Assembly (NCBI GenBank): GCA_900113385.1 | Contig: FOPE01000001.1 | Location: 25,029-89,028, forward strand | Source of the DNA: Lachnospiraceae bacterium C7 | GTDB lineage: Bacteria; Bacillota; Clostridia; Lachnospirales; Lachnospiraceae | Reading direction: 5' to 3' | Length of the DNA stretch: 64,000 bases | Shown: piece after piece, positions 1 through 64,000 of the stretch | Position numbering within the stretch: the stretch's first letter is position 1 | How the letters are laid out: each line of letters begins with the position of its first letter | Made by a program: the position numbers and the translations under genes | The notes under the pieces: generated by a model | Databases searched by the model: none | Seen by the model: the letters and a program-made list of their open reading frames with translations, nothing else | Told to the model about the DNA's origin: nothing

Positions 1-118
1 AGACTTTTTGTATTTATTACCATCAATGTATAAATCAGTATAAAAATTTAATACAATATGTAACAGATACATAAAAGTTAATATCCAATTATTTAATAGA
101 ATCACAAGTTGAGCAATT
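1..118 (+). repeat. 118-bp direct repeat, copy A (cut by left edge)
   Basis: Positions 1-118 read identically to 4182-4299 (constant offset 4181). The unit contains the end of a small membrane ORF plus the left arm of a terminator-like hairpin. Identity ends at 119 (T here, G in the other copy). The left limit is unknown because the window begins inside the repeat. Confidence 0.9.
2..43 (+). CDS. 3' end of a small membrane protein gene (partial)
   Basis: The window opens inside a reading frame that encodes the tail DFLYLLPSMYKSV and stops with TAA at 41-43. The same tail closes a second, broken copy at 4133-4224, where the preceding residues are strongly hydrophobic. This is therefore probably the C-terminus of a short membrane peptide whose start lies left of the window. 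Function is unknown; the setting among toxin/immunity remnants makes an immunity-type role possible but unproven. Confidence 0.45.
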   Translation, partial: DFLYLLPSMYKSV

Positions 119-149
119 TATAAAATCAGCTTGTGGTTCTTTTTCTGTT
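98..149 (+). terminator. Rho-independent terminator, copy 1 of a repeated hairpin family
   Basis: The left arm AGAATCACAAG (98-108) pairs with CTTGTGGTTCT (130-140) through one G-T wobble, with a 21-nt loop, followed by a T-rich run. Two relatives at 907-992 and 4279-4368 share the arm sequences. It probably ends the transcript of the small gene truncated by the window edge. Confidence 0.65.
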
Positions 150-233
150 TTGTAGAAAGCTCTAGAATTAGAGATAATATAGGTATATAATTATAAAATT
201 AAATAAGATAATACAAAGCTAAATCAAATATAA

Positions 234-347
234 TATTACGGTCAAGTATCATATAAAGGAAAGACACTTAAATTCGAAGGATATAAAAATATGAATACTG
301 GAGAAATCGAAAATGCGCATCCAGTACTAGAATGGAGTAGTAATTAA
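234..347 (+). pseudogene. C-terminal remnant of a toxin-like protein
   Basis: A 37-codon frame opens after in-frame stops at 204 and 231 and ends with TAA at 345-347, directly against the ATG of the next gene. It reads YYGQVSYKGKTLKFEGYKN and ends HPVLEWSSN. There is no start codon at its head. The abutting downstream gene and nearby Rhs fragments suggest the leftover tail of a polymorphic toxin domain whose front was lost. The exact toxin family cannot be named. Confidence 0.4.
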
Positions 348-839
348 ATGAGTATAGAAAAAAATAATAAAGTAACTATAGTGACAGATGATAACTTAGG
401 AGAATGTTATAGTGAATTTTATGAATATTATTGGGAAAAGAAGTGTAATAAAGGTGCAGTAAATGATACTTTTAATGAATATGTCAACTCAAATTGTTTT
501 TTAGAACTTTTAGATAAAATGAAAAATAAAACGAGTGATTGGAACGTAGGGTATGGAATGCTTTTCCCAGAGGATTTTGATGATCCAGATAATCCAGATG
601 ATGAAGAAAATATTGGGGAAAATAATATATGCTTTTTTTCAGGCCCAGACTATGAGGATTACGAAGATATCATCGGCTACGAAGAATTCTACAAATATCT
701 TGTCCCAGCATGCGAGTTTTATGTAGAACGTCGTCATCCAGAACATAAGAAAAAGGTTAAGCGGAAGCTTAAAGAAATAAGAAAAGCATACGGTTTGAAA
801 AAACATAATTTTTTACAAAATATAAGCAAACTATTTTAG
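348..839 (+). CDS. Putative immunity protein (orphan, toxin-tail-linked)
   Basis: This is a 163-aa cytoplasmic protein with no signal peptide or membrane segment. A central Asp/Glu-rich stretch (about residues 75-110, including FPEDFDDPDNPDDEEN) is followed by a basic C-terminus (RRHPEHKKKVKRKLKEI). An acidic face is common in immunity proteins that bind nucleic-acid-cleaving toxins, and the overall look recalls CdiI-type immunity proteins, but this is a resemblance only. The ATG follows the stop of the toxin-like tail without a gap (TAA-ATG), so translation was probably coupled. It ends 68 bp before a hairpin. Confidence 0.6.
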   Translation: MSIEKNNKVTIVTDDNLGECYSEFYEYYWEKKCNKGAVNDTFNEYVNSNCFLELLDKMKNKTSDWNVGYGMLFPEDFDDPDNPDDEENIGENNICFFSGPDYEDYEDIIGYEEFYKYLVPACEFYVERRHPEHKKKVKRKLKEIRKAYGLKKHNFLQNISKLF

Positions 840-906
840 ACAAAATCATGATATTATCTTATGATAATAATTAATTATAAGAGACAATAGAATATAGTAA
901 AAAAAT

Positions 907-992
907 GGAATCACAAAGATTAAGATTTTATATATTTAAAGGTTTAATTCATAGGTATGTAAGAAAATGAAAAGTCTTTGTGGTTCTTTTTT
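907..992 (+). terminator. Terminator-like hairpin, copy 2 of the repeated family
   Basis: GGAATCACAAAG (907-918) pairs with CTTTGTGGTTC (976-986), followed by six T. The loop is 57 nt, longer than in copy 1. The T-run is joined directly to Rhs coding sequence in mid-domain, so the junction looks like a recombination point rather than a natural gene start. Confidence 0.5.
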
Positions 993-1970
993 GATCCAGT
1001 AAATCTATCTTCAGGAAACTTTATCTACCAAAAGACAGATTTATACTATGGATCAGACGAGGATGATGGAGACCTTGTATTTTCACGATTCTACAATTCT
1101 ATCAATGATTTTGAAGGAATTTTAGGAAAAGATTGGAATACTAACTTTGAAGTATGTCTAAAATTTGAAAAGGATGAAATAACTCCTGATGATATAGATG
1201 TAGTAGTTTTTAAAGAAGATGGACAAGAAGAAAAATTTATGCCACTTAAAGATGGTTATTACACAGCTGGTAGAGAAAGTACAGCATCTCTTAAAAAAAT
1301 AGAAGAAGATGACTATGAATATAAGTATGAAACATTAGATGGAGCAGTTTATCTATTTGACAAAAAAGGTAAATTATTACGTCAAGAAGACCTAAATGGG
1401 GTTGGATTGTCATTTAATTGTGCTATAATGGATTGTGTTCGATGTAATTTAAAACATTTGAACGAAGACAAGGAACATTCTGTTGAAGAATCAGACAATC
1501 CGACTGCATTAGAGCCAAAAGAACTTTTAGTAGAAGTCGTTGGAGACTATGGTCAGAAGTTTACACTTGATTATTATCAAGATGGTAAACTAAAGAGTGT
1601 AACTGATGAAGTGGGAAGAAGTGCGACATATAAATATACAGATGGATATTTAACAGAAGTTACAAGACCAGATGGACAATCATTTAAGTATACATATGAT
1701 GTACATGGGAAATTTAGAACAGTAGAGAACCCACGAGAAATTGTAACAGTGGACAATGTATACGATGATAAGGCGAGAACTACATATCAGACATTTGCAG
1801 ACGGTTCTCATATGTCATTTGATTATGATGATGAAAAGAAAACAGTTACAATGACTGAGCGTAATGGGGCAAAAAGTATTCATTATCATGATGAGTTTTA
1901 TAGAAATACAAAAACGCAGATTACAAATCCTATGTCAATAGCACAAATGCAGAGAGATATCACTTCTTAA
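978..1970 (+). pseudogene. Rhs/YD-repeat protein fragment, 5'-truncated and frameshifted
   Basis: The frame encodes the start of an Rhs core: a DUF6531-like entry (DPVNLSSGNF, then FSRFYNSINDF and LGKDW) followed by YD-type repeats (YKYTDGYLTEVTRPDGQSF, KYTYDVHGKF). Rhs proteins are very large secreted or surface toxins with a variable C-terminal toxic tip. Here the N-terminal half is missing; the only possible start, TTG at 978, lies inside a terminator arm. The frame ends early near 1970, while the Rhs reading continues in another frame. I read it as a dead fragment rather than a working gene. Confidence 0.7.
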
Positions 1971-1990
1971 ACGATGATCTAGGAAGCACA

Positions 1991-2458
1991 ATGCGTATGT
2001 CAAATGGAGTAGGAGCTTTGCAGGCTACATACGGCTATTGCTATAACAATGGCGTACTAAGTGTAGATTTAAATGGTATGTGGCCAAATCCAGTTAAGTG
2101 GGTTAAGAATAAGGCAAAAAAGGCTGCTAAGGCGGTTGGAGGTGCTGTTAATAAAGCCGGTAAAGCATGGAATAAGTTTTATACAAAGAATAAGGATGTA
2201 GTAAATATAGTTGGTGGTATTGCAGTTATAGGTGCAGGAACAGTGCTTGCACCACTAGTTGGAGCTTCAGCAGCTGCAGTAGCAATAAGTGGTACAACAG
2301 CGGCTGTAATAGGTGGATTATCCAATATGACTACTGGCGGAAGCTTCTCCGATGGATTCCTTGGCGAAGCAGTAAATGGAACGATATTTTCGATATTGTC
2401 GAACTATTTTTTTGATGAGAAATCTAAGGAAAAGGTGGGAACGGTAGAATGCAATTAG
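1991..2458 (+). pseudogene. Rhs C-terminal fragment with glycine-rich pre-toxin segment
   Basis: The frame is open from 1904 and reads RYHFLNDDLGSTMRM before the ATG at 1991, a typical end-of-Rhs-core motif out of frame with the fragment upstream. It then jumps to DLNGMWPNPVKWVKNKAKKA, skipping the roughly 100-residue hyperconserved Rhs core end. A Lys/Ala-rich stretch and a hydrophobic Gly/Ala segment (GGIAVIGAGTVLAPLVGASA, about residues 77-115) follow, as in membrane-active or pre-toxin regions. It ends at 2458, overlapping the next small ORF. It is probably a deletion derivative; translation from 1991 cannot be excluded. Confidence 0.6.
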
Positions 2459-2628
2459 TATCTAGAAAAAAGACATTAAATAAGTTCGGATTAGAGATAG
2501 CAACTAACGAATCTATGAATTTAGGCACTATATTTGTTATATGTATAATATTCAAGTTTGAAATAGGGATGATTTTTGCATGCTTTTGCGTAATTAGATA
2601 TATATATATATTATTAAAAGGTTTATGA
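2449..2628 (+). CDS. Small membrane protein, possible immunity peptide (59 aa)
   Basis: ATG at 2449 overlaps the end of the Rhs fragment by 10 bp, and the stop TGA (2626-2628) overlaps the next ATG (2625) as ATGA. The product has a basic head (MQLVSRKKTLNKFG) and a hydrophobic C-terminal half (LGTIFVICIIFKFEIGMIFA and beyond) that would cross the membrane once or twice. GGTGGG at about 2435-2440 can serve as RBS. Tight coupling on both sides behind a hydrophobic toxin-like tail suggests a membrane immunity protein. No family is recognised. Confidence 0.5.
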   Translation: MQLVSRKKTLNKFGLEIATNESMNLGTIFVICIIFKFEIGMIFACFCVIRYIYILLKGL

Positions 2629-3059
2629 AATTAAAGCACAAGACATCATATAGTGTTATTAATCAAGATGAAACACTATGTTTTTATACAGTTTACGTTA
2701 CGCGTAAATCAAATATCAAAATAACAAGTGGAAATATAAAATTCAATGAAGTTGTTGATTATAATATTATGCGTAAAACTAGTTTAAGAAGACAAAGTTA
2801 TAATTGTGAAGAAGCAAAGTTTAATGTGTTTAAGTTGAAAGATGATAACATAGTTAAGTATAATGATATGATGTTTAAATCTGATGAAAAGAAAAGAAGT
2901 TTATCACTTTTAAAAGAAAAATTTGAATCATATGCTTGCCAAAATTTTAACGCCATAGAAAAAGAATATAATTTGAACAATGTTTTAATAGGGGCATATA
3001 TTGTAGTATATGTGTTAATTATTACTATATTATATTTTTTTGCGCTTGAAATGCCGTAA
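2625..3059 (+). CDS. Hypothetical C-terminally anchored protein
   Basis: This 144-aa protein overlaps the preceding 59-aa ORF by 4 bp (ATGA), implying translational coupling. The first 115 residues are hydrophilic and Lys-rich. One membrane segment lies at the C-terminus (about residues 119-141, GAYIVVYVLIITILYFF), so it is tail-anchored with the body probably in the cytoplasm. No known domain is recognised. Its position after an Rhs C-terminal fragment fits an immunity or accessory gene; this is inferred from context only. Confidence 0.55.
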   Translation: MKLKHKTSYSVINQDETLCFYTVYVTRKSNIKITSGNIKFNEVVDYNIMRKTSLRRQSYNCEEAKFNVFKLKDDNIVKYNDMMFKSDEKKRSLSLLKEKFESYACQNFNAIEKEYNLNNVLIGAYIVVYVLIITILYFFALEMP

Positions 3060-3240
3060 AGATATTAGATATTTTAGGTAAATTCATTGCAGTCATGAGT
3101 CGGTACACTTTGCCGATGCTGATGGCAATACCATAATTTTGCTCAAGAATACGGAGAATTTTATATGCTCCAATACTTTTAGCATAATTATTGGGTGGCC
3201 CAGTTCTGTTTTAATTTATAGCATGGAGGTTTATATTAAA

Positions 3241-3702
3241 ATGAGTGATAACTTTGTAAAAAGATTAGAGTTTGCGATTTTGGATAGAAAATCAATAATG
3301 AAAACAATGCTGAAATGGATGTTAATACCAATTAGTATGTGTATTATATATATCTATAGGTGGAGTTTTGAAATAAGGTTTTGGATGTACTTGATTATTT
3401 CGGTGCTTATGATAATTGCTAGTATAGTATATTATCCATTAAAGGACATAATTTTTTTTAGAAAACTGATAAAAAATATAAAAGAAAATTGCGTTCAGTT
3501 GAAGTATAAAAAAGTATATTTTAAGACGTTTGATCTTGAAGAAAATACTATGTTAGCTCAAGATGGAGAAAAGATGCCAATTGAGTTTACATCAGATCAA
3601 GAGTATATAGATTTGCTTGGAAAAAATGAGGCAATAATTGTGAGCATAGAAGGAATAAATTATGCTTTTTCGTTAGATAACATGAGTATTAAAAAATTTT
3701 AA
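3241..3702 (+). CDS. Hypothetical two-TM membrane protein
   Basis: I start this at ATG 3241 (MSDNFVKRLEF), which has GGAGG about 12 nt upstream; the frame runs on upstream to 3082 but lacks an RBS there. The product is 153 aa with two adjacent membrane segments (about residues 22-65) and a cytoplasmic C-terminal domain of about 80 residues. The layout resembles YcxB-like proteins, but I cannot confirm the family. The upstream in-frame stretch (ESVHFADADGNTIILL) looks like another coding remnant. Confidence 0.5.
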   Translation: MSDNFVKRLEFAILDRKSIMKTMLKWMLIPISMCIIYIYRWSFEIRFWMYLIISVLMIIASIVYYPLKDIIFFRKLIKNIKENCVQLKYKKVYFKTFDLEENTMLAQDGEKMPIEFTSDQEYIDLLGKNEAIIVSIEGINYAFSLDNMSIKKF

Positions 3703-3778
3703 TTTTAAGAAAAATTAAAAATATTACTCTGTTTAAATTAAAGAGTTTTAATATTGTATATAGTTAGGAGGAAGAAAA

Positions 3779-3982
3779 ATGACACCAGCTGTTGAAGTTA
3801 TTATTGCATGGGTAGTGTGGCTTTTGATAGGAATAATTTTGGTAAAGGGATTAGTAGCTATTCAAAAGAATGAAAAGGTATCTAGAAAGCTGAAAAGATT
3901 ATATATGTTATTTATGTGCATTGCACAAGTAGTAATGATTGTAATTTTCTATGTTTGTTTTTTCTCAAAATTGAGAAGATAA
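3779..3982 (+). CDS. Small two-TM membrane protein
   Basis: This 67-aa protein has a strong RBS (AGGAGGAAGAAAA directly before ATG). It has two membrane helices (residues 5-28 and 43-62) separated by a basic loop (QKNEKVSRKLKRL). The same leader (TTAGGAGGAAGAAA) precedes the broken small ORF at 4133, so the two share expression signals. It may be an orphan immunity protein for a membrane-acting toxin; no family is recognised. Confidence 0.5.
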   Translation: MTPAVEVIIAWVVWLLIGIILVKGLVAIQKNEKVSRKLKRLYMLFMCIAQVVMIVIFYVCFFSKLRR

Positions 3983-4132
3983 TTTAAAGCAATCTAAATT
4001 CATATGTTGAAACTAAAATTAAGGATTTCATCCTAAAAGATAAGGGGAGAAGTTTACACTATTAAAAGATTTGTGACAGTCGAGGAAAAAACATATGCCT
4101 TTGCTATAAATAGATTTTAGGAGGAAGAAAGT

Positions 4133-4224
4133 ATGTCAAATTCGGAGTATTATGGATAATCTTTATGGCTGGCTTAGCTACAGACTTTTTGTATTTATTA
4201 CCATCAATGTATAAATCAGTATAA
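4133..4224 (+). pseudogene. Broken small membrane protein gene
   Basis: A good RBS (TAGGAGGAAGAAAG) precedes ATG 4133, but that frame stops after eight codons. A different frame encodes VKFGVLWIIFMAGLATDFLY and then LLPSMYKSV before TAA at 4222-4224. This fits a small hydrophobic protein disabled by an indel right after its start. Its tail is identical to that of the gene cut by the left window edge. Confidence 0.5.
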
Positions 4225-4299
4225 AAATTTAATACAATATGTAACAGATACATAAAAGTTAATATCCAATTATTTAATAGAATCACAAGTTGAGCAATT
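4182..4299 (+). repeat. 118-bp direct repeat, copy B
   Basis: Exact match to 1-118. Here the repeat runs into a 53-bp palindrome at its right end, where copy A continues into its own terminator loop. The copies are therefore identical up to a point inside the hairpin loop and then diverge. Confidence 0.9.
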
Positions 4300-4368
4300 G
4301 ATATGTACCCTCCTTACTGGTTTGTCCAGTAAAGAGGGTACATATCAATGTCTTTGTGGTTCCTTTTT
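4279..4368 (+). terminator. Terminator hairpin, copy 3, interrupted by a palindrome
   Basis: The left arm GAATCACAAG (4280-4289) and right arm CTTTGTGGTTC (4352-4362) followed by T-rich sequence match copies 1 and 2. A 53-bp inverted repeat occupies the loop. Confidence 0.5.
4297..4349. repeat. 53-bp near-perfect palindrome (24-bp arms, 5-nt loop)
   Basis: ATTGATATGTACCCTCCTTA plus CTGG (4297-4320) is the reverse complement of 4326-4349 with one mismatch; the loop is TTTGT. It lies within the loop of the third terminator copy and is absent from the corresponding site in copy A. It could be two fused terminal inverted repeats left by an insertion sequence, a minimal MITE, or a strong hairpin. 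No transposase is present. Confidence 0.8.
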
Positions 4369-4682
4369 GTTTAAAGAGTTATAATATTGTCGCACCATAT
4401 GAGAATTTAGATGATGATTATGCATCTAAAATAGGAAAAAGTGCAGTTGCATTTACATCAGAAGTCACTGTATCAGAATCGGAGATTGCGGAACTTGAGA
4501 AACCGAAAGTCAGAGAAGTAAAACCGAAGGATATAGAGGTTGAGAAGCCGAAGGTATCAAAAGTAGATAAGGCTGCAGAAGTAAAAACATTTTTTTTAAA
4601 ATTATATGAAAAAATGAAAGTACATATAACAGATAATCCTGATATGCTTTATAAGGATTATTGGAGAAATGGAGAACACTGA
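4356..4682 (+). pseudogene. Truncated protein fragment upstream of Imm11-type gene
   Basis: The frame (up to 108 codons) begins in the right arm of the terminator with only a GTG available, so its natural N-terminus is missing. It contains a charged repeat-like linker (ELEKPKVREVKPKDIEVEKP) and a helical C-terminus ending KDYWRNGEH. It overlaps the next ATG by one base (TGATG). This is probably the 3' end of a secreted or toxin-delivery protein whose cognate downstream gene is the Imm11-like ORF; the family is not recognised. Confidence 0.4.
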
Positions 4683-5248
4683 TGAGATACTATAAATTAT
4701 CTATGGATATGGAAAGAGAAAATGATATAATTCTTCATTGCAAAAACCGTGAAAGGTTTGAATCATATACTTTTAAAGATGGAGAATACTATCATAATGA
4801 GAATGAAAGAATAGAATTATGTTTTAATGAAGAGGAAGGTAATATCTGGACAGACTATTTGGCAAATGATGAAGGCTGGTTTATAGTTTCTGAAAATCTA
4901 AAACAAATTTTACAAGAATTAAACTCTGAAATACAATTTATCGATATTATAATATTTGATAATGAAGGGATTGTTGTTGAAAAAAAATATTATATTGCAA
5001 ATATAGTTAAAGTAGTAGATGCTTTATGCCTAAATAAATCGGATTACTTCGAAACATATATTGAGGGCAAAGGAACTATATATACTGTAAGCAAATATGG
5101 AATATTTGAGAAAAAAACAGAAGGAGCAGATATATTTAAACTTGATAATTGGCAACAGATTCCGATTTTTGTATCCAAAACTTTTAAAAAAGCTATTGAG
5201 CTAAATGAGTGTACTGGAATGTCATTTCGAGAAATTGCAGTAGAATAG
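4682..5248 (+). CDS. Imm11 family immunity protein
   Basis: This 188-aa protein begins MRYYKLSMDME and carries features I associate with Imm11 (DUF1629-type) proteins: NIWTDYLANDEGWFIVS, VVDALCLNKSDYFET, GTIYTVSKYGIFE and a DIFKL...IPIFVS segment near the C-terminus. Such proteins are found beside polymorphic toxins and are thought to protect the producer. ATG 4682 overlaps the upstream stop by one base (TGATG), which I prefer to the earlier in-frame ATG at 4661. Its presumed toxin partner is truncated, so it looks like an orphan. Confidence 0.75.
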   Translation: MRYYKLSMDMERENDIILHCKNRERFESYTFKDGEYYHNENERIELCFNEEEGNIWTDYLANDEGWFIVSENLKQILQELNSEIQFIDIIIFDNEGIVVEKKYYIANIVKVVDALCLNKSDYFETYIEGKGTIYTVSKYGIFEKKTEGADIFKLDNWQQIPIFVSKTFKKAIELNECTGMSFREIAVE

Positions 5249-5295
5249 TTGGTTTATAGTGTGGCATAAGAATAAATTAAAAGAATATCAGGCTA

Positions 5296-5324
5296 TTTAA
5301 AATATTCGTAAAATGTATTATAAT
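5296..5324 (+). promoter_or_regulatory. Probable sigma-A promoter of fbp
   Basis: TATAAT at 5319-5324 is a perfect -10. A weak -35 (TTTAAA, 5296-5301) sits 17 nt upstream. Transcription would start near 5331, which is where the leader inverted repeat begins. Confidence 0.45.
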
Positions 5325-5330
5325 AATATC

Positions 5331-5411
5331 ATCGACACGTTTCTACCCAATGTTTTTTTAACTTTTTTTCTATAGCGTTTATACGCAGGGTGGGGGAAAA
5401 AACGTGTCGAT
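5331..5411 (+). ncRNA. Structured 5' leader of fbp (candidate)
   Basis: ATCGACACGTTT (5331-5342) pairs perfectly with AAACGTGTCGAT (5400-5411). Inside, TACCC (5344-5348) can pair with GGGTG (5388-5392), and GCGT/ACGC (5375-5378/5383-5386) form a small hairpin with a TTAT loop. A T-rich unpaired stretch (5352-5369) lies between. The closing helix ends 36 nt before the GTG start. It could be a 5' stabilising structure or a regulatory RNA; no known riboswitch class is recognised. Confidence 0.4.
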
Positions 5412-5447
5412 ATATAATATAAGGATAATAAGGTATGGAGGAGTTAA

Positions 5448-7403
5448 GTGGATAAACAAGAAATACGTTACCTCGAACAATTGTCGGAATCTTTTCCTAC
5501 AATAGAGGCAGCATCAACAGAAATTATTAATTTACAATCAATTTTAAATTTACCAAAAGGTACAGAACATTTTATGTCTGATATTCATGGAGAATATGAG
5601 GCTTTTTCTCATGTATTGAAAAATGGTTCAGGTGCTGTTCGTAAAAAAATAGAAGATGTTTTTGGACATTCGCTTACAACAGCAGATAAATCAGCATTAG
5701 CTACGCTTATTTACTATCCAAAGGAGAAAATGGAACTTGTTAAACAAGAAGAAGAGGATATGGATAATTGGTATAAAATCACTTTATACAGATTGATAGA
5801 AGTATGTAAGACAGTATCATCTAAATATACACGTTCTAAAGTCAGAAAATCACTTCCAAAAGATTATTCATATGTAATAGAAGAATTAATATCAGAAAAG
5901 CCAGAGGTTTTAAATAAAGAAGCATATTATGATGCAATCGTTAATACAATTGTAGAGTTAGGAAATGCAGAAAACTTTATTGTAGCTTTGGCGGAATTAA
6001 TTCAACGACTTGTAATAGATAGGCTTCATGTTATAGGAGACATCTATGATAGAGGCGCAGGTTCTCATTTGATAATGGATAGATTGTGCAAATATCATTC
6101 GTTAGATATCCAATGGGGTAACCATGATGTATTATGGATGGGAGCTGCATTAGGAAACAAAGCTTGTATAGCAAGCGCAATCAGAAATAGTATTAGATAC
6201 GGAAATTTAGATATGCTAGAAGAAGGATATGGAATTAATATGCTTCCACTAGCTACATTTGCAATGGATGTTTATGCAAAAGATCCATGTACTAGATTCG
6301 TCTTAAAGGGCGAGGTTAATGCTACAGAAATGGAAACGCAGTTAGTTAAAAAAATGCATAAGGCTATTGCCATTATTAAATTTAAATTAGATGGCCAATT
6401 ATGCAAGAAGTATCCAGAATTTGGCATGAGTGACAGAAGTATGCTTGATAGAATAGATTATGAGCATGGAACTGTTAAAATAGGCGATGTAGATTATCCA
6501 ATGCAAGATATGCATTTTCCAACTATAGATCCAAAAGACCCAACAAAACTTTCACCAGAAGAAGAGTCAGTAATGAAACACTTGCAGTCTTCATTTGTGC
6601 ATTGTGAAAAACTTCAAAAACATATGAATCTTTTAATGAAAAAAGGTAGCATGTATAAAACTTTTAATGGAAACCTTTTATATCATGGTTGCATGCCAAT
6701 GAATGAAGATGGAACTTTTGCAAAGGTATGGGTTTTTGGAAAAGAATATAAAGGAAAAGAACTATATGATGCATTAGAGTCCTATGTGAGAAAGGCTGTT
6801 TTTTCAGTAGACAAGAAGGAAAAAAAGAAAGCAGAAGACATATTCTGGTTCTTATGGACTGGTCCAAAATCGCCATTGTATGGTAGAGATAAAATGGCTA
6901 CATTTGAAAGATATTTCCTTAATGATGAAGAAATTAAAAAAGAGAAAAAAAATCTATACTATAATCTATTGGATAAGGCCGAGACAGCCGAAACAGTTTT
7001 AAAAGAGTTTGGCCTTTGCCCTACAAAAGGACATATTATTAATGGACATGTCCCAGTTCATAGAATGGATGGGGAAAATCCAGTAAAATGTGGAGGAAAG
7101 CTCATTATAATTGATGGTGGATTTTCAAAGACTTATAGAAAAGAAACTGGAATTGCAGGCTACACATTAATTTACAATTCCTATGGATTGACTTTAGCAG
7201 CACATGATCCATTTGTTTCAAAAGAAGAAGCCGTAGAAAAAGAAATAGATATAGCATCAAGACAAGAGGCAGTACAATATACAGATAGACGAATTTTAGT
7301 TGGTGATACTGATAATGGTAAGACAATGAAATGCCGAATAAAAGAGTTAAAGGCATTAATTGCTGCCTATAGATTAGGTCAGATTAAGGAGAAGACTAAA
7401 TAA
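5448..7403 (+). CDS. fbp: Fructose-1,6-bisphosphatase, class III
   Basis: The enzyme hydrolyses fructose-1,6-bisphosphate to fructose-6-phosphate in gluconeogenesis. The 651-aa length fits class III enzymes of Firmicutes. The metallophosphoesterase signature is complete: DIHGEY (about residues 45-50), GDIYDRG, WGNHDVLWMG, and NGHVPVHRMDG near the C-terminus. The start is GTG 5448, preceded by ATGGAGGAG; the reading begins DKQEIRYLEQLSE as in homologues. A structured leader precedes it. The following gene overlaps by one base, so the two are co-transcribed. Confidence 0.96.
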   Translation: MDKQEIRYLEQLSESFPTIEAASTEIINLQSILNLPKGTEHFMSDIHGEYEAFSHVLKNGSGAVRKKIEDVFGHSLTTADKSALATLIYYPKEKMELVKQEEEDMDNWYKITLYRLIEVCKTVSSKYTRSKVRKSLPKDYSYVIEELISEKPEVLNKEAYYDAIVNTIVELGNAENFIVALAELIQRLVIDRLHVIGDIYDRGAGSHLIMDRLCKYHSLDIQWGNHDVLWMGAALGNKACIASAIRNSIRYGNLDMLEEGYGINMLPLATFAMDVYAKDPCTRFVLKGEVNATEMETQLVKKMHKAIAIIKFKLDGQLCKKYPEFGMSDRSMLDRIDYEHGTVKIGDVDYPMQDMHFPTIDPKDPTKLSPEEESVMKHLQSSFVHCEKLQKHMNLLMKKGSMYKTFNGNLLYHGCMPMNEDGTFAKVWVFGKEYKGKELYDALESYVRKAVFSVDKKEKKKAEDIFWFLWTGPKSPLYGRDKMATFERYFLNDEEIKKEKKNLYYNLLDKAETAETVLKEFGLCPTKGHIINGHVPVHRMDGENPVKCGGKLIIIDGGFSKTYRKETGIAGYTLIYNSYGLTLAAHDPFVSKEEAVEKEIDIASRQEAVQYTDRRILVGDTDNGKTMKCRIKELKALIAAYRLGQIKEKTK

Positions 7404-8146
7404 TGCAAATTGTAGATGATTTTGATTTCGAAAACGAAAATGATGCGAAAAAAGCTCAAAAAGAAATTGACGGAGTAAAGTATGTCATTTCAAAAAGCAA
7501 TATGGAAGATCCTGAAGTTGTTTTAAAAATATATACGGGTTTAATAGAAAAAAATTATTTTAAAACAGTTGTAGGTCTAAAGTTTTTGATTGAACTAAAG
7601 TCTAGACTTGAAGAACTTGGAGTTGAAAAGGAAAAAATTCCAGCAATTCCAATAGTTAGTGGAATGCCTATGCAAATTATAGAACAGCAGGAAAATAATG
7701 CTGAGTCTAGTGATGGAAAATATTCTAGCAAAAATATGCAGGATATGGCAGATGAATTAAAAGATACCAAGGATACACTTAAGAAAACGGCAGTTGCTTT
7801 TAAAAAGTTAAATTCTAAAAAAAATTTAGCTACTTTTTTTGCAACAGTTTTTGCAATTGTCATAATCGGAATGTTTGCAATCATTATTCTTACAGGTTCA
7901 ACTACTACAATAGTTAATTACGAAGATAAAGTAATTAACAAGTATGAGTCGTGGAACAAACAACTAGAAAAAAAGGAAAAACAATTAGAAAAGAGAGAAA
8001 AAGCTTTAAAAGATAAAGAAGAAAAATTAAGTAAAGAAGATTCAACGGAGAAGAATTCAACAGAGAAGAGTTCAACAGAAAAGAATTCAACAGAGAAGAA
8101 TTCAACAGAAAAATCGATAGAAACAGAAAAGAATGAAGAATCTTAA
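7403..8146 (+). CDS. Single-TM coiled-coil protein with NSTEK repeats
   Basis: This 247-aa protein of unknown function is coupled to fbp (TAATG). A cytoplasmic-looking N-terminal domain (residues 1-90) contains VGLKFLIELKSRLEELGV. A linker, one membrane helix (about residues 148-168, ATFFATVFAIVIIGMFAIII) and a Lys/Glu coiled coil (KQLEKKEKQLEKREKALKDK) follow. The tail is a tandem (N/S)STEK pentapeptide repeat (8041-8112). The repeats are 15 nt long and likely vary in number between strains. A terminator lies just downstream. Confidence 0.75.
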   Translation: MQIVDDFDFENENDAKKAQKEIDGVKYVISKSNMEDPEVVLKIYTGLIEKNYFKTVVGLKFLIELKSRLEELGVEKEKIPAIPIVSGMPMQIIEQQENNAESSDGKYSSKNMQDMADELKDTKDTLKKTAVAFKKLNSKKNLATFFATVFAIVIIGMFAIIILTGSTTTIVNYEDKVINKYESWNKQLEKKEKQLEKREKALKDKEEKLSKEDSTEKNSTEKSSTEKNSTEKNSTEKSIETEKNEES

Positions 8147-8155
8147 AATTCTATA

Positions 8156-8192
8156 AAAGCCCCACAAAAAATTCAAATTGTGGGGCTTTATT
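8156..8192 (+). terminator. Rho-independent terminator
   Basis: AAAGCCCCACAA pairs perfectly with TTGTGGGGCTTT across a 10-nt loop and is followed by a short T-rich tail. It closes the fbp operon. Confidence 0.85.
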
Positions 8193-8295
8193 GTTCACAT
8201 ATTTTTCAAAGGACAATGATATACTTTTTTTTATTAAGTGGAGAGGAATCCACATCGAAAATTTGAAAATAAATAATGATTATGAGGTAGATAAA

Positions 8296-8988
8296 ATGCA
8301 GAAAATAAAAATTTTAGTTGTAGATGATGAAAAGAGAATGAGAAAGCTTGTGAAGGATTTCTTGGTTCGTACAGATTATGATGTTTTAGAAGCAGGAGAT
8401 GGAGAGGAAGCTCTAGATATATTTTACAGCAATAGAGATATTGCACTTATTATATTAGATATTATGATGCCTAAGATGAATGGTTGGGAAGTTTGCAAAG
8501 AAATTCGTGAATCTTCAAAAGTTCCAATTATTATGCTTACAGCAAAAAGCGACGAGTCAGATGAGCTTATGGGATTTGATTTAGGTGTAGACGAGTATGT
8601 TACAAAACCATTTTCACCAAAGATTCTTGTGGCTAGAGTTGACGCAATTATTAGACGTACAACAGATCAAGAAGAAGATAATGATATTATTAATTGTGGT
8701 GCAATTGCCCTTGATAAAAAAGCTCATATCGTTACAGTAGAAGGAAAACAGATTACATTAAGCTTTAAGGAATTTGAATTGTTAGCATACTTTATGGAAA
8801 ATGAAGGCCTTGCCTTATCTAGAGAAAAGATTCTTAATAATGTATGGAACTATGATTATTTTGGCGATGCTAGAACAATTGATACTCATGTAAAAAAATT
8901 GCGTAATAAAATGGGTGAGCAAGGTGATGCTATCAAAACTATTTGGGGCATGGGATATAAGTTTGACACAAAAGGTGCAAATAAGTAA
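8296..8988 (+). CDS. OmpR/PhoB-family response regulator
   Basis: Starting at ATG 8296 (MQKIKILVVDDEKRMRKLV, GAGG 8 nt upstream) gives 230 aa, normal for this family; longer in-frame extensions are not conserved-looking. The receiver domain has the acidic pair DD, phospho-acceptor Asp55 (IILDIMMPKMNG), a Thr in MLTAK, and Lys in VTKPFSP. The C-terminal winged helix has LSFKEFELLAYFMEN and RTIDTHVKKLRNKMG. The histidine kinase follows 35 bp downstream. Target genes are unknown. Confidence 0.93.
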   Translation: MQKIKILVVDDEKRMRKLVKDFLVRTDYDVLEAGDGEEALDIFYSNRDIALIILDIMMPKMNGWEVCKEIRESSKVPIIMLTAKSDESDELMGFDLGVDEYVTKPFSPKILVARVDAIIRRTTDQEEDNDIINCGAIALDKKAHIVTVEGKQITLSFKEFELLAYFMENEGLALSREKILNNVWNYDYFGDARTIDTHVKKLRNKMGEQGDAIKTIWGMGYKFDTKGANK

Positions 8989-9023
8989 TTTTTAATTGGT
9001 ATGAATTAGAGTTGGAGAACAGA

Positions 9024-10526
9024 ATGGAACGAGTAGGTGAATTTTTTGGAAAAAAAAGAGCATCATTAACATTCCAGCTAATAGCTACAATGGTAGCTTT
9101 AGTAGCTGGAACTGTTATTTTATGTTCTTTTTTAAACACTACATTTCTTGAAAGATACTATACATATAAAAAAGAAAGTGTGATTTTTTCTGGATTTAAT
9201 GTTATTAATAGAGCAGCGCAAAAAGATAAGCTTTCCTCAACTAAGTTTGAAATAACATTAGAGAGAATGTGTGGTAATGGTAATTTAACAATTGTAGTTA
9301 TAGGTGAAGATAATAAGATAATTGCATCATCATCTTCTACAAGTTCAACGTACATTATTAACCAAATCAATGACATGATATATGGTTCAGATGATGATAC
9401 GATTGTTATTAAGGCAGCAGACAATTATGAGTTACAAAGACGTCATGATGAAAGAATGAATGCAGACTATCTTACTTTATATGGAAAGTTAGACGATGGC
9501 AGTACAGTTTTTATGAGAACACCTTTGGAAAGCATTAAGGAAAGTGCTCAAATAACTAATATTTTCTTTAAGTGGATAGGCTTAGCTTCTGTAATTGTAA
9601 GTATAATTGTTATTGTTCTTCTTTCAAGGAGAATTTCTAGACCAATCTTAGAATTATCAGATATTTCTAAAAGGATTACTAATCTTGATTTTAATGCAAA
9701 ATACAAAGGATATTATTTAAGTAGTCGTGAAACAGATGAACTAGGAAGAAACATGAATGTTTTGTCAGATACTCTACAAAACGTTATTTCAGAATTAAAA
9801 GAAGCTAATAATGAACTTTTAAGAGATATAGAGAAAAAAGATCGAATTGATGAAATGCGTAAAGAATTTTTGTCAAATGTTTCTCATGAGTTGAAAACTC
9901 CACTTGCACTTATTCAAGGCTATGCAGAAGGACTTAAAGAGTTTGTTAACGATGATCCTGAAAGTCGTGATTATTATTGCGAAGTCATCATGGACGAAGC
10001 TGATAAAATGAATACAATGGTAAAGAAACTTTTAACATTGAATCAACTTGAATTCGGCAATGAAGTGGTTGAAATGAAACGATTTGATATGACAGAGTTA
10101 GTAGAAGGTGTTGTAAATGCTTCTACAATTATGGCAAAACAAGGTGGAATTACAATCAATTTCCTTCAAAACGAACCAATTTATGTATGGGGAGACGAAT
10201 TTAAAGTTGAGGAAGTTATTACTAATTTCCTAAGTAATGCGATTCACTATGCTAAAAATGACAAGATTATAAATGTTACATTTGAGCAACGTGGAGATGT
10301 TATAAGGACAAGTGTATTTAACACTGGTGATAGGATTCCAGATGCAGATATCGAAAAAGTATGGATTAAATTCTATAAGGTAGATAAAGCTAGAACTAGA
10401 GAATATGGCGGTTCAGGCATTGGACTGTCTATTGTAAAAGCTATAATGGATTCATTCCATCAAAAATGTGGAGCAATTAATCATGAAAATGGAGTAGAGT
10501 TTTGGATGGAACTTCAGAAAGCTTAA
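9024..10526 (+). CDS. Sensor histidine kinase
   Basis: The start is ATG 9024 (MERVGEFFGKK), with GGAG six nt upstream, giving 500 aa. The order is: membrane helix 1 (about 15-40), extracellular sensor region, helix 2 (about 180-200), HAMP, HisKA with His288 in NVSHELKTPLALIQGY, then HATPase_c with N-box VITNFLSNAIHYAKN and GGSGIGLSIVKAIMD. It pairs with the preceding regulator. The sensor ligand cannot be read from sequence. A lipoprotein gene lies downstream on the same strand and could be a target. Confidence 0.93.
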   Translation: MERVGEFFGKKRASLTFQLIATMVALVAGTVILCSFLNTTFLERYYTYKKESVIFSGFNVINRAAQKDKLSSTKFEITLERMCGNGNLTIVVIGEDNKIIASSSSTSSTYIINQINDMIYGSDDDTIVIKAADNYELQRRHDERMNADYLTLYGKLDDGSTVFMRTPLESIKESAQITNIFFKWIGLASVIVSIIVIVLLSRRISRPILELSDISKRITNLDFNAKYKGYYLSSRETDELGRNMNVLSDTLQNVISELKEANNELLRDIEKKDRIDEMRKEFLSNVSHELKTPLALIQGYAEGLKEFVNDDPESRDYYCEVIMDEADKMNTMVKKLLTLNQLEFGNEVVEMKRFDMTELVEGVVNASTIMAKQGGITINFLQNEPIYVWGDEFKVEEVITNFLSNAIHYAKNDKIINVTFEQRGDVIRTSVFNTGDRIPDADIEKVWIKFYKVDKARTREYGGSGIGLSIVKAIMDSFHQKCGAINHENGVEFWMELQKA

Positions 10527-10544
10527 CATTTAGAAACTTTTATT

Positions 10545-10640
10545 GTAAAACTTTAACTTAAAAGCTTTGACTTCAAAATTCTAACTTCAAAATTCAAACG
10601 TCTAAAATATTATGAAATGTTATGAAATGTTATAAAATGT
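10545..10640 (+). repeat. Short tandem repeats upstream of lipoprotein gene
   Basis: 10545-10600 holds about four imperfect 14-nt units of the form AAAACTTTAACTTC. 10611-10640 holds three tandem 10-nt units (TATGAAATGT twice, TATAAAATGT once). They occupy the untranslated space between the kinase and the lipoprotein gene. Confidence 0.7.
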
Positions 10641-10751
10641 TTATAATTAATGCACAATTTACAGGTTAAAAAAAGTCAGATTTGTTACGATAATAAATTT
10701 AGAAATATTCTATGTAAGTTTATTAACGTAACAATGAAGGCGGGGACACAT

Positions 10752-11525
10752 ATGAAAAAAAATATAGGAGTACTTTTAGCGCTGTTACTTGCGAATACAT
10801 GTGTTTTGAGTGGATGCATTGTGACGCCATTGACTGAATTAACCGACGAGGAAAATAAGATAATTTCTACGTATTCTGCTAAGGTAGTTGCAAAATATAA
10901 TGTGTATCAAAAAGATGGATTAAACGGCACTTTACCAACAGAAACGGAAGAAGAGCAAAAGGTAAAAGAAGAGACAGAAGAGACAGAAGAGATCGAAGAG
11001 ATCGAAGAGACAAGCGAGACTAAAAAAGAAGACAAATCAACAGAATCAAAGAAAACAAAAGACGATTCAGAGTCAGAAAAAAATGATTCATCAGGTAGTA
11101 GTTCCCAGACACCAGAGACGACATTAGCAAAACTTATAGGACATGAAAATGATGTAACTGTAACGTTTAGCGGTACAACTTCAAAGAAAAGTTATATACA
11201 AAACGGAGTATACTCTGTTACTGCTAAGTCCGGAAGGATTTATGCTGTAGTAAATTTAAAACTTACTAATACTAGTGGAGCAAATATTACATTAGATAAT
11301 ATGGCCTCTAATATTAGTATTACAGCAAAGATTGGCGGAAAAACATATAATGCAGCTAAAACTTTACTAAATAATGACTTTTTAACATATTCAGGTACGC
11401 TAGCAGCGAATAGTTCTGTAGATACGGTAATGCTTTTTGAAATACCAAAAGATCAAGCAGCAAGTTTAGGCGATATTTCCCTTGAGGCAACTGTAAATGG
11501 AACAAAAAATGCTGTCAAATTATAA
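10752..11525 (+). CDS. Lipoprotein with acidic linker and DUF4352-like domain
   Basis: ATG 10752 starts a clear lipoprotein signal peptide (MKKNIGVLLALLLANTCVLS) with lipobox LSGC, so the mature protein is anchored on the outer face of the membrane. An acidic low-complexity linker follows (KEETEETEEIEEIEETSETK, about residues 75-130). A C-terminal beta-rich domain (about 145-257) has SGRIYAVVNLKLTNTSG and LFEIPKDQAASL, as in DUF4352-type domains. The earlier in-frame start at 10650 would hide the signal peptide. The role is unknown. Confidence 0.8.
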   Translation: MKKNIGVLLALLLANTCVLSGCIVTPLTELTDEENKIISTYSAKVVAKYNVYQKDGLNGTLPTETEEEQKVKEETEETEEIEEIEETSETKKEDKSTESKKTKDDSESEKNDSSGSSSQTPETTLAKLIGHENDVTVTFSGTTSKKSYIQNGVYSVTAKSGRIYAVVNLKLTNTSGANITLDNMASNISITAKIGGKTYNAAKTLLNNDFLTYSGTLAANSSVDTVMLFEIPKDQAASLGDISLEATVNGTKNAVKL

Positions 11526-11589
11526 AAATAACGAGTAGTATGACGATATATTATATGTAATATTAATGGATGCTCGGGGAGGAGACTAA

Positions 11590-12513
11590 ATGGATACAAA
11601 TATTCTGTTAGAATCAGGAACAAATGAATTAGAACTGTTAGAGTTCACTTTAGGTGATAATCATTATGGAATCAACGTTGCAAAAATAAGAGAGATTTTA
11701 CAATTTCAACAAATCACACCAGTTCCAAACTCTCACCCAAGTGTTGAAGGAATATTTATGCCAAGGGATACAATGATTACTGTAATCAGTTTGAAAAGAT
11801 GCCTAGGTTTACCAGATTCACCAGGTGAGGGACTATTTATCATTACAAACTTTAACAAGTTAAATGTTGCGTTTCACGTTGATCAAGTGCTAGGAATTCA
11901 TCGTGTATCATGGGATGCAATTATTAAACCAGATGCAACAATTAATGCTCAAGATAGTAGTACATCTACTGGTGTTATTAAATTAGGTGAAAAATTAGTA
12001 GTTATTCTCGACTTCGAATCAATCGTTTCTGGAATAAGCCCTGAGACAGGATTAAGAGTTGCAGATGTTGATATGATGAAAGAAGAAAGAAGTCGTGGCG
12101 ATTCTACAATTCTTATTGCAGAGGATTCACCACTTCTTAGTAAACTTATTACAGATTGTCTTAAAAAGGCAGGTTATACAAAGCTTATTGTTAATGGAAA
12201 TGGCCAGGAGGCCTGGGACAAGCTAAGAGCAATGAAGAAAGAAGGCAATGTTGCTCATAAAGTTGACTGTATAGTAACTGATATTGAGATGCCGATGATG
12301 GATGGTCATAGATTGACGAAACTGGTCAAGAGTGATGATGAAATGAAAGAAATTCCACTTATTATCTTCTCTTCATTGGTAAATGATGAGATGAGAAGAA
12401 AAGGTGAAAGCCTTGGTGCAGATGCACAGCTTACAAAACCAGAAATTGGTCAACTAGTATCAGCAATTGACGATTTGATCGATAAAGCTCATAGTGCTAG
12501 AGCAGGCGCATAA
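11590..12513 (+). CDS. cheV: Chemotaxis protein CheV (CheW-receiver fusion)
   Basis: This 307-aa protein couples receptors to CheA and contributes to adaptation. The N-terminal CheW domain (residues 14-150) includes ELLEFTLGDNHYGINVAKIR and GIFMPRDTMITVISLKRCLG. The C-terminal receiver domain (about 175-300) has phospho-acceptor Asp231 (IVTDIEMPMMDGH) and Lys in LTKPEIG. It is preceded by a GGGGAGGAG RBS and ends in its own terminator, so it is a single-gene unit separate from the main che genes. Confidence 0.95.
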   Translation: MDTNILLESGTNELELLEFTLGDNHYGINVAKIREILQFQQITPVPNSHPSVEGIFMPRDTMITVISLKRCLGLPDSPGEGLFIITNFNKLNVAFHVDQVLGIHRVSWDAIIKPDATINAQDSSTSTGVIKLGEKLVVILDFESIVSGISPETGLRVADVDMMKEERSRGDSTILIAEDSPLLSKLITDCLKKAGYTKLIVNGNGQEAWDKLRAMKKEGNVAHKVDCIVTDIEMPMMDGHRLTKLVKSDDEMKEIPLIIFSSLVNDEMRRKGESLGADAQLTKPEIGQLVSAIDDLIDKAHSARAGA

Positions 12514-12531
12514 GCACATTGGATGGTAATT

Positions 12532-12565
12532 AAAAGGATGTGATGCTTTTCGTCACATCCTTTTT
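12532..12565 (+). terminator. Rho-independent terminator of cheV
   Basis: AAAAGGATGTGA (12532-12543) and TCACATCCTTTTT (12553-12565) form a perfect stem with a 9-nt loop and T-run. Confidence 0.9.
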
Positions 12566-12610
12566 ATATACGATATTAATTATATATGATATTAATTATA
12601 TATGATATTT
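12565..12610 (+). repeat. 16-bp AT-rich tandem repeat (about 2.9 units)
   Basis: The units TATATACGATATTAAT, TATATATGATATTAAT and TATATATGATATTT run in tandem between the cheV terminator and the next gene. They may provide promoter-like or curved DNA; nothing else is seen here. Confidence 0.75.
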
Positions 12611-12659
12611 ACTACATACTTATTATTTATTTTCTAAAAAGATTGGAGGATAGCATGCT

Positions 12660-15074
12660 ATGGATAAGCATCCAGAAGAGGATTACTTAGATGATTTACT
12701 TAAATCTGTAGATGATGATACAAGTTTAGATGAAAAAATAAAAAGTTCCAGAGCACAAGCACTTTCAGCCAATCATGTAGACCAAAAAGTTGATCCTAAA
12801 AAAGTATTTTCAGCTAATTCAGCAGACGATTTTTTAAGGGAATTTGAAGAAGAATTAGAGGCCGAAAAAAATAACTCTATGGAATTTGAACTTGAAAATA
12901 GTATTCAAAGTGATTTGGATATATTTGACGAAGAAATTCCACAAAAATCAAAACAAGATGATATTTTTAAAACTGATGATGGACAAGAGATTGCAGAATT
13001 GTTAGGTAGAGAAGAACTAAATGGGGTAGATGATGGACAAAGTTTAGACGAATCAGATGATGCAAGTGATGTGCCAGAATCCCCTATAATTTTAGAAACA
13101 ACAAAAGATATTGGTCAGGAGATAGATGATACACTTTTAGAAGATAGCGAAACACAAGATTTAAGTCAAAAGCTAGAAAGCCTAGACTCATCGTTAGATG
13201 ATGTAATTGAATCGGATGAAATCCCCAAAAATGATGATGAGTTAGGTGATGAACTAGATATAGAAAATGAACTAGATGCAAATGACGAATTAGACGTAGG
13301 CGATGAGTTAGACATAAATGATGAATTAGATAGTAATATTGATACATTAGATATGGATTTAGGCCAGGATCTTGATGGTGAAGAAAAGGCAGAAAAACAA
13401 CTAGAGGATTTAGTAAGCCAGCTTGATGATATATCTGAGTTAGAACCAGAGCTAGAATTGGAGCCAGAGCCTGAAATAGAATCGGAGCCTGAGTTAGAAC
13501 AGGAGCCAGAGCCAGAACAGGAGCCAGAGCCTGAAATAGAATCGGAGCCTGAGTTAGAACAGGAGCCTGAGCCAGAACTAGAAATAGAACCAGAGCCTGA
13601 GTTAGAACCAGAGCCCGAGCTAGAACAAGAACAGGAGTTAGAATCAGAACCAGAGCTAGAGCTAGAATCAGAGCCCGAGTCTGAAGAACTAGAAGAAATC
13701 CCAGTAGATAATTTAGAAACAGAAGAAGTTAAAGAATCAGAACCAGAAGATTTAAATATAAAAGAAAAGAAACAAGATTTGATGGCGGAATTAGATGACT
13801 TACTTGAGGAAGCAGGAGAACCAAGAATAGAAAAAGAAAGTAATATCAGTCAGATGGATGTTTCCCTCGATGATGCTGATATTCCACAAGAAGAAGGTGA
13901 AATAGATTTGGCTGAAAACGATGAAAAAGAATTAGAAAGTATATTAGGAGGCGCAGAAGAAGGCGCAGATGAAGGATTTAGTTTAGATGATGATTTAGAC
14001 TTAGAATCATTATTTGGAGATGATTTAGGTGAAGACCTAGGAGATGAATTGAATTTAGAAGCTGAAAAAGATGGGGATTCACAAGCAACAGACGAAAAAG
14101 CAAGTGAAGAGGCAAGCGAAGAGTCGTCTGAAGAAACATCTTCTGATGAGAAGGCAGAGGAAGAAGCCTCCGAAGAAGAGGAAGATGAGGGAAAAGGCAA
14201 AAAGAAAAAAAAGAAAAAGAAAAAAGAAAAAAAAGGTGAAGATGGCGAAAAAGGTGGATTCTTTAGCAAGTTAAAGGCCATGCTCTTTGGACCTGATGAC
14301 GATGAAGATGATAAAGTTGATTTAAATGCATCAAATGACGCAAATGCAGAGGGATTATCAGCTGAAAATGCGGCTATTTTGGCAGAACTAGGAATGACAG
14401 GCGATGAAGGTGCAGATAAAAAAGGCAAAAAGAAAAAAGAAAAGAAGAAAAAAGAGAAAAAAGAGAAAAAACCAAAGAAAGAGAAACCACCAAAGGAGAA
14501 AAAACCGAAAAAGCCAAAGAAAGAAAAGAAACCAAAAGAAGTGGATAAAACACCTCCTTTACCAAAAGGACCAGTTATTGTTATATGGATAATGGCGTTT
14601 TCATTAATAGTATTTATTTATCTTGGAACTACACTATTAAGAGGTCAGATGCTTGTAAAGGCTGGAAAGAAAGCATATACAGACAAAGATTATACAAAAG
14701 CATATCAGTCTTTAACAGGGCTAAAATTAAATGAAGAAGACCAAAAACTTTATGTGAAAACAGAAGTTTTAGGTAGTGTTGAAGGAAGATATGAAGCTTA
14801 TAAGACATTATATGACAATCATAAATATGCAATGGCTTTAGATGCGTTAGTTTGTGGAAAAGGACGTTGTCAGAATTATGAGGAGACTGCAAAAAAATAT
14901 AAGTGCACAGATGAATTAAAAGAATTAGAACATAAGATAGATGTGGCGTTGCAGGATTCTTTTGGGGTATCGCCAGAACAGGCTAAACAGTGGTATAATA
15001 TGGGTGACTGGGATCAATATTCCCTAGAAATCTATAAACGAGTAAAGGAGCTAGGACTACTCGAAGAAAGTTAG
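12660..15074 (+). CDS. Large Glu-rich single-TM protein with Lys-rich segments
   Basis: This is an 804-aa protein of unknown function. Residues 1-500 are extremely acidic; residues about 258-345 are built from EPEPE/ELEPEPE-type repeats. Two Lys tracts (about 518-530 and 580-625) flank a short [20 protein letters not shown] segment. One membrane helix (about 637-658, [18 protein letters not shown]) precedes a C-terminal domain of about 140 residues that looks TPR-like ([27 protein letters not shown]). There is no signal peptide, so the acidic part is probably cytoplasmic. GGAGG lies 10 nt upstream of ATG. hisH follows 12 bp downstream. Confidence 0.85.
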
Positions 15075-15086
15075 GAGACCACTACT

Positions 15087-15692
15087 ATGATAGCAATTAT
15101 TGACTACAATGCGGGCAATCTAAAGAGCGTAGAAAAAGCACTTGTTTCGCTGAAGGAAGAGTGCGTTGTTACAAGAGATCAACACACTATTCTTTCAGCT
15201 GATAAGGTTATTTTGCCAGGAGTTGGTGCATTTGGACAGGCTATGGATCAACTTAAAAAATACGAACTTGATAAAGTTATCAGGGAAGTTACACAAAAGA
15301 ACACACCATTTTTAGGCATATGTTTAGGGCTACAGCTTTTATTTGAAGGAAGCGAAGAAAGTAGCGGAGTCGAAGGCCTAAATATTTTGAATGGACAAAT
15401 ATTGCGTATTCCAGACAAAGAAGGGTTAAAAATCCCCCATATTGGATGGAATGATTTGCATTTACAAAACAACGGTAGGTTGTTTGAAGGTCTAGATGCA
15501 GATCCATACGTGTATTTTGTCCATTCTTATTATTTAAAAGCAAAAGATGAAAAAATAGTAAAGGCTACTTGTGATTATAGTGTAAATATACATGCTTCAG
15601 TTGAAAAAGATAATATTTTTGCCTGCCAGTTTCATCCAGAAAAGAGCAGCCAAGTAGGATTGCATATTTTAAAAAACTTTTGTGAAATATAG
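15087..15692 (+). CDS. hisH: Imidazole glycerol phosphate synthase glutaminase subunit
   Basis: The glutaminase subunit releases ammonia from glutamine and passes it to HisF in histidine synthesis. The 201-aa product has the class I amidotransferase triad: Cys79 in FLGICLGLQLL, and His183 and Glu185 in QFHPEKSSQ. The N-terminus IAIIDYNAGNLKSV is diagnostic. hisF follows 74 bp downstream (15692 to 15767). No other his genes are visible, so this HisHF pair is detached from a full his operon. Confidence 0.96.
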   Translation: MIAIIDYNAGNLKSVEKALVSLKEECVVTRDQHTILSADKVILPGVGAFGQAMDQLKKYELDKVIREVTQKNTPFLGICLGLQLLFEGSEESSGVEGLNILNGQILRIPDKEGLKIPHIGWNDLHLQNNGRLFEGLDADPYVYFVHSYYLKAKDEKIVKATCDYSVNIHASVEKDNIFACQFHPEKSSQVGLHILKNFCEI

Positions 15693-15766
15693 AAAAGAAA
15701 AACAACTATAAAAGAAAACGAGTATAAAATTAAAAGTGGAATAAGTTATGAATGAGAGGATTTAAT

Positions 15767-16528
15767 ATGTTTACAAAGAGAATAATACCGTGCTTAGATG
15801 TAAAAGACGGTAGGGTTGTAAAAGGAGTAAATTTTGTGAATCTACGGGATGCAGGAGATCCAGTAGAAATTGCAAAGGTATATGATAAAGCTGGAGCAGA
15901 CGAGCTTGTTTTTTTAGATATAACTGCTTCATCAGATAATAGAAATACTGTAATAGATATGGTGGCAAAGGTTGCATCAAATGTTTTTATACCATTTACA
16001 GTTGGTGGAGGAATTAGAACGGTAGAAGATTTTAATGTCTTACTTAGAGAAGGGGCGGATAAAATTTCTATTAATTCATCTGCAATAAATACTCCAGAGT
16101 TAATATCTCAAGCAGCAGATAGATTTGGAAGTCAATGTGTAGTAGTGGCTATTGATGCGCGCAAGAGAGAAGACGGTAAAGGATGGAATGTATACAAAAA
16201 TGGTGGTAGAATAGATACTGGCTTAGATGCAATTTCATGGGCCAAAAAGGTTAACCAACTTGGGGCAGGAGAAATTTTGCTTACAAGCATGGACGCTGAT
16301 GGAACTAAGAAGGGATATGATATAGAACTTACACGCAAAATAGCAGAAAGTGTAACAATTCCTGTAATTGCATCAGGTGGAGCAGGAGAAAAGGAGCATT
16401 TTTACGATGCTCTTACAGAAGGAAAAGCAGATGCAGCACTTGCAGCTTCGCTTTTTCATTATAGAGAACTTGAAATTTCAGATTTAAAAAATTATTTAAG
16501 AAATCAAGGAGTTTCAGTTCGATTATAG
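15767..16528 (+). CDS. hisF: Imidazole glycerol phosphate synthase cyclase subunit
   Basis: HisF is the TIM-barrel cyclase subunit that makes imidazole glycerol phosphate and AICAR from PRFAR and ammonia. I start at ATG 15767 ([20 protein letters not shown]), matching the family N-terminus, with AGAGGA six nt upstream; an in-frame ATG at 15752 is less likely. With this start the key residues fall at Asp11, Asp130 (VVAIDARK) and Asp176 ([11 protein letters not shown]), the standard family numbering. Length is 253 aa. Confidence 0.97.
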
Positions 16529-16546
16529 AAAGGAAATTTATTAGTA

Positions 16547-17221
16547 ATGAAAGTAACAAACGATTGGAAAGACGTGCTAGAAAAAGAATATAGCAAACCA
16601 TATTATAAAGAATTGTATGAATTTGTCTTAAAAGAATATGAAACACAAACAATTTATCCGACTTCAGATAACATCTTTAATGCACTTCATTTAACACCGC
16701 TTAAAGATGTAAAGGTTCTTATTTTAGGACAAGATCCATATCATAATGAAAATCAAGCACATGGTCTAAGTTTTTCGGTATTACCAAGTCAAAAGGTAAT
16801 TCCACCATCTCTTCAGAATATTTATAAAGAGTTGCAAGATGATTTGAATTGTTATATTCCAAATAATGGATTTTTGGAAAAATGGGCAAAGCAAGGTGTG
16901 TTAATGCTAAATACTGTCTTAACAGTTAGAGCACATCAAGCTAATTCTCACAAGGGTAAAGGCTGGGAGCAGTTTACAGATGCTATTATTAGAGCAGTAA
17001 ATGAAAAAGATTCTCCAGTTGTATATATGTTATGGGGACGTCCAGCTCAGACAAAAGAGAAAATGCTAAATAATCCAAAACATCTAGTTTTAAAGGCACC
17101 ACATCCAAGCCCATTATCTGCTTATAGAGGATTCTTTGGATGCAAACATTTTAGCTCAGCTAACGAATTTTTACAAGAAAATGGGTTAGATCCAATTGAT
17201 TGGCAAATCGAAAATATATAA
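16547..17221 (+). CDS. ung: Uracil-DNA glycosylase, family 1
   Basis: The enzyme removes uracil from DNA as the first step of base excision repair. The 224-aa length is typical. It has the water-activating motif GQDPYH (Asp63), the uracil-recognition segment VLMLNTVLTVRAHQANSH, and the minor-groove loop HPSPLSAYRGFFGCKHFS. It starts 18 bp after hisF and is probably read from the same transcript. Confidence 0.97.
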   Translation: MKVTNDWKDVLEKEYSKPYYKELYEFVLKEYETQTIYPTSDNIFNALHLTPLKDVKVLILGQDPYHNENQAHGLSFSVLPSQKVIPPSLQNIYKELQDDLNCYIPNNGFLEKWAKQGVLMLNTVLTVRAHQANSHKGKGWEQFTDAIIRAVNEKDSPVVYMLWGRPAQTKEKMLNNPKHLVLKAPHPSPLSAYRGFFGCKHFSSANEFLQENGLDPIDWQIENI

Positions 17222-17226
17222 AAGGC

Positions 17227-17254
17227 TAAAGAAAAAAAGCAACTTAACCGATAG
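17227..17254 (+). promoter_or_regulatory. Candidate sigma-28 (flagellar) promoter
   Basis: TAAA (17227-17230), a 16-nt spacer and ACCGATAG (17247-17254) approximate the sigma-D/FliA consensus TAAA-N15-GCCGATAA. It lies just after ung and 86 bp before the FliD-like gene, consistent with a late flagellar gene. Confidence 0.5.
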
Positions 17255-17269
17255 TAAGATTGAGATACT

Positions 17270-17332
17270 ATAGACATGGAAGTCTATGTAATGTAAGTGA
17301 TGGAACGGTGTAGTTTCATGGATGAAAGGAGA
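17270..17332 (+). promoter_or_regulatory. Leader with CsrA-type binding hairpin
   Basis: ATAGAC (17270-17275) and GTCTAT (17282-17287) form a 6-bp stem with loop ATGGAA. The segment ACATGGAAGT matches the CsrA consensus ACAnGGAnGT with GGA in the loop. A second CATGGATG lies at 17318-17325, next to the Shine-Dalgarno AAAGGAG (17326-17332). Two GGA sites, one beside the RBS, is the usual arrangement for CsrA translational repression. Confidence 0.45.
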
Positions 17333-17339
17333 GTTGCTT

Positions 17340-18113
17340 ATGCCAACAATTTCAGGTTACGATTCGTCGTCACTAGGAGTATTATTTTCAAGTTTAAATA
17401 AAAATGACAAGAAAAATAATAATTATATGGCAAACATGTATGCTTTATCATCTGACTACAGTACTATAAAAAGTGGTTCATATGGTAAACTTATGAAGTC
17501 TTATTTTGCTAAGGTAGCAAATGCTTCAGAAGATGATAGTAAAGATTCATCTAAAAAAACTGTAGTAGATACGTTGTTTGACAAAAATAATACATCAACA
17601 TCAACTTCTAAAGATACATCTAAAACTCTTGCTTCTATTAAAGGAGAAGCGGGAGAAATAGTTGAAACATCTAAAAAGCTTTATACGAATACCTCATTAT
17701 TTACTGATAAAACAAGTGAGGAAGAACAGTTAAAAGCTATAAAGAATTTTGTGGATGACTATAATTCTGTAGTTGAGACAGGCGAAAAGGCTAAATCAAG
17801 TTCTATTGAAAGCGCAGTAAATAAGCTAGAAAATGCCACAAATAATAACAAAAAACTTTTGACAGCAGTAGGAATAAATGTAAAGGAAGATAATACTTTA
17901 GAGATTGATGAAGAAAGTTTTAAAAAAGCAGACAAATCAACTTTAAAAACTTTATTTACTGGAACAGGTTCATACGCATATTCAGTAGGAGTAAATGCTT
18001 CTATGATTAAAATGAATGCAGAAAATGAAGCTGCTAAAGCAAATACTTATGGCGCTTCGGGATCTTATTCATATACATATTCGAATGGATCAATTTTTAA
18101 TAACTATACATAA
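17340..18113 (+). CDS. FliD C-terminal-like protein, probable late flagellar gene
   Basis: ATG 17340 (MPTISGYDSSSLG) follows AAAGGAGAG at good spacing and gives 257 aa. There is no signal peptide or membrane helix. The second half resembles the end of FliD filament caps: FVDDYNSVVE, LLTAVGINVKEDNTLEIDEESFKKADKSTLKTLFTG (read from 17842 on). A Tyr/Ser/Gly-rich tail (YGASGSYSYTYSNGS) follows. It lacks the large FliD head domains, so it is not a normal cap. A sigma-28-type promoter and CsrA-like site upstream support a flagellar-export-linked role. Confidence 0.65.
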   Translation: MPTISGYDSSSLGVLFSSLNKNDKKNNNYMANMYALSSDYSTIKSGSYGKLMKSYFAKVANASEDDSKDSSKKTVVDTLFDKNNTSTSTSKDTSKTLASIKGEAGEIVETSKKLYTNTSLFTDKTSEEEQLKAIKNFVDDYNSVVETGEKAKSSSIESAVNKLENATNNNKKLLTAVGINVKEDNTLEIDEESFKKADKSTLKTLFTGTGSYAYSVGVNASMIKMNAENEAAKANTYGASGSYSYTYSNGSIFNNYT

Positions 18114-18231
18114 ATTTGCAAAAAAATATTTTGGAAACTAATTTTGTATAATAAATTAGAAAGTAAGAATATTAAAAGCAGAATACGTAGGTCGTTAGAG
18201 TACTTAAAAAAACGCATAATATATAATAAAA

Positions 18232-18292
18232 GAAGCCAGGGAGCGCATTAATAAAAAAACAATAAATTAATGCAATTCCTGGTTGCTTTTTT
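18232..18292 (+). terminator. Rho-independent terminator
   Basis: AAGCCAGGGA plus GCATTAAT (18233-18251) pair with ATTAATGC (18266-18273 region) and TTCCTGGTTGCTTTTTT, giving a long stem with a small internal mismatch and T-run. It lies about 120 bp after the FliD-like gene. Confidence 0.7.
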
Positions 18293-18310
18293 GTTTTACA
18301 ATGCTATAAT
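18283..18310 (+). promoter_or_regulatory. Candidate sigma-A promoter for MATE gene
   Basis: TTGCTT (18283-18288), a 16-nt spacer and TATAAT (18305-18310). The -35 overlaps the right arm of the upstream terminator. Confidence 0.45.
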
Positions 18311-18387
18311 AATGCTTATCGCTTAAAACAATGAGAAAAAATTTTTTCATAAAAAGTTATTGATTTTATAATTATTAGAGGTGAAAT

Positions 18388-19755
18388 ATGGAAGTAAAAA
18401 ACAAAAACGCAATAACAACTGGCGTAATATGGAAACAAATTTTAATATTTTTCTTTCCTATCCTTATAGGTGCATTTTTTCAGACACTATACAATACAGT
18501 AGATGCTGCTGTAGTTGGTAAATTTGCAGGAACAGAAGCACTTGCAAGTGTAGGTGGTTCATCAGGTCAAATCCTAAATTTTGTATTTAGTTTTTTCATG
18601 GGACTTGCTACTGGTGCCACAGTAATCATTGCTCAACATTTTGGAGCTAATGAATACGAAAAAGTAGATGATGCTTTGCATACAGCATATACTTTCGGAT
18701 TAGTTGGTGGTATCATACTTGGAATTATAGGTATTATATTTGTTAAACCTTTACTTAATTTATTAAAAACACCTAGTAATTTAATGGATGGTTCTACAAT
18801 TTATGTTAGGATTTTATTTGCCGGATTAGTTTTTACATTGATTTATAATATGGGTGCTGGTATTTTAAGAGCAATAGGAGATTCAAAACGTCCACTATAT
18901 ATATTAATAGTATGTTGTGGAGTTAATATTATTTTAGATGTAATTTTTGTAATGGTTTTAAAAATGGGAGTAACAGGCGCAGGAATTGCAACTGATATTT
19001 CTCAAGCATTAAGTGCAATTCTTGTAACTTGGCTTCTTATGAAGAAAACAGTAGGCATGAAGCTATCAATAGCAAAGCTACATATAAATATAAAAACATT
19101 AAATCGTATTTTAAAAATTGGATTACCTACTGCAATTGCAGGAAGTATGTTTTCGGTTTCAAATATGATAGTACAAACATCGCTCAATCAAATGGGTGTA
19201 AATGTTGTTGCAGCATGGACAGCTTACGGTAGGATAGATGCTTTGTGGTGGATGATAAATCAAGCATTTTCTGTATCTATTACTACTTTTGTTGGACAAA
19301 ATTATGGCGCTGGACTTCCAAAAAGAATAAGAAAAGCAGTTGCAGAAGTACTTGCAATGGAAATGGGAACAGGATTAATTTTGGCAGTAGTGTTTATTGC
19401 TTTTGCGCCTAAACTTCTTGGAATGTTTGCTAGCAGTAGTGAGGTAATAGATATAGGTGTTCAAATTTCTAAGTTATTGCCACCATTTTATGCAGTATTT
19501 GCTATATCAGAGATTCTATCAGCAACACTTAGGGCCGAAAACTATGTTATGGTTGCTACAGTTTCTAATTTGTTAGGAATATGTGCTTTTAGAATTATTT
19601 GGGTAGAGTTTATAGTTCCAAATGCAGGAATGATGCAAATTCTTAAATGTTATCCAATCAGCTGGGTGTTAGTGTCCCTTTTGGTTTTAGGTTATTACAT
19701 AGTTATGCAACCAAGAATTTTACGTGGACTTCATAAACAGGTTCAGGTAAGTTAA
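18388..19755 (+). CDS. MATE family efflux transporter
   Basis: This 455-aa integral membrane protein has about 12 hydrophobic helices in two homologous halves. Family features include FFPILIGAFFQTLYNTVDAA near the N-terminus, VVGKFAGTEALASVG, and a second-half repeat SMFSVSNMIVQTSLNQMG. MATE proteins export drugs or metabolites in exchange for Na+ or H+; the substrate cannot be inferred. RBS AGAGGTG precedes ATG. It appears monocistronic. Confidence 0.93.
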   Translation: MEVKNKNAITTGVIWKQILIFFFPILIGAFFQTLYNTVDAAVVGKFAGTEALASVGGSSGQILNFVFSFFMGLATGATVIIAQHFGANEYEKVDDALHTAYTFGLVGGIILGIIGIIFVKPLLNLLKTPSNLMDGSTIYVRILFAGLVFTLIYNMGAGILRAIGDSKRPLYILIVCCGVNIILDVIFVMVLKMGVTGAGIATDISQALSAILVTWLLMKKTVGMKLSIAKLHINIKTLNRILKIGLPTAIAGSMFSVSNMIVQTSLNQMGVNVVAAWTAYGRIDALWWMINQAFSVSITTFVGQNYGAGLPKRIRKAVAEVLAMEMGTGLILAVVFIAFAPKLLGMFASSSEVIDIGVQISKLLPPFYAVFAISEILSATLRAENYVMVATVSNLLGICAFRIIWVEFIVPNAGMMQILKCYPISWVLVSLLVLGYYIVMQPRILRGLHKQVQVS

Positions 19756-19849
19756 TTAAACAAAAATTAAAAACAAAAACATAAAAAAATAAAAGTAATA
19801 GATAAGAAATAAAATTTAAAAAACATAATAAAGAATAAAAATTCTAGTT

Positions 19850-19873
19850 TAAAGTGTAGAAAGTTACCGATAT
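19850..19873 (+). promoter_or_regulatory. Weak sigma-28-like element before GGDEF gene
   Basis: ACCGATAT (19866-19873) is a good sigma-28 -10, but the nearest TAAA (19850-19853) is only 12 nt upstream instead of about 15. Treat it as tentative. Confidence 0.2.
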
Positions 19874-19967
19874 AGTTAGAAAGACAGCACTGTAGAAAAG
19901 TGAAAGTTCAAGTTACAGACAAGGAAAGGACAAGAGTTAGATTTTTAGTAACTAGTGAGGTAATAGA

Positions 19968-21134
19968 ATGATTATTTCGGGTTGGATTATTTTAAATTTA
20001 TATACAATGTTATTATTAATATTGTTGTTAATATTTCAAAGTGGAATGATACATGTTAATTCTTCAAAACAATTTGTAAGATTACTTACAATGACACTTT
20101 GTCTTCTACTAGCTGAATCCATTGGAAGAGTAGGAGAAATTTATCCGCAAAGATATTTATTCTTAGCAAAAGCTGGTTATTTTTTTATATTTTTATTTGA
20201 TCCAGTAGAATATTTATTGGCCATAGATTATATAGATAAATGGATGGAAGGAAAGCAAGAACGACCAAGAAAAGTTTTGTTGCATGCATTTCAGATATTT
20301 GCGTGTCTTAACTTTGTCTTAGTTTTGATTTCAACTCTATTTAATTTTAGGTGGTTTTATTACTTTGAAGATCTTGAATATTTCAGAGGAGAATATTTTT
20401 ATATACGAGGAGCCATGATAATGATTTATTGTTTGCTTCTTGATATATATGCATTTGCTTTTAGAAAAAACATTAATTTCGCATACAGAACAGCTATCTT
20501 AATGTTGCCAGTACTATCATTATTTGGAGCAATTGGCCAAATTTATTTTGCAGATATGGACTTGACGTACGCTATGATTACAGTAGGTTGTGTGTTGTTG
20601 TTTTTCTATTTACAAGGTAATGATGTTAACGGCGATTATCTGACAGGAGCTTATAACAGGCGAGGCATAGATATGCGTTTAAGTGATGCTGTTAATAATG
20701 CAAAAAATAATGGAAAGATTTTTTCAGCAATAATGATTGACATAGATCATTTCAAAGAAATAAATGATAAGTACGGTCATCTAGAAGGAGACCAAGTCTT
20801 AAAAGAAGTTGCAGAGATTCTTTTTATTACATTTGGAAGTGAAGGCATGGTTGGACGTTATGGTGGCGATGAATTCTGCATAATTATTTATGTAGATAAT
20901 AATTATCATCTTACGGAAAAAATTGCAGAATTGATGAAAAATTTAGATAAACTAAATGGAAAAAATGTTCACGAATTTTCTATAAAAATGAGTTGTGGAT
21001 ATGCTGTTTATGATTTGAAAAAGAAACTAACAGCAGAAGAGTTTTTAATGGAAATAGATGAACTTATGTATAAACAAAAGCTAGTACATCATTTGAAGGA
21101 TAAAAGAAGAAAAGATAGAAGAAGAACTGAATAA
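19968..21134 (+). CDS. Membrane diguanylate cyclase (GGDEF)
   Basis: The protein makes the second messenger c-di-GMP from GTP. The 388-aa product has an N-terminal membrane sensor of about six helices (residues 5-225) and a C-terminal GGDEF domain. The catalytic loop GRYGGDEFCIII is intact, and the Mg2+/GTP motif MIDIDHFKEINDKYGH is present. I see no clear RxxD inhibitory site. It is followed by a terminator, so it is a single-gene unit. A likely downstream receptor is the PilZ protein in the flagellar operon. Confidence 0.93.
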   Translation: MIISGWIILNLYTMLLLILLLIFQSGMIHVNSSKQFVRLLTMTLCLLLAESIGRVGEIYPQRYLFLAKAGYFFIFLFDPVEYLLAIDYIDKWMEGKQERPRKVLLHAFQIFACLNFVLVLISTLFNFRWFYYFEDLEYFRGEYFYIRGAMIMIYCLLLDIYAFAFRKNINFAYRTAILMLPVLSLFGAIGQIYFADMDLTYAMITVGCVLLFFYLQGNDVNGDYLTGAYNRRGIDMRLSDAVNNAKNNGKIFSAIMIDIDHFKEINDKYGHLEGDQVLKEVAEILFITFGSEGMVGRYGGDEFCIIIYVDNNYHLTEKIAELMKNLDKLNGKNVHEFSIKMSCGYAVYDLKKKLTAEEFLMEIDELMYKQKLVHHLKDKRRKDRRRTE

Positions 21135-21143
21135 CTTTATTGA

Positions 21144-21191
21144 AAAAAGGCAATACATGGTATATAATAAAAACCGTGTTTGCCTTTTTTT
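21144..21191 (+). terminator. Rho-independent terminator
   Basis: AAAAAAGGCAA (21144-21154) pairs with TTGCCTTTTTTT (21180-21191), with a 25-nt loop. Confidence 0.75.
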
Positions 21192-21291
21192 ATCAGATTT
21201 GAGAAAGGCTCGAATTTGATAAAAGGGACAAAACATAGAGGGTGTTGCCCTTGTTAATCATTAAAGTATTTTAAGATAAGGAGATATCAAA

Positions 21292-22746
21292 ATGAGTAAA
21301 GTTCGTACTAGATTTGCACCTAGTCCAACAGGTAGAATGCACGTAGGTAATCTTCGTACAGCTCTTTATGCTTACTTAATTACAAAGCATGAAGGCGGAG
21401 ATTATATTTTAAGAATAGAGGATACTGATCAGGAACGTTATGTAGAAGGTGCTGTAGATATTATTTACCGTACTATGAAAGAGACAGGCTTAATCCATGA
21501 TGAAGGTCCAGACAAAGATGGTGGATGTGGTCCATACGTTCAAAGTGAGAGACATGAAAAAGGTATGTACCTTGAGTATGCAAAGAAACTCGTAGAAAAA
21601 GGAGAAGCTTACTACTGTTTCTGTACAAAAGAGCGTCTTGAAGGTCTTAAAAAAGAAGTAGCAGGAAAAGAAATCATGGTATATGACAAACACTGCTTAA
21701 GCTTAACACCAGAAGAAGTTCAAGCTAACCTTGATGCTGGAATGCCATATGTAATTCGCCAGAATAACCCTACAACAGGTACAACAACATTCCACGATGA
21801 GATTTATGGAGATATTACAGTTGATAACGAAGAACTTGATGATATGGTTCTTATTAAATCAGATGGATATCCAACATATAACTTTGCTAACGTAGTAGAT
21901 GATCATTTAATGGGAATTACACACGTAGTTAGAGGTAATGAGTATTTATCTTCATCACCAAAATACAACAGATTATATGAGGCATTTGGTTGGGATGTAC
22001 CAGTTTATGTACACTGCCCACTTATTACAGATGAGAACCACCACAAATTATCAAAACGTTCTGGACACTCATCTTTCGAAGATTTAATCGAGCAGGGATT
22101 CTTAACAGAAGCAGTAGTTAACTTCGTAGCTCTTCTTGGATGGAGCCCAGCTGATAACCAGGAGATCATGTCTCTTGATGAATTAGTAGAGAAGTTTGAT
22201 TACCGTCATATCAACAAATCACCTGCTGTATTTGATTACACAAAACTTAAATGGATGAACGGTGAATACCTTAAGAAAATGGACTTTGACAAATTCTATG
22301 AAATGGCTCTTCCATATATCAAAGAAGTTGTTACAAAGGACTATGACTTAAAGAAAATTGCAGAAATGGTACAGACTCGTATCGAGATCTTCCCAGATAT
22401 CAAAGATCATATTGATTTCTTTGAAGAGTTACCAGAGTATGATGTAGCAATGTACACTCATAAGAAAATGAAAACTAACGCTGAGAACTCACTTCAGTTA
22501 TTGAAAGAAGTACTTCCAATTCTTGAAGCACAGGATGATTTCAGCAATGATGCTTTATTCCAGACATTAAAAGAATTTGGTAAAGAGCATGAATACAAAA
22601 CAGGATTCGTTATGTGGCCAATCCGTACAGCTGTTTCAGGAAAACAGATGACACCAGGTGGAGCTACACAGTTAATGGAAGTATTCGGAAAAGAAGAATC
22701 TATTAGAAGAATCAAAAAGGGTATTGAATTACTTTCAAACATGTAA
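21292..22746 (+). CDS. gltX: Glutamyl-tRNA synthetase
   Basis: This class I synthetase charges tRNA-Glu. The 484-aa length is typical. The HIGH-type signature is in [20 protein letters not shown] (about residues 6-25), the KMSKS-type loop is [12 protein letters not shown], and [14 protein letters not shown] is a family hallmark. RBS AAGGAG precedes ATG. Codon choice is more biased toward C-ending codons than in neighbouring genes, as expected for a highly expressed gene. Confidence 0.96.
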
Positions 22747-22771
22747 ACTAGAAATGATTTAGAGGTTATTC

Positions 22772-24619
22772 ATGAAAGAAAATACTTCTCAACAAAAGGC
22801 CATCTTGCATAAAGATGGCCCTATGCTTGTACTGGCAGGTCCAGGTTCAGGAAAAACATATACAATTACAAAAAGAACACAAAAGCTTATAACAAAATAT
22901 AATGTTAATCCAGCTAGAATTCTTGTGATTACTTTTACAAAGGCAGCAGCTCTTGAGATGAGAGCTCGTTTCAAAAAGTTAATGGGAGATGAAGGAGCTG
23001 GTGTTACCTTTGGTACATTTCACGCAATTTATTTTACAATTCTAAAATATGCATATCATTACAAAGCATCTAACATAATAACGGAAGAAGAACGCTATAA
23101 TTTAATGCGACAGATTTTGGCACGTTATAAAGATTTACAATACGATGATGTGTCTGAGTTTATTAAAGATATATATAGCGAGATTAGTGAAATTAAAAAC
23201 CAAAGATTAGATATAGAACATTTTTATTCTTCACATTGTGGAGAAGAGATTTTTAGAGACATCTATAAAAATTACCAAGAGACATTAATACAAAATAAAA
23301 AAATAGATTTTGATGATATGTTGTCAATTACTTATGAGCTTTTAGATCAACGAAAAGATATTTTAGCAGCATGGCAAAGACGATATCAATATATCTTAGT
23401 TGACGAATTTCAAGATATTAATCAAATTCAATATGATATTTTAAAAATGTTAGCGTTGCCGGAAAATAACTTGTTTATAGTTGGTGATGATGATCAATCA
23501 ATATATAGATTTAGGGGATCTAAACCGGAAATCATGCTTAATTTTCCAAAAGAATTCAAGGATGCTAAGCAAGTTTTGTTAGATCGCAATTATAGATGTC
23601 AAAAAGCAGTTGTTCAAGCTTCATGTAACCTTATTAGCCATAATAAAGAGCGTTTTGAAAAGAAAATAATAGCAAATAAGGATAAAACTGCAGAAGTAGA
23701 ATATGGCCTATTTAAAAATCAAAGAGAAGAAAGCCTAAAGGTTGTGGCAACTATACAAGAAGGCCTAAAGAATGGCAAGGAATTAAATGATTATGCTGTA
23801 TTATTTAGAACTAATAGGCAACCACGCTTATTAATGGAAAAATTAATGGAGTATAATTTGCCTTTTAAAACAAAAGATAATGTGCCAAATTTGTATAATC
23901 ATTGGATTGCTAGGGATATTTTTACTTATATTAGACTAGCTCAAGGTAGCAGAGATAGGGCTGATTTTTTGCAAATTATGAATAGACCAAAAAGATATAT
24001 AAGTAGAGATTCGTTGCAGGACAAAATTGTAGATATGGGCAAGTGGCAAGTCTTTTACAGGGCTCAGCCATGGATAGCAGAAAGAATTGATAGGCTAGAG
24101 TATGACATAGACGTTTTAGGAAAAATGAGACCATATGCTGCAATTAATTATATCCGTAATGGCATAGGTTATGATGAATTTTTAAAAGAGTATGCAGAGT
24201 ACCGTAAAATGAATGTTGAAGAGCTTATAGAGACTTTAGACGAATTGCACCAAGCAGCAAAAGGCTATAAGACTTTCAAAGAATGGAAAGAGCATATAGA
24301 AGAGTATACTAAGGAGTTAATCGAGATTTCATCTAAGAAAAATGAGATAAAGGATGCAATTACATTAGCAACTCTTCATTCGTCAAAAGGACTAGAATTT
24401 GATACAGTCTTCATTGTAGATGTTAATGAAGGTGTTATGCCATATAAAAAGGCTGTATTACAGCAAGATATAGAAGAAGAAAGACGAATGTTCTATGTAG
24501 GTATGACACGAGCTGAAAATGAACTATATCTATATTCAGTCAAAAACTTTAATAATAAAGAAAACGACGTTTCACGCTTTATAAAAGAAACAAAAAAAGC
24601 CGCTTCAAAGGGAAAATAA
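22772..24619 (+). CDS. UvrD/PcrA-type superfamily 1 DNA helicase
   Basis: This ATP-dependent 3'-5' DNA helicase is probably used in repair or replication-fork maintenance. Motifs in order: Q-motif NTSQQKAIL, Walker A AGPGSGKTYTITKR, VITFTKAAALEMRAR, Walker B ILVDEFQDINQIQYD, GDDDQSIYRFRGS, LDRNYRC, and motif V/VI TLHSSKGLEFDTVF and FYVGMTRAENELYLY. At 615 aa it is shorter than PcrA/UvrD (over 700 aa) and lacks their C-terminal extension. It lies 25 bp after gltX. Confidence 0.9.
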   Translation: MKENTSQQKAILHKDGPMLVLAGPGSGKTYTITKRTQKLITKYNVNPARILVITFTKAAALEMRARFKKLMGDEGAGVTFGTFHAIYFTILKYAYHYKASNIITEEERYNLMRQILARYKDLQYDDVSEFIKDIYSEISEIKNQRLDIEHFYSSHCGEEIFRDIYKNYQETLIQNKKIDFDDMLSITYELLDQRKDILAAWQRRYQYILVDEFQDINQIQYDILKMLALPENNLFIVGDDDQSIYRFRGSKPEIMLNFPKEFKDAKQVLLDRNYRCQKAVVQASCNLISHNKERFEKKIIANKDKTAEVEYGLFKNQREESLKVVATIQEGLKNGKELNDYAVLFRTNRQPRLLMEKLMEYNLPFKTKDNVPNLYNHWIARDIFTYIRLAQGSRDRADFLQIMNRPKRYISRDSLQDKIVDMGKWQVFYRAQPWIAERIDRLEYDIDVLGKMRPYAAINYIRNGIGYDEFLKEYAEYRKMNVEELIETLDELHQAAKGYKTFKEWKEHIEEYTKELIEISSKKNEIKDAITLATLHSSKGLEFDTVFIVDVNEGVMPYKKAVLQQDIEEERRMFYVGMTRAENELYLYSVKNFNNKENDVSRFIKETKKAASKGK

Positions 24620-24643
24620 TATTTCCTAGAACGGCTTTTTTTT
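24593..24643. terminator. Bidirectional terminator between convergent genes
   Basis: AAAAAAGCCG (24593-24602) pairs with CGGCTTTTTTTT (24632-24643). The A-run on the left and T-run on the right let it work for the helicase (+) and the DUF1292 gene (-). The left arm lies inside the helicase 3' end. Confidence 0.7.
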
Positions 24644-24651
24644 ATTAAATT

Positions 24652-24966
24652 TTATTCTTCACTTAGTAAATCTTCTTCATTTAATTGATCAAGCATATCT
24701 AATGCAGCATTGTATTCTTTTTCAGTTTGGATGTTGTCGATAGAAGGAATTCCTTCTTCATCTTCATCATATCTATAGAGATAGAAGATACCATCTTCAT
24801 TTTCTTGATCATTTTCATCAAGAGGCATTAGAGCGATATAGCCTTGTCCATCCATTTCAAAAATAGTAAGGATTTTGCATTCAATATCTCCATCATCAGA
24901 ATTAATAGTAACACGGATGTTGTCAATTTCATCAGCTGTTACAGGTGTAACTTTTTCTTTTGACAT
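24652..24966 (-). CDS. DUF1292 domain protein
   Basis: This 104-aa, highly acidic cytoplasmic protein shows the DUF1292 pattern: CKILTIFEMDGQGYIALMPL followed by GIFYLYRYDEDEEG and a C-terminal acidic helix. In Firmicutes such proteins (YrzB-like) are widespread and of unknown function. RBS GAGGAA precedes the start on the minus strand. The HD-GYP gene ends 38 bp upstream and may be co-transcribed. Confidence 0.85.
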   Translation of the reverse strand: MSKEKVTPVTADEIDNIRVTINSDDGDIECKILTIFEMDGQGYIALMPLDENDQENEDGIFYLYRYDEDEEGIPSIDNIQTEKEYNAALDMLDQLNEEDLLSEE

Positions 24967-25004
24967 ATTTTGTTCCTCAACTTTCGTTATAATACATTTT
25001 TTAA

Positions 25005-26096
25005 TTATATGATAGCCTGAATATAAACGTCAAGATGTTCTTCAAGATTGTAGATAGAACCATCCTCTAGTTGTAAAATAGGTTTTGTTAATGTGCTATT
25101 TAAGTAAATTATTCGAGCAATTTTGTTATTACTTAAAAGTACTTCACAATTTAAGTAAGAACTAGCAATACGTTTGAGAAAAATAAGAATATATTTGGTG
25201 TTATATTTACTTAAACCTTCTTCTTCAAAAGTTGCAATAACATCAAATGGACACATACCACTTCTATAGCAACGATCTTGAGTCATTGCATCATAAACGT
25301 CGGCAATTGCAATAATAGATGCAAAATCATCTATTTCGTCACCTTTTAGTCCACTAGGATAGCCACTACCATCAAAACGTTCATGGTGCATAAGAGCAGC
25401 ATTTTTAATACGTTGGTCTAACTTTTGAGTTTGCAAAGCCTCATAACCAAAAGTGGTGTGCGCCTTCATAATTCCAAATTCGCTAGGAGTAAGTCGGCCT
25501 GGTTTTTCAAGGATTTCCTTTGGAATTCGGCATTTACCTACATCATGTAATAAACCCGCCATAGTTAAAATATTAAGATCATCTGCCTCTAAGCCTATCC
25601 AAACTCCGAGAAGTCTAGCAATCATGGAAACGTTAAGACTATGAGCAAAAGTTGAATCATTTATTTGGTGCATAGAATGTAATATGGTAAGTAAATTATA
25701 CGCAGTATGATTTTTGTTAAATAAATTTAAAATTTCTGTCATCATGAGACTTTCGTCAACAGGAGAATTTTTAATGATTATGTCATTCAAACAGTCACGT
25801 ACTACATTTATACTTCTAGTATATTCTATTTTAAAGTCCTGATAACTTTCAGTTTGATAAAGTTTTTCCATGTGAGTTTGTTCTGCTTTTTTCTTTTCTA
25901 AAATAGCATTTTTGGCTTTCTCAGGTAAATCGCCATCAAGAATATTTACTTCAACTATTGAGTAAAATTTTATTTGAGAAATCATTTGTTTTGTTAAAAC
26001 AGATGATTTGGGAACAATTAATTGTCCTGAAGGTGAAAAAACATCAGCAGAAACCACCATTCCAATTTCTAATAAAGCGGCATTTATGGTACTCAT
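25005..26096 (-). CDS. HD-GYP domain protein (probable c-di-GMP phosphodiesterase)
   Basis: The start with AGGAGG is the ATG whose complement is at 26094-26096 (MSTINAALLEIGMVVSADV), giving 363 aa; the longer frame to 26141 lacks an RBS. An N-terminal region (1-130) precedes the HD-GYP domain, with HSLNVSMIARLLG, GLLHDVGKCRIP and HHERFDGSGYPSGLKG, the full metal-binding HD and GYP signatures. Such domains hydrolyse c-di-GMP to GMP. The C-terminal 60 residues are extra. It is divergent from the GH13 gene. Confidence 0.9.
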   Translation of the reverse strand: MSTINAALLEIGMVVSADVFSPSGQLIVPKSSVLTKQMISQIKFYSIVEVNILDGDLPEKAKNAILEKKKAEQTHMEKLYQTESYQDFKIEYTRSINVVRDCLNDIIIKNSPVDESLMMTEILNLFNKNHTAYNLLTILHSMHQINDSTFAHSLNVSMIARLLGVWIGLEADDLNILTMAGLLHDVGKCRIPKEILEKPGRLTPSEFGIMKAHTTFGYEALQTQKLDQRIKNAALMHHERFDGSGYPSGLKGDEIDDFASIIAIADVYDAMTQDRCYRSGMCPFDVIATFEEEGLSKYNTKYILIFLKRIASSYLNCEVLLSNNKIARIIYLNSTLTKPILQLEDGSIYNLEEHLDVYIQAII

Positions 26097-26194
26097 TAAA
26101 TTCCTCCTAAATATATGTAAAGTGCCCCTTGATAAAAACAAACAAAATAAAAAAGGGTGTACAATAAATTTAAAAAAAGTTATAATAAATTGAG

Positions 26195-26218
26195 TTGTTC
26201 AAAATAATTATCGAACAA
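26195..26218. promoter_or_regulatory. Inverted repeat in divergent promoter region
   Basis: TTGTTC (26195-26200) and GAACAA (26213-26218) are separated by 12 nt, downstream of a TATAAT (26181-26186). This is a possible operator for the GH13 gene. The short arms make this tentative. Confidence 0.25.
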
Positions 26219-26255
26219 AATTCAAGTTTAAATTATAGGTTAGGCAGGTGAAGTA

Positions 26256-28124
26256 ATGAGTTTGACTGTCAAAGAAGGTAATTATGCCTCTATGGGTGTA
26301 ACACAAAGGAATAGTAAGACTTATTTCACTTTTGAATGTGAAAAAGAAGATAAGTGCAATCTTGTACTTATAGATAAAGATTCAAAAGAAGAAAATATAA
26401 TTGAGGTACCAGAAGAATATGCATTAGGATCTCTTAGATCAGTTGAGATTTCCGGTATTAACATAAAAAATTATAATTATTATTATAAAATAAATGGAGT
26501 TAAAATAATTGATCCATATGCCACAAAAATAGTGGGCAGAGAAAATTGGAATGACTCTTCAAGAGAAAAATCAGGCTTTGAAATATTTGCAGGTGTGGCA
26601 ACAGAACGTTTCAATTGGGGAAACGATCGTCAACCTGAGATTAAGAAATCAGATATGGTAATGTATAAGCTTCACGTAAGAGGTTTTACAATGGAAGGAA
26701 AACGAGCTTTAGCAGGTACATTTGCTGGAGTAAAGGAAAAAATATCATATCTTAAGTCTTTAGGAGTAACAACTGTTGAAATTATGCCAGTTTACGAATT
26801 TGAAGAAATGAAAATTTCCAGCGTAAGCACAGGCAAATTGCCAGATTATGTTACTTGGACAAAAGAACCAGAAGATGTAATTGAAAAACCACAGAAAAGT
26901 AACAAAGTAAATGGAATTAATTATTGGGGATATGTGCCAGGAAATTATTTTTCAGTAAAGGCATCTTATGCTAAGAATCCTCAAAATGCTGCAAATGAGT
27001 TGAAATCATTAATTAAAGAGTTACATAAGAATAAAATGGAATGTGTTATGGAAATGTTTTTCACAGAAAATGTAAATCATAATCTAATCATTGATTCTTT
27101 ACGTTATTGGGTTAGAAAATTCCATGTAGATGGTTTTCATTTGTTAGGAGAGAAGCTCCCAATAACTGCTATTGCACAAGATGTAATGTTAAGTAGAACA
27201 AAGATTTTTTATCACAGTTTCCCAGAAAATGTGCTTTTTTCCCAGAAAAAATATAAGCATTTATATTATTATGAAGATGAATACTTATATCCAATTAGAA
27301 AGATTTTAAATCATATTAATGGAGATATGAGTGAATTTATAAATCAGCAAAAGAAACAAAACGAAAACTATGGATTCGTAAATTATATCGCAAGTAATAA
27401 TGGATTTACTATGGCAGATCTTTTTATGTATAATGATAGACATAACGAAGCTAATGGAGAATCTAATACAGACGGAAGTGCCTGGAACTTCAGTAACAAT
27501 TGCGGTATAGAAGGAATTAGCCAGAAGAAATTTGTAAAAGCTGTTCGCCAAAAACAATGGAGAAATGCTATGGTAATGCTTTTTATGGCTCAAGGTGTGC
27601 CACTTATTTGGGAAGGCGATGAATTTGAAAATTCTCAAAAAGGAAACAATAATGCATACTGTCAAGACAATCCAATTGGCTGGGCAAATTGGAAAAAAAC
27701 AAAGCGTCAAGCAAGTGATATTAAATTTGTACAGCAGTTAGCAGAGTTTAGACATAAACACGCACTTATTTCATACGAAGCACCATACCATTTTAATGAT
27801 TATCTTACAAAGGGAATGCCAGATGTTTCTTATCATGGTCAGGCAGCTTGGGTACCAGGTATTGATAAAAAAATGATGGCTTTAGGTGAAATGTATTTTG
27901 GAGAATATTCTGGCAAAGGTCAGGAGTCAGTTTATGTTGCATATAATTTCTTCTCAGGAGAGAGCAGTGTGGCACTTCCAACATTGCCAAATGACAAAAA
28001 GTGGTATACTGTAATGGATACTTCTTTGGAAACTGAACCTTTTTACAAGAAAGCAGTACTAGAAGATAATCAGCAAAAAGTTACAGTAAATGAACAATCA
28101 ATTAAGATATTAGTAGGAAGATGA
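26256..28124 (+). CDS. GH13 isoamylase/pullulanase-like protein, catalytic residues lost
   Basis: This 622-aa protein has an N-terminal CBM48-like beta domain (1-110), then a GH13 barrel (MYKLHVRGFTMEGKRALAGT, INYWGYVPGNYFSVKASYA, LIWEGDEFENSQKGNNNAYC), typical of debranching enzymes. The active-site positions are changed. In region II the expected GFRxD is GFHLL, so the nucleophile Asp position is Leu297. In region IV the HD pair is N381-N382. No clear region III acid is seen. It is probably not a hydrolase; glycogen binding or regulation is possible. DUF5662 follows after 4 bp. Confidence 0.8.
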   Translation: MSLTVKEGNYASMGVTQRNSKTYFTFECEKEDKCNLVLIDKDSKEENIIEVPEEYALGSLRSVEISGINIKNYNYYYKINGVKIIDPYATKIVGRENWNDSSREKSGFEIFAGVATERFNWGNDRQPEIKKSDMVMYKLHVRGFTMEGKRALAGTFAGVKEKISYLKSLGVTTVEIMPVYEFEEMKISSVSTGKLPDYVTWTKEPEDVIEKPQKSNKVNGINYWGYVPGNYFSVKASYAKNPQNAANELKSLIKELHKNKMECVMEMFFTENVNHNLIIDSLRYWVRKFHVDGFHLLGEKLPITAIAQDVMLSRTKIFYHSFPENVLFSQKKYKHLYYYEDEYLYPIRKILNHINGDMSEFINQQKKQNENYGFVNYIASNNGFTMADLFMYNDRHNEANGESNTDGSAWNFSNNCGIEGISQKKFVKAVRQKQWRNAMVMLFMAQGVPLIWEGDEFENSQKGNNNAYCQDNPIGWANWKKTKRQASDIKFVQQLAEFRHKHALISYEAPYHFNDYLTKGMPDVSYHGQAAWVPGIDKKMMALGEMYFGEYSGKGQESVYVAYNFFSGESSVALPTLPNDKKWYTVMDTSLETEPFYKKAVLEDNQQKVTVNEQSIKILVGR

Positions 28125-28128
28125 TAAA

Positions 28129-28740
28129 ATGAAGGCATGGAAACATTTTTGTACAATAACTAACCACAAAATCCTCGTTATGAAAGGCTGTTTTAAAGTA
28201 GGCCTATATAAACAAGGGTTATTACATGATATGTCTAAATATGGTTTGACAGAATTTTTAGTTGGATGTAAATATTTTAAAGGTTACATGAGTCCTAACA
28301 ATGCCGAAAGAATGGATAAAGGATATTCGTCGGCATGGTTACATCATAAAGGACGCAATAAACATCATTTAGAGTATTGGATAGATTACGATATTCGTAA
28401 AGATGGCTCAGGTCATGGAATGACTGGAATGAAGATGCCAATTAAGTATGTGGTAGAGATGTATATAGATAGGTTAAGTGCATCAAAAAATTATTTAAAA
28501 GAAAAATATAATGATCGTAGTGCGCTAGATTACTACAATCATGGTAAAAATCATTACATAATGAACCAGGACACAGAAAGCCTCATAGAATTACTTTTAG
28601 AGATGAATGCTATAAAAGGTGAGGCTTATACAATGTCCTACGTTAAAAATCAAGTTTTAAAAGGAAAAGTTGAATATAAAAAATCAACTTTAGACGAGCT
28701 TAAAGCACATCTTTCATGTCCTGTGGAAGTGGTGCAGTAA
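28129..28740 (+). CDS. DUF5662 family protein
   Basis: This 203-aa protein begins MKAWKHFCTITNHKILVMKG and has the His-rich pattern GLLHDMSKYG, WLHHKGRNKHHLEYW and DYYNHGKNHYIM. The HD-like spacing suggests a metal-dependent fold, but no reaction is known. It starts 4 bp after the GH13 gene, so it is co-transcribed. Its 3' end overlaps the convergent RluA-type gene by 41 bp. Confidence 0.85.
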   Translation: MKAWKHFCTITNHKILVMKGCFKVGLYKQGLLHDMSKYGLTEFLVGCKYFKGYMSPNNAERMDKGYSSAWLHHKGRNKHHLEYWIDYDIRKDGSGHGMTGMKMPIKYVVEMYIDRLSASKNYLKEKYNDRSALDYYNHGKNHYIMNQDTESLIELLLEMNAIKGEAYTMSYVKNQVLKGKVEYKKSTLDELKAHLSCPVEVVQ

Positions 28741-29587
28741 GTTCTAAAGGTTCATTAGTGATTGGATGAACAAATTTAAGTTTATAGGCGTGAAGAGCTT
28801 GTCGATTCATAAGAGTGTTTGTTGGATTATATAAAAAGTCTCCAATAAGAGGGTGGCCAATATATTTCATGTGCACTCGTATTTGATGAGTTCTTCCAGT
28901 GCCTAAAATTAGTCTTACAAGAGAGATGTCGTTTTTTTTATTATAATCTACAAGTTCGTATGAAGTCTTAGAATAATCACCATTTTCAAAATCTACACAT
29001 CGAGTTATAGCTGATTCTTTTTCTCGTGCAATAGGAGTTTCGATTATTCCTGAGTCGTTAACATGTCCTTGGCAAATTGCAAGATATTCTTTGTGAATTT
29101 CATGGTTTGCAGAAGCATTATTTAAGATAGAAGCAGCAAGTTTATTTTTTGCAATAATAGACAGGCCTGTGGTATCTCTATCAAGGCGATTTATACATCT
29201 AAAAACTATGTTTTCTTCTTTTTCCATAAAATAATATGTTAAACCGTTTGCAAGAGTATTTTCGTAATTATTAAGTGAAGGATGGATAGGCATATTAAAA
29301 GGTTTATTAACAACTAAAATATCAGCATCTTCATAAACTATTCCAAAGGGAAGTTTAACGGGAAGAATTTCGTTTTTATCGTCATCTTCTATAAGATGGA
29401 TTGTTAAAATATCACCTGTGTGAACTTTTGTCTTTACGTAAGACCATACGCCATTCAAAAGGATACTGTTTTCATATTTCTTAAGTAAAATTATGATTCT
29501 TCTAGTATATCCATGAGTTAATAAGAAACGTTCTATAGTTAAATTGTTTGAATCTGTTTTAATTGTATATTCAAAAGTTCTTTTCAT
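28700..29587 (-). CDS. RluA family pseudouridine synthase
   Basis: The enzyme converts uridine to pseudouridine in rRNA or tRNA. The 295-aa product has an N-terminal S4-like region (YTIKTDSNNLTIERFLLTHG, 1-80) and the synthase domain with catalytic Asp in INRLDRDTTGLSIIAKN, plus RLILGTGRTHQIRVHMKYIG and HPLIGDFLYN. RBS GGAGGAAAA lies before the minus-strand ATG. Substrate site cannot be assigned among RluA/RluC/RluD-type paralogues. Confidence 0.92.
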   Translation of the reverse strand: MKRTFEYTIKTDSNNLTIERFLLTHGYTRRIIILLKKYENSILLNGVWSYVKTKVHTGDILTIHLIEDDDKNEILPVKLPFGIVYEDADILVVNKPFNMPIHPSLNNYENTLANGLTYYFMEKEENIVFRCINRLDRDTTGLSIIAKNKLAASILNNASANHEIHKEYLAICQGHVNDSGIIETPIAREKESAITRCVDFENGDYSKTSYELVDYNKKNDISLVRLILGTGRTHQIRVHMKYIGHPLIGDFLYNPTNTLMNRQALHAYKLKFVHPITNEPLELTAPLPQDMKDVL

Positions 29588-29793
29588 TAAAGTTTTCCTC
29601 CATATTTGTACAATAATCTAAGTTTAATAAAAATTACTTTTAATTTCAAGAAAATTATGATATACTTCTTTAGTCTTTTATATTAAAATCATCAATTTTA
29701 CTTTTTAGGAAACCCCAATTTTAAATTATAGAGCAACTTAATTTAATTTATTTTTAACAAATTGAGTTTTATTTTTAAATGAAAGGATTTTTT

Positions 29794-31386
29794 ATGTATA
29801 GTAAAATTGAAAGTGCTATGTTGACCGGTATTAATACGACACCAGTTTCGGTGGAAGTAGATATTTCTACAGGAATGCCAATGGTTGATATGGTAGGTTA
29901 TTTAAGTTCAGAAGTTAAGGAAGCAAAAGAGAGAGTTAGGACGGCTCTTCACAATTGTAATATTAGTTTGCCTCCTAAAAGGATTACTATTAATATTGCG
30001 CCAGCAAATATTAAAAAAACGGGAACTAGTTTTGATCTCCCAATAGCCATAGCCCTTTTAACGGCTCTTGGTGTCATAGACGGAAAGAAAATAGAAAGGC
30101 ATATATTTGTAGGCGAATTAGGATTGAACGGTGATTTGATACCAGTTAACGGCATTTTGCCCATAGTATCAGACAATGCTAATAGCCAAAGTTATTTTGT
30201 CGTCTCAAAAGGCAATGAATCAGAAGCGAAACTGATTCCAAATGCCAATGTGTTTAGTTTTGATAATTTAAATGAAATTATAGAAGCTTACAATGTTGAT
30301 CCAGTACGTGTTGAAAAGTACAAAAAAAGGGTTAACAAAAACTTAAACGACAAAAACGCAATTCAATCAGGACAAGAAAGTCATTTAGAAGATAGTGAAA
30401 AAGAGCTAGAAGACTTAATAGATTTTGCAGATGTAAATGGTCAGCTTTTATTAAAGAGAGCATGTGAAATTTCTGCAGCAGGAATGCATAACATGTTAAT
30501 TATAGGGCCACCAGGAACAGGTAAGACTATGATTTCTGAGAGAATGTCAACTATAATGCCACCTCTTAACGAAGAGGAGAAGCTAGAATTGTCTAAAATA
30601 TATAGTGTTTGCGGATTATTAAAAGATAAAAAGAAGCTTGTTCACAAGCGTCCATTTAGAAGTCCACATCACACTGTTACAAAGGCAGCTCTTGCAGGAG
30701 GCGGAATTAACCCGATACCAGGTGAGATATCTCTTGCCCATGAAGGTGTATTATTTTTAGATGAACTTACAGAATTCCAAAAACAGACAATAGAGGTTTT
30801 AAGACAACCCCTTGAGGATAGAAAAATCAATTTAACCAGGATGAATTATAACGTTACATATCCAGCAGATTTTTTATTGTTATCTGCTATGAATCCATGC
30901 AATTGTGGATATTATCCTAATATGCAAAAATGTCGTTGTACACCTGCATCTCTTAAGAGATATTTAAACAAAATATCACAACCATTACTCGACAGAATAG
31001 ATATTACAATTCAAGCTCCTGAGATGAGGTACAAAGATTTAGTTACTAAGACTAAGAATGAAACATCAGCTCAGATTAGAGAGAGGGTAGTGCAGTGTCA
31101 AAAAATTCAATATGAACGTTATAAAAATGAACCATTTTTCCATAACAGTCAGATCCCAGCTAGCAGGTTAGAAGAATATGTTAAGCTAGGTGAAGATGAG
31201 GCTAATTATATAGAAGAAAAATTTGAGGAAGAAGGCTTAACAGCCCGAACGTACCACAAAATTCTTCGTGTATCTAGGACTATAGCTGACCTTGACAATT
31301 CTAGAGATGTAAAGTTAAAGCACATAATAGAAGCTTTTACTTATAAAGGTCTTTCAGCAAATTATTACAAAGGTGGTATGGAATAA
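29794..31386 (+). CDS. YifB/ComM family Mg-chelatase-like AAA+ ATPase
   Basis: I start at ATG 29794 (MYSKIESAMLTGI), which has AAAGGA at good spacing, giving 530 aa. It has an N-terminal ChlI-like Lon-fold domain (1-170), Walker A IGPPGTGKTMISE, Walker B VLFLDELTEFQ, a Cys-rich insertion NPCNCGYYPNMQKCRCTP and arginine finger segment QPLLDRIDI. ComM in other bacteria is a DNA branch-migration helicase used in transformation. It overlaps dprA (TAATG), which strengthens a DNA-uptake/recombination role. Confidence 0.93.
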   Translation: MYSKIESAMLTGINTTPVSVEVDISTGMPMVDMVGYLSSEVKEAKERVRTALHNCNISLPPKRITINIAPANIKKTGTSFDLPIAIALLTALGVIDGKKIERHIFVGELGLNGDLIPVNGILPIVSDNANSQSYFVVSKGNESEAKLIPNANVFSFDNLNEIIEAYNVDPVRVEKYKKRVNKNLNDKNAIQSGQESHLEDSEKELEDLIDFADVNGQLLLKRACEISAAGMHNMLIIGPPGTGKTMISERMSTIMPPLNEEEKLELSKIYSVCGLLKDKKKLVHKRPFRSPHHTVTKAALAGGGINPIPGEISLAHEGVLFLDELTEFQKQTIEVLRQPLEDRKINLTRMNYNVTYPADFLLLSAMNPCNCGYYPNMQKCRCTPASLKRYLNKISQPLLDRIDITIQAPEMRYKDLVTKTKNETSAQIRERVVQCQKIQYERYKNEPFFHNSQIPASRLEEYVKLGEDEANYIEEKFEEEGLTARTYHKILRVSRTIADLDNSRDVKLKHIIEAFTYKGLSANYYKGGME

Positions 31387-32474
31387 TGAAATATGCATTG
31401 TGGTTGTCGAATATTAAAGGAATTTTTAACGGTAAAATTAAGTTAATGCGTGATCATTATAAGACAGCAGAAGAGATATATAACCTTAATGAACAGCAGT
31501 TAAAAAAAATTAAGGGATTGACCGAAAAGGATATCGCGAGTATTATCACTAGTAAAGACACTTGGAATTTAGATAAGGAATTATTTAAATTATTAGAACA
31601 AGATGTCTCTTTTGTTTCTATGGAACAAGATGAATATCCTAGTAAACTTAGGAATCTAGTAGATGCTCCATATAGTTTATACTACAAAGGTAGTTTACCA
31701 GAGGATAATGGATTATCAGTAGCAATGGTAGGAGCAAGGGGAAGATCTGCATATGGCAGTCAGATGGCAAGAAAAATTGCCCAGCTTCTAGCTGACAATG
31801 GAATTAATGTCATAAGTGGCCTTGCAAGAGGAATAGATGCAGATGGGCATACAGGTGCATTAGAGACTATGGGTGAAGGTAAGACGTACGCAGTGCTTGG
31901 CTGCGGAGTGAATGTATGTTATCCCAAGCAAAATCGATATATATATGACAAAATTTTGGCAAGCGGGGGAGGAATTATTTCCGAATATCCGCCAGATACA
32001 CAACCTATAAGAACTCTATTTCCAGCTAGAAATCGTATTATTGCAGGATTAAGCGATTGTGTTGTAGTAATAGAAGCAAAAGAAAAAAGTGGTTCGCTTA
32101 TTACAGCGGATTATGCAATGGAACAGGGAAAAGATGTCTACGCATTACCAGGCAGAGTTACAGATGCCCTAAGTTTTGGGTGTAACTACTTGATAAAACA
32201 AGGCGCAGGTGTTATAGTAAGTCCCGAAGATTTTCTGAAAGAATTTAATATTTTTTGTGAAAATTCGTGCTCTCAAATAAATTTTTTTGAAAAATTACTT
32301 GAAAAAGATGAATTGTTGGTGTATAGTTTATTAGATTTTTCACCAACAAATTTGGGAACACTTGTTGAAAAATCATCAATGAATCTCGTAGAAATTCTAG
32401 AGGTTCTAGGACACCTAAAACAAAAAGGTTTTGTTAAGGAAACAATGACAAATTATTACATTAGATGTTGTTAA
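31386..32474 (+). CDS. dprA: DNA-processing protein DprA
   Basis: DprA loads RecA on incoming single-stranded DNA in transformation. The 362-aa protein has an N-terminal helical region (HhH-like LKKIKGLTEKDIASII), the Rossmann core VAMVGARGRSAYGSQMARKI, GLARGIDADGHTGAL, and FPARNRIIAGLSDCVVVIEA, and a C-terminal winged-helix-like domain. It overlaps yifB by one base and precedes topA, the common Firmicutes order. Confidence 0.95.
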   Translation: MKYALWLSNIKGIFNGKIKLMRDHYKTAEEIYNLNEQQLKKIKGLTEKDIASIITSKDTWNLDKELFKLLEQDVSFVSMEQDEYPSKLRNLVDAPYSLYYKGSLPEDNGLSVAMVGARGRSAYGSQMARKIAQLLADNGINVISGLARGIDADGHTGALETMGEGKTYAVLGCGVNVCYPKQNRYIYDKILASGGGIISEYPPDTQPIRTLFPARNRIIAGLSDCVVVIEAKEKSGSLITADYAMEQGKDVYALPGRVTDALSFGCNYLIKQGAGVIVSPEDFLKEFNIFCENSCSQINFFEKLLEKDELLVYSLLDFSPTNLGTLVEKSSMNLVEILEVLGHLKQKGFVKETMTNYYIRCC

Positions 32475-32525
32475 TACTTTTTGTGCTAGGTGTACTTGAA
32501 TTTTATGAGTTAGGAGTATATGGGT

Positions 32526-34610
32526 ATGGCTAAATATCTGGTAATAGTTGAGTCGCCTGCAAAGGTTAAGACAATTAAAAAATTTCTTGGAAAAAATTAT
32601 GAGGTAATGGCATCAAATGGTCACGTTAGGGATTTACCTAAGAGCCAACTTGGAATTGATGTCGAAAACAATTTTGAACCAAAATATATCACAATTCGAG
32701 GAAAAGGAGAAATTTTGGCAAAACTTCGAAAAGAAGCGAAGAAAGCAACCAAAATATATCTCGCAACCGATCCGGATCGTGAGGGAGAAGCTATTTCATG
32801 GCATCTTACTAAAGCTTTAAAACTTGAGGAAAATGCCGATAAACAAGTATATAGAATTAGTTTTAACGAGATTACAAAGACGGCGGTAAAAGAGGCATTT
32901 AAAAATCCTAGAGAAATCGATACTGATTTAGTAGATGCACAACAAGCAAGAAGAGAGCTTGATCGAATAGTTGGTTACAGAATTTCTCCACTTTTATGGG
33001 CTAAGGTTAAACGAGGTCTTAGTGCAGGTAGAGTGCAGTCTGTTGCGTTACGTATAGTTTGTGACAGAGAAGAGGAGATTAATGCGTTTATTCCAACAGA
33101 ATACTGGAATCTTGAAGCAGATATTGCTATTGAAGGTGAGAAAAAGCCTCTAACAGCCAAGTTAGTTGGAAAAAATGACGAGAAAATTACCATTTCTTCA
33201 AAAGATGAAATGGACCAGGTATTAAAAGAGATGGAAGGGAAAAAAGTTGAGATTCTTAGTGTCAAAAAAGGTGAAAGAACTAAGAAAGCTCCATTACCTT
33301 TTACAACTAGTACATTACAGCAAGAAGCTTCAAAGGCTTTGAATTTCCCAATTTCAAAGACTATGAGAATCGCTCAGCAGTTGTACGAAGGTGTAGATGT
33401 TAAGGGACAGGGCACAGTTGGTTTAATCACATACTTAAGAACAGATTCGACTCGTATTTCCGATGAAGCTCAAGCTGCAGCAAAGACTTTTATTGAAAAA
33501 AATTATGGAAGCCAATATCTAGCTAGTGGAGAGCAAAAGAAAAAGAGCAGTGTTAAAGTTCAAGATGCTCATGAAGCCATTAGACCATCAGATATAAATA
33601 GAGTACCATCAGAAATTAAGGAATCATTAACTAGAGATCAATTCCGTCTATATCAATTAATATGGAAACGATTTACAGCATGCCGAATGGCAAATGCAAA
33701 ATATGAGACTACAACAGTTACCATAGGTATTGGTGAGTATCGTTTTAGGGTTTCAGCATCAAAAGTTGCTTTTGACGGATTTATGATGGCTTATGTAGAA
33801 GCTGATACAGAAAAAGAAAAAAGTAATGTTTTATTAAAGACTATTGATGAAGATTCCAAGCTTTCATTGATTGAATTTAATCCAACACAACATTTTACAC
33901 AACCGCCAGCACATTATACCGAGGCGTCACTTGTAAAAACACTTGAAGAACTAGGAATTGGACGTCCTAGTACTTATTCACCAACAATTACAACAATCAT
34001 TGCTCGTCATTACATTACAAAAGAGCAAAAGAATTTGTATGTAACAGAGATTGGTGAAGTAGTTAATTCTATTATGAAAGAATCATTCCCAGTAATTGTG
34101 AATGATAAATTTACAGCCAACATGGAGTCATTATTAGATAGTGTTGCTGAAGGAAAGTTATGTTGGAAAACAGTTATAGAAAACTTTTATCCAGATCTAG
34201 AAAAAGCAGTAGAAGTGGCAGAAGAACAATTAGAAAAGGTTACTATTGAGGACGAAGTTACCGATGTAATATGTGATAAATGCGGACGTAACATGGTTAT
34301 CAAATATGGACCACATGGAAAATTCTTGGCATGTCCAGGTTTTCCAGAATGTAGAAATACTAAGACTTATTTCGAAAAAATCGGAGTAGCGTGTCCTAAA
34401 TGCGGCAAGGATGTTGTTATTAAAAAGACACGTAAAGGTCGTAAGTATTACGGCTGCATTGACAATCCAGAATGTGATTTTATGAGTTGGGGCAGACCAG
34501 TTAACGAAAAATGTCCTAAATGCGGCGGCTATATGGTCGTTAAAGGCAATAAGATTGCATGTCAAAATGAGCAATGTGGTTTTGTAAAAGAAAAACCAAA
34601 AGAAGAGTAA
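32526..34610 (+). CDS. topA: DNA topoisomerase I
   Basis: The enzyme relaxes negative supercoils by single-strand cleavage. It is about 694 aa from ATG 32526 (AGGAG 9 nt upstream; an ATG six bases earlier is closer than optimal). The Toprim domain has LVIVESPAKVKTIKKFLG and ATDPDREGEAISWHL. The active-site Tyr lies in GLITYLRTDSTRIS. Three C-terminal Cys4 zinc modules follow (CDKCGRNM...CPGFPEC, CPKCGKDV...CIDNPEC, CPKCGGYM...CQNEQC). Confidence 0.97.
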   Translation: MAKYLVIVESPAKVKTIKKFLGKNYEVMASNGHVRDLPKSQLGIDVENNFEPKYITIRGKGEILAKLRKEAKKATKIYLATDPDREGEAISWHLTKALKLEENADKQVYRISFNEITKTAVKEAFKNPREIDTDLVDAQQARRELDRIVGYRISPLLWAKVKRGLSAGRVQSVALRIVCDREEEINAFIPTEYWNLEADIAIEGEKKPLTAKLVGKNDEKITISSKDEMDQVLKEMEGKKVEILSVKKGERTKKAPLPFTTSTLQQEASKALNFPISKTMRIAQQLYEGVDVKGQGTVGLITYLRTDSTRISDEAQAAAKTFIEKNYGSQYLASGEQKKKSSVKVQDAHEAIRPSDINRVPSEIKESLTRDQFRLYQLIWKRFTACRMANAKYETTTVTIGIGEYRFRVSASKVAFDGFMMAYVEADTEKEKSNVLLKTIDEDSKLSLIEFNPTQHFTQPPAHYTEASLVKTLEELGIGRPSTYSPTITTIIARHYITKEQKNLYVTEIGEVVNSIMKESFPVIVNDKFTANMESLLDSVAEGKLCWKTVIENFYPDLEKAVEVAEEQLEKVTIEDEVTDVICDKCGRNMVIKYGPHGKFLACPGFPECRNTKTYFEKIGVACPKCGKDVVIKKTRKGRKYYGCIDNPECDFMSWGRPVNEKCPKCGGYMVVKGNKIACQNEQCGFVKEKPKEE

Positions 34611-34638
34611 TAAGTAAGTATAGAAAGGAACGGGATAT

Positions 34639-35427
34639 ATGAGCGTTCAATTATTAGACAAAACTAGAAAAATCAACAAATTACTACACAACAATAGTTC
34701 TTCAAAAGTTGTGTTTAATGATATTTGTGATGTACTCACAGGAGTACTAGAATCAGATATTTTAGTAATCAGTAAAAAAGGTAAAGTCTTAGGATCTAGT
34801 GTGTGCAATGGAGTAGACGAGATTAAAGAGTTAATCGTAGACGAAGTTGGAGGATACATTGATCCAGCGCTTAATGAACGACTTCTCGGAATTCTTTCAA
34901 CAAAAGAAAACGTTAATCTTGAAACATTAGGTTTCGGAGAAGAGAGCAAAGCTTACCAAGCTATCATCACTCCTATTGATATTGCAGGTGAGCGTCTTGG
35001 AACATTATTTGAATATCGTTATGAAAAAGAATATGATATCGACGATATCATTTTAACAGAATATGGTACTACAGTAGTAGGACTTGAAATGCTTCGTTCA
35101 GTAAATGAAGAACATGCAGAAGAAGAAAGAAAAGTTCAAATTGTTAAATCAGCAATGAGTACTTTATCATATTCTGAAAAAGAAGCAATTATTCAAATTT
35201 TCAAGGCATTAAACGGAACAGAAGGAATTCTTGTTGCAAGTAGAATTGCTGACGAGGTAGGAATCACACGTTCAGTTATCGTTAATGCATTACGCAAGTT
35301 CGAAAGTGCTGGCGTAATTGAATCAAGATCTTCAGGAATGAAGGGAACATACATTAAAGTCATTAACGATTCAATTTTCGATGAACTTAAAAAGAATGAC
35401 GATGATAAAAAGAAAATTTATAGCTAA
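34639..35427 (+). CDS. codY: GTP/branched-chain amino acid-sensing repressor CodY
   Basis: CodY is a global repressor active when GTP and branched-chain amino acids are plentiful. The 262-aa product has an N-terminal GAF domain (VQLLDKTRKINKLL to about residue 155) and a C-terminal winged HTH with ASRIADEVGITRSVIVNALR and AGVIESRSSGMKGTYIKV. It lies 28 bp after topA and just before the flagellar operon, as in Bacillus and Clostridia, where CodY can control motility. Confidence 0.97.
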   Translation: MSVQLLDKTRKINKLLHNNSSSKVVFNDICDVLTGVLESDILVISKKGKVLGSSVCNGVDEIKELIVDEVGGYIDPALNERLLGILSTKENVNLETLGFGEESKAYQAIITPIDIAGERLGTLFEYRYEKEYDIDDIILTEYGTTVVGLEMLRSVNEEHAEEERKVQIVKSAMSTLSYSEKEAIIQIFKALNGTEGILVASRIADEVGITRSVIVNALRKFESAGVIESRSSGMKGTYIKVINDSIFDELKKNDDDKKKIYS

Positions 35428-35550
35428 TTAGATACATACAAGGTTGTAGTATTTATAAGCTATAAAATATAAGCTAGGATTAGTTCATCAAACATCATTA
35501 ATAAGTAAAATATATAGTTTATATAAATTTAATAAATATAAATTTTGCAC

Positions 35551-35583
35551 AAAAAGAGTAGCACTCCAGCTACTCTTTTTTTA
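35551..35583 (+). terminator. Rho-independent terminator after codY
   Basis: AAAAAGAGTAGC (35551-35562) and GCTACTCTTTTTT form a perfect stem with a 6-nt loop (ACTCCA) and T-run. It separates the codY unit from the flagellar operon. Confidence 0.9.
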
Positions 35584-35605
35584 TTACCTAAGAGAAAGGT
35601 AGTAT

Positions 35606-35632
35606 TATATCTATAAACTCATTTGCCGATAA
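35606..35632 (+). promoter_or_regulatory. Candidate sigma-28-like promoter of the fla/che operon
   Basis: TATA (35606-35609), exactly 15 nt, then GCCGATAA (35625-35632): a full match to the sigma-D -10 and three of four bases at -35 (TAAA). It lies 51 bp before the flgB start. ATAAGTAACTTAT (35629-35641) forms an overlapping palindrome. Confidence 0.45.
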
Positions 35633-35683
35633 GTAACTTATAGAACACGTAGGCAGTAAAATGATAGGCAAGGGGGGATTGAT

Positions 35684-36076
35684 TTGTTTAATTCAACAGC
35701 ATTTAATTATGTTAATGTATTAACAAAGGCAGCAGATGCAAGTTATAAAAGAGAAAATGTTTTAACTAATAATATTGCAAATGTAGATACTCCAGGGTAC
35801 AAAAGGCAGGATCTAAATTTCGCAAGTGTACTAAAAAGGGAACTTGGTAATTTTAAATACACATCTTTAGACAGTAAAATTAATCATACGAGATTATCAA
35901 AATTAAATCCAGAGATATATACAGATAATGAAAGCTATTCATATAGATTAGATGGAAACAATGTAGATATCGATACAGAAAACGTTGAGCTAGCATCAGA
36001 ACAAATCAAGTATTCAGCACTAACACAAAGTATTACATCAGAATTTACTAGAATGAGAAATGCAATGGGCTCATAA
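35684..36076 (+). CDS. flgB: Flagellar basal-body rod protein FlgB
   Basis: FlgB is a proximal rod subunit exported by the flagellar type III apparatus. The 130-aa product has the rod hallmark LTNNIANVDTPGYKRQDLNF near residue 30 and a C-terminal helix (EQIKYSALTQSITSEFTRMR). The start is TTG 35684, supported by AAGGGGGG and the lack of a better ATG. First gene of the fla/che operon. Confidence 0.95.
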   Translation: MFNSTAFNYVNVLTKAADASYKRENVLTNNIANVDTPGYKRQDLNFASVLKRELGNFKYTSLDSKINHTRLSKLNPEIYTDNESYSYRLDGNNVDIDTENVELASEQIKYSALTQSITSEFTRMRNAMGS

Positions 36077-36149
36077 TTTTTTGTGTTTATTTACAGAAAA
36101 TATTAAGAAATTATAAAAATATCCGAAAATATTTATAGGAGGTAACCGG

Positions 36150-36590
36150 ATGGGATTATTTCAAGCATTTAACATTAGTGCATCAGGAATGACAGCTCAA
36201 AGATTTAGAACTGATGTAATTTCTGAAAACATAGCTAATGTTAATACAACACGTAATGAGAATAATGTACCTTATAGAAGAAAAATAGTTACATTTGCAG
36301 AAAAAACAGTAACACCTTTTAGCCAGTATTATTCTGCATCAAAAAATAAATTGACAGGTAATGGTGTTAAGGTGTCAGCAGTTACAGAAGATTACTCAAC
36401 AGATTTTATTGATGAATATGATCCTTCGAATCCGGATGCCGATGAGAACGGATATGTTCATTATCCAAATGTAAACACAGTAACAGAAATGACAAACTTA
36501 ATAGATTCAACTAGAGCATATGAAGCAAATGTAACAGCTTTTCAAGCAACAAAAACAATGGCTCAAGCTGGACTTCAAGTTGGTAAATAG
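36150..36590 (+). CDS. flgC: Flagellar basal-body rod protein FlgC
   Basis: FlgC is the second proximal rod subunit (146 aa). It has the N-terminal FNISASGMTAQRFRTDVISE and NIANVNTTRN hallmark, and a C-terminal coil (EMTNLIDSTRAYEANVTAFQ) that polymerises with FlgB/FliE. RBS AGGAGG precedes ATG. It lies 73 bp after flgB. Confidence 0.96.
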   Translation: MGLFQAFNISASGMTAQRFRTDVISENIANVNTTRNENNVPYRRKIVTFAEKTVTPFSQYYSASKNKLTGNGVKVSAVTEDYSTDFIDEYDPSNPDADENGYVHYPNVNTVTEMTNLIDSTRAYEANVTAFQATKTMAQAGLQVGK

Positions 36591-36688
36591 TTTTTAAGTT
36601 ATATCTCAGACGAGATGCTCCTCCGCCTTTAAGCAAAGCGTAGGCGAGCGAGACTTCAAACTAAATAATGATAGAAGGGGTATAAAAA
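36591..36688 (+). other. flgC-fliE spacer with GC-rich hairpin
   Basis: The spacer holds an unusually GC-rich patch. CGCCT (about 36626-36630) pairs with AGGCG about 13 nt downstream, with flanking CTC/GAG able to extend the stem. There is no T-run, so it is not a terminator. It may be an mRNA processing or stability element, or a small repeat remnant. Confidence 0.35.
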
Positions 36689-36994
36689 ATGGATATTAGC
36701 GCACTTTCATCAGTTACATCAAATTATGTAAAGCAATATGCAAAAGAAAATGATTTACTTGGATCAGAAACCTTTAAATCTGTTTTTGATTCAGCAATGG
36801 AGCAAGTGGGGGAGACAAATAATTTACAGAATAAAGCAGAATCAGAGGAGATTAGATTTGCATTAGGCGAATCAGAAAATACTCATGATTTGCTTGTAGC
36901 ACAAACTAAAGCTTCTGTTGCACTACAATATACAGTAGCTGTAAAGGACAAGGTGATTGAAGCATATAACCAAATTATGCAAATGCAAATTTAA
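36689..36994 (+). CDS. fliE: Flagellar hook-basal body protein FliE
   Basis: FliE joins the MS ring to the rod. The 101-aa length is typical, and the C-terminal half has ENTHDLLVAQTKASVALQYT and AYNQIMQMQI, the conserved FliE ending. It is 16 bp before fliF. Confidence 0.94.
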   Translation: MDISALSSVTSNYVKQYAKENDLLGSETFKSVFDSAMEQVGETNNLQNKAESEEIRFALGESENTHDLLVAQTKASVALQYTVAVKDKVIEAYNQIMQMQI

Positions 36995-37010
36995 TAAAGG
37001 GGTAATGTAA

Positions 37011-38618
37011 ATGCCAGAACAGGTTAAAAAAATAGTAGACCGAATTATTGAATGGTGGAAGAAGTTTAGCACCAAGCAAAAATCTCTTCTTATCAGCATT
37101 ACAGCGGTAATAATCCTTGCTTTGGTAATTTTAGGAGTGGTAGTTTCAAGACCAACATATGTAACCTTAGTTACATGTAGTGACACAAAACAAGCTAGTG
37201 AGGTTAAAGATGTTTTAGATAATGATGGCAACATTAAGTACGAAGTGTCAAAGGATGGTCTTACATTCAAGGTTTTAAAGGAAGATGAAGCTGACGCAAC
37301 GATTTTGCTTGGAAAAAATGACATTCCGTCAGATGAGTATGACATCAGTAATGTTACAGATGGAAGCTTTTCTACTACAGAATCTGATAAACAAAAAAAA
37401 TATCAGTTGTACTTAGAGAAAAAATTCGCATCTCATCTAAAAACGATAGATAATGTAAAGGAAGCGCAAGTAGACTTAACATTACCAAAGGATGACGGAA
37501 CAATTAGTTCAAAAAAAGAACAAGGATATGCATCTGTTGTGCTTGACTTATCTAAAGATATGGATGAAGATCAGGCCTATGGAATTGCTCAATTTATAGC
37601 AACTGAGCTTGGAAATGCAGATACATCAAATATTACTATTCTTGATACGAAAGCAAATGTCTTATATGCAGGAACAGATTCAGAAGACCAAGTAGGAGCA
37701 GCAAGCTCAAAGCTTTCATATCAGCAAAAACAAGAATCAAAAATCAAAAAAAGCATTAAAGATTTACTTGTAAATTCAAAGACTTATTCAAATGTAGAAG
37801 TATCCCTTGGACTAAAATTAGATTTTGATAATACTGAAACAGTTACTCATAATTATTCAGCACCTGAAGGACAAACAAATGGAATGATTGGTTCAGTAAG
37901 TGAATATACTTCAGAATCTACAGGAGGTTCAGCGGCAACACCAGGAACAGATACAAATGATGATACTACTTATCAGATAGATGATAATAATACTTCATCA
38001 TCAACTATCAGTGATAAGACCACTACTTATCAGAATGATGAAAAAATAACAACAAGAAAAAATTCCGGTGGAACAATCAATTATGATGAATCTACCGTAG
38101 CTATTAAAGCAACACAATATATTGTCTACGACGAAGCTAAGATGAAAGCAGCAGGAGAACTAAAAGATATGACTTTTGATGAGTTCGTTTCAAAGAACTC
38201 AAAGGCAAAAACAGTTAAGGTTAAAAATAATATGAAAACCTTAATTGCAAATGCAACAGGTTTTTCAGCTGATAACATTACAATTCAAGTAGATCAGCAA
38301 CCGGAATTTGTGTATGATGACTCTGCAATAGCAGTAACAGATATCTTACAAATCGCTTTAGCTATTTTAATCTTTGCGTTATTAGGATATGTAGTATTTA
38401 GAAGTACAAGGAAGGCAAAGGAGGCAGAAGAAGTGGAACCAGAAGTTTCAGTAGAGACTCTACTTCAACAAACTGCGGAGGCTGAAAAAGATGAACTTGA
38501 AGATATTGGTTACCAAGAGAAATCTGAGACACGTATGTTAATTGAGAAATTTGTAGATGATAACCCTGAGGCTGTAGCAATGTTGCTACGAAATTGGTTA
38601 AATGAGGACTGGGAGTAA
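37011..38618 (+). CDS. fliF: Flagellar MS-ring protein FliF
   Basis: FliF forms the membrane-embedded MS ring. The 535-aa protein has a membrane helix near residues 25-46 (LLISITAVIILALVILGVVV), periplasmic-side ring-building motifs (ARV-type VDLTLPKDDGTIS, YASVVLDLS), a long Ser/Thr/Asp-rich insertion (about 295-350), and a second helix (about 443-463). The C-terminal tail (AVAMLLRNWLNEDWE) is the FliG-binding end. Confidence 0.96.
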   Translation: MPEQVKKIVDRIIEWWKKFSTKQKSLLISITAVIILALVILGVVVSRPTYVTLVTCSDTKQASEVKDVLDNDGNIKYEVSKDGLTFKVLKEDEADATILLGKNDIPSDEYDISNVTDGSFSTTESDKQKKYQLYLEKKFASHLKTIDNVKEAQVDLTLPKDDGTISSKKEQGYASVVLDLSKDMDEDQAYGIAQFIATELGNADTSNITILDTKANVLYAGTDSEDQVGAASSKLSYQQKQESKIKKSIKDLLVNSKTYSNVEVSLGLKLDFDNTETVTHNYSAPEGQTNGMIGSVSEYTSESTGGSAATPGTDTNDDTTYQIDDNNTSSSTISDKTTTYQNDEKITTRKNSGGTINYDESTVAIKATQYIVYDEAKMKAAGELKDMTFDEFVSKNSKAKTVKVKNNMKTLIANATGFSADNITIQVDQQPEFVYDDSAIAVTDILQIALAILIFALLGYVVFRSTRKAKEAEEVEPEVSVETLLQQTAEAEKDELEDIGYQEKSETRMLIEKFVDDNPEAVAMLLRNWLNEDWE

Positions 38619-38624
38619 GGTAAA

Positions 38625-39629
38625 ATGGATGATTCATTAACAGGAGTACAGAAAGCTGCGATTTTATTAATAGCCCTTGGGCCAGAAAAATCAGCAACTA
38701 TATTTCAACATTTAAAAGAAGAGGAAATTGAAGAGCTGACTCTTGAAATTGCAAACACAAGAAGTGTTGCAGCAGATACAAAAGAGGCTGTATTAAACGA
38801 GTTTTATCAGGTATGCCTTGCTCAGCAATACATTGCAGAAGGTGGTATTACCTATGCCAAAGAGCTTCTTGAAAAAGCTCTTGGTGATGATAAAGCACAA
38901 GACGTTATATCAAAACTTACAGCATCATTACAAGTACGTCCTTTCGAATTTGTACGAAAGACAGATCCAAGTCAGCTACTAAACTTTATCCAAGACGAGC
39001 ATCCACAGACGATTGCTATGATTTTGTCATATTTAACATCAGCACAAGCTGCCATGGTACTTGGAGCTTTGCCTCCAGAAAAACAGGCAGATGTAGCAAG
39101 ACGTATTGCTCTTATGGATAGAACATCACCAGATGTAATCAAAGAAGTAGAAAAGGTTTTAGAAAAGAAATTAGCTTCTTTAGTAAACCAGGATTACACA
39201 ATTGTCGGTGGTGTAGATGCAACGGTAAATATCTTAAATACAGTAGACCGTGCAACAGAGAAACATATTATGGAAACATTAGAAGTAGAAGAGCCAGAGC
39301 TTGCAGACGAAATCAGGAAAAAGATGTTCGTATTCGAGGATATCTTGTTGCTTGATGATAGAGCAATTCAGCGTGTTCTTCGTGATGTTGAGAATGCCGA
39401 CCTTGAACTTGCACTTAAGAGTTCAAATGAGGAAGTTCAGAATGTTATTTACAAGAACTTATCTAAACGTCTTGCTTCTATGATTAAAGAAGACATCGAA
39501 TTCATGGGACCTGTTCGTATGAAAGATGTTGAAGAAGCACAGCAGAAGATTGTTAATATTATACGTAAATTAGAAGATGCCGGAGAAATTGTTATTTCAA
39601 GAGGCGGAGGAGATGATATCGTTGTCTAA
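38625..39629 (+). CDS. fliG: Flagellar motor switch protein FliG
   Basis: FliG is the C-ring protein that contacts MotA and transmits torque. The 334-aa protein contains LTGVQKAAILLIALGPEKSA at the N-terminus, the middle-domain EHPQTIAMILSYL motif, and the C-terminal torque helix with charged residues (LLDDRAIQRVLRDVENADL). It is 6 bp after fliF and overlaps fliH. Confidence 0.97.
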   Translation: MDDSLTGVQKAAILLIALGPEKSATIFQHLKEEEIEELTLEIANTRSVAADTKEAVLNEFYQVCLAQQYIAEGGITYAKELLEKALGDDKAQDVISKLTASLQVRPFEFVRKTDPSQLLNFIQDEHPQTIAMILSYLTSAQAAMVLGALPPEKQADVARRIALMDRTSPDVIKEVEKVLEKKLASLVNQDYTIVGGVDATVNILNTVDRATEKHIMETLEVEEPELADEIRKKMFVFEDILLLDDRAIQRVLRDVENADLELALKSSNEEVQNVIYKNLSKRLASMIKEDIEFMGPVRMKDVEEAQQKIVNIIRKLEDAGEIVISRGGGDDIVV

Positions 39630-40431
39630 TATTGTAAAACAAGGATTTGTTATAAACAACGTTGAAAAAGGCGCATGCATAATTGATTCTGACCTCAGAA
39701 TGAAGGAAAAATATGGACAGTTGATTCTCTCTGAAGAAGAAGTTAAAGCACAACGTGACACTGCTGCTAGTAATAGCAGTGGTGCCACTAATGATGCCAC
39801 TAATGAAGAAGTCGAGAATCTAGAGAAAGACATTGATTTAGATGAAGTTAGGCTTCAGGCCCAAAAGATTATAGATGATGCCACTAATGAAGCAGACGAC
39901 ATATTAATTAATGCAAATGAAAAAGCGCTAAAAATATATGAAGAACAAAAAGAAAAAGGTTATGCAGAAGGAATGAAAGGCGCCAATGATGCAATAGAGC
40001 AGTTAAAAGCTGATGCTCAAGCAGAATTGGAAAAAAAGCAAGAGGAATTAGAACAGACTTATTTAAAAAAACAAGAAGAGATGGAAAAAGAAATAGTAGA
40101 TGTTGTTACAGAAGTTTTTGAAAAGGTATTTGGAATACAGTTTGCAGGAAAAAAAGATATGCTTTTATATTTAGTACAAAATACTATACAAAATGTAGAA
40201 CCAGCAAAAGAGTTTAGGATTAGAGTTTCAACAGCATATCGTCCATATTTTGAAGAGCATTTATCAGAAATACAAAATAAAGTTGGAATTGGAGTTAATA
40301 TTGAGATTTTAAATGATGCAAGTTTAGATGATTCACAATGTTTAATAGAAACAAGCACTGGAGTTTTTGATTGTGGAATTGACACACAGTTGTCAAATTT
40401 AATAAGGGATATTAGATCATTAGCAGTTTAA
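39613..40431 (+). CDS. fliH: Flagellar export ATPase regulator FliH
   Basis: FliH binds and restrains the FliI ATPase. I start at ATG 39613 (MISLSNIVKQGFVIN), preceded by GGCGGAGGAG and overlapping the fliG end by 17 bp, giving 272 aa. A long coiled coil lies in the middle (QAELEKKQEELEQTYLKKQE). A V-type ATPase subunit E-like C-terminal domain follows (PAKEFRIRVSTAYRPYFEEH). Confidence 0.9.
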   Translation: MISLSNIVKQGFVINNVEKGACIIDSDLRMKEKYGQLILSEEEVKAQRDTAASNSSGATNDATNEEVENLEKDIDLDEVRLQAQKIIDDATNEADDILINANEKALKIYEEQKEKGYAEGMKGANDAIEQLKADAQAELEKKQEELEQTYLKKQEEMEKEIVDVVTEVFEKVFGIQFAGKKDMLLYLVQNTIQNVEPAKEFRIRVSTAYRPYFEEHLSEIQNKVGIGVNIEILNDASLDDSQCLIETSTGVFDCGIDTQLSNLIRDIRSLAV

Positions 40432-40469
40432 ATAAATTTAATAATAAATTGTTGAGGATAGAATATAAG

Positions 40470-40530
40470 AATAGAAAAACAAAAAATAGAAAAATAAAAA
40501 ATAGAAAAATAAAAAATAAAAAAATAGCAG
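40470..40530 (+). repeat. 15-bp A-rich tandem repeat between fliH and fliI
   Basis: Units AATAGAAAAACAAAA, AATAGAAAAATAAAA and AATAGAAAAATAAAA run from 40470 to 40514, then a degenerate fourth. They fill an unusually long (174 bp) gap inside an otherwise tight operon. No promoter or terminator is apparent. Confidence 0.75.
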
Positions 40531-40605
40531 GAATAGAATAGGAATATAAAAGAAATAGAAAATAATAGAGGTATTAAAAAATAAAAATAGGCTTGGTGAA
40601 GGTTC

Positions 40606-41949
40606 ATGAAAAAACAAACAGAAAAATATTTACAGCTTTTAAATAGACAGTATTATGACTGTTATGGAAAAGTTGCAAAGGTTGTCGGACTTACAATTGA
40701 ATCAGTAGGACCAGAGGCTAAGTTAAATGACTTATGCCGCATATACATAGATGGAAGTGGAAACAACGAAGATTACGTAATGGCTGAAGTTGTAGGATTT
40801 AGAGATATGCGGCTTATTTTGATGCCTTTTGATAATACCGAGGGAATTGCAGTTGGATGTGTAGTAGAAAACACAGGCAAACCCCTTATGGTTGATGTAG
40901 GCGATAATCTTTTAGGCCATACAGTAGATGGAATAGGAAGGCCTACAGATATAGATATTATAGAAGGAGAGATGGTGGAATATCCAGTAGAGGCATTGCC
41001 ACCAGATCCAATGGATAGAACAATTATAAATGAAATATTGCCACTAGGTGTAAAAGCAGTAGATGGAATGATTACTGTTGGAAAAGGCCAACGTATTGGA
41101 ATTTTTGCAGGTTCTGGAGTTGGTAAAAGTACACTCCTTGGTATGTTTGCAAGAAATACAAAAGCAGATATTAATGTTGTAGCTTTAATAGGAGAGCGTG
41201 GCCGTGAGGTAAGAGAATTTATAGAAAGGGATCTTGGCCCAGAAGGAATGAAAAGATCTATTGTAGTAGTTGCTACTTCGGATAAGCCAGCATTAATTAG
41301 AAATAAAGCAGCAAAGACAGCTACAGCTATAGCAGAATATTTTCGAGATAGAGGAAAAGACGTGTTGCTTATGATGGATTCATTAACACGTTTTTCGATG
41401 GCACAACGAGAGATTGGTTTGGCCTCAGGAGAACCACCAGTTACAAGAGGATACCCACCATCAGTATATTCTGAAATGCCTAAAATTTTGGAAAGAGCAG
41501 GAACTTCAGATAAAGGTTCAATAACAGGATTATATACCGTATTAGTTGATGGTGATGATTTTAATGAACCAATTACAGATACAGCTCGAAGTATTTTAGA
41601 TGGACATATAATGTTAGATAGAAGATTAGGACACAAAAATCATTATCCAGCAATAGATATTTTGCAGAGTATTTCGAGGGTTATGAGTGCAATTGCAACA
41701 TCAAGGCACAAAGAATTAGCTGGAAGATTAAAAAGTGTAATGGCAACATATAATGAAGCAGAGGATCTAATAAATATTGGAGCATACAAAGCAGGCTCAA
41801 ATGAGGACATAGATTATGCTATTCAGAAAATAAAAGCAGTAAATGCTTTCCTTTGTCAGAAAACAGATGAAAAATATTCTTTTGAAGAAGAATTAGACTT
41901 ACTTGCAGGAGTATTTGACGAGGAATACGATAGTGAAAGTGAAGAATAA
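40606..41949 (+). CDS. fliI: Flagellum-specific ATPase FliI
   Basis: FliI is the export ATPase of the flagellar type III system. The 447-aa protein has Walker A FAGSGVGKSTLLGMFARN, Walker B DVLLMMDSLTRFSMAQREI, GERGREVREFIE and the export-ATPase GYPPSVYSEMPKILERAG. The C-terminal helix domain follows. It overlies a long antisense frame that is not a gene. Confidence 0.97.
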   Translation: MKKQTEKYLQLLNRQYYDCYGKVAKVVGLTIESVGPEAKLNDLCRIYIDGSGNNEDYVMAEVVGFRDMRLILMPFDNTEGIAVGCVVENTGKPLMVDVGDNLLGHTVDGIGRPTDIDIIEGEMVEYPVEALPPDPMDRTIINEILPLGVKAVDGMITVGKGQRIGIFAGSGVGKSTLLGMFARNTKADINVVALIGERGREVREFIERDLGPEGMKRSIVVVATSDKPALIRNKAAKTATAIAEYFRDRGKDVLLMMDSLTRFSMAQREIGLASGEPPVTRGYPPSVYSEMPKILERAGTSDKGSITGLYTVLVDGDDFNEPITDTARSILDGHIMLDRRLGHKNHYPAIDILQSISRVMSAIATSRHKELAGRLKSVMATYNEAEDLINIGAYKAGSNEDIDYAIQKIKAVNAFLCQKTDEKYSFEEELDLLAGVFDEEYDSESEE

Positions 41950-41972
41950 AATTTGAAAGTTAGGTGATGCTT

Positions 41973-42428
41973 ATGGCAAAATTTGTGTATTCAATGCAAA
42001 ATGTATTAGAAATTAAAAAGAAGCTTGAAACACAAGCTAAGCTAGCCTTTAGTCAAGCAAATAATAAATATTTACAAGAACAAGCTAATTTAATGGAACT
42101 TCAACTAAAAAAAACGGAATATGATGACTTATTAAAGACTGAATTAGAGGGTAATATAGACGTAAAAAAAGTTACAGTAGCTAGGAAAAATGTAAATACA
42201 ATGAAAACGCTTATTAGATATCAGTCTATGGAAGTTGTTAAGGCAAAAAAGAAATTAGAAGAGGAACGCGAAAAATTGCAACAAATTATGCAAGAAAGAA
42301 AAACCCATGAACTTTTGCGTGAAAAAGCCTTTGAGGAATTCAAAAAAGAAATCGCAAGAGAAGAAGCAAAGGAAATTGACGGCTTGATTAGTTTTACGTA
42401 TAGCGGAAACAACAAAGGAGAGGGGTAA
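41973..42428 (+). CDS. fliJ: Flagellar export chaperone FliJ
   Basis: FliJ is a coiled-coil protein that cycles chaperones and links the ATPase ring to the gate. Starting at ATG 41973 (MAKFVYSMQNVLEIKKKLET; AGGTGA just upstream) gives 151 aa, nearly all heptad-type helix. Position between fliI and fliK-side genes is standard. Confidence 0.85.
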   Translation: MAKFVYSMQNVLEIKKKLETQAKLAFSQANNKYLQEQANLMELQLKKTEYDDLLKTELEGNIDVKKVTVARKNVNTMKTLIRYQSMEVVKAKKKLEEEREKLQQIMQERKTHELLREKAFEEFKKEIAREEAKEIDGLISFTYSGNNKGEG

Positions 42429-42431
42429 ATT

Positions 42432-43292
42432 ATGGCAGATACAGGAATGAATGAAGAGGAATTAACAAAGGAAGAAAAAAAGGCCCAAAAAAAAGAAGAA
42501 AAAGAAAAGAAAAAAGAAGAAAAAAAGAAGAAAAAGGATGAGGCAGCAGAGGGCGAAGAAGTAGAAGAAGAAGAAAAAACATCCAGCAAATTGTTAGTAT
42601 TTTTTATAACTATTCTAATTATTGCAATTTGGTTGGGAATTATAGCAATTTTAATTAAAGCTGATGTAGGTGGTTTTGGCTCAACAATTTTAAAACCACT
42701 TTTAAAAGACGTGCCATATGTTAGCAACATTTTACCAGAAGATTCTGAAAATGCTACAGAAGTTGATACACAGTACCAGTATACATCAATGAAAGAAGCA
42801 ATTGACAGAATTAAAGAGCTAGAAAAAGAAGTAGATGGAGCTAAGGATAACGCAAAGAAAAAAGATAAAAAAATCGATGAATTGACGGAACAAGTTAACG
42901 ATTTGCAGAAATATAAGACACAACAAGATGAATTTGAGAAGCTAAAGCAAAAATTTTATAAAGAGGTTGTGTATGCAGATAATGCGCCCGATATAGAAGA
43001 ATATAAGACGTACTATGAGAGCATTGATTCTGAGAATGCTGCAGTCTTATATAAACAAGTAGTTGAGCAACTTCAGGCAGACGAAAAGGTTCAAGAATAT
43101 GCTAAGACATATTCTTCAATGAAGCCAAAAGAAGCAGCAGCTATTTTTGACACAATGACAAATGACTATGATCTTGTAGCGGACATTCTCTTAAATATGG
43201 ATGCGCAATCTCGAGCAGATATATTAGGAAAGATGAATGCTAAAAATGCGGCTGCATTGACAGAAATTATGGAACCTAAACAGAATAATTAG
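42432..43292 (+). CDS. MotE-like flagellar protein (MgtE-N-like domain)
   Basis: This 286-aa protein has an N-terminal Lys/Glu-rich cytoplasmic head (EKKAQKKEEKEKKKEEKKKK), one membrane helix (about residues 55-78, LLVFFITILIIAIWLGIIAI), a coiled coil (about 118-170), and a C-terminal domain typical of MotE/FlbB-type chaperones (KPKEAAAIFDTMTNDYDLVA, ILLNMDAQSRADILGKMNAK). Such proteins assist stator (MotAB) or FliL assembly. It begins 3 bp after fliJ. Confidence 0.8.
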   Translation: MADTGMNEEELTKEEKKAQKKEEKEKKKEEKKKKKDEAAEGEEVEEEEKTSSKLLVFFITILIIAIWLGIIAILIKADVGGFGSTILKPLLKDVPYVSNILPEDSENATEVDTQYQYTSMKEAIDRIKELEKEVDGAKDNAKKKDKKIDELTEQVNDLQKYKTQQDEFEKLKQKFYKEVVYADNAPDIEEYKTYYESIDSENAAVLYKQVVEQLQADEKVQEYAKTYSSMKPKEAAAIFDTMTNDYDLVADILLNMDAQSRADILGKMNAKNAAALTEIMEPKQNN

Positions 43293-43397
43293 GCCGATTT
43301 GTTTGCTAATGGGGTTCTCCAAATAATGTTAAGCGCAATGACTTTGAAGAATAAAAGATTCTGAGTGAAGATTATTGCGAAGAAAGGAGGCTACAGT

Positions 43398-44948
43398 TTG
43401 GCAACAACGAAAGGAATTTCGTCTTTTGCTGATATAAGCGCTTTACCGACATCTTCTGTAGATTCGGCTAAAGGTAGTCCATCTAAAGGTGAGAAAATTG
43501 ATGCAAGTAAGGTTTTTAAAAGCCTAATGCACAATAATCTCACCGGAGGAAAGGATAAAGGCAGTATTGGCAATGACGGGAAAAAATTAGTGGAAGGTCA
43601 AGAAAAGACAGTTAAGTATCAAAATCAAGGACTTAATTCTATTAAGACTAAAAAGGCTGTAACTACTAAAGATAAGTTGCAGACACCAAGTGCAAAGGAA
43701 ACTTTAGAAAAATTTCAAGATGGAATCAAAGATGCAATAAAAGAAAAATTCGATGTATCTGATGAAGACATTGAAAAAGCTTTAGAAACACTTGGAATCA
43801 CAGTAGTGGATTTAGTTAATCCTACAAATCTAGCGAATCTTGTATCCGAACTTTCAGGAGGTTTAGATCAGGCAAGCCTATTAGTTGGTGAAGAGTTTAA
43901 AGCATTATTTGATGTTGTACAAGATTTGACCAATCAACTTCAAAATGCTCTTGGACTAAAAGATGAGGAAATGGTTAATCTTTCTCAGACAGTAGAAGAA
44001 ATTGAGACAGACATTAATAGCACAGAAGATGCAGTAAAAGTAGAAAATAGTAATGCTAAAACAGTAGAAGTAGTAGTGGAAAAAGAAGATGTAGTAGAAC
44101 AAAATCCTACAGAGGTGGCTGAAAAAGTAGATACTTCTAACCTAAACAAGGACAAAGCTAATAAAACTGCTGAAAATGTTATTAAGGAAGATAATAATGT
44201 AGATGAAACAGAAGCAGTCGAAGAAGTTAAGGTAGAAGTGGAAGACGAAGATGAAGAGTCAGTTGGATATAAGAACAATAGTAAGACTCAAGAAGAGACA
44301 AAGTCACAAAATGTTGAAACAGATAATACAAAAGATACTACATTTGAAACTACAAAGCAAAATGTAACTAAAAATGAGTCAACTGATAATTTACATGCGC
44401 AAAGTCTTAATGCAGAGACACCAGTAAATAATGTAAATAATCAAGGTCAAGTAGCTCAAGAAAGATACATTAATAATCAAACAGCTATAGATTTGATAAA
44501 TCAATTAGCTGACAATGTTAAAGTTACAATTCAAGCAAAAGCTACAACTATGGAAATGCAACTTGACCCAGAATCATTAGGAAAAATCTTTTTACAGGTA
44601 ACTGCTAGAGAAGGTGCAGTACATGCACAGATTGCAGCACAAAATGAGGCAATTAAAAATGCAATTTTAGGACAGTTAAGTTCATTAAAGGATAATTTAA
44701 ATCAAGCTGGAATTAAAGTAGATGCTATTGAGGTAACTGTTGCATCCCACGAGTTTGAAAGAAACCTAGAACAAGGTAGTCGCCAGGACGAGAAAAATGC
44801 TAATACACAGCAAGGTAATTTAAAGGTTCTAAGAAGAAATATTAAACTTTCAGATTTAGATGAGATTAGCGGTGTAATGACAGAAGAAGAAGAGTTAGTA
44901 GCTCAGATTATGAAAGATAATGGTAATTCTGTTGATATGACAGCATAG
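43398..44948 (+). CDS. fliK: Flagellar hook-length control protein FliK
   Basis: FliK measures the hook and switches export specificity. The start is TTG 43398, following AAAGGAGG seven nt upstream; the frame upstream of it has no RBS. The product is 516 aa: variable acidic central region (Val/Glu/Asn-rich, about 200-350), then the conserved C-terminal domain with MEMQLDPESLGKIFLQVTAR, GAVHAQIAAQNEAIKNAI and LSSLKDNLNQAGIKVDAIEV. 105 bp of non-coding DNA separate it from the MotE-like gene. Confidence 0.9.
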   Translation: MATTKGISSFADISALPTSSVDSAKGSPSKGEKIDASKVFKSLMHNNLTGGKDKGSIGNDGKKLVEGQEKTVKYQNQGLNSIKTKKAVTTKDKLQTPSAKETLEKFQDGIKDAIKEKFDVSDEDIEKALETLGITVVDLVNPTNLANLVSELSGGLDQASLLVGEEFKALFDVVQDLTNQLQNALGLKDEEMVNLSQTVEEIETDINSTEDAVKVENSNAKTVEVVVEKEDVVEQNPTEVAEKVDTSNLNKDKANKTAENVIKEDNNVDETEAVEEVKVEVEDEDEESVGYKNNSKTQEETKSQNVETDNTKDTTFETTKQNVTKNESTDNLHAQSLNAETPVNNVNNQGQVAQERYINNQTAIDLINQLADNVKVTIQAKATTMEMQLDPESLGKIFLQVTAREGAVHAQIAAQNEAIKNAILGQLSSLKDNLNQAGIKVDAIEVTVASHEFERNLEQGSRQDEKNANTQQGNLKVLRRNIKLSDLDEISGVMTEEEELVAQIMKDNGNSVDMTA

Positions 44949-44963
44949 TGAAAGGAGAACTTT

Positions 44964-45773
44964 ATGCCAGTAGCTCAAGTAGAAAATGGAAAGATTATAA
45001 ATAATGGAGAGGCTGCAAACTCCAAAATGCAGACTTCCTCATTATCAAAATCAGTTGAAAAAAGTAAATTAGATTATGACAGTTTTTTACAACTATTATG
45101 TGCTGAAATGCAGTATCAAGATCCACTAGAACCAACAACAAATACAGATTATGTAGCCCAACTTGCAACATTTTCACAATTAGAAGCTACACTTTCTATG
45201 CAGAATACAACAACAACAAATATGGCTAATAATCTAGTTGGTAAAATCGTATTGATTGATAGTGAAACAGAAACCGGAACGGATAGTGTAGAAGGCGTTG
45301 TAGATTATGTAAAATACGTAAATGATACAACATATGTATCTGTAAATGATAAATTGTACAAGCTAGATGATGTAAAACAGGTAGTTGATCCAACATATTA
45401 TGAGGCAGTTTCATTAGCAGAAACATTAGCAGCAAACATAGCTGATTTGCCAGATGTTGCAAATCTTACACCAGCATATAAATCAAAAATTGAGTCAATT
45501 AGAAAAGTATATGATGGAATGACTGCTTATCAAAAAACATTTGTAGCACCAGAAGCATTAGCAAAATTAACAACATTAGAGGAACTTGCAAGTAAGTTTA
45601 ATACTCAACCTGCAGATTCAACAGCCAGTGAAACAGATGGAACAACAAATACAGATGGAACAACAAATACAGATGCAACAACAGATACAGCAAACACAAC
45701 AACAGATACGACAAATACAAGTAACACAGAAGAAAATAATGATGCAAATGGCAATAATACAGCTACAACCTAA
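44964..45773 (+). CDS. flgD: Flagellar hook capping protein FlgD with C-terminal extension
   Basis: FlgD caps the growing hook. The N-terminal hallmark is present (SKLDYDSFLQLLCAEMQYQD, then TDYVAQLATFSQLEATLSMQ). The core ends near residue 150. Residues 150-215 form an added helical module (LPDVANLTPAYKSKIESIRK, VYDGMTAYQKTFVAPEALAK) like three-helix modules of Gram-positive surface proteins. The last 55 residues are a Thr/Asn/Asp repeat (TDGTTNTDGTTNTD). The extension is unusual for FlgD. Confidence 0.9.
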   Translation: MPVAQVENGKIINNGEAANSKMQTSSLSKSVEKSKLDYDSFLQLLCAEMQYQDPLEPTTNTDYVAQLATFSQLEATLSMQNTTTTNMANNLVGKIVLIDSETETGTDSVEGVVDYVKYVNDTTYVSVNDKLYKLDDVKQVVDPTYYEAVSLAETLAANIADLPDVANLTPAYKSKIESIRKVYDGMTAYQKTFVAPEALAKLTTLEELASKFNTQPADSTASETDGTTNTDGTTNTDATTDTANTTTDTTNTSNTEENNDANGNNTATT

Positions 45774-45837
45774 GCAACACATGTAGGTGTATTGCAGTTC
45801 AATAATAAGCTATTAAAAAGAAAAGGAGGTCTTTGAT

Positions 45838-46251
45838 ATGGCTTATAACAAGATAGCAAACCAATTTACTTCCATTGAGCAAGTCTCTGGACAGTATCTA
45901 AAAAATACACCTGTGAAGCAATCGGAAAATAAAAATTCCGAGGTTGGTTTTGAAGAAATATTAAAACGTAAACAAGAAGCGTCTGAAACAAAAACTTCGT
46001 CATTGAAGTTTTCTAAGCATGCCACAATAAGAATGTCTAGTAGAAATATTGAAATGACAGAAAATCAAATCGAAAGACTTGAGAATGCAGTACAAAAGGC
46101 TAGTGGAAAAGGAATTAACGAGTCTTTGATACTGGTGGATTCTTTGGCGTTTATTGTTAATGTAAAAAATAAAACAGTAGTTACTGCCATGAACAGAGAC
46201 GAAGCAGATAGTAGCGTATTTACAAATATAGATGGCGCAGTAATAATGTAA
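45838..46251 (+). CDS. TIGR02530-type flagellar operon protein
   Basis: This 137-aa protein lies between flgD and flgE, as in many Firmicutes. It has FSKHATIRMSSRNIEMTENQ and LVDSLAFIVNVKNKTVVTAM, ending TNIDGAVIM, the pattern of the TIGR02530 flagellar family, whose function is unknown. RBS AAAGGAGG precedes ATG. Confidence 0.85.
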   Translation: MAYNKIANQFTSIEQVSGQYLKNTPVKQSENKNSEVGFEEILKRKQEASETKTSSLKFSKHATIRMSSRNIEMTENQIERLENAVQKASGKGINESLILVDSLAFIVNVKNKTVVTAMNRDEADSSVFTNIDGAVIM

Positions 46252-46343
46252 TGTTAGAAAGCTGGACCTTAAGGAAGCTTTGTTCTTGAAAGATAGATAG
46301 AACCCACATTGCATTAAAGCCAAATTTAGGAGGTCACTTAATT

Positions 46344-47807
46344 ATGATGAGATCAATGTATTCTGGTGTATCAGGTTTAAAAACACACCAGACAAGAATG
46401 GATGTTATTGGTAACAATATTGCAAACGTTAACACAGAGGCTTTTAAAGCTTCATCTGTTAAATTCAATGAAATCATGTACCAGACAACAGCAGGAGCTT
46501 CTGGTGGTGATGCAGCAAGTGGTATTGGTGGTGTCAATGCAAAACAGATTGGTCTTGGTGTAACAACAGGATCAACTAAAATTAATATCACCGGTGCAGG
46601 AGCAGCGCAAACAACAGGAGATCCTTTTGATTTAAGACTTACTGATAGCCAGACAACTAACTTTTTTATAGTTAGTGATGGACAAAATAATTTCTTTACT
46701 AGAGCAGGCTCATTCTATGTAGATGGTAATGGATTCTTATGTATGAGTTCTACAGGCTATACAGTACAAGGTTGGCAGACAACAAAAAATGCAGATACAG
46801 GAGCAGTTTCAATTTTAAAAGATACAGTTTCTCCACTACAAGTTATGGCCCCAGATAATCAATCATCTGCCCCAGAGGCAACAGAAGCAGGTTATGCTTC
46901 AGGTATTCTTGATAAAAACGATACAAACGTAACAGATAAGGACAAAGGTTACACGATGAACTTATCAATTTACGATGATTTAGGATATTCATATACAGCA
47001 AAATTCACTCTTAAGGCAACAGATGGGGAAGGTGTATATTCTATAGCATTAACAGATATTCAAGATTCAAACGGTGAGACAATTAAAAATGATACTGGAG
47101 CAGTAATAGATCAAGCAGCACTGGACACTTATTTTAAACCACAATATATTGTCTTTGATGGCGCTAATGGTACTATGGTTGGTATGACAGATGCAAGTGG
47201 TACAGATGCCGCTGCAATTAGAGCAGGTGGACCCGGTGCTAGAACCACTGTTGAGGGTCAACCTGCTGATTCAAGAATTAAAACTATTCAAATGGATTTA
47301 AAACAATATAAAAATGCAGCAGGTGGTAATAATTTTAAAGCTATAGATATTGACTTTTCAACTGTTAGAAACTCAAATAACGGTGGTGTATCAACTCTTG
47401 CAATGAAAAATGGTACAACAGATGGTAATAAGACAGGTAAAAAGCTTGGTGCACTTACAGGTATTACAATTGATCAATCAGGACAGGTATATGGAGCATA
47501 CAATAACGGTAATACAGTTTTACTTGGACAGATTCCAGTAGCACAATTTGCCAATGCCTCAGGTCTTGAGAAAGTCGGAGATAACTGTTATACAACAACA
47601 TTAAACTCAGGTGAATTTGATGGAATTGGTGTTGCAATTAGTGCAGATGGATCTAAGATGACATCAGGACAAATCGAGATGTCTAACGTAGATTTATCAG
47701 AACAATTTACAGATATGATTGTTACACAACGTGGATTCCAAGCAAACTCAAGAGTAATTACAACATCTGATACATTGCTTGAAGAATTAATTAATTTAAA
47801 ACGTTAA
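46344..47807 (+). CDS. flgE: Flagellar hook protein FlgE
   Basis: FlgE is the hook subunit (487 aa). The N-terminus has MYSGVSGLKTHQTRMDVIGN and NIANVNTEAFKASSVKF. A variable central domain (about 140-400) carries Gly/Ala-rich loops. The C-terminus has MSNVDLSEQFTDMIVTQRGF and QANSRVITTSDTLLEELINL. AGGAGG lies 10 nt upstream of the ATG. Confidence 0.96.
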   Translation: MMRSMYSGVSGLKTHQTRMDVIGNNIANVNTEAFKASSVKFNEIMYQTTAGASGGDAASGIGGVNAKQIGLGVTTGSTKINITGAGAAQTTGDPFDLRLTDSQTTNFFIVSDGQNNFFTRAGSFYVDGNGFLCMSSTGYTVQGWQTTKNADTGAVSILKDTVSPLQVMAPDNQSSAPEATEAGYASGILDKNDTNVTDKDKGYTMNLSIYDDLGYSYTAKFTLKATDGEGVYSIALTDIQDSNGETIKNDTGAVIDQAALDTYFKPQYIVFDGANGTMVGMTDASGTDAAAIRAGGPGARTTVEGQPADSRIKTIQMDLKQYKNAAGGNNFKAIDIDFSTVRNSNNGGVSTLAMKNGTTDGNKTGKKLGALTGITIDQSGQVYGAYNNGNTVLLGQIPVAQFANASGLEKVGDNCYTTTLNSGEFDGIGVAISADGSKMTSGQIEMSNVDLSEQFTDMIVTQRGFQANSRVITTSDTLLEELINLKR

Positions 47808-48141
47808 GTTAAGCCTTAAATCTTTGTGAACTTTAGCCGAAAAAGTATATGAAAGTTAATTCAGAACTGATTTGGGTATAGGTTTAACTTACAAATAAAT
47901 ATGGGGGATGACTCAAAAATCATTCCCCATTGTTGTATAAGTTTTTAAAGTAAATATCTTAAAAAATTCTTAAAAAAGTCAAACTATACTGACAATTAGT
48001 GAAAAAATGATAAAATTTTCAAAATCAATAGACATTAGAAGAGAAGTCTAGTAAAATTACAGTAGTAGGCAAGGATGATTTTACAAGATTTCGAATCGTA
48101 CTTAAAAGTCTGAAATCTTAGGAAATGGAAGGTGTATAATA
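47808..48141 (+). other. flgE-motA intergenic region with hairpin, no flbD
   Basis: This 334-bp gap has no convincing ORF. 47901-47930 forms a strong hairpin (ATGGGGGATGA/TCATTCCCCAT with one G-T wobble), but its tail TGTTGTAT is poor in T, so it is at most a partial terminator or mRNA processing site. In related operons a small flbD gene sits here; none is seen. AT-rich DNA with TATACT at about 47985-47990 could hold a promoter for motA. Confidence 0.5.
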
Positions 48142-48936
48142 TTGGATATAGCATCTCTAGCCGGAATTGTACTTGGCCTTGTAATGGTAATCTTTGGTAT
48201 CGTAAGTAGTGGTGGTGTAGAGGCCTTCGGTAACTTCATTGATGTACCGTCAGTTATCATCACTATTGGTGGATCTTTATCAAGTACCCTAGCAGCACAT
48301 AAGTTACCTGATTTTATTAATGGTTTAAAAGCTATGGGACTTATTTTCAAACAAGATAGCCAAGATCCAGGTGAAATTATTAAAAGCATAATTGATATGT
48401 CAAACGTAGCACGAAAAGAAGGTCTTCTTGCTCTTGAGGAAGCTGCAAACAATATTGAGGATCCTTTCCTAAAGAAAGGAATCATGCTTGTAGTAGATGG
48501 TACAGATCCAGAACTTGTAAGAGGAATCCTTGAAACAGATATGATGTGCCTACAAGAAAGACACAAATCCGTAATTGGATTTTGGGACAAATGGGGTGAA
48601 ATGGGACCTGCTTGGGGAATGATTGGTACCCTAGTAGGACTTGTAAATATGTTAAAGAACTTGTCAGATGCTTCAACAATCGGACCATCAATGGCGGTAG
48701 CTCTTCTTACAACATTATACGGTTCACTGATTGCGAACTGGATTACAAACCCAGTATCATCAAAATTAAAAGTAAATGATTCACTTGAAGTAACAATGAG
48801 AGAAGTTACGGTAGAAGGACTTCTTTCTATACAAGCAGGTGAAAACCCAAGAGTAATTGAGGAAAAACTAAAATCATTCCTAGCTCCATCACAACGTGAT
48901 TCAATTGGAGAAGGCGGAGGCGGAGGTGAAGAATAA
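48142..48936 (+). CDS. motA: Flagellar stator protein MotA
   Basis: MotA forms the ion channel stator with MotB. The 264-aa protein has four membrane helices and the family patterns ASLAGIVLGLVMVIFGI, FGNFIDVPSVIITIGGSL, and GPAWGMIGTLVGLVNMLKNL. The start is TTG 48142, preceded by GGAAGGTG. The stop overlaps the motB ATG by one base. Confidence 0.95.
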   Translation: MDIASLAGIVLGLVMVIFGIVSSGGVEAFGNFIDVPSVIITIGGSLSSTLAAHKLPDFINGLKAMGLIFKQDSQDPGEIIKSIIDMSNVARKEGLLALEEAANNIEDPFLKKGIMLVVDGTDPELVRGILETDMMCLQERHKSVIGFWDKWGEMGPAWGMIGTLVGLVNMLKNLSDASTIGPSMAVALLTTLYGSLIANWITNPVSSKLKVNDSLEVTMREVTVEGLLSIQAGENPRVIEEKLKSFLAPSQRDSIGEGGGGGEE

Positions 48937-49841
48937 TGGCAAAGAAAAAAGAAGAGGAAGCTCCTAAAGGCTCCCCTGCTTGGATGGCGACTTTCTCCGA
49001 CCTTATGAACTTGCTATTATGCTTCTTCGTATTACTTTTCTCAATGTCAAGCGTAGATACAGCAAAGTTTGAAGAAGTTATTTCTTCTTTGCAGAGTAGT
49101 TTCAGTATTCTACCATCAGGAGGAGCTAGTATAGGACAGGGAACAATGGTATCAGGAGGCGTTGCTCAGTTAGAGTTTTTAGATACATATTATAACGCAA
49201 TGGCAAACTCAAAGAGCACTAAGAATGCCAAACATCAAAATGAAACTGAAACATCAGAGGATACAGAAAACACACAAAAGGGATCAGAAGGTCAGACTGA
49301 TGCAACAGAGACTGAAAATCAAGTTACAGGAACAGGTGATGTTGCAGAACAGTTCAAACAAGAATCTTTGAACGAATCTGAAAAGATGGCTGAAGAAATT
49401 CAAGCTATGATTGATCAGGCAGGAATGACCGATAACATACAAGTAGACTTCAATCAACAATACGTACAATTAAATGTTCAAGGCGCGTTGCTATTTGACT
49501 CAGGCAAATCTAATCTAAAAGAAGAAGCAAAGCCTATTATGAACAGAATCGACCAAATTCTCGGACAATACACAAACAACACAATTGAAATAGAAGGACA
49601 TACAGATAACGTACCAATTTCGTCAGCAAAGTATCCTAACAATAATGTACTTTCAATGTATCGTGCATTAGATGTTATGGAGTATGTTTTAAGTACGACG
49701 AATTTAAACCCAGCAAATGTTAAGTCTTCTGGTAGAGGAGAAACAGTTCCTGTGGCTGATAATGCGACAGCAGAGGGCAGAGCAGCGAACCGACGAGTTG
49801 AAGTAAAGATTTATAACTCATTAAATTCAGACGTACAATAA
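48936..49841 (+). CDS. motB: Flagellar stator protein MotB
   Basis: MotB anchors the stator to peptidoglycan. In the 301-aa protein the single helix contains the ion-binding Asp (WMATFSDLMNLLLCFFVLLF, residues about 16-35). The C-terminal OmpA-like domain has ALLFDSGKSNLKEEAKPIM and IEIEGHTDNVPISSAKYP. A Thr/Gln/Glu-rich linker lies between. Coupled ion (H+ or Na+) cannot be told from sequence. Confidence 0.96.
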   Translation: MAKKKEEEAPKGSPAWMATFSDLMNLLLCFFVLLFSMSSVDTAKFEEVISSLQSSFSILPSGGASIGQGTMVSGGVAQLEFLDTYYNAMANSKSTKNAKHQNETETSEDTENTQKGSEGQTDATETENQVTGTGDVAEQFKQESLNESEKMAEEIQAMIDQAGMTDNIQVDFNQQYVQLNVQGALLFDSGKSNLKEEAKPIMNRIDQILGQYTNNTIEIEGHTDNVPISSAKYPNNNVLSMYRALDVMEYVLSTTNLNPANVKSSGRGETVPVADNATAEGRAANRRVEVKIYNSLNSDVQ

Positions 49842-49860
49842 ATAACGAGAGGTAGATATT

Positions 49861-50388
49861 ATGAAAAAAAATCTTATTTCAGTCATTATTTTGGCGCTGG
49901 TTTTTGCCAACGTAGTTTTGACAGGCCTAATGGTTTTTACAATTTTACCAGAAACACAAAAGGCCAATAGCCTTATTGAAAATGTTGCAAGTGCAATTAA
50001 TTTGGAATTAAAAAATGGTAGTGGAGCAACTACAGCAGATGTTCCAATTGAAAACATTGAGACTTATCAGTTAAAAGATGGTGAGAAAACTACAATGACG
50101 ATCAACTTGGCTAAGGATGAGGATGGATCTTCTCACTTTGCAGTACTTGGAATTTCACTTTCTCTTGATAAAACAAGTGAAGGATATACAAAGTACGGAA
50201 CAGCAGCATTAGATGAAAAGTCTACAATTATTTTAAACGATATTAACGACATAGTTCGTCAATATACAATAGAGCAGTTTAATGCCGACACAGATGGCGT
50301 AAAAAAGGCAATCTTAAAGGATATTCAAAATATGTTCGGAAAAGATTTTGTAATTGGTGTTAACTTCTCTACAGTTCAAACACAATAA
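49861..50388 (+). CDS. fliL: Flagellar basal body-associated protein FliL
   Basis: FliL supports stator function. The 175-aa protein has an N-terminal membrane helix (about residues 4-26, LISVIILALVFANVVLTGLM) and an extracytoplasmic domain (TMTINLAKDEDGSSHFAVLG, STIILNDINDIVRQYT, VIGVNFSTVQTQ). Identification relies on fold pattern and position after motB; overall conservation is low. Confidence 0.8.
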   Translation: MKKNLISVIILALVFANVVLTGLMVFTILPETQKANSLIENVASAINLELKNGSGATTADVPIENIETYQLKDGEKTTMTINLAKDEDGSSHFAVLGISLSLDKTSEGYTKYGTAALDEKSTIILNDINDIVRQYTIEQFNADTDGVKKAILKDIQNMFGKDFVIGVNFSTVQTQ

Positions 50389-50537
50389 ATTTTTGTTTAG
50401 CACTTTATATTTTTTTGATTTTGTACGATTTAAATTTTGTACGATTAAAGTTAAAAGGTGTTTATGGTTTTAGGAATTAGTACTTAGTTTTTACCAAGCA
50501 TTACAAAAATAAATTTGCTAATAGGTGGTGAGAATAT

Positions 50538-51515
50538 TTGAGTGACGTATTATCCCAAAGTGAGATAGATTCCTTGCTAAGCGCTTTAAATAGCGGTGAG
50601 TTAGACGTAGATGAAATAAAAGAAACAGACGAAAAGCCAGTCAAGGATTATGACTTTGCTAGACCATCTAAGTTTTCAAAAGAACATTTGCGTACACTTG
50701 AAATGATCTTTGAACACTATGGCCGTTTGTTATCAACTAATTTGCCAGTATATTTAAGAAAAGCGGTACAGGTTTCAGTTGTAAACTCGGAAGCAGTTAC
50801 CTATTCAGAATTTGCAAATGCACTATCAAACCCAGTTCTACTTGGCATCGTGGATTTCTCTCCTTTGTCTGGTAGTATAATTTTAGAGCTAGCTTCTAAC
50901 TTGGGATATGCGATGGTGGATAGGATGCTAGGAGGAAGAGGAGAACCATTAGAAAAGCAAAGAGACTTCTCAGAAATCGAATTATTGATAATTGAAAGGA
51001 TTTTAGTAGTTTGCGTAAATTTGTTAAGAGAACCATGGGAAAATGTAGAGGACATTCATCCTAGACTTGAAAGGATTGAGACAAACTCACAATATGCACA
51101 AATCATTTCTCCAACAGAAATGATTGCTATTGTAACACTTAATCTTCAGATCGGTGATGTAGAAGGTCTAATGAATATTTGTTTACCTTATATCACTATT
51201 GAGGACATAATGGATCGATTGAATACCAAATATTGGTTTTCAAATATACAAAATCACGATGAGACAACATATGCAGGTGATATTGAAGCTTTAATTTCTA
51301 AGGCCAAGATTCCTATGCGCGTCATCCTTGGCAGAAGTACATTATCCGTTATGGATTTTGCTACACTTCAGGTAGGCGATATTGTAAAGCTTAATAGAAA
51401 AGTCGATGACGAACTAGACGTTTATGTTGGGGCTATTAAAAAGTTTACAGCATTGCCTGGTGCGTCGGGAGATGCGTATGCGGTTAGAGTCACTTCAGTG
51501 GTTAGAGAGGAGTAA
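50538..51515 (+). CDS. fliM: Flagellar motor switch protein FliM
   Basis: FliM is the C-ring protein that binds CheY-P. The 325-aa protein opens with the CheY-binding peptide SDVLSQSEIDSLLSALNSG, has the FliM core (SKEHLRTLEMIFEHYGRLLS, GYAMVDRMLGGRGEP) and a C-terminal SpoA domain (LQVGDIVKLNRKVDDELDVY). The start is TTG 50538 after GGTGGTGAG. A 149-bp gap with a 13-bp direct repeat (ATTTTGTACGATT at 50418 and 50434) precedes it. Confidence 0.95.
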   Translation: MSDVLSQSEIDSLLSALNSGELDVDEIKETDEKPVKDYDFARPSKFSKEHLRTLEMIFEHYGRLLSTNLPVYLRKAVQVSVVNSEAVTYSEFANALSNPVLLGIVDFSPLSGSIILELASNLGYAMVDRMLGGRGEPLEKQRDFSEIELLIIERILVVCVNLLREPWENVEDIHPRLERIETNSQYAQIISPTEMIAIVTLNLQIGDVEGLMNICLPYITIEDIMDRLNTKYWFSNIQNHDETTYAGDIEALISKAKIPMRVILGRSTLSVMDFATLQVGDIVKLNRKVDDELDVYVGAIKKFTALPGASGDAYAVRVTSVVREE

Positions 51516-51521
51516 TATTTT

Positions 51522-52730
51522 ATGGATGGAGTATTATCCCAAGATGAAATTAATGCATTAATCAATGGCGGCGATGGCGACGCAGCTCCACAGGATGGGG
51601 CAGATAGCGATAGCACATCAGCTGAGGATACATCTCCTGCAGGTGGAGGCGACGGAGGCGATGACGGCTCTGGCGGCGAGACACTGACGGAAGATGAAAA
51701 GGATGCCATTGGCGAAATTTCCAACATAAGTATGGGCTCTGCAGCAACAACTCTATTCGCTCTAGTAAATAGAAAAGTAGAGATATCAACACCTATTGTT
51801 TCATATTCAAAATGGAGCGAAGTAGAAGAAAATTACGAAAGGCCTTGCGTTTTTATCAGAATCGCATACACAGTTGGATTAGATGGCAGTAACATTCTTG
51901 TACTTAAAGAACGAGATGTAAAAATTATTACAGATTTGATGATGGGTGGAGATGGTACTAATACAGATGGCGAGCTAGGCGAGTTACATCTTAGTGCTAT
52001 TAGTGAAGCAATGAACCAGATGATGGGTGCAGCTTCAACATCACTTTCATCGATGTTAAACCAAATGATTGATATTAGTCCACCAGTAGCGGACTTGATC
52101 AATCCACAAGATGATGTAGATGAAGCGTCTATAGATGAGTTTCTAACACATCCTTTTGTAATGATTAAATTTAGGATGCAAATCGGAGATTTAGTAGACA
52201 GCGAAATAATGCAGTTATATCCATTTGAATTTGCAAGAGAAATGTGTAAAGGTGTTTCAGCAAATATGGATAAGGAAACGGAACAGTCTGTAGCACAACA
52301 AGCGGCACCGCAGGCAGCTCCACAAGCTGGACCAGCACCACAGGCATCACAACCTCAGATGTCGCAACCGATGGGAGGACAGACAATGGGTCAAGTTTAC
52401 AATCAACAACCAGTAAACGTTCAACCGGCTCAGTTCCAAAGTTTTAATGGCGGACAATTTCAGCCGATGCAGCCAGAGAACATTGATTTGATAATGGATG
52501 TTCCACTTGATGTAACTGTTGAGTTAGGTAGAACAAAGAAAACCATTTCAGAAATATTGGATTTTAGTCCAGGTAAGATTATTGAACTAGATAAAATTGC
52601 AGGTGAACCTATTGATGTCTTAGTCAATGGAAAATACGTTGCAAGAGGCGAAGTAGTAGTAATCGAAGAAAGTTTTGGTGTAAGAATTACCGAAATTATA
52701 AATACCATAAATCCAATTAAAAATAGTTAA
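51522..52730 (+). CDS. fliY: Flagellar motor switch phosphatase FliY
   Basis: FliY combines a CheC-type phosphatase with the FliN part of the C-ring. The 402-aa protein has an N-terminal CheY-binding-like peptide (DGVLSQDEINALINGGDG), two CheC active-site helices (DAIGEISNISMGSAATTL and LSAISEAMNQMMGAASTSL), a Gln/Pro/Ala-rich linker (about 250-320), and the SpoA domain (DLIMDVPLDVTVELGRTKKT). It is 6 bp after fliM. Confidence 0.94.
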   Translation: MDGVLSQDEINALINGGDGDAAPQDGADSDSTSAEDTSPAGGGDGGDDGSGGETLTEDEKDAIGEISNISMGSAATTLFALVNRKVEISTPIVSYSKWSEVEENYERPCVFIRIAYTVGLDGSNILVLKERDVKIITDLMMGGDGTNTDGELGELHLSAISEAMNQMMGAASTSLSSMLNQMIDISPPVADLINPQDDVDEASIDEFLTHPFVMIKFRMQIGDLVDSEIMQLYPFEFAREMCKGVSANMDKETEQSVAQQAAPQAAPQAGPAPQASQPQMSQPMGGQTMGQVYNQQPVNVQPAQFQSFNGGQFQPMQPENIDLIMDVPLDVTVELGRTKKTISEILDFSPGKIIELDKIAGEPIDVLVNGKYVARGEVVVIEESFGVRITEIINTINPIKNS

Positions 52731-52750
52731 AGAACAGGAGATATGAGAAT

Positions 52751-53113
52751 ATGGCAAAGAATGTATTGATTTGTGATGATGCAGCATTTATGAGAATGAT
52801 GATTAAAGATATCCTTTCAAAAAATGGATATAATATCGTTGGCGAGGCAGAAAACGGAGCAAAAGCCGTAGAAAAGTTTGAAGAAACTAAACCAGACCTT
52901 GTACTTATGGATATCACAATGCCAGAGATGGATGGTATTCAAGCACTTAAAAAGATTAGAGAAACACACCCTGAGGCTTGTATTATTATGTGTTCTGCAA
53001 TGGGTCAGCAAGCAATGGTTATTGAAGCAATTCAGTCAGGCGCAAAAGACTTTATTGTAAAACCATTCCAGCCTGAGCGTGTTCTTGAAGCTGTTAAAAA
53101 GGTTATAGGATAG
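52751..53113 (+). CDS. cheY: Chemotaxis response regulator CheY
   Basis: CheY is the single-domain regulator (120 aa) phosphorylated by CheA and binding FliM/FliY. Acidic pair Asp9-Asp10, phospho-acceptor Asp54 (LVLMDITMPEMDG), Ser/Ala switch in IIMCSAMGQQ, and Lys in DFIVKPFQPERV are all present. It sits directly after fliY. Confidence 0.96.
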   Translation: MAKNVLICDDAAFMRMMIKDILSKNGYNIVGEAENGAKAVEKFEETKPDLVLMDITMPEMDGIQALKKIRETHPEACIIMCSAMGQQAMVIEAIQSGAKDFIVKPFQPERVLEAVKKVIG

Positions 53114-53214
53114 TAGTTAAGCTATCTTCTTATATGGATTAGCAGGAGCCCACAGGGCGAAGGTTATGGAAATGGGATAATTAGCAAAAAGAAAAGGGAA
53201 TGAGAGAGCATTAT

Positions 53215-53583
53215 ATGTCAACATTAGAGAGTTTTGTTCAATTAATAGGAGTCCTGCTGATTTTCCTGTTCGTTCTCGTTTGTACATACTTTGTGACAAA
53301 GTGGATGGCTGGGTTTCAACAAACCCAGTCTAGAAATCGCAATTTAAATGTAGTTGAAACGACTCGAATCGGCAATAATAAAATGATTTGCTTAGTGCAA
53401 ATTGGGGAAAAGTTCATAGTGGTTGCAGTTGGTAAAGATGAGGTTACGTTTCTAACAGAAGTTAGCAAAGATATGCTTACAGATCTGTCATTTGAAAAGA
53501 TTGCAAATGGAGAAACTAGGGAAGATCCATTTAAGGACATACTATTAAAAATTAAGGAAAATTTACCAAAGAAGCAGGAATAA
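53215..53583 (+). CDS. fliO: Flagellar biosynthetic protein FliO/FliZ
   Basis: FliO helps assemble FliP in the export gate. I prefer ATG 53215 (AGAGAG seven nt upstream) to 53200, giving 122 aa. One N-terminal membrane helix (STLESFVQLIGVLLIFLFVL) is followed by a cytoplasmic domain with LNVVETTRIGNNKMICLVQI and KFIVVAVGKDEVTFLTEV, the FliO/FliZ pattern. It is followed by fliP after 2 bp. Confidence 0.82.
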   Translation: MSTLESFVQLIGVLLIFLFVLVCTYFVTKWMAGFQQTQSRNRNLNVVETTRIGNNKMICLVQIGEKFIVVAVGKDEVTFLTEVSKDMLTDLSFEKIANGETREDPFKDILLKIKENLPKKQE

Positions 53584-53585
53584 AT

Positions 53586-54440
53586 ATGAGAGAAAAAATA
53601 CTTAAAAAATTAAGGAAAATTATTTGTTTCGCAAGTGTAGTTTTTGTTTTATCAGTAGTTCTATGTGGAGTTTCTTCTTCAGAAGTGTATGCAACTAATA
53701 GCAAGTCTGACATAACTTCATTACAAGGAGACAATACAGGTGTAGATGTAGATGCAAAAAAAGACATTAATAATGGATTATCAGTAACATATAATAATGA
53801 TAATGGGTCATTGGCTACACCAGTAAAAATGCTTTTAGTATTAACGGTTCTTGCCTTAGCACCATCAATTTTGATTATGCTAACATCATTTACAAGAATC
53901 ATAGTATGTCTTCATTTTACAAGAACTGCATTAGGCACACAGACAGCACCGCCTAACCAAGTGCTAGTCGGTTTAGCGCTTTTTATGACATTTTTTATTA
54001 TGGCACCAACCTTTACAAAGGTTAACGATGTTGCGATTAAGCCACTTGATAGAGGTGAAATTACACAGGAGCAGGCTTTTGAAGCTGCTGAAGTGCCATT
54101 TAGAGAATTCATGTATGGAGAGACTCAGACAAAGGATTTAAAAGCCTTTGTAGAAATGTCTGGAAAAAGCATGAAGGATTATAAAAAATATGACGACATT
54201 CCATTTACAACATTAGTTCCAGCATTTATTGTTAGTGAACTTAGAACGTCGTTTATCATAGGATTTTTAATTTATATACCATTTATAGTAATTGATATGG
54301 TTGTAGCATCTGTACTTATGTCAATGGGTATGATGATGTTGCCACCGACTACCATTTCATTACCATTTAAAATACTTCTTTTTGTATTAGCCGATGGTTG
54401 GAATTTGGTGATAACAGGAGTGTTGCAAACTTTCAAATAA
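53586..54440 (+). CDS. fliP: Flagellar export gate protein FliP
   Basis: FliP is a core export-gate subunit with four helices. The 284-aa protein begins with a signal peptide (RKIICFASVVFVLSVVLCGV), then LLVLTVLALAPSILIMLTSF, RIIVCLHFTRTALGTQTAPP (family hallmark), TLVPAFIVSELRTSFIIGFL and SMGMMMLPPTTISLPFKILL. Confidence 0.96.
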   Translation: MREKILKKLRKIICFASVVFVLSVVLCGVSSSEVYATNSKSDITSLQGDNTGVDVDAKKDINNGLSVTYNNDNGSLATPVKMLLVLTVLALAPSILIMLTSFTRIIVCLHFTRTALGTQTAPPNQVLVGLALFMTFFIMAPTFTKVNDVAIKPLDRGEITQEQAFEAAEVPFREFMYGETQTKDLKAFVEMSGKSMKDYKKYDDIPFTTLVPAFIVSELRTSFIIGFLIYIPFIVIDMVVASVLMSMGMMMLPPTTISLPFKILLFVLADGWNLVITGVLQTFK

Positions 54441-54494
54441 AGAGTTTGCCAAAAGGAGCATATGTTTATTAAGGAAAATAAGAGGGTGAAATTT

Positions 54495-54776
54495 ATGATT
54501 ACAGAAGAAGTGGTATTAGATATTGCACGAGATGCAATATTTACGATAATTATGGTATCCGCGCCACTGCTATTAGTATCGTTGATAGTTGGTTTAATTG
54601 TCAGTATTTTTCAGACAGTTACATCAATTCAGGAGCAGACACTTACCTTTGTTCCAAAAATCTTAGCGGTGTTTATTGCTCTTATATTATGTGGGTCGTG
54701 GATGATGAATACTTTAGTTGCGTTCATAACAAGGATTTGGACTAACTTTAGTTATTATTTAAGTATAGGTAAGTAG
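54495..54776 (+). CDS. fliQ: Flagellar export gate protein FliQ
   Basis: FliQ is a two-helix export-gate subunit. ATG 54495 (MITEEVVLDIARDAIF, preceded by AGAGGGTGAA) gives 93 aa, the usual size; the longer frame from 54462 is not needed. SIFQTVTSIQEQTLTFVPKI is the conserved inter-helix segment. Confidence 0.94.
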   Translation: MITEEVVLDIARDAIFTIIMVSAPLLLVSLIVGLIVSIFQTVTSIQEQTLTFVPKILAVFIALILCGSWMMNTLVAFITRIWTNFSYYLSIGK

Positions 54777-54779
54777 CGT

Positions 54780-55559
54780 ATGGTATATTACAGTGTTTCT
54801 CTAAATGATTTGGAATATTTTTTTCTGATTCTAGTGAGAATAGCTGCCTTCTTAAGGGTTGCACCATTAATTGGTGGAAGAGATGTACCAACAAAAGTTA
54901 AGGCAGGCCTTGCTTTTGTTTTATCAATTATGCTTTATCCGATAGTTGATAGAAAGGGTTTAGAGTATGTGGGAGCAATTGGATTCGCATCATTTGTTGT
55001 AATTGAGGTTATGACAGGACTTCTAATTGGTTTTGCTGCAAATATTTGTAATTTTATCGTTTTGTTTGCAGGAAACATAATAGATATGGATATTGGTTTA
55101 TCCATGGCCACAGAATTTAATCCCCAGACCAATAGCGAGGTTACAATCACTGGAAATTTATATCAATATTTAGTAACCCTCCTTCTTATTGCATCAAATA
55201 TGCATATTTATATAATAGAAGCATTTTCGGATTCCTTCAAATTAATTCCGTTAGGAAGAGCACAATTTGAATGGGAATTCCTCCTTAAGGCAATGATCAA
55301 ATACATGTGTGATACATGTGTAATTGGATTTAGGATATTCTTGCCTTTTTTTGCGTGTATAATGATTTTAAACTGCGTATTAGGTATAATGGCAAAAGTT
55401 GCACCACAGATGAATATGTTTGCAGTTGGTATGCAAATGAAGGTGTTAGTAGGACTAGCAGTAATGTTTATGACATCCTTTATGATGTCTAAGATTGCAG
55501 TAATAATAGCAGATGAAATGAAAGAACTTATACATTTAATGATTGAGGGAATGCATTGA
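54780..55559 (+). CDS. fliR: Flagellar export gate protein FliR
   Basis: FliR is an export-gate subunit of 259 aa with about six helices. Family segments include RIAAFLRVAPLIGGRDVPTK near the N-terminus, IDMDIGLSMATEFNPQTNSE and GIMAKVAPQMNMFAVGMQMK. Its stop overlaps the flhB start region. Confidence 0.94.
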   Translation: MVYYSVSLNDLEYFFLILVRIAAFLRVAPLIGGRDVPTKVKAGLAFVLSIMLYPIVDRKGLEYVGAIGFASFVVIEVMTGLLIGFAANICNFIVLFAGNIIDMDIGLSMATEFNPQTNSEVTITGNLYQYLVTLLLIASNMHIYIIEAFSDSFKLIPLGRAQFEWEFLLKAMIKYMCDTCVIGFRIFLPFFACIMILNCVLGIMAKVAPQMNMFAVGMQMKVLVGLAVMFMTSFMMSKIAVIIADEMKELIHLMIEGMH

Positions 55560-56689
55560 CGAATATGGGAGAAAAAAGACAATTATTAAGGTACAATCTA
55601 CAATTCTTTGCAGATGATGGTGGAGAAAAGACAGAACCAGCTACTACAAAAAAATTAGACGACGCTAGAAAAGAGGGTAAAGTAGCAAAAAGTAGAGAGC
55701 TAACTTCTGCCTTTGACTTGATAGTAGTGTTTTTAGTTATTAAGATATTTGTTGGATATATAGGAGAACATTTCCTAAATATATTTTATAGTATATATGG
55801 AAAAATAGGGGACTTTGTAAAGGTAAATGAAGGGGATGTGTCTGTTAAAGCAGTAATGGGACTGTTTATGGACGTAAATATTCAGATGGCTTATATAGCT
55901 ATACCTTTTTTTATATTTGGTTTTTCAATTACTGCATTGATAAATATAGTGCAGGTAGGATGGAAAGTTACGCCTAAGACGGCTAAACCTAAACTTTCTA
56001 AGATAAATCCCTTAAGTGGATTTAAAAGGATTATTTCAAAAGATTCTATTTTTGAACTTATAAAGTCAATATTTAAAATAGGTTTAATTTTTATAATTGC
56101 CTATACATCTATTAATAAAGAAAAAAATAAGATATTTTTATTATATGATATAGAATTAAAGCAAGCCATAGCATTAGTTGGTGGCATTGTTATAGATACA
56201 GGTCTAAAGATAAGTATATGCTATATGATCGTTGGTGTAGCAGATTTTATTTTCCAAAAAGTAAAATTTAATAAAGATATGCGAATGACAAAGCAAGAGG
56301 TAAAGGATGAGTATAAAAATACAGAAGGAGATCCACAGATTAAGGGTCGCCAGAGACGTGTAATGCAAGAAGCATCTCAAAAACGTATGATGCAAAGTGT
56401 TCCAAAAGCAGATGTCGTAATTACTAACCCTACACATTTTGCAGTAGCCCTATCTTATGATAGTGAATCAGGAAAAGCACCAATTGTAGTGGCAAAAGGT
56501 GAGGATTATTTGGCTAAAAAAATTAAAGAGATTGCAAGAGAAAATAGTGTAGAAATAGTAGAAAATAAACCTTTAGCTAGAACTTTGTATGCAAATGTAG
56601 AAATTGGAGAAGAAATTCCTCCAGAGTTGTATCAAGCTGTTGCAGAAATTTTGGCAATGGTATATCACAAACAAGAAAATGTCCGATAA
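55556..56689 (+). CDS. flhB: Flagellar export switch protein FlhB
   Basis: FlhB sets substrate specificity of export. The 377-aa protein has four membrane helices, the N-terminal GGEKTEPATTKKLDDARKEG, and the autocleavage site NPTH (VVITNPTHFAVALSYD), with the C-terminal PLARTLYANVEIGEEIPPEL. The start may be TTG 55556 (overlapping the fliR stop) or ATG 55565, three codons later; GAGGGA fits the first better. Confidence 0.94.
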   Translation: MTNMGEKRQLLRYNLQFFADDGGEKTEPATTKKLDDARKEGKVAKSRELTSAFDLIVVFLVIKIFVGYIGEHFLNIFYSIYGKIGDFVKVNEGDVSVKAVMGLFMDVNIQMAYIAIPFFIFGFSITALINIVQVGWKVTPKTAKPKLSKINPLSGFKRIISKDSIFELIKSIFKIGLIFIIAYTSINKEKNKIFLLYDIELKQAIALVGGIVIDTGLKISICYMIVGVADFIFQKVKFNKDMRMTKQEVKDEYKNTEGDPQIKGRQRRVMQEASQKRMMQSVPKADVVITNPTHFAVALSYDSESGKAPIVVAKGEDYLAKKIKEIARENSVEIVENKPLARTLYANVEIGEEIPPELYQAVAEILAMVYHKQENVR

Positions 56690-56746
56690 TAAAATTATAA
56701 GGATTGTTATGCAAAAATATAGTTTATGGAGAGGGGGTAAAGGCAC

Positions 56747-58789
56747 ATGCGAAAAATCAAATTGACTGATGTAGGTGTAGCAATATATTTGTTATGCGCT
56801 GTAGTATTTTTCATAATCCCAATTCCATCAGTACTTTTAGATGTTATGTTAACGTTTAATATTTCAATCGCTCTTATAATTTTGTTTAATGTGCTTTTTG
56901 TAAAAGAAGTTTTAGATATGTCTTTTTTCCCAACATTGCTTTTATTTACAACTATTTTTAGAATATCACTTAACGTTTCTTCAACTAGACTTATTTTATC
57001 AACAGGAGATCCAGGTAACGTAGTTAAAACATTTGGTAGCTTTGTTGGTGGTGGAGATATGGTTATAGGTACAATAGTATTTATTGTACTTGTAATTATC
57101 CAATTCGTTGTAATTAATAAAGGTTCTGAACGTGTAGCTGAAGTAACAGCTAGATTTACACTTGATGCTATGCCAGGTAAGCAAATGGCAATAGATGCAG
57201 ATTTAAATACAGGTGCAATAACAGATGAACAAGCAAAAGCAAGACGAGAAAAGATCCAACATGAATCAAGCTTCTTTGGAGCAATGGATGGTGCTACTAA
57301 GTACGTAAAAGGTGATGCCATTGCAGGCTTGATTATTACAGTAATAAATATTGTCGGTGGAACTGTCATGGGAATGACTAGACAGGGACTAGGAGCTCAA
57401 GATGCACTTTTAGAATATGGAATACTTACTATTGGTGACGGATTAGTTTCCCAAATTCCATCGTTAGTTATATCTCTTTCAACAGGTATTTTAGTAACAA
57501 AGGGATCTAACGAAGCAGACTTTAGTGGCGTTTTAGTAAAACAGTTATTTGGCGTTCCTAAAGTTTTATTTTTAGTAGGTGGAGTGCTTTGTTTCTTAGG
57601 TGTAACTACTCCATTAAATACATTATTATTTTTAGCAATGGGTGGTTTATTTCTTTTAACAGGATACAACATAAAAAAAGCAATCGGTGTGGAAACTATC
57701 GAAAATGAGGTAGAACAAACCGAAACAGAGGCAGAAGAGATACGAAGGCCAGAAAATGTTGTGTCTTTGCTTAAGGTTGATCCAATAGAACTTGAATTCG
57801 GATATGGAATTATACCACTTGCCGATGTCAATCAAGGCGGAGATCTTCTTGATCGAGTCGTAATGATAAGAAGACAAATTGCCCTTGAACTTGGTACCGT
57901 AGTTCCAATAATACGGCTAAGGGATAATATCCAGTTAAATCCTAATCAATATATAATTAAGATAAAAGGAATTCAGGTTACAGAGGGGGAAATTTTATTT
58001 GACCACTATATGGCCATGAACCCAGGCTATGTAGAAGAGGAAATCACAGGTATTCCTACTTATGAACCTTCCTTTCATCTGCCAGCAATCTGGATAACAG
58101 AAGGACAAAGGGAGAGGGCCGAGAGTTTAGGCTATACAGTGGTTGATCCTCCTTCTATTATTGCAACTCATTTAACAGAAGTTATAAGAAGTCATATAGC
58201 AGAGTTACTAACAAGACAGGATGTTCAGAATTTAGTAAACAATTTAAAAGAATCAAATCCTGTTATTGTTGATGAATTAACGCCAAAGATTTTAGGACTA
58301 GGAGAAATCCAAAAAGTATTGCAGAATTTGCTTGATGAAGGAATTTCTATTCGAGATTTACTTACAATTTTTGAATGTCTTGCAGATCATGCAACTACAA
58401 CTAGAGATACTGATGTATTAACAGAATATGTTAGACAAGGCTTAAAACGTGCAATTTCAAGTAAGTATTTTCCAGCGAATGAGGTTACAAGTATTGTAAC
58501 TCTTGATCCAAAAGTTGAGCAAGAGATTATGCAATCTGTAAAGCAAAGCGAGCAAGGTGCATATATAACACTAGCTCCAGATCGAACAAAAATAATTATG
58601 GATTCAGTGGAAAAGGAAATTGGTAAGCTTGAGAGTTTAGGTAAAAATGCGATAATTGTGACATCGCCAATTGTAAGAATGTATTTCAAAAAACTAACAG
58701 AAGACTATTTCAAAAATTTAATTGTAGTTTCCTACAATGAAGTAGAGTCTGATGTGGAATTACAATCAGTAGGGATGGTGACAGCATAA
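56747..58789 (+). CDS. flhA: Flagellar export platform protein FlhA
   Basis: FlhA is the large export-platform subunit (680 aa) with eight N-terminal helices (1-310) and a cytoplasmic docking domain (330-680). Hallmarks include STRLILSTGDPGNVVKTFGS, TARFTLDAMPGKQMAIDADL, IQHESSFFGAMDGATKYVKG and a C-terminal RHIA/TRQDVQNLVNNLKESNP-type segment. RBS GGAGAGGGGG precedes ATG. Confidence 0.97.
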   Translation: MRKIKLTDVGVAIYLLCAVVFFIIPIPSVLLDVMLTFNISIALIILFNVLFVKEVLDMSFFPTLLLFTTIFRISLNVSSTRLILSTGDPGNVVKTFGSFVGGGDMVIGTIVFIVLVIIQFVVINKGSERVAEVTARFTLDAMPGKQMAIDADLNTGAITDEQAKARREKIQHESSFFGAMDGATKYVKGDAIAGLIITVINIVGGTVMGMTRQGLGAQDALLEYGILTIGDGLVSQIPSLVISLSTGILVTKGSNEADFSGVLVKQLFGVPKVLFLVGGVLCFLGVTTPLNTLLFLAMGGLFLLTGYNIKKAIGVETIENEVEQTETEAEEIRRPENVVSLLKVDPIELEFGYGIIPLADVNQGGDLLDRVVMIRRQIALELGTVVPIIRLRDNIQLNPNQYIIKIKGIQVTEGEILFDHYMAMNPGYVEEEITGIPTYEPSFHLPAIWITEGQRERAESLGYTVVDPPSIIATHLTEVIRSHIAELLTRQDVQNLVNNLKESNPVIVDELTPKILGLGEIQKVLQNLLDEGISIRDLLTIFECLADHATTTRDTDVLTEYVRQGLKRAISSKYFPANEVTSIVTLDPKVEQEIMQSVKQSEQGAYITLAPDRTKIIMDSVEKEIGKLESLGKNAIIVTSPIVRMYFKKLTEDYFKNLIVVSYNEVESDVELQSVGMVTA

Positions 58790-58790
58790 T

Positions 58791-60311
58791 ATGACAATAA
58801 ATAAATATATAGGGAAAACAAAAGAAGAAGCAATTGAAAAAGCCAAGGAAGAACTTGGTGAGGATGCAGTTATAATGAATGTTAAGACGGTTAAACCAAA
58901 AGGAATTCTAGGAGCTTTTAAAGGGGAGAGTTTTGAGGTTACCGCAGCTATTGAGGAAAAGGAGAATTATACAACTACTATGAATCCATTTAAGAATCAA
59001 ATGAAAACCCATGAGAGTATTAATTTATCTGCGGATGAAGATATTGAAATCCCAACAGGAAACACATCTGCTACAGCAACATTAGAAGATGAGGGTGTTG
59101 AAAAGATTTTTAAGGTTGATGGTAAAAAGAATTCCATGGGTCAGGAATTAGAAAAATCAAGAATTACAAGCAAGAGAACAGAAGAAAAAGTAGAATTTAA
59201 CACTGTAAAAGATGAAGATGGTTTTGTTAGAAATGTAGACAAAAAAGAATGTTTCAAAGGTGGACTTTATTCAGAGGAGCAGGCAAGGGATAAAGTAAAA
59301 AAACCAATTTTTAAACAGTTAAACGAAGAGGTGGCATTAGAAAGTGTAAAAAAATCTAAGGTTGATACTACAAAAACAGCTGTAGATAGAATAGTACACA
59401 GTCCAAAAGAGGATCAAGCTATGGAAGGTAGATTAGAAAATCTAACTAATATGTTTGAAAATCAATTAGGTGGAACTATTGACGCTGATAAGATGTTTTA
59501 TAAAGCGCCAACACCGGAAGAAGTTAACTTCGTAAAGATATTGTATAAAACTTTGCTCAGTAATGAAGTAAGTGAAAAATATATTAACCAGATTTTAAGT
59601 GAAGTTGAAAAATTTATTAGACCAGGAATTAGTCTAGATACAATCTTGTCTAATGTTTATCAGAAATTAATTTTAAGATTAGGTACTCCTTCCACAATTA
59701 ATTGTAAAGGTAAGATGCCTAAAGTAATCTTTTTTATAGGACCAACAGGAGTAGGCAAAACAACGACAATTGCAAAAATAGCATCAAAATACAAAATGGA
59801 AGAAAATATGAAAGTCGCATTTTTAACAGCAGATACATATAGAATTGCAGCAACAGAACAGCTACGGGTTTATGCAAACATTTTAGATGCACCATTATCA
59901 ATTATTTATTCTGCTGATGAGTTAAATAATGCAGTAATGCAACTAACAGACTATGACTTGATTTTTGTAGATACTGCTGGATTTTCTCATAAAAATGAAG
60001 CGCAGAGATCAGACACAGAAGATTTAATTAAATGTTTAGACAAAGAATATGAAAAAGAAGTTTATTTAGTTCTTAGTGCAACAACAAAATTAAAAGATTT
60101 AATAGAAATATCTGATAGTTTTCATAAAATAGCAGATTATAAAATAATTTTCACGAAGCTAGATGAAACAACATGTTATGGAAACATTTTGAATGTTAAA
60201 TTACATTCGAAAGCAGAATTAGCATATGTTGCTTACGGACAAAATGTTCCAGATGATTTTTCAGTTATTGATACGCAAAAAATAGTAAAGCAACTTTTAG
60301 GGGGTAAATAG
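58791..60311 (+). CDS. flhF: Flagellar biosynthesis GTPase FlhF
   Basis: FlhF is an SRP-type GTPase that controls flagellar number and placement. The 506-aa protein has an N-terminal KYIGKTKEEAIEKAKEELGE, a long variable charged region (about 65-230), an N domain, and the G domain with G1 FFIGPTGVGKTTTIAKIASK, LTADTYRIAATEQLRVYANI, G3 FVDTAGFSHKN and TKLDETTCYGNIL. Only 1 bp separates it from flhA. Confidence 0.95.
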   Translation: MTINKYIGKTKEEAIEKAKEELGEDAVIMNVKTVKPKGILGAFKGESFEVTAAIEEKENYTTTMNPFKNQMKTHESINLSADEDIEIPTGNTSATATLEDEGVEKIFKVDGKKNSMGQELEKSRITSKRTEEKVEFNTVKDEDGFVRNVDKKECFKGGLYSEEQARDKVKKPIFKQLNEEVALESVKKSKVDTTKTAVDRIVHSPKEDQAMEGRLENLTNMFENQLGGTIDADKMFYKAPTPEEVNFVKILYKTLLSNEVSEKYINQILSEVEKFIRPGISLDTILSNVYQKLILRLGTPSTINCKGKMPKVIFFIGPTGVGKTTTIAKIASKYKMEENMKVAFLTADTYRIAATEQLRVYANILDAPLSIIYSADELNNAVMQLTDYDLIFVDTAGFSHKNEAQRSDTEDLIKCLDKEYEKEVYLVLSATTKLKDLIEISDSFHKIADYKIIFTKLDETTCYGNILNVKLHSKAELAYVAYGQNVPDDFSVIDTQKIVKQLLGGK

Positions 60312-60317
60312 AAGATA

Positions 60318-61211
60318 ATGGATCAAGCGCAACAGTTACGTGAAGCCGTGAACTTGCGAAATCAAACGTCCACAGAAAAGGAGAAAAAAGTTGCTAGGGT
60401 CATTGCAGTAACTAGTGGCAAAGGTGGAGTTGGTAAATCCAATATTTCAGTAAATTTAGCAGTGACTTTAAGAAATATGGGACAAAAAGTTATTATATTT
60501 GATGCAGACTTTGGACTTGCAAATGTGGAAGTAATGTTTGGAACTGTGCCAAAATATAATTTATCAGATTTGATATATAGGGGAATGAGTATTAGAGAAA
60601 TAATTACGCAAGGACCGCAAGGTATTGGTTTCATATCAGGAGGATCAGGAATAATTGGGCTTAATAATTTAGGCAGAAATCAAATTTTATATTTGGTTAA
60701 ATGCATAGAAGAGCTGAATGAATTAGCAGACTATATAATTATAGATACAGGAGCAGGAATATCTAGCCAAGTTTTAGAATTTTTAAAGGTTAGTCCAGAG
60801 GTTTTATTGGTAACAACACCTGATCCAAGTTCTATAGCTGATTCTTATTCATTGCTCAAGGCGTTATTTAAAAATCCAGGCTATGTCAAGGGACATACAA
60901 AAGTGCATCTTTTAGCAAATAAAGTTTCATCAAAGGATGAAGGTGCAGGAATATATGAAAAACTTGATACAGTTGTAAGTAAGTTTTTAGAGGAAGATTT
61001 GGATTTTTATGGCATTATTCCTGAAGATAATCAGTTAGAAAAAGCAGTAAAGCAACAAAAAATAGTTTCTTTAATGTATGAGAATGCCAAGTCAACTAAA
61101 GCTTTTAAAGAGTTAGCCGAAAGAATTTTAAATAACGACAAGGATGTCAACCAAAAGAGAAGATGGGGGATTTCAAAAATTTTCTCTGAAATATTGAGTG
61201 GTAAAGCTTAA
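60318..61211 (+). CDS. flhG: MinD-like ATPase FlhG (YlxH)
   Basis: FlhG counters FlhF and sets flagellar number. The 297-aa ParA/MinD-type ATPase has the N-terminal QLREAVNLRNQ (FlhF-activating element), deviant Walker A VTSGKGGVGKSNISVNLA, FDADFGLANVEVMFG and IIDTGAGISSQVLEFL. It ends with a basic amphipathic region. It follows flhF by 6 bp. Confidence 0.94.
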   Translation: MDQAQQLREAVNLRNQTSTEKEKKVARVIAVTSGKGGVGKSNISVNLAVTLRNMGQKVIIFDADFGLANVEVMFGTVPKYNLSDLIYRGMSIREIITQGPQGIGFISGGSGIIGLNNLGRNQILYLVKCIEELNELADYIIIDTGAGISSQVLEFLKVSPEVLLVTTPDPSSIADSYSLLKALFKNPGYVKGHTKVHLLANKVSSKDEGAGIYEKLDTVVSKFLEEDLDFYGIIPEDNQLEKAVKQQKIVSLMYENAKSTKAFKELAERILNNDKDVNQKRRWGISKIFSEILSGKA

Positions 61212-61223
61212 GGAGAAGTAATT

Positions 61224-61976
61224 ATGTATTTAAAAGAAGTAGTAGAACCTGGCGATAAAATTAAGATTTATTTGGTACAACCAGTAGTACAACATTTAGA
61301 TGATGAGGAAGATAAAAATCAAATAGAATATAAAAGTGAGATATTAGACATTACAGATGGAGGGAAAATAGAAGTCGCTATTCCTACGTTAAAAAATAAG
61401 GCGATTCTTTTTCCTTTCAATGTAATGTTTAATTTTGTTTTTTTTACAAAAAAGGGAATATATCAGTGCAAAGTTGAGATAATTGACCGATATAGAATAC
61501 AGAACCTCTCTTTCATGGCTATAAATGAAAAATCAGAAGTAATAAAAATTCAACGAAGAGAATACTATCGACTGTCTTGTACACTCGACATGAAATACTA
61601 TCTATTAACTCCAGAAGAAAGTAAAATGGATTCGGTTGGAGAAATTTTTGAAAGCCTAAAGGAAGATGGCGGTGAAAGATTAAAAGAAAATGAGGCCGTT
61701 ATTGTTGACATAAGCGGCGGTGGAATGCGTTATGTGTCAAAAGAGCAGGTTGGAAGGGAGAATTTCATTCTTGCTAGGTTGAATCTAGTCACAGATAAGG
61801 CTGACACTCAACTTTATGTTATTGCAAAGGTAATAGCATCAGCACGTTCAAAAAATAATGAGGAAATTTTTGAACATAGAATACGTTTTATAATAAAAGA
61901 TGATAAAGTTAGAGAAGCCATTATACACTATATCTTTGACGAACAGAGGAGAACACGCAATAAAGAGAATGGGTGA
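61224..61976 (+). CDS. PilZ-domain c-di-GMP receptor (YcgR/YpfA-like)
   Basis: This 250-aa protein has an N-terminal YcgR-like domain (1-100) and a C-terminal PilZ domain with the c-di-GMP-binding motifs RREYYRLSC (RxxxR-type, about residue 110) and VDISGGGMRYVS (D/NxSxxG). Its place in the flagellar operon suggests it brakes the motor when c-di-GMP is high, like B. subtilis YpfA. The GGDEF and HD-GYP proteins in this window could supply and remove the ligand. The stop overlaps the cheB region. Confidence 0.9.
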   Translation: MYLKEVVEPGDKIKIYLVQPVVQHLDDEEDKNQIEYKSEILDITDGGKIEVAIPTLKNKAILFPFNVMFNFVFFTKKGIYQCKVEIIDRYRIQNLSFMAINEKSEVIKIQRREYYRLSCTLDMKYYLLTPEESKMDSVGEIFESLKEDGGERLKENEAVIVDISGGGMRYVSKEQVGRENFILARLNLVTDKADTQLYVIAKVIASARSKNNEEIFEHRIRFIIKDDKVREAIIHYIFDEQRRTRNKENG

Positions 61977-61981
61977 CTTTA

Positions 61982-63124
61982 ATGAAAAAAAATATTTTAG
62001 TTGTTGACGATTCTGCACTCATGAGAAGAGTTATGTGTGATATAATAGACTCAGATAGTAATTTCCAAGTAGTTGATACGTGCAGAGACGGATTAGAAGC
62101 ATATGAAAAACTAAAAAAAAATAAATATGATGGCGTGATTCTAGATGTTAATATGCCTAGGATGGGCGGCCTAGAGTTGTTAGAGAAGGTAAAAGCCGAC
62201 CGCATCAGGACAAATATTATCATAGTAAGCACTGTTGCAAAGAGAGAGTCAGAGATAACTATAAAAGCTCTAGAACTAGGTGCAATAGATTTTGTAGAAA
62301 AACCATCTAATATCATCGAAGCCAAAGGTGAAGATTTTAAGAGACGTTTATTAGGAATCTTATCACATGCTTTAAAGACTACATCAAGAAGTAGTAGTAT
62401 TACAAGAGACAGAATTAAAAACACAACGAGAGAATCGACTTCTCAGATCACTTCTAGACGGACAGAGAAGGTGCCAGATAGATTAGCACCTACAGAAGCT
62501 ACTACAATTCCACGAGAAAAGATAAGACCAGCAAAAACAGCAAATAAAATATTAGTGGCAATTGCTTGTTCAACAGGTGGACCAAAAGCATTGCAGAAAG
62601 TGGTTCCATTTATTCCAAGCAATTTAAATGCACCAGTTGTAATAGTTCAACATATGCCAAAGGGGTTTACAGGTTCCTTAGCGGACCGACTTAACGATAT
62701 AAGCAAGGTTAGCGTAAAAGAAGCAGAAAATGGTGAAGTTTTGAAAAAAGGTGTTGTATATATAGCACCAGGAGGAAAACACCTAGAAATAAAGAAAGTT
62801 GCTGATAGTACACACAAGATTTCATTTAATGATATGCCAGCAATAGGTGGCTTAAAACCTTGCGCTAATGTAATGTATGATTCGCTTATTACTTCAGGAT
62901 ACGACAAAATAGTATGTGTCGTGTTAACAGGAATGGGAGCAGATGGTACAAAGGGTATAACAGCATTAGCGTCAAAAAAACCAATATATGTCATATCACA
63001 AAATGAAGCAACATGCGTAGTCTACGGAATGCCACGAGCCATTGCTTTGACAGGACTTGTGGATGAGGTTCTACCACTAGAAAATGTTGCGGGAAGTATT
63101 ACAAAAAATGTGGGGGTAAAATAA
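61982..63124 (+). CDS. cheB: Chemotaxis protein-glutamate methylesterase CheB
   Basis: CheB demethylates and deamidates chemoreceptors. ATG 61982 gives 380 aa, preferred to GTG 61973. Receiver domain: Asp9/Asp10 and phospho-acceptor Asp55 (GVILDVNMPRMGG). Linker of about 60 residues rich in Arg/Ser/Thr. Methylesterase domain: catalytic Ser in ACSTGGPKAL, His in VIVQHMPKGFTGSLADRL, Asp in LTGMGADGTKGI. Confidence 0.96.
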   Translation: MKKNILVVDDSALMRRVMCDIIDSDSNFQVVDTCRDGLEAYEKLKKNKYDGVILDVNMPRMGGLELLEKVKADRIRTNIIIVSTVAKRESEITIKALELGAIDFVEKPSNIIEAKGEDFKRRLLGILSHALKTTSRSSSITRDRIKNTTRESTSQITSRRTEKVPDRLAPTEATTIPREKIRPAKTANKILVAIACSTGGPKALQKVVPFIPSNLNAPVVIVQHMPKGFTGSLADRLNDISKVSVKEAENGEVLKKGVVYIAPGGKHLEIKKVADSTHKISFNDMPAIGGLKPCANVMYDSLITSGYDKIVCVVLTGMGADGTKGITALASKKPIYVISQNEATCVVYGMPRAIALTGLVDEVLPLENVAGSITKNVGVK

Positions 63125-63125
63125 A

Positions 63126-64000
63126 ATGGATGTAGGCCAGTATCTTGAGATTTTTATTGATGAAAGTAGTGAACATTTACAGAATTTAAGTGATTGTATC
63201 ATGACACTTGAACAAGAGCCGGATAATAAAGATACAATAAATGAAGTTTTCCGTGCGGCCCACTCATTAAAGGGTATGGCCGGAACTATGGGATTTAAGA
63301 GGATGCAGCACTTAACCCATGATATGGAAAACGTATTTCAAGAAGTACGAAGTGATAAAATTCATGTAGACAGTTCAATGATTGATTTGTTATTTGAATG
63401 TCTAGATGCTTTGGATAAATATCTAGAAAATATAAAAGGTACTTCAGATGAAGGAACAGATGACAACGAAAATATTATCAAGGAATTGAATGATTTTATC
63501 GCAAAAGCTAATGGTGAAACGCCAGCAGCGGCACCAGCAAAACCAGCAGCAGATGCGGCTCCAGCATCATCTGATGCAGCACCAGCTAAGGCAGCAGCCC
63601 CAGCAGAAGGTGGCGGTGGACAAGACGATGGAATTCCAAACCTTGAATTAACAGATAAAGAAATTGGAGATATTAAATCAGCAAAAGGCAGTGGCCAAAC
63701 AGTATATTATGTTAACGTAACTATTCAAAAAGATTGTTTGCTTAAAGCAGCAAGAGCATTTTTGGTGTTTAAAGCAGTTGAAGAATTTGGACAGATTTTG
63801 GTATATCGTCCAGGCTCACAAGAAATTGAGGATGAGAATTTTGAGTTAGAGTTTAGTTTCGTTTTAGCAACATCAGAAGATTTTGAAAAGATAAAAGCTG
63901 CTGCTACAAGCGTTTCAGAAATTGAGAGCGTAGAAAATAAGATATTACCAGATTCAGCGTTAGAAGATCAACCAATAGAAGAAAAGAAAGAAGAAGCACC
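63126..64000 (+). CDS. cheA: Chemotaxis histidine kinase CheA (3' end beyond window)
   Basis: CheA phosphorylates CheY and CheB in response to receptors. ATG 63126 follows GTGGGGGT and cheB by 1 bp. The visible 291 codons contain the P1 (Hpt) domain with phospho-acceptor His46 in FRAAHSLKGMAGTMGF, an Ala/Pro-rich linker (about 137-170), and the P2-like domain (YYVNVTIQKDCLLKAARAFL). The dimerisation, kinase and CheW-like domains lie right of the window. Confidence 0.96.
   Translation, partial: MDVGQYLEIFIDESSEHLQNLSDCIMTLEQEPDNKDTINEVFRAAHSLKGMAGTMGFKRMQHLTHDMENVFQEVRSDKIHVDSSMIDLLFECLDALDKYLENIKGTSDEGTDDNENIIKELNDFIAKANGETPAAAPAKPAADAAPASSDAAPAKAAAPAEGGGGQDDGIPNLELTDKEIGDIKSAKGSGQTVYYVNVTIQKDCLLKAARAFLVFKAVEEFGQILVYRPGSQEIEDENFELEFSFVLATSEDFEKIKAAATSVSEIESVENKILPDSALEDQPIEEKKEEA

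Follow-up and report, generated by a model that had tools for sequence, protein, structure and literature searches.

A gene at positions 17,340 to 18,113 on the forward strand of the window (the whole stretch of 64,000 nucleotides that was analysed) encodes a 257-amino-acid protein whose core is predicted to adopt the fold of a complete FliD D1 domain. The proteins related to it occur, with one marginal exception, in genomes that also encode flagellin, and the leaders of their genes are enriched in hairpins that present GGA as CsrA sites do. On balance, we favour the reading that the product is a late flagellar accessory gated by CsrA and FliW, and that it is probably exported. The distribution, predicted fold, N-terminal module, leader enrichment and covariation described below were all computed in this study.

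The longest open reading frame begins at position 17,322. However, an ATG at 17,340, which sits 8 nucleotides 3' of the Shine-Dalgarno (SD) sequence AAAGGAG (17,325 to 17,331), is most likely the true start codon and yields the 257-amino-acid product. The gene stands alone between ung (uracil-DNA glycosylase; UDG, E 9.8e-19), which ends at 17,221, and a MatE transporter gene (E 1.3e-53), which starts at 18,388, with all three on the forward strand. A terminator-like stem followed by a run of T residues, located by sequence and folding, lies at 18,230 to 18,293 on this same strand. The flaG and fliD genes of this genome are carried on contig C67, and the placement of the gene outside the main flagellar operon by an earlier, sequence-only reading is thereby borne out. 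A search with Rfam at the gathering threshold yielded no family within the window. Elsewhere in the window, next to a CheW-response regulator fusion (11,590 to 12,513), lies the gene for an 804-amino-acid protein (12,660 to 15,074) that combines long acidic repeats of Glu and Pro with a region rich in Lys and a single probable membrane helix.

A FliD D1-like core and a conserved N-terminal module

The sequence-only reading had taken the protein to keep only the C-terminal part of a flagellar cap, and this part of it proved wrong. The core, comprising amino acids 94 to 234 (17,619 to 18,041, forward strand) and delimited by profile matches, an AlphaFold2 model and VIA-align, is instead predicted to form an entire FliD D1 domain, with D2-D3 missing. 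The model, made with a four-row alignment, has pLDDT values mostly above 90 for amino acids 90 to 236 and below 50 at both ends, including residues 1 to 89. Comparison of the model by VIA-align placed FliD or cap complexes in the top nine rows with Z values of 11.2 to 15.7, of which five exceed 13, the approximate value under which helical bundles can be background, and the ninth row has the same Z, 11.2, as the highest-ranked unrelated structure, a FAT domain. Five of these nine rows are titled FliD and four are cap or filament-assembly complexes, in which we take the matched chain to be FliD. The best row, 5h5v_A (E. coli FliD D1-D2-D3; Z 15.7, rmsd 2.2, 140 residues aligned), pairs residues 94..234 of the model with residues 44..411 of the chain. 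Because 140 model residues span this range of FliD, both halves of D1 appear to be present and the D2-D3 insertion appears to be missing. Foldseek matched nothing to the model at E<=0.001, and FliD was absent from its best 50 matches; VIA-align was run on Foldseek's own candidates, and FliD came top.

The window protein matches nothing above cut-off in Pfam or NCBIfam and has no match to Pfam FliD_C at E<=1. Among 37 aligned family members, 25 match FliD_C at E<0.01, a separate search with FliD_C placed several relatives above the Pfam cut-off, and five members match the NCBIfam model for hook-associated protein 2. A profile of the family run against solved structures matches FliD 5fhy (E 7.5e-6), which is presumably the Pseudomonas protein, and a profile-profile comparison between the family and FliD alignments gave a match of only 33 columns with a probability of 81%. 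We consider the resemblance to FliD to be real, as judged from the FliD_C matches together with the predicted D1 fold. Neither a FliD_N match nor a D0 domain was recognised in the window protein, although a model with such low pLDDT at its ends cannot show that D0 is absent, and no export signal was recognisable by sequence. In the S. enterica cap, D0-D1 form a plug beneath the D2-D3 plane, and D1 residues join the contacts with flagellin (passages of PMC12221982).

Amino acids 237 to 257 (18,048 to 18,110, forward strand) form a Tyr/Ser/Gly-rich C-terminal tail, as the sequence-only reading had proposed. The family alignment indicates that this aromatic tail is conserved in character and variable in sequence. 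The same genome carries a 191-amino-acid D1-only paralogue (L005; contig C81, open reading frame 1495-2070, reverse strand) that is more divergent and lacks the N-terminal module, and the DNA upstream of it contains a tandem repeat of about GATTCGGTTAATACGCT.

The most conserved stretch of the family is a module of 31 amino acids, LSDYxSIKNGSYxKLLKAYY, which was missed by the sequence-only reading and which a profile locates at amino acids 33 to 63 of the window protein (17,436 to 17,528, forward strand). A simple pattern for the module matches 88 of 92 family proteins, a few of them at places next to or away from the motif itself; of the four proteins without a match, three visibly bear a variant. 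The module also heads proteins of 129 to 169 amino acids without D1, nine of which were examined (L169, L171-L176, L178 and L180). Three of these from a single genus, g208 (L169, L171 and L180), are 142 to 160 amino acids long, with the module present and FliD D1 absent. Other family members have frames of about 370 to 450 amino acids, and one (L003) carries two D1 repeats. Because the module heads D1-less proteins, and because lengths and the number of D1 domains vary, sequence comparison suggests that the module is the constant element and D1 an optional payload. The module has no match among solved structures (best E 0.72), and Pfam reports nothing over cut-off for the nine module-only proteins. 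A GGA hairpin of at least three pairs is found upstream of four of the nine module-only genes (L169, with seven pairs, L173, L174 and L176) and is absent upstream of the other five. In its own genome, the window gene is the single match to the module profile.

Distribution among genomes with flagellin

A search with the window protein gave a match at E<=0.001 in 112 of the 299 genomes examined from the same bacterial family, which were sampled at about one per genus. A flagellin search of these same 299 genomes was positive for 156, and the D1 protein occurs in 111 of the 156 flagellin-positive genomes versus one of the 143 flagellin-negative genomes (Fisher p = 1.6e-43, to be read as 'very strong' and not literally because the genera are related). 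This co-occurrence upholds the flagellar association that had been proposed from sequence. The flagellin-negative exception (G048) is a marginal match (E 5.8e-4) in a genome without a match to the module. The module profile itself matches 113 of the 299 genomes, comprising 113 of the 156 with flagellin and none of the 143 lacking it. Of the 156 flagellin-positive genomes, 151 have a csrA gene, as do three flagellin-negative genomes; no csrA match was obtained in four genomes that encode the D1 protein (G137, G168, G240 and, with its marginal match, G048). A search of 391 genomes of the class with the family profile gave 18 matches at E<=1e-5, of which 13 lie within the same bacterial family. 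The five others are weak (E 5e-7 to 5e-6), with frames of 391 to 661 amino acids, and are perhaps FliD or FliD-like proteins. The protein family seems to occur mainly within a single bacterial family, taken to be Lachnospiraceae.

The gene set used for leader and module counts comprises 92 genes, namely two close relatives found by a search of genome contigs, 30 loci including the window gene, and 60 further rows to E 4.3e-17. It omits five rows above E 4.3e-17 (four frames of 374 to 410 amino acids, and G108:C13) and all weaker rows. Leader counts are based on the 89 genes that have 150 nucleotides of upstream sequence. Some genomes carry several diverged copies of the D1 protein, and copy numbers per genome are lower bounds, with at most eight candidates scored in each.

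Leaders and promoters

The promoter boxes, the GGA hairpin and the GGA near the ribosome binding site that the sequence-only reading had named are all present where it had placed them. Hairpin 1, TATAGAC-ATGGAA-GTCTATG (17,269 to 17,288, forward strand), was identified by folding as a seven-pair stem, with an outermost T-G pair, that closes an ATGGAA hexaloop of the CsrA-site type and contains ACATGGAAGT at 17,274 to 17,283. When folded alone it has a free energy of -5.7 kcal/mol, and its inner six pairs are present in both the minimum free energy (MFE) and centroid structures of the leader. The loop A lies at -64 relative to the start codon, and the GGA of the hairpin lies 50 nucleotides from that of the SD sequence. 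Further GGAs occur at 17,302, at 17,320 and inside the SD sequence, which holds the fourth. A competing stem predicted by folding, ATGGAAC-GGTGTA-GTTTCAT (17,300 to 17,319, forward strand), hides the second GGA (17,302 to 17,304). A possible hairpin 2, TTTC-ATGGAT-GAAA (17,314 to 17,327, forward strand), has a loop at -22 and a 3' arm that overlaps the SD sequence, and is absent from the MFE structure because the stem from the second GGA competes with it. The notion that hairpin 2 equals hairpin 1 in quality was rejected, as folding gave it no support. The 85-nucleotide leader is no stabler than its shuffled versions (z -0.76; 44 of 200 shuffles are at least as stable). The case against chance from this single leader alone is weak, and across the relatives the signal is far above chance.

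An ANGGAN hexaloop hairpin with a stem of at least three pairs is present between -100 and -20 in 42 of the 89 family leaders, or in 41 of 88 when the window gene is left out. Corresponding values for the controls are a mean of 2.2 and a maximum of 7 for dinucleotide shuffles, 1 for the opposite strand, 4 for reversed sequences and 9 of 77 for neighbouring genes. When CANGGANG is required, hairpins are found in 31 of 89 leaders versus 0.2 expected. We counted against our main explanation that 47 of the 89 leaders have no such hairpin between -100 and -20, and that 32 have none anywhere in the 150 nucleotides. Hairpins upstream of -20 cluster at -41 to -32 (32 of 52), with a peak at -36. Over the 44 leaders that have both parts, the median distance from the hairpin GGA to the SD GGA is 22 nucleotides, with 24 of the 44 at 20 to 23. 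The SD sequence lies inside a second ANGGAN-type hexaloop hairpin in 34 of 89 leaders versus 6 of 77 neighbours, and the SD site is TCAAAGGAGTG or a close variant in 26 of 89, figures that may be inflated by the SD-favouring rule used to pick start codons. Compensatory variation was evaluated at 62 sites chosen regardless of pairing, and pairs were counted on ungapped sequences because gaps disrupt the hairpin's 3' arm in the MAFFT alignment A4. Flank pairs 1, 2 and 3 are Watson-Crick in 50, 46 and 40 of these sites, compared with permuted means of 25, 19 and 20 and permuted maxima of 37, 31 and 32.

The nine neighbouring control genes that carry a hairpin are not family members; several resemble other unnamed proteins, which could be co-regulated. 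Three neighbouring open reading frames with GGA hairpins of their own (at 825 in L037, 2249 in L056 and 2181 in L093) have a common ending like ETxDAxNKLFDEYY and may form a second unnamed, co-regulated family next to the target.

CsrA sites preferred in SELEX experiments are six-nucleotide GGA loops closed by AC/GU (in the part of PMC7652899 used here), and the predicted sites for CsrA in the Clostridioides difficile fliC leader, TGACAAGGATGT and CTAAGGAGGG, resemble the GACAAGGATGTC of the window family (likewise from part of PMC8523840). Family leader features match such published sites in the hexaloop, the spacing and the likeness to fliC. We hold with good confidence that the leaders of the family as a whole are under CsrA control. 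The leader of the window gene has an atypical spacing, with loops at -64 and -22 versus about -36 and -15 in the family. Because its hairpin 1 is far from the SD sequence and its hairpin 2 is competed out, CsrA control of the window gene itself is less sure and is, in our judgement, somewhat more likely than not. The earlier claim of a CsrA-type leader is thus sustained by the frequency of the upstream hairpin in relatives and tempered by the leaders that lack it and by the different spacing in the window.

The window promoter has a -35-like TAAA at 17,227 to 17,230, a spacer of 16 nucleotides and ACCGATAG at 17,247 to 17,254, or equivalently TAAA-N17-CCGATA, with the -10-like CCGATA at 17,248 to 17,253 on the forward strand. 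It fits TAAA(N16-17)MCGATAa, the sigma-28 pattern of Butyrivibrio fibrisolvens according to a portion of PMC3720852. Matches to TAAA-N14-17-CCGATA across the whole genome number 47 versus 59 in a reversed control, and this pattern was ruled out as proof on a genome-wide scale. Among the 89 family leaders, exact sigma-28-like promoters (TAAA-N15-17, with C or A as the first -10 base) occur in 10 versus 0.2 expected, and those with up to one mismatch occur in 39 versus 7.4 expected. The sigma-28-like promoter that had been proposed is present in the window and of a class enriched in relatives, but sigma-A-like promoters with up to two mismatches are enriched as well (32 of 89 versus 7.5 expected), which we counted against the main explanation. 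The same applies to a relative from the same genus (L008), which has a sigma-A-like promoter and a hairpin at the SD site only. In some leaders (L002, L010 and L062, the last with three sigma-A mismatches) both promoter types overlap, with the sigma-28-like CCGATA nested within the sigma-A-like spacer (TTG...CCGATAat...TATAAT), an arrangement that suggests dual promoters. Flagellin genes of Roseburia and Eubacterium are predicted to have mostly sigma-28 and some sigma-43 promoters (PMC3720852, in part). Because promoters in the family mix sigma-28- and sigma-A-like forms, the CsrA-type leader may be a more general link to flagellar assembly than the sigma factor.

The sequence-only reading had left the presence of csrA and fliW in the genome to be checked, and both are present and adjacent, in the order fliW (E 1e-33), csrA (E 1e-25), flaG (E 9.2e-23) and canonical fliD (contig C67, 495 amino acids, with both FliD_N and FliD_C). 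Flagellin_N is found in four places in this genome, one of which is a flgL-like gene. A covariance model (R1) was built from 30 of 32 hairpin leaders, which were selected for the hairpin and include none from this genome, nor the flagellin leaders that the model found. When R1 was applied to the genome, with 150 of 2115 first-look candidates scored, eight matches were obtained at E<=10. The two highest-scoring matches, at 31.3 bits (E 0.012) and 29.6 bits (E 0.026) with the third at 23.9 bits, correspond to the leaders of two genes of flagellin type whose products begin with MVVQHN, and one of these genes has TAAA-N16-CCGATA. The window leader was not reported at E<=10 among the candidates scored. 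A third flagellin gene, on contig C90, lacks this kind of hairpin and was likewise absent from the R1 matches, which was counted against the main explanation. Ahead of flaG, too, lie a promoter of the TAAA-N16-CCGATA pattern and, at the SD sequence, a GGA hairpin. Similar flagellin genes are present at C27:22016-23355 and at the end of C67; this contig ends within the gene, probably through an assembly break at a repeat.

Proposed role, alternatives and known systems

The mechanism that we infer, comprising CsrA binding, release by FliW, export and a location at the filament, would proceed as follows. Transcription would start from the sigma-28 promoter, or from sigma-A promoters in some relatives, and a CsrA dimer would bridge the hairpin GGA and the SD GGA, blocking ribosomes until the hook is complete. 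Flagellin would then leave the cell, and the freed FliW would remove CsrA. The protein would be made together with flagellin and exported by the flagellar secretion system, with the N-terminal module likely serving as an export signal or chaperone site, and its D1 domain could pack against D1 surfaces of flagellin or FliD on or near the filament. We give export itself about an even chance.

One alternative is that CsrA control in this species is a relic or is weak, since the spacing would no longer let one CsrA dimer bridge to the SD sequence. The loop positions, the 50 nucleotides between the two GGAs, the competing stem over the second GGA and the silence of R1 on this leader all speak for it, but hairpin 1 bears ACATGGAAGT and the six-nucleotide loop of the SELEX-preferred form (PMC7652899, same portion), and GGA remains in and beside the SD sequence; we regard this alternative as doubtful, if one to be taken seriously. 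The protein might also remain cytoplasmic and act as a regulator or as a partner resembling a chaperone, its D1 mimicking FliD or flagellin so as to titrate FliW, FliT or another export chaperone. This option, which we judge unlikely, draws on the small helical bundle that is predicted and on the lack of a recognisable D0. According to sections of PMC12221982, D0 domains form a constriction at the filament channel in the flagellar cap, so that a protein with no recognisable D0 would probably not form a cap by the established route. Yet a flagellin-type leader suits a protein made in quantity alongside flagellin, and diverged multiple copies with a variable aromatic tail suit an exposed one.

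The GGA hairpins could serve another RNA-binding factor, or simply keep the SD region open, as might be suspected from the four genomes that have a D1 protein but no csrA match. Three leaders from csrA-less genomes were checked, and the hairpin is present in one (L055) and absent in the other two. The latter result, and the agreement of the hexaloop, the CANGGANG core and the spacing with characterised CsrA targets, make this idea quite improbable. Most improbable is that the gene is a degenerate, functionless fliD paralogue. The missing D2 and D3, the more divergent second D1 protein (L005) and a relative (G276 C10) with an apparent frame-shift between module and D1 are what would be expected of decay, but the module persists in 113 of 299 genomes, leader changes are compensatory, and no internal stops occur among the matches listed.

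If the reading as a late, CsrA/FliW-gated accessory is right, the Lachnospiraceae flagellum or secretome would gain a further component, a flagellar protein that is widespread yet unnamed and that obeys the flagellin switch. Such a protein would extend CsrA/FliW control in Firmicutes past flagellin and would supply, in its module, a candidate recognition motif for flagellar export. More tentatively, Lachnospiraceae might possess a set of CsrA/FliW-gated, flagellum-exported proteins in which the 31-amino-acid export module is joined to exchangeable payloads (none, one or two FliD D1 domains); the flagellin checkpoint would then govern a small set of exported proteins beyond the filament itself. 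Among the prevalent gut commensals are motile Lachnospiraceae, Roseburia and Eubacterium rectale for example, and their flagellins are able to provoke host cells (as described in part of PMC3720852). Both FliD D1 and the hag-type leader are known already, whereas the literature searched describes neither their combination nor the D1-only architecture nor the module. That search covered titles and abstract openings of open-licence PMC articles, with most subscription journals outside it, and found no such protein and no Lachnospiraceae CsrA targets. The protein also has no Pfam or NCBIfam name, in agreement with the earlier view of an accessory not described as such.

Among known proteins, FliD (HAP2) shares with the window family the predicted complete D1 helical fold, the motif FVxxYN...GI...L.iDe..f..a...v..lF and a flagellum-linked distribution. 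In contrast to FliD, the family lacks D2-D3 and a FliD_N match, and has an extra N-terminal module and the aromatic tail; 89 of its 92 members are 224 to 290 amino acids long versus 494 to 818 for the FliDs of these genomes, and the window gene stands alone rather than near flaG as the canonical fliD does. A FliD-like protein from the same genome (L007/L158; C87:1978-3285, reverse strand) has a partial FliD_C match (E 5.7e-8) and, like the window family, a GGA hairpin touching the SD sequence and a tail with a short SG-hydrophobic end, SGMMLDDFA. It is longer (435 amino acids), and the N-terminal module was not reported there. The genes near it are presumably ribosomal-protein- and nusG-like. 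Two relatives of this protein (L144 and L148) end in SGMMFNSYC and SGLLFNSYC, which recall the SGSIFNSYF-like tails of the target family.

The CsrA/FliW-controlled hag (fliC) leader of Bacillus subtilis and C. difficile likewise has an upstream GGA, an SD-overlapping GGA and fliW-csrA in the genome. It differs in that its target is flagellin, whereas the target in the window family is another protein with a predicted CsrA site and, in the window, a different spacing. In Campylobacter jejuni, the mRNAs of FlaG, FlaB and FlgI bind CsrA, but their levels do not change substantially upon deletion of csrA alone, and effects on such minor targets appear mainly when FliW is missing (parts of PMC4894983). 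CsrA sites therefore need not mean control. Although C. jejuni belongs to another phylum and other genes are involved, its flaA GGA spacing of 21 nucleotides (same parts of PMC4894983) is close to the family median, and its CsrA targets flaA, flaG, flaB and flgI resemble the system proposed here in that they include late flagellar mRNAs besides that of the main flagellin.
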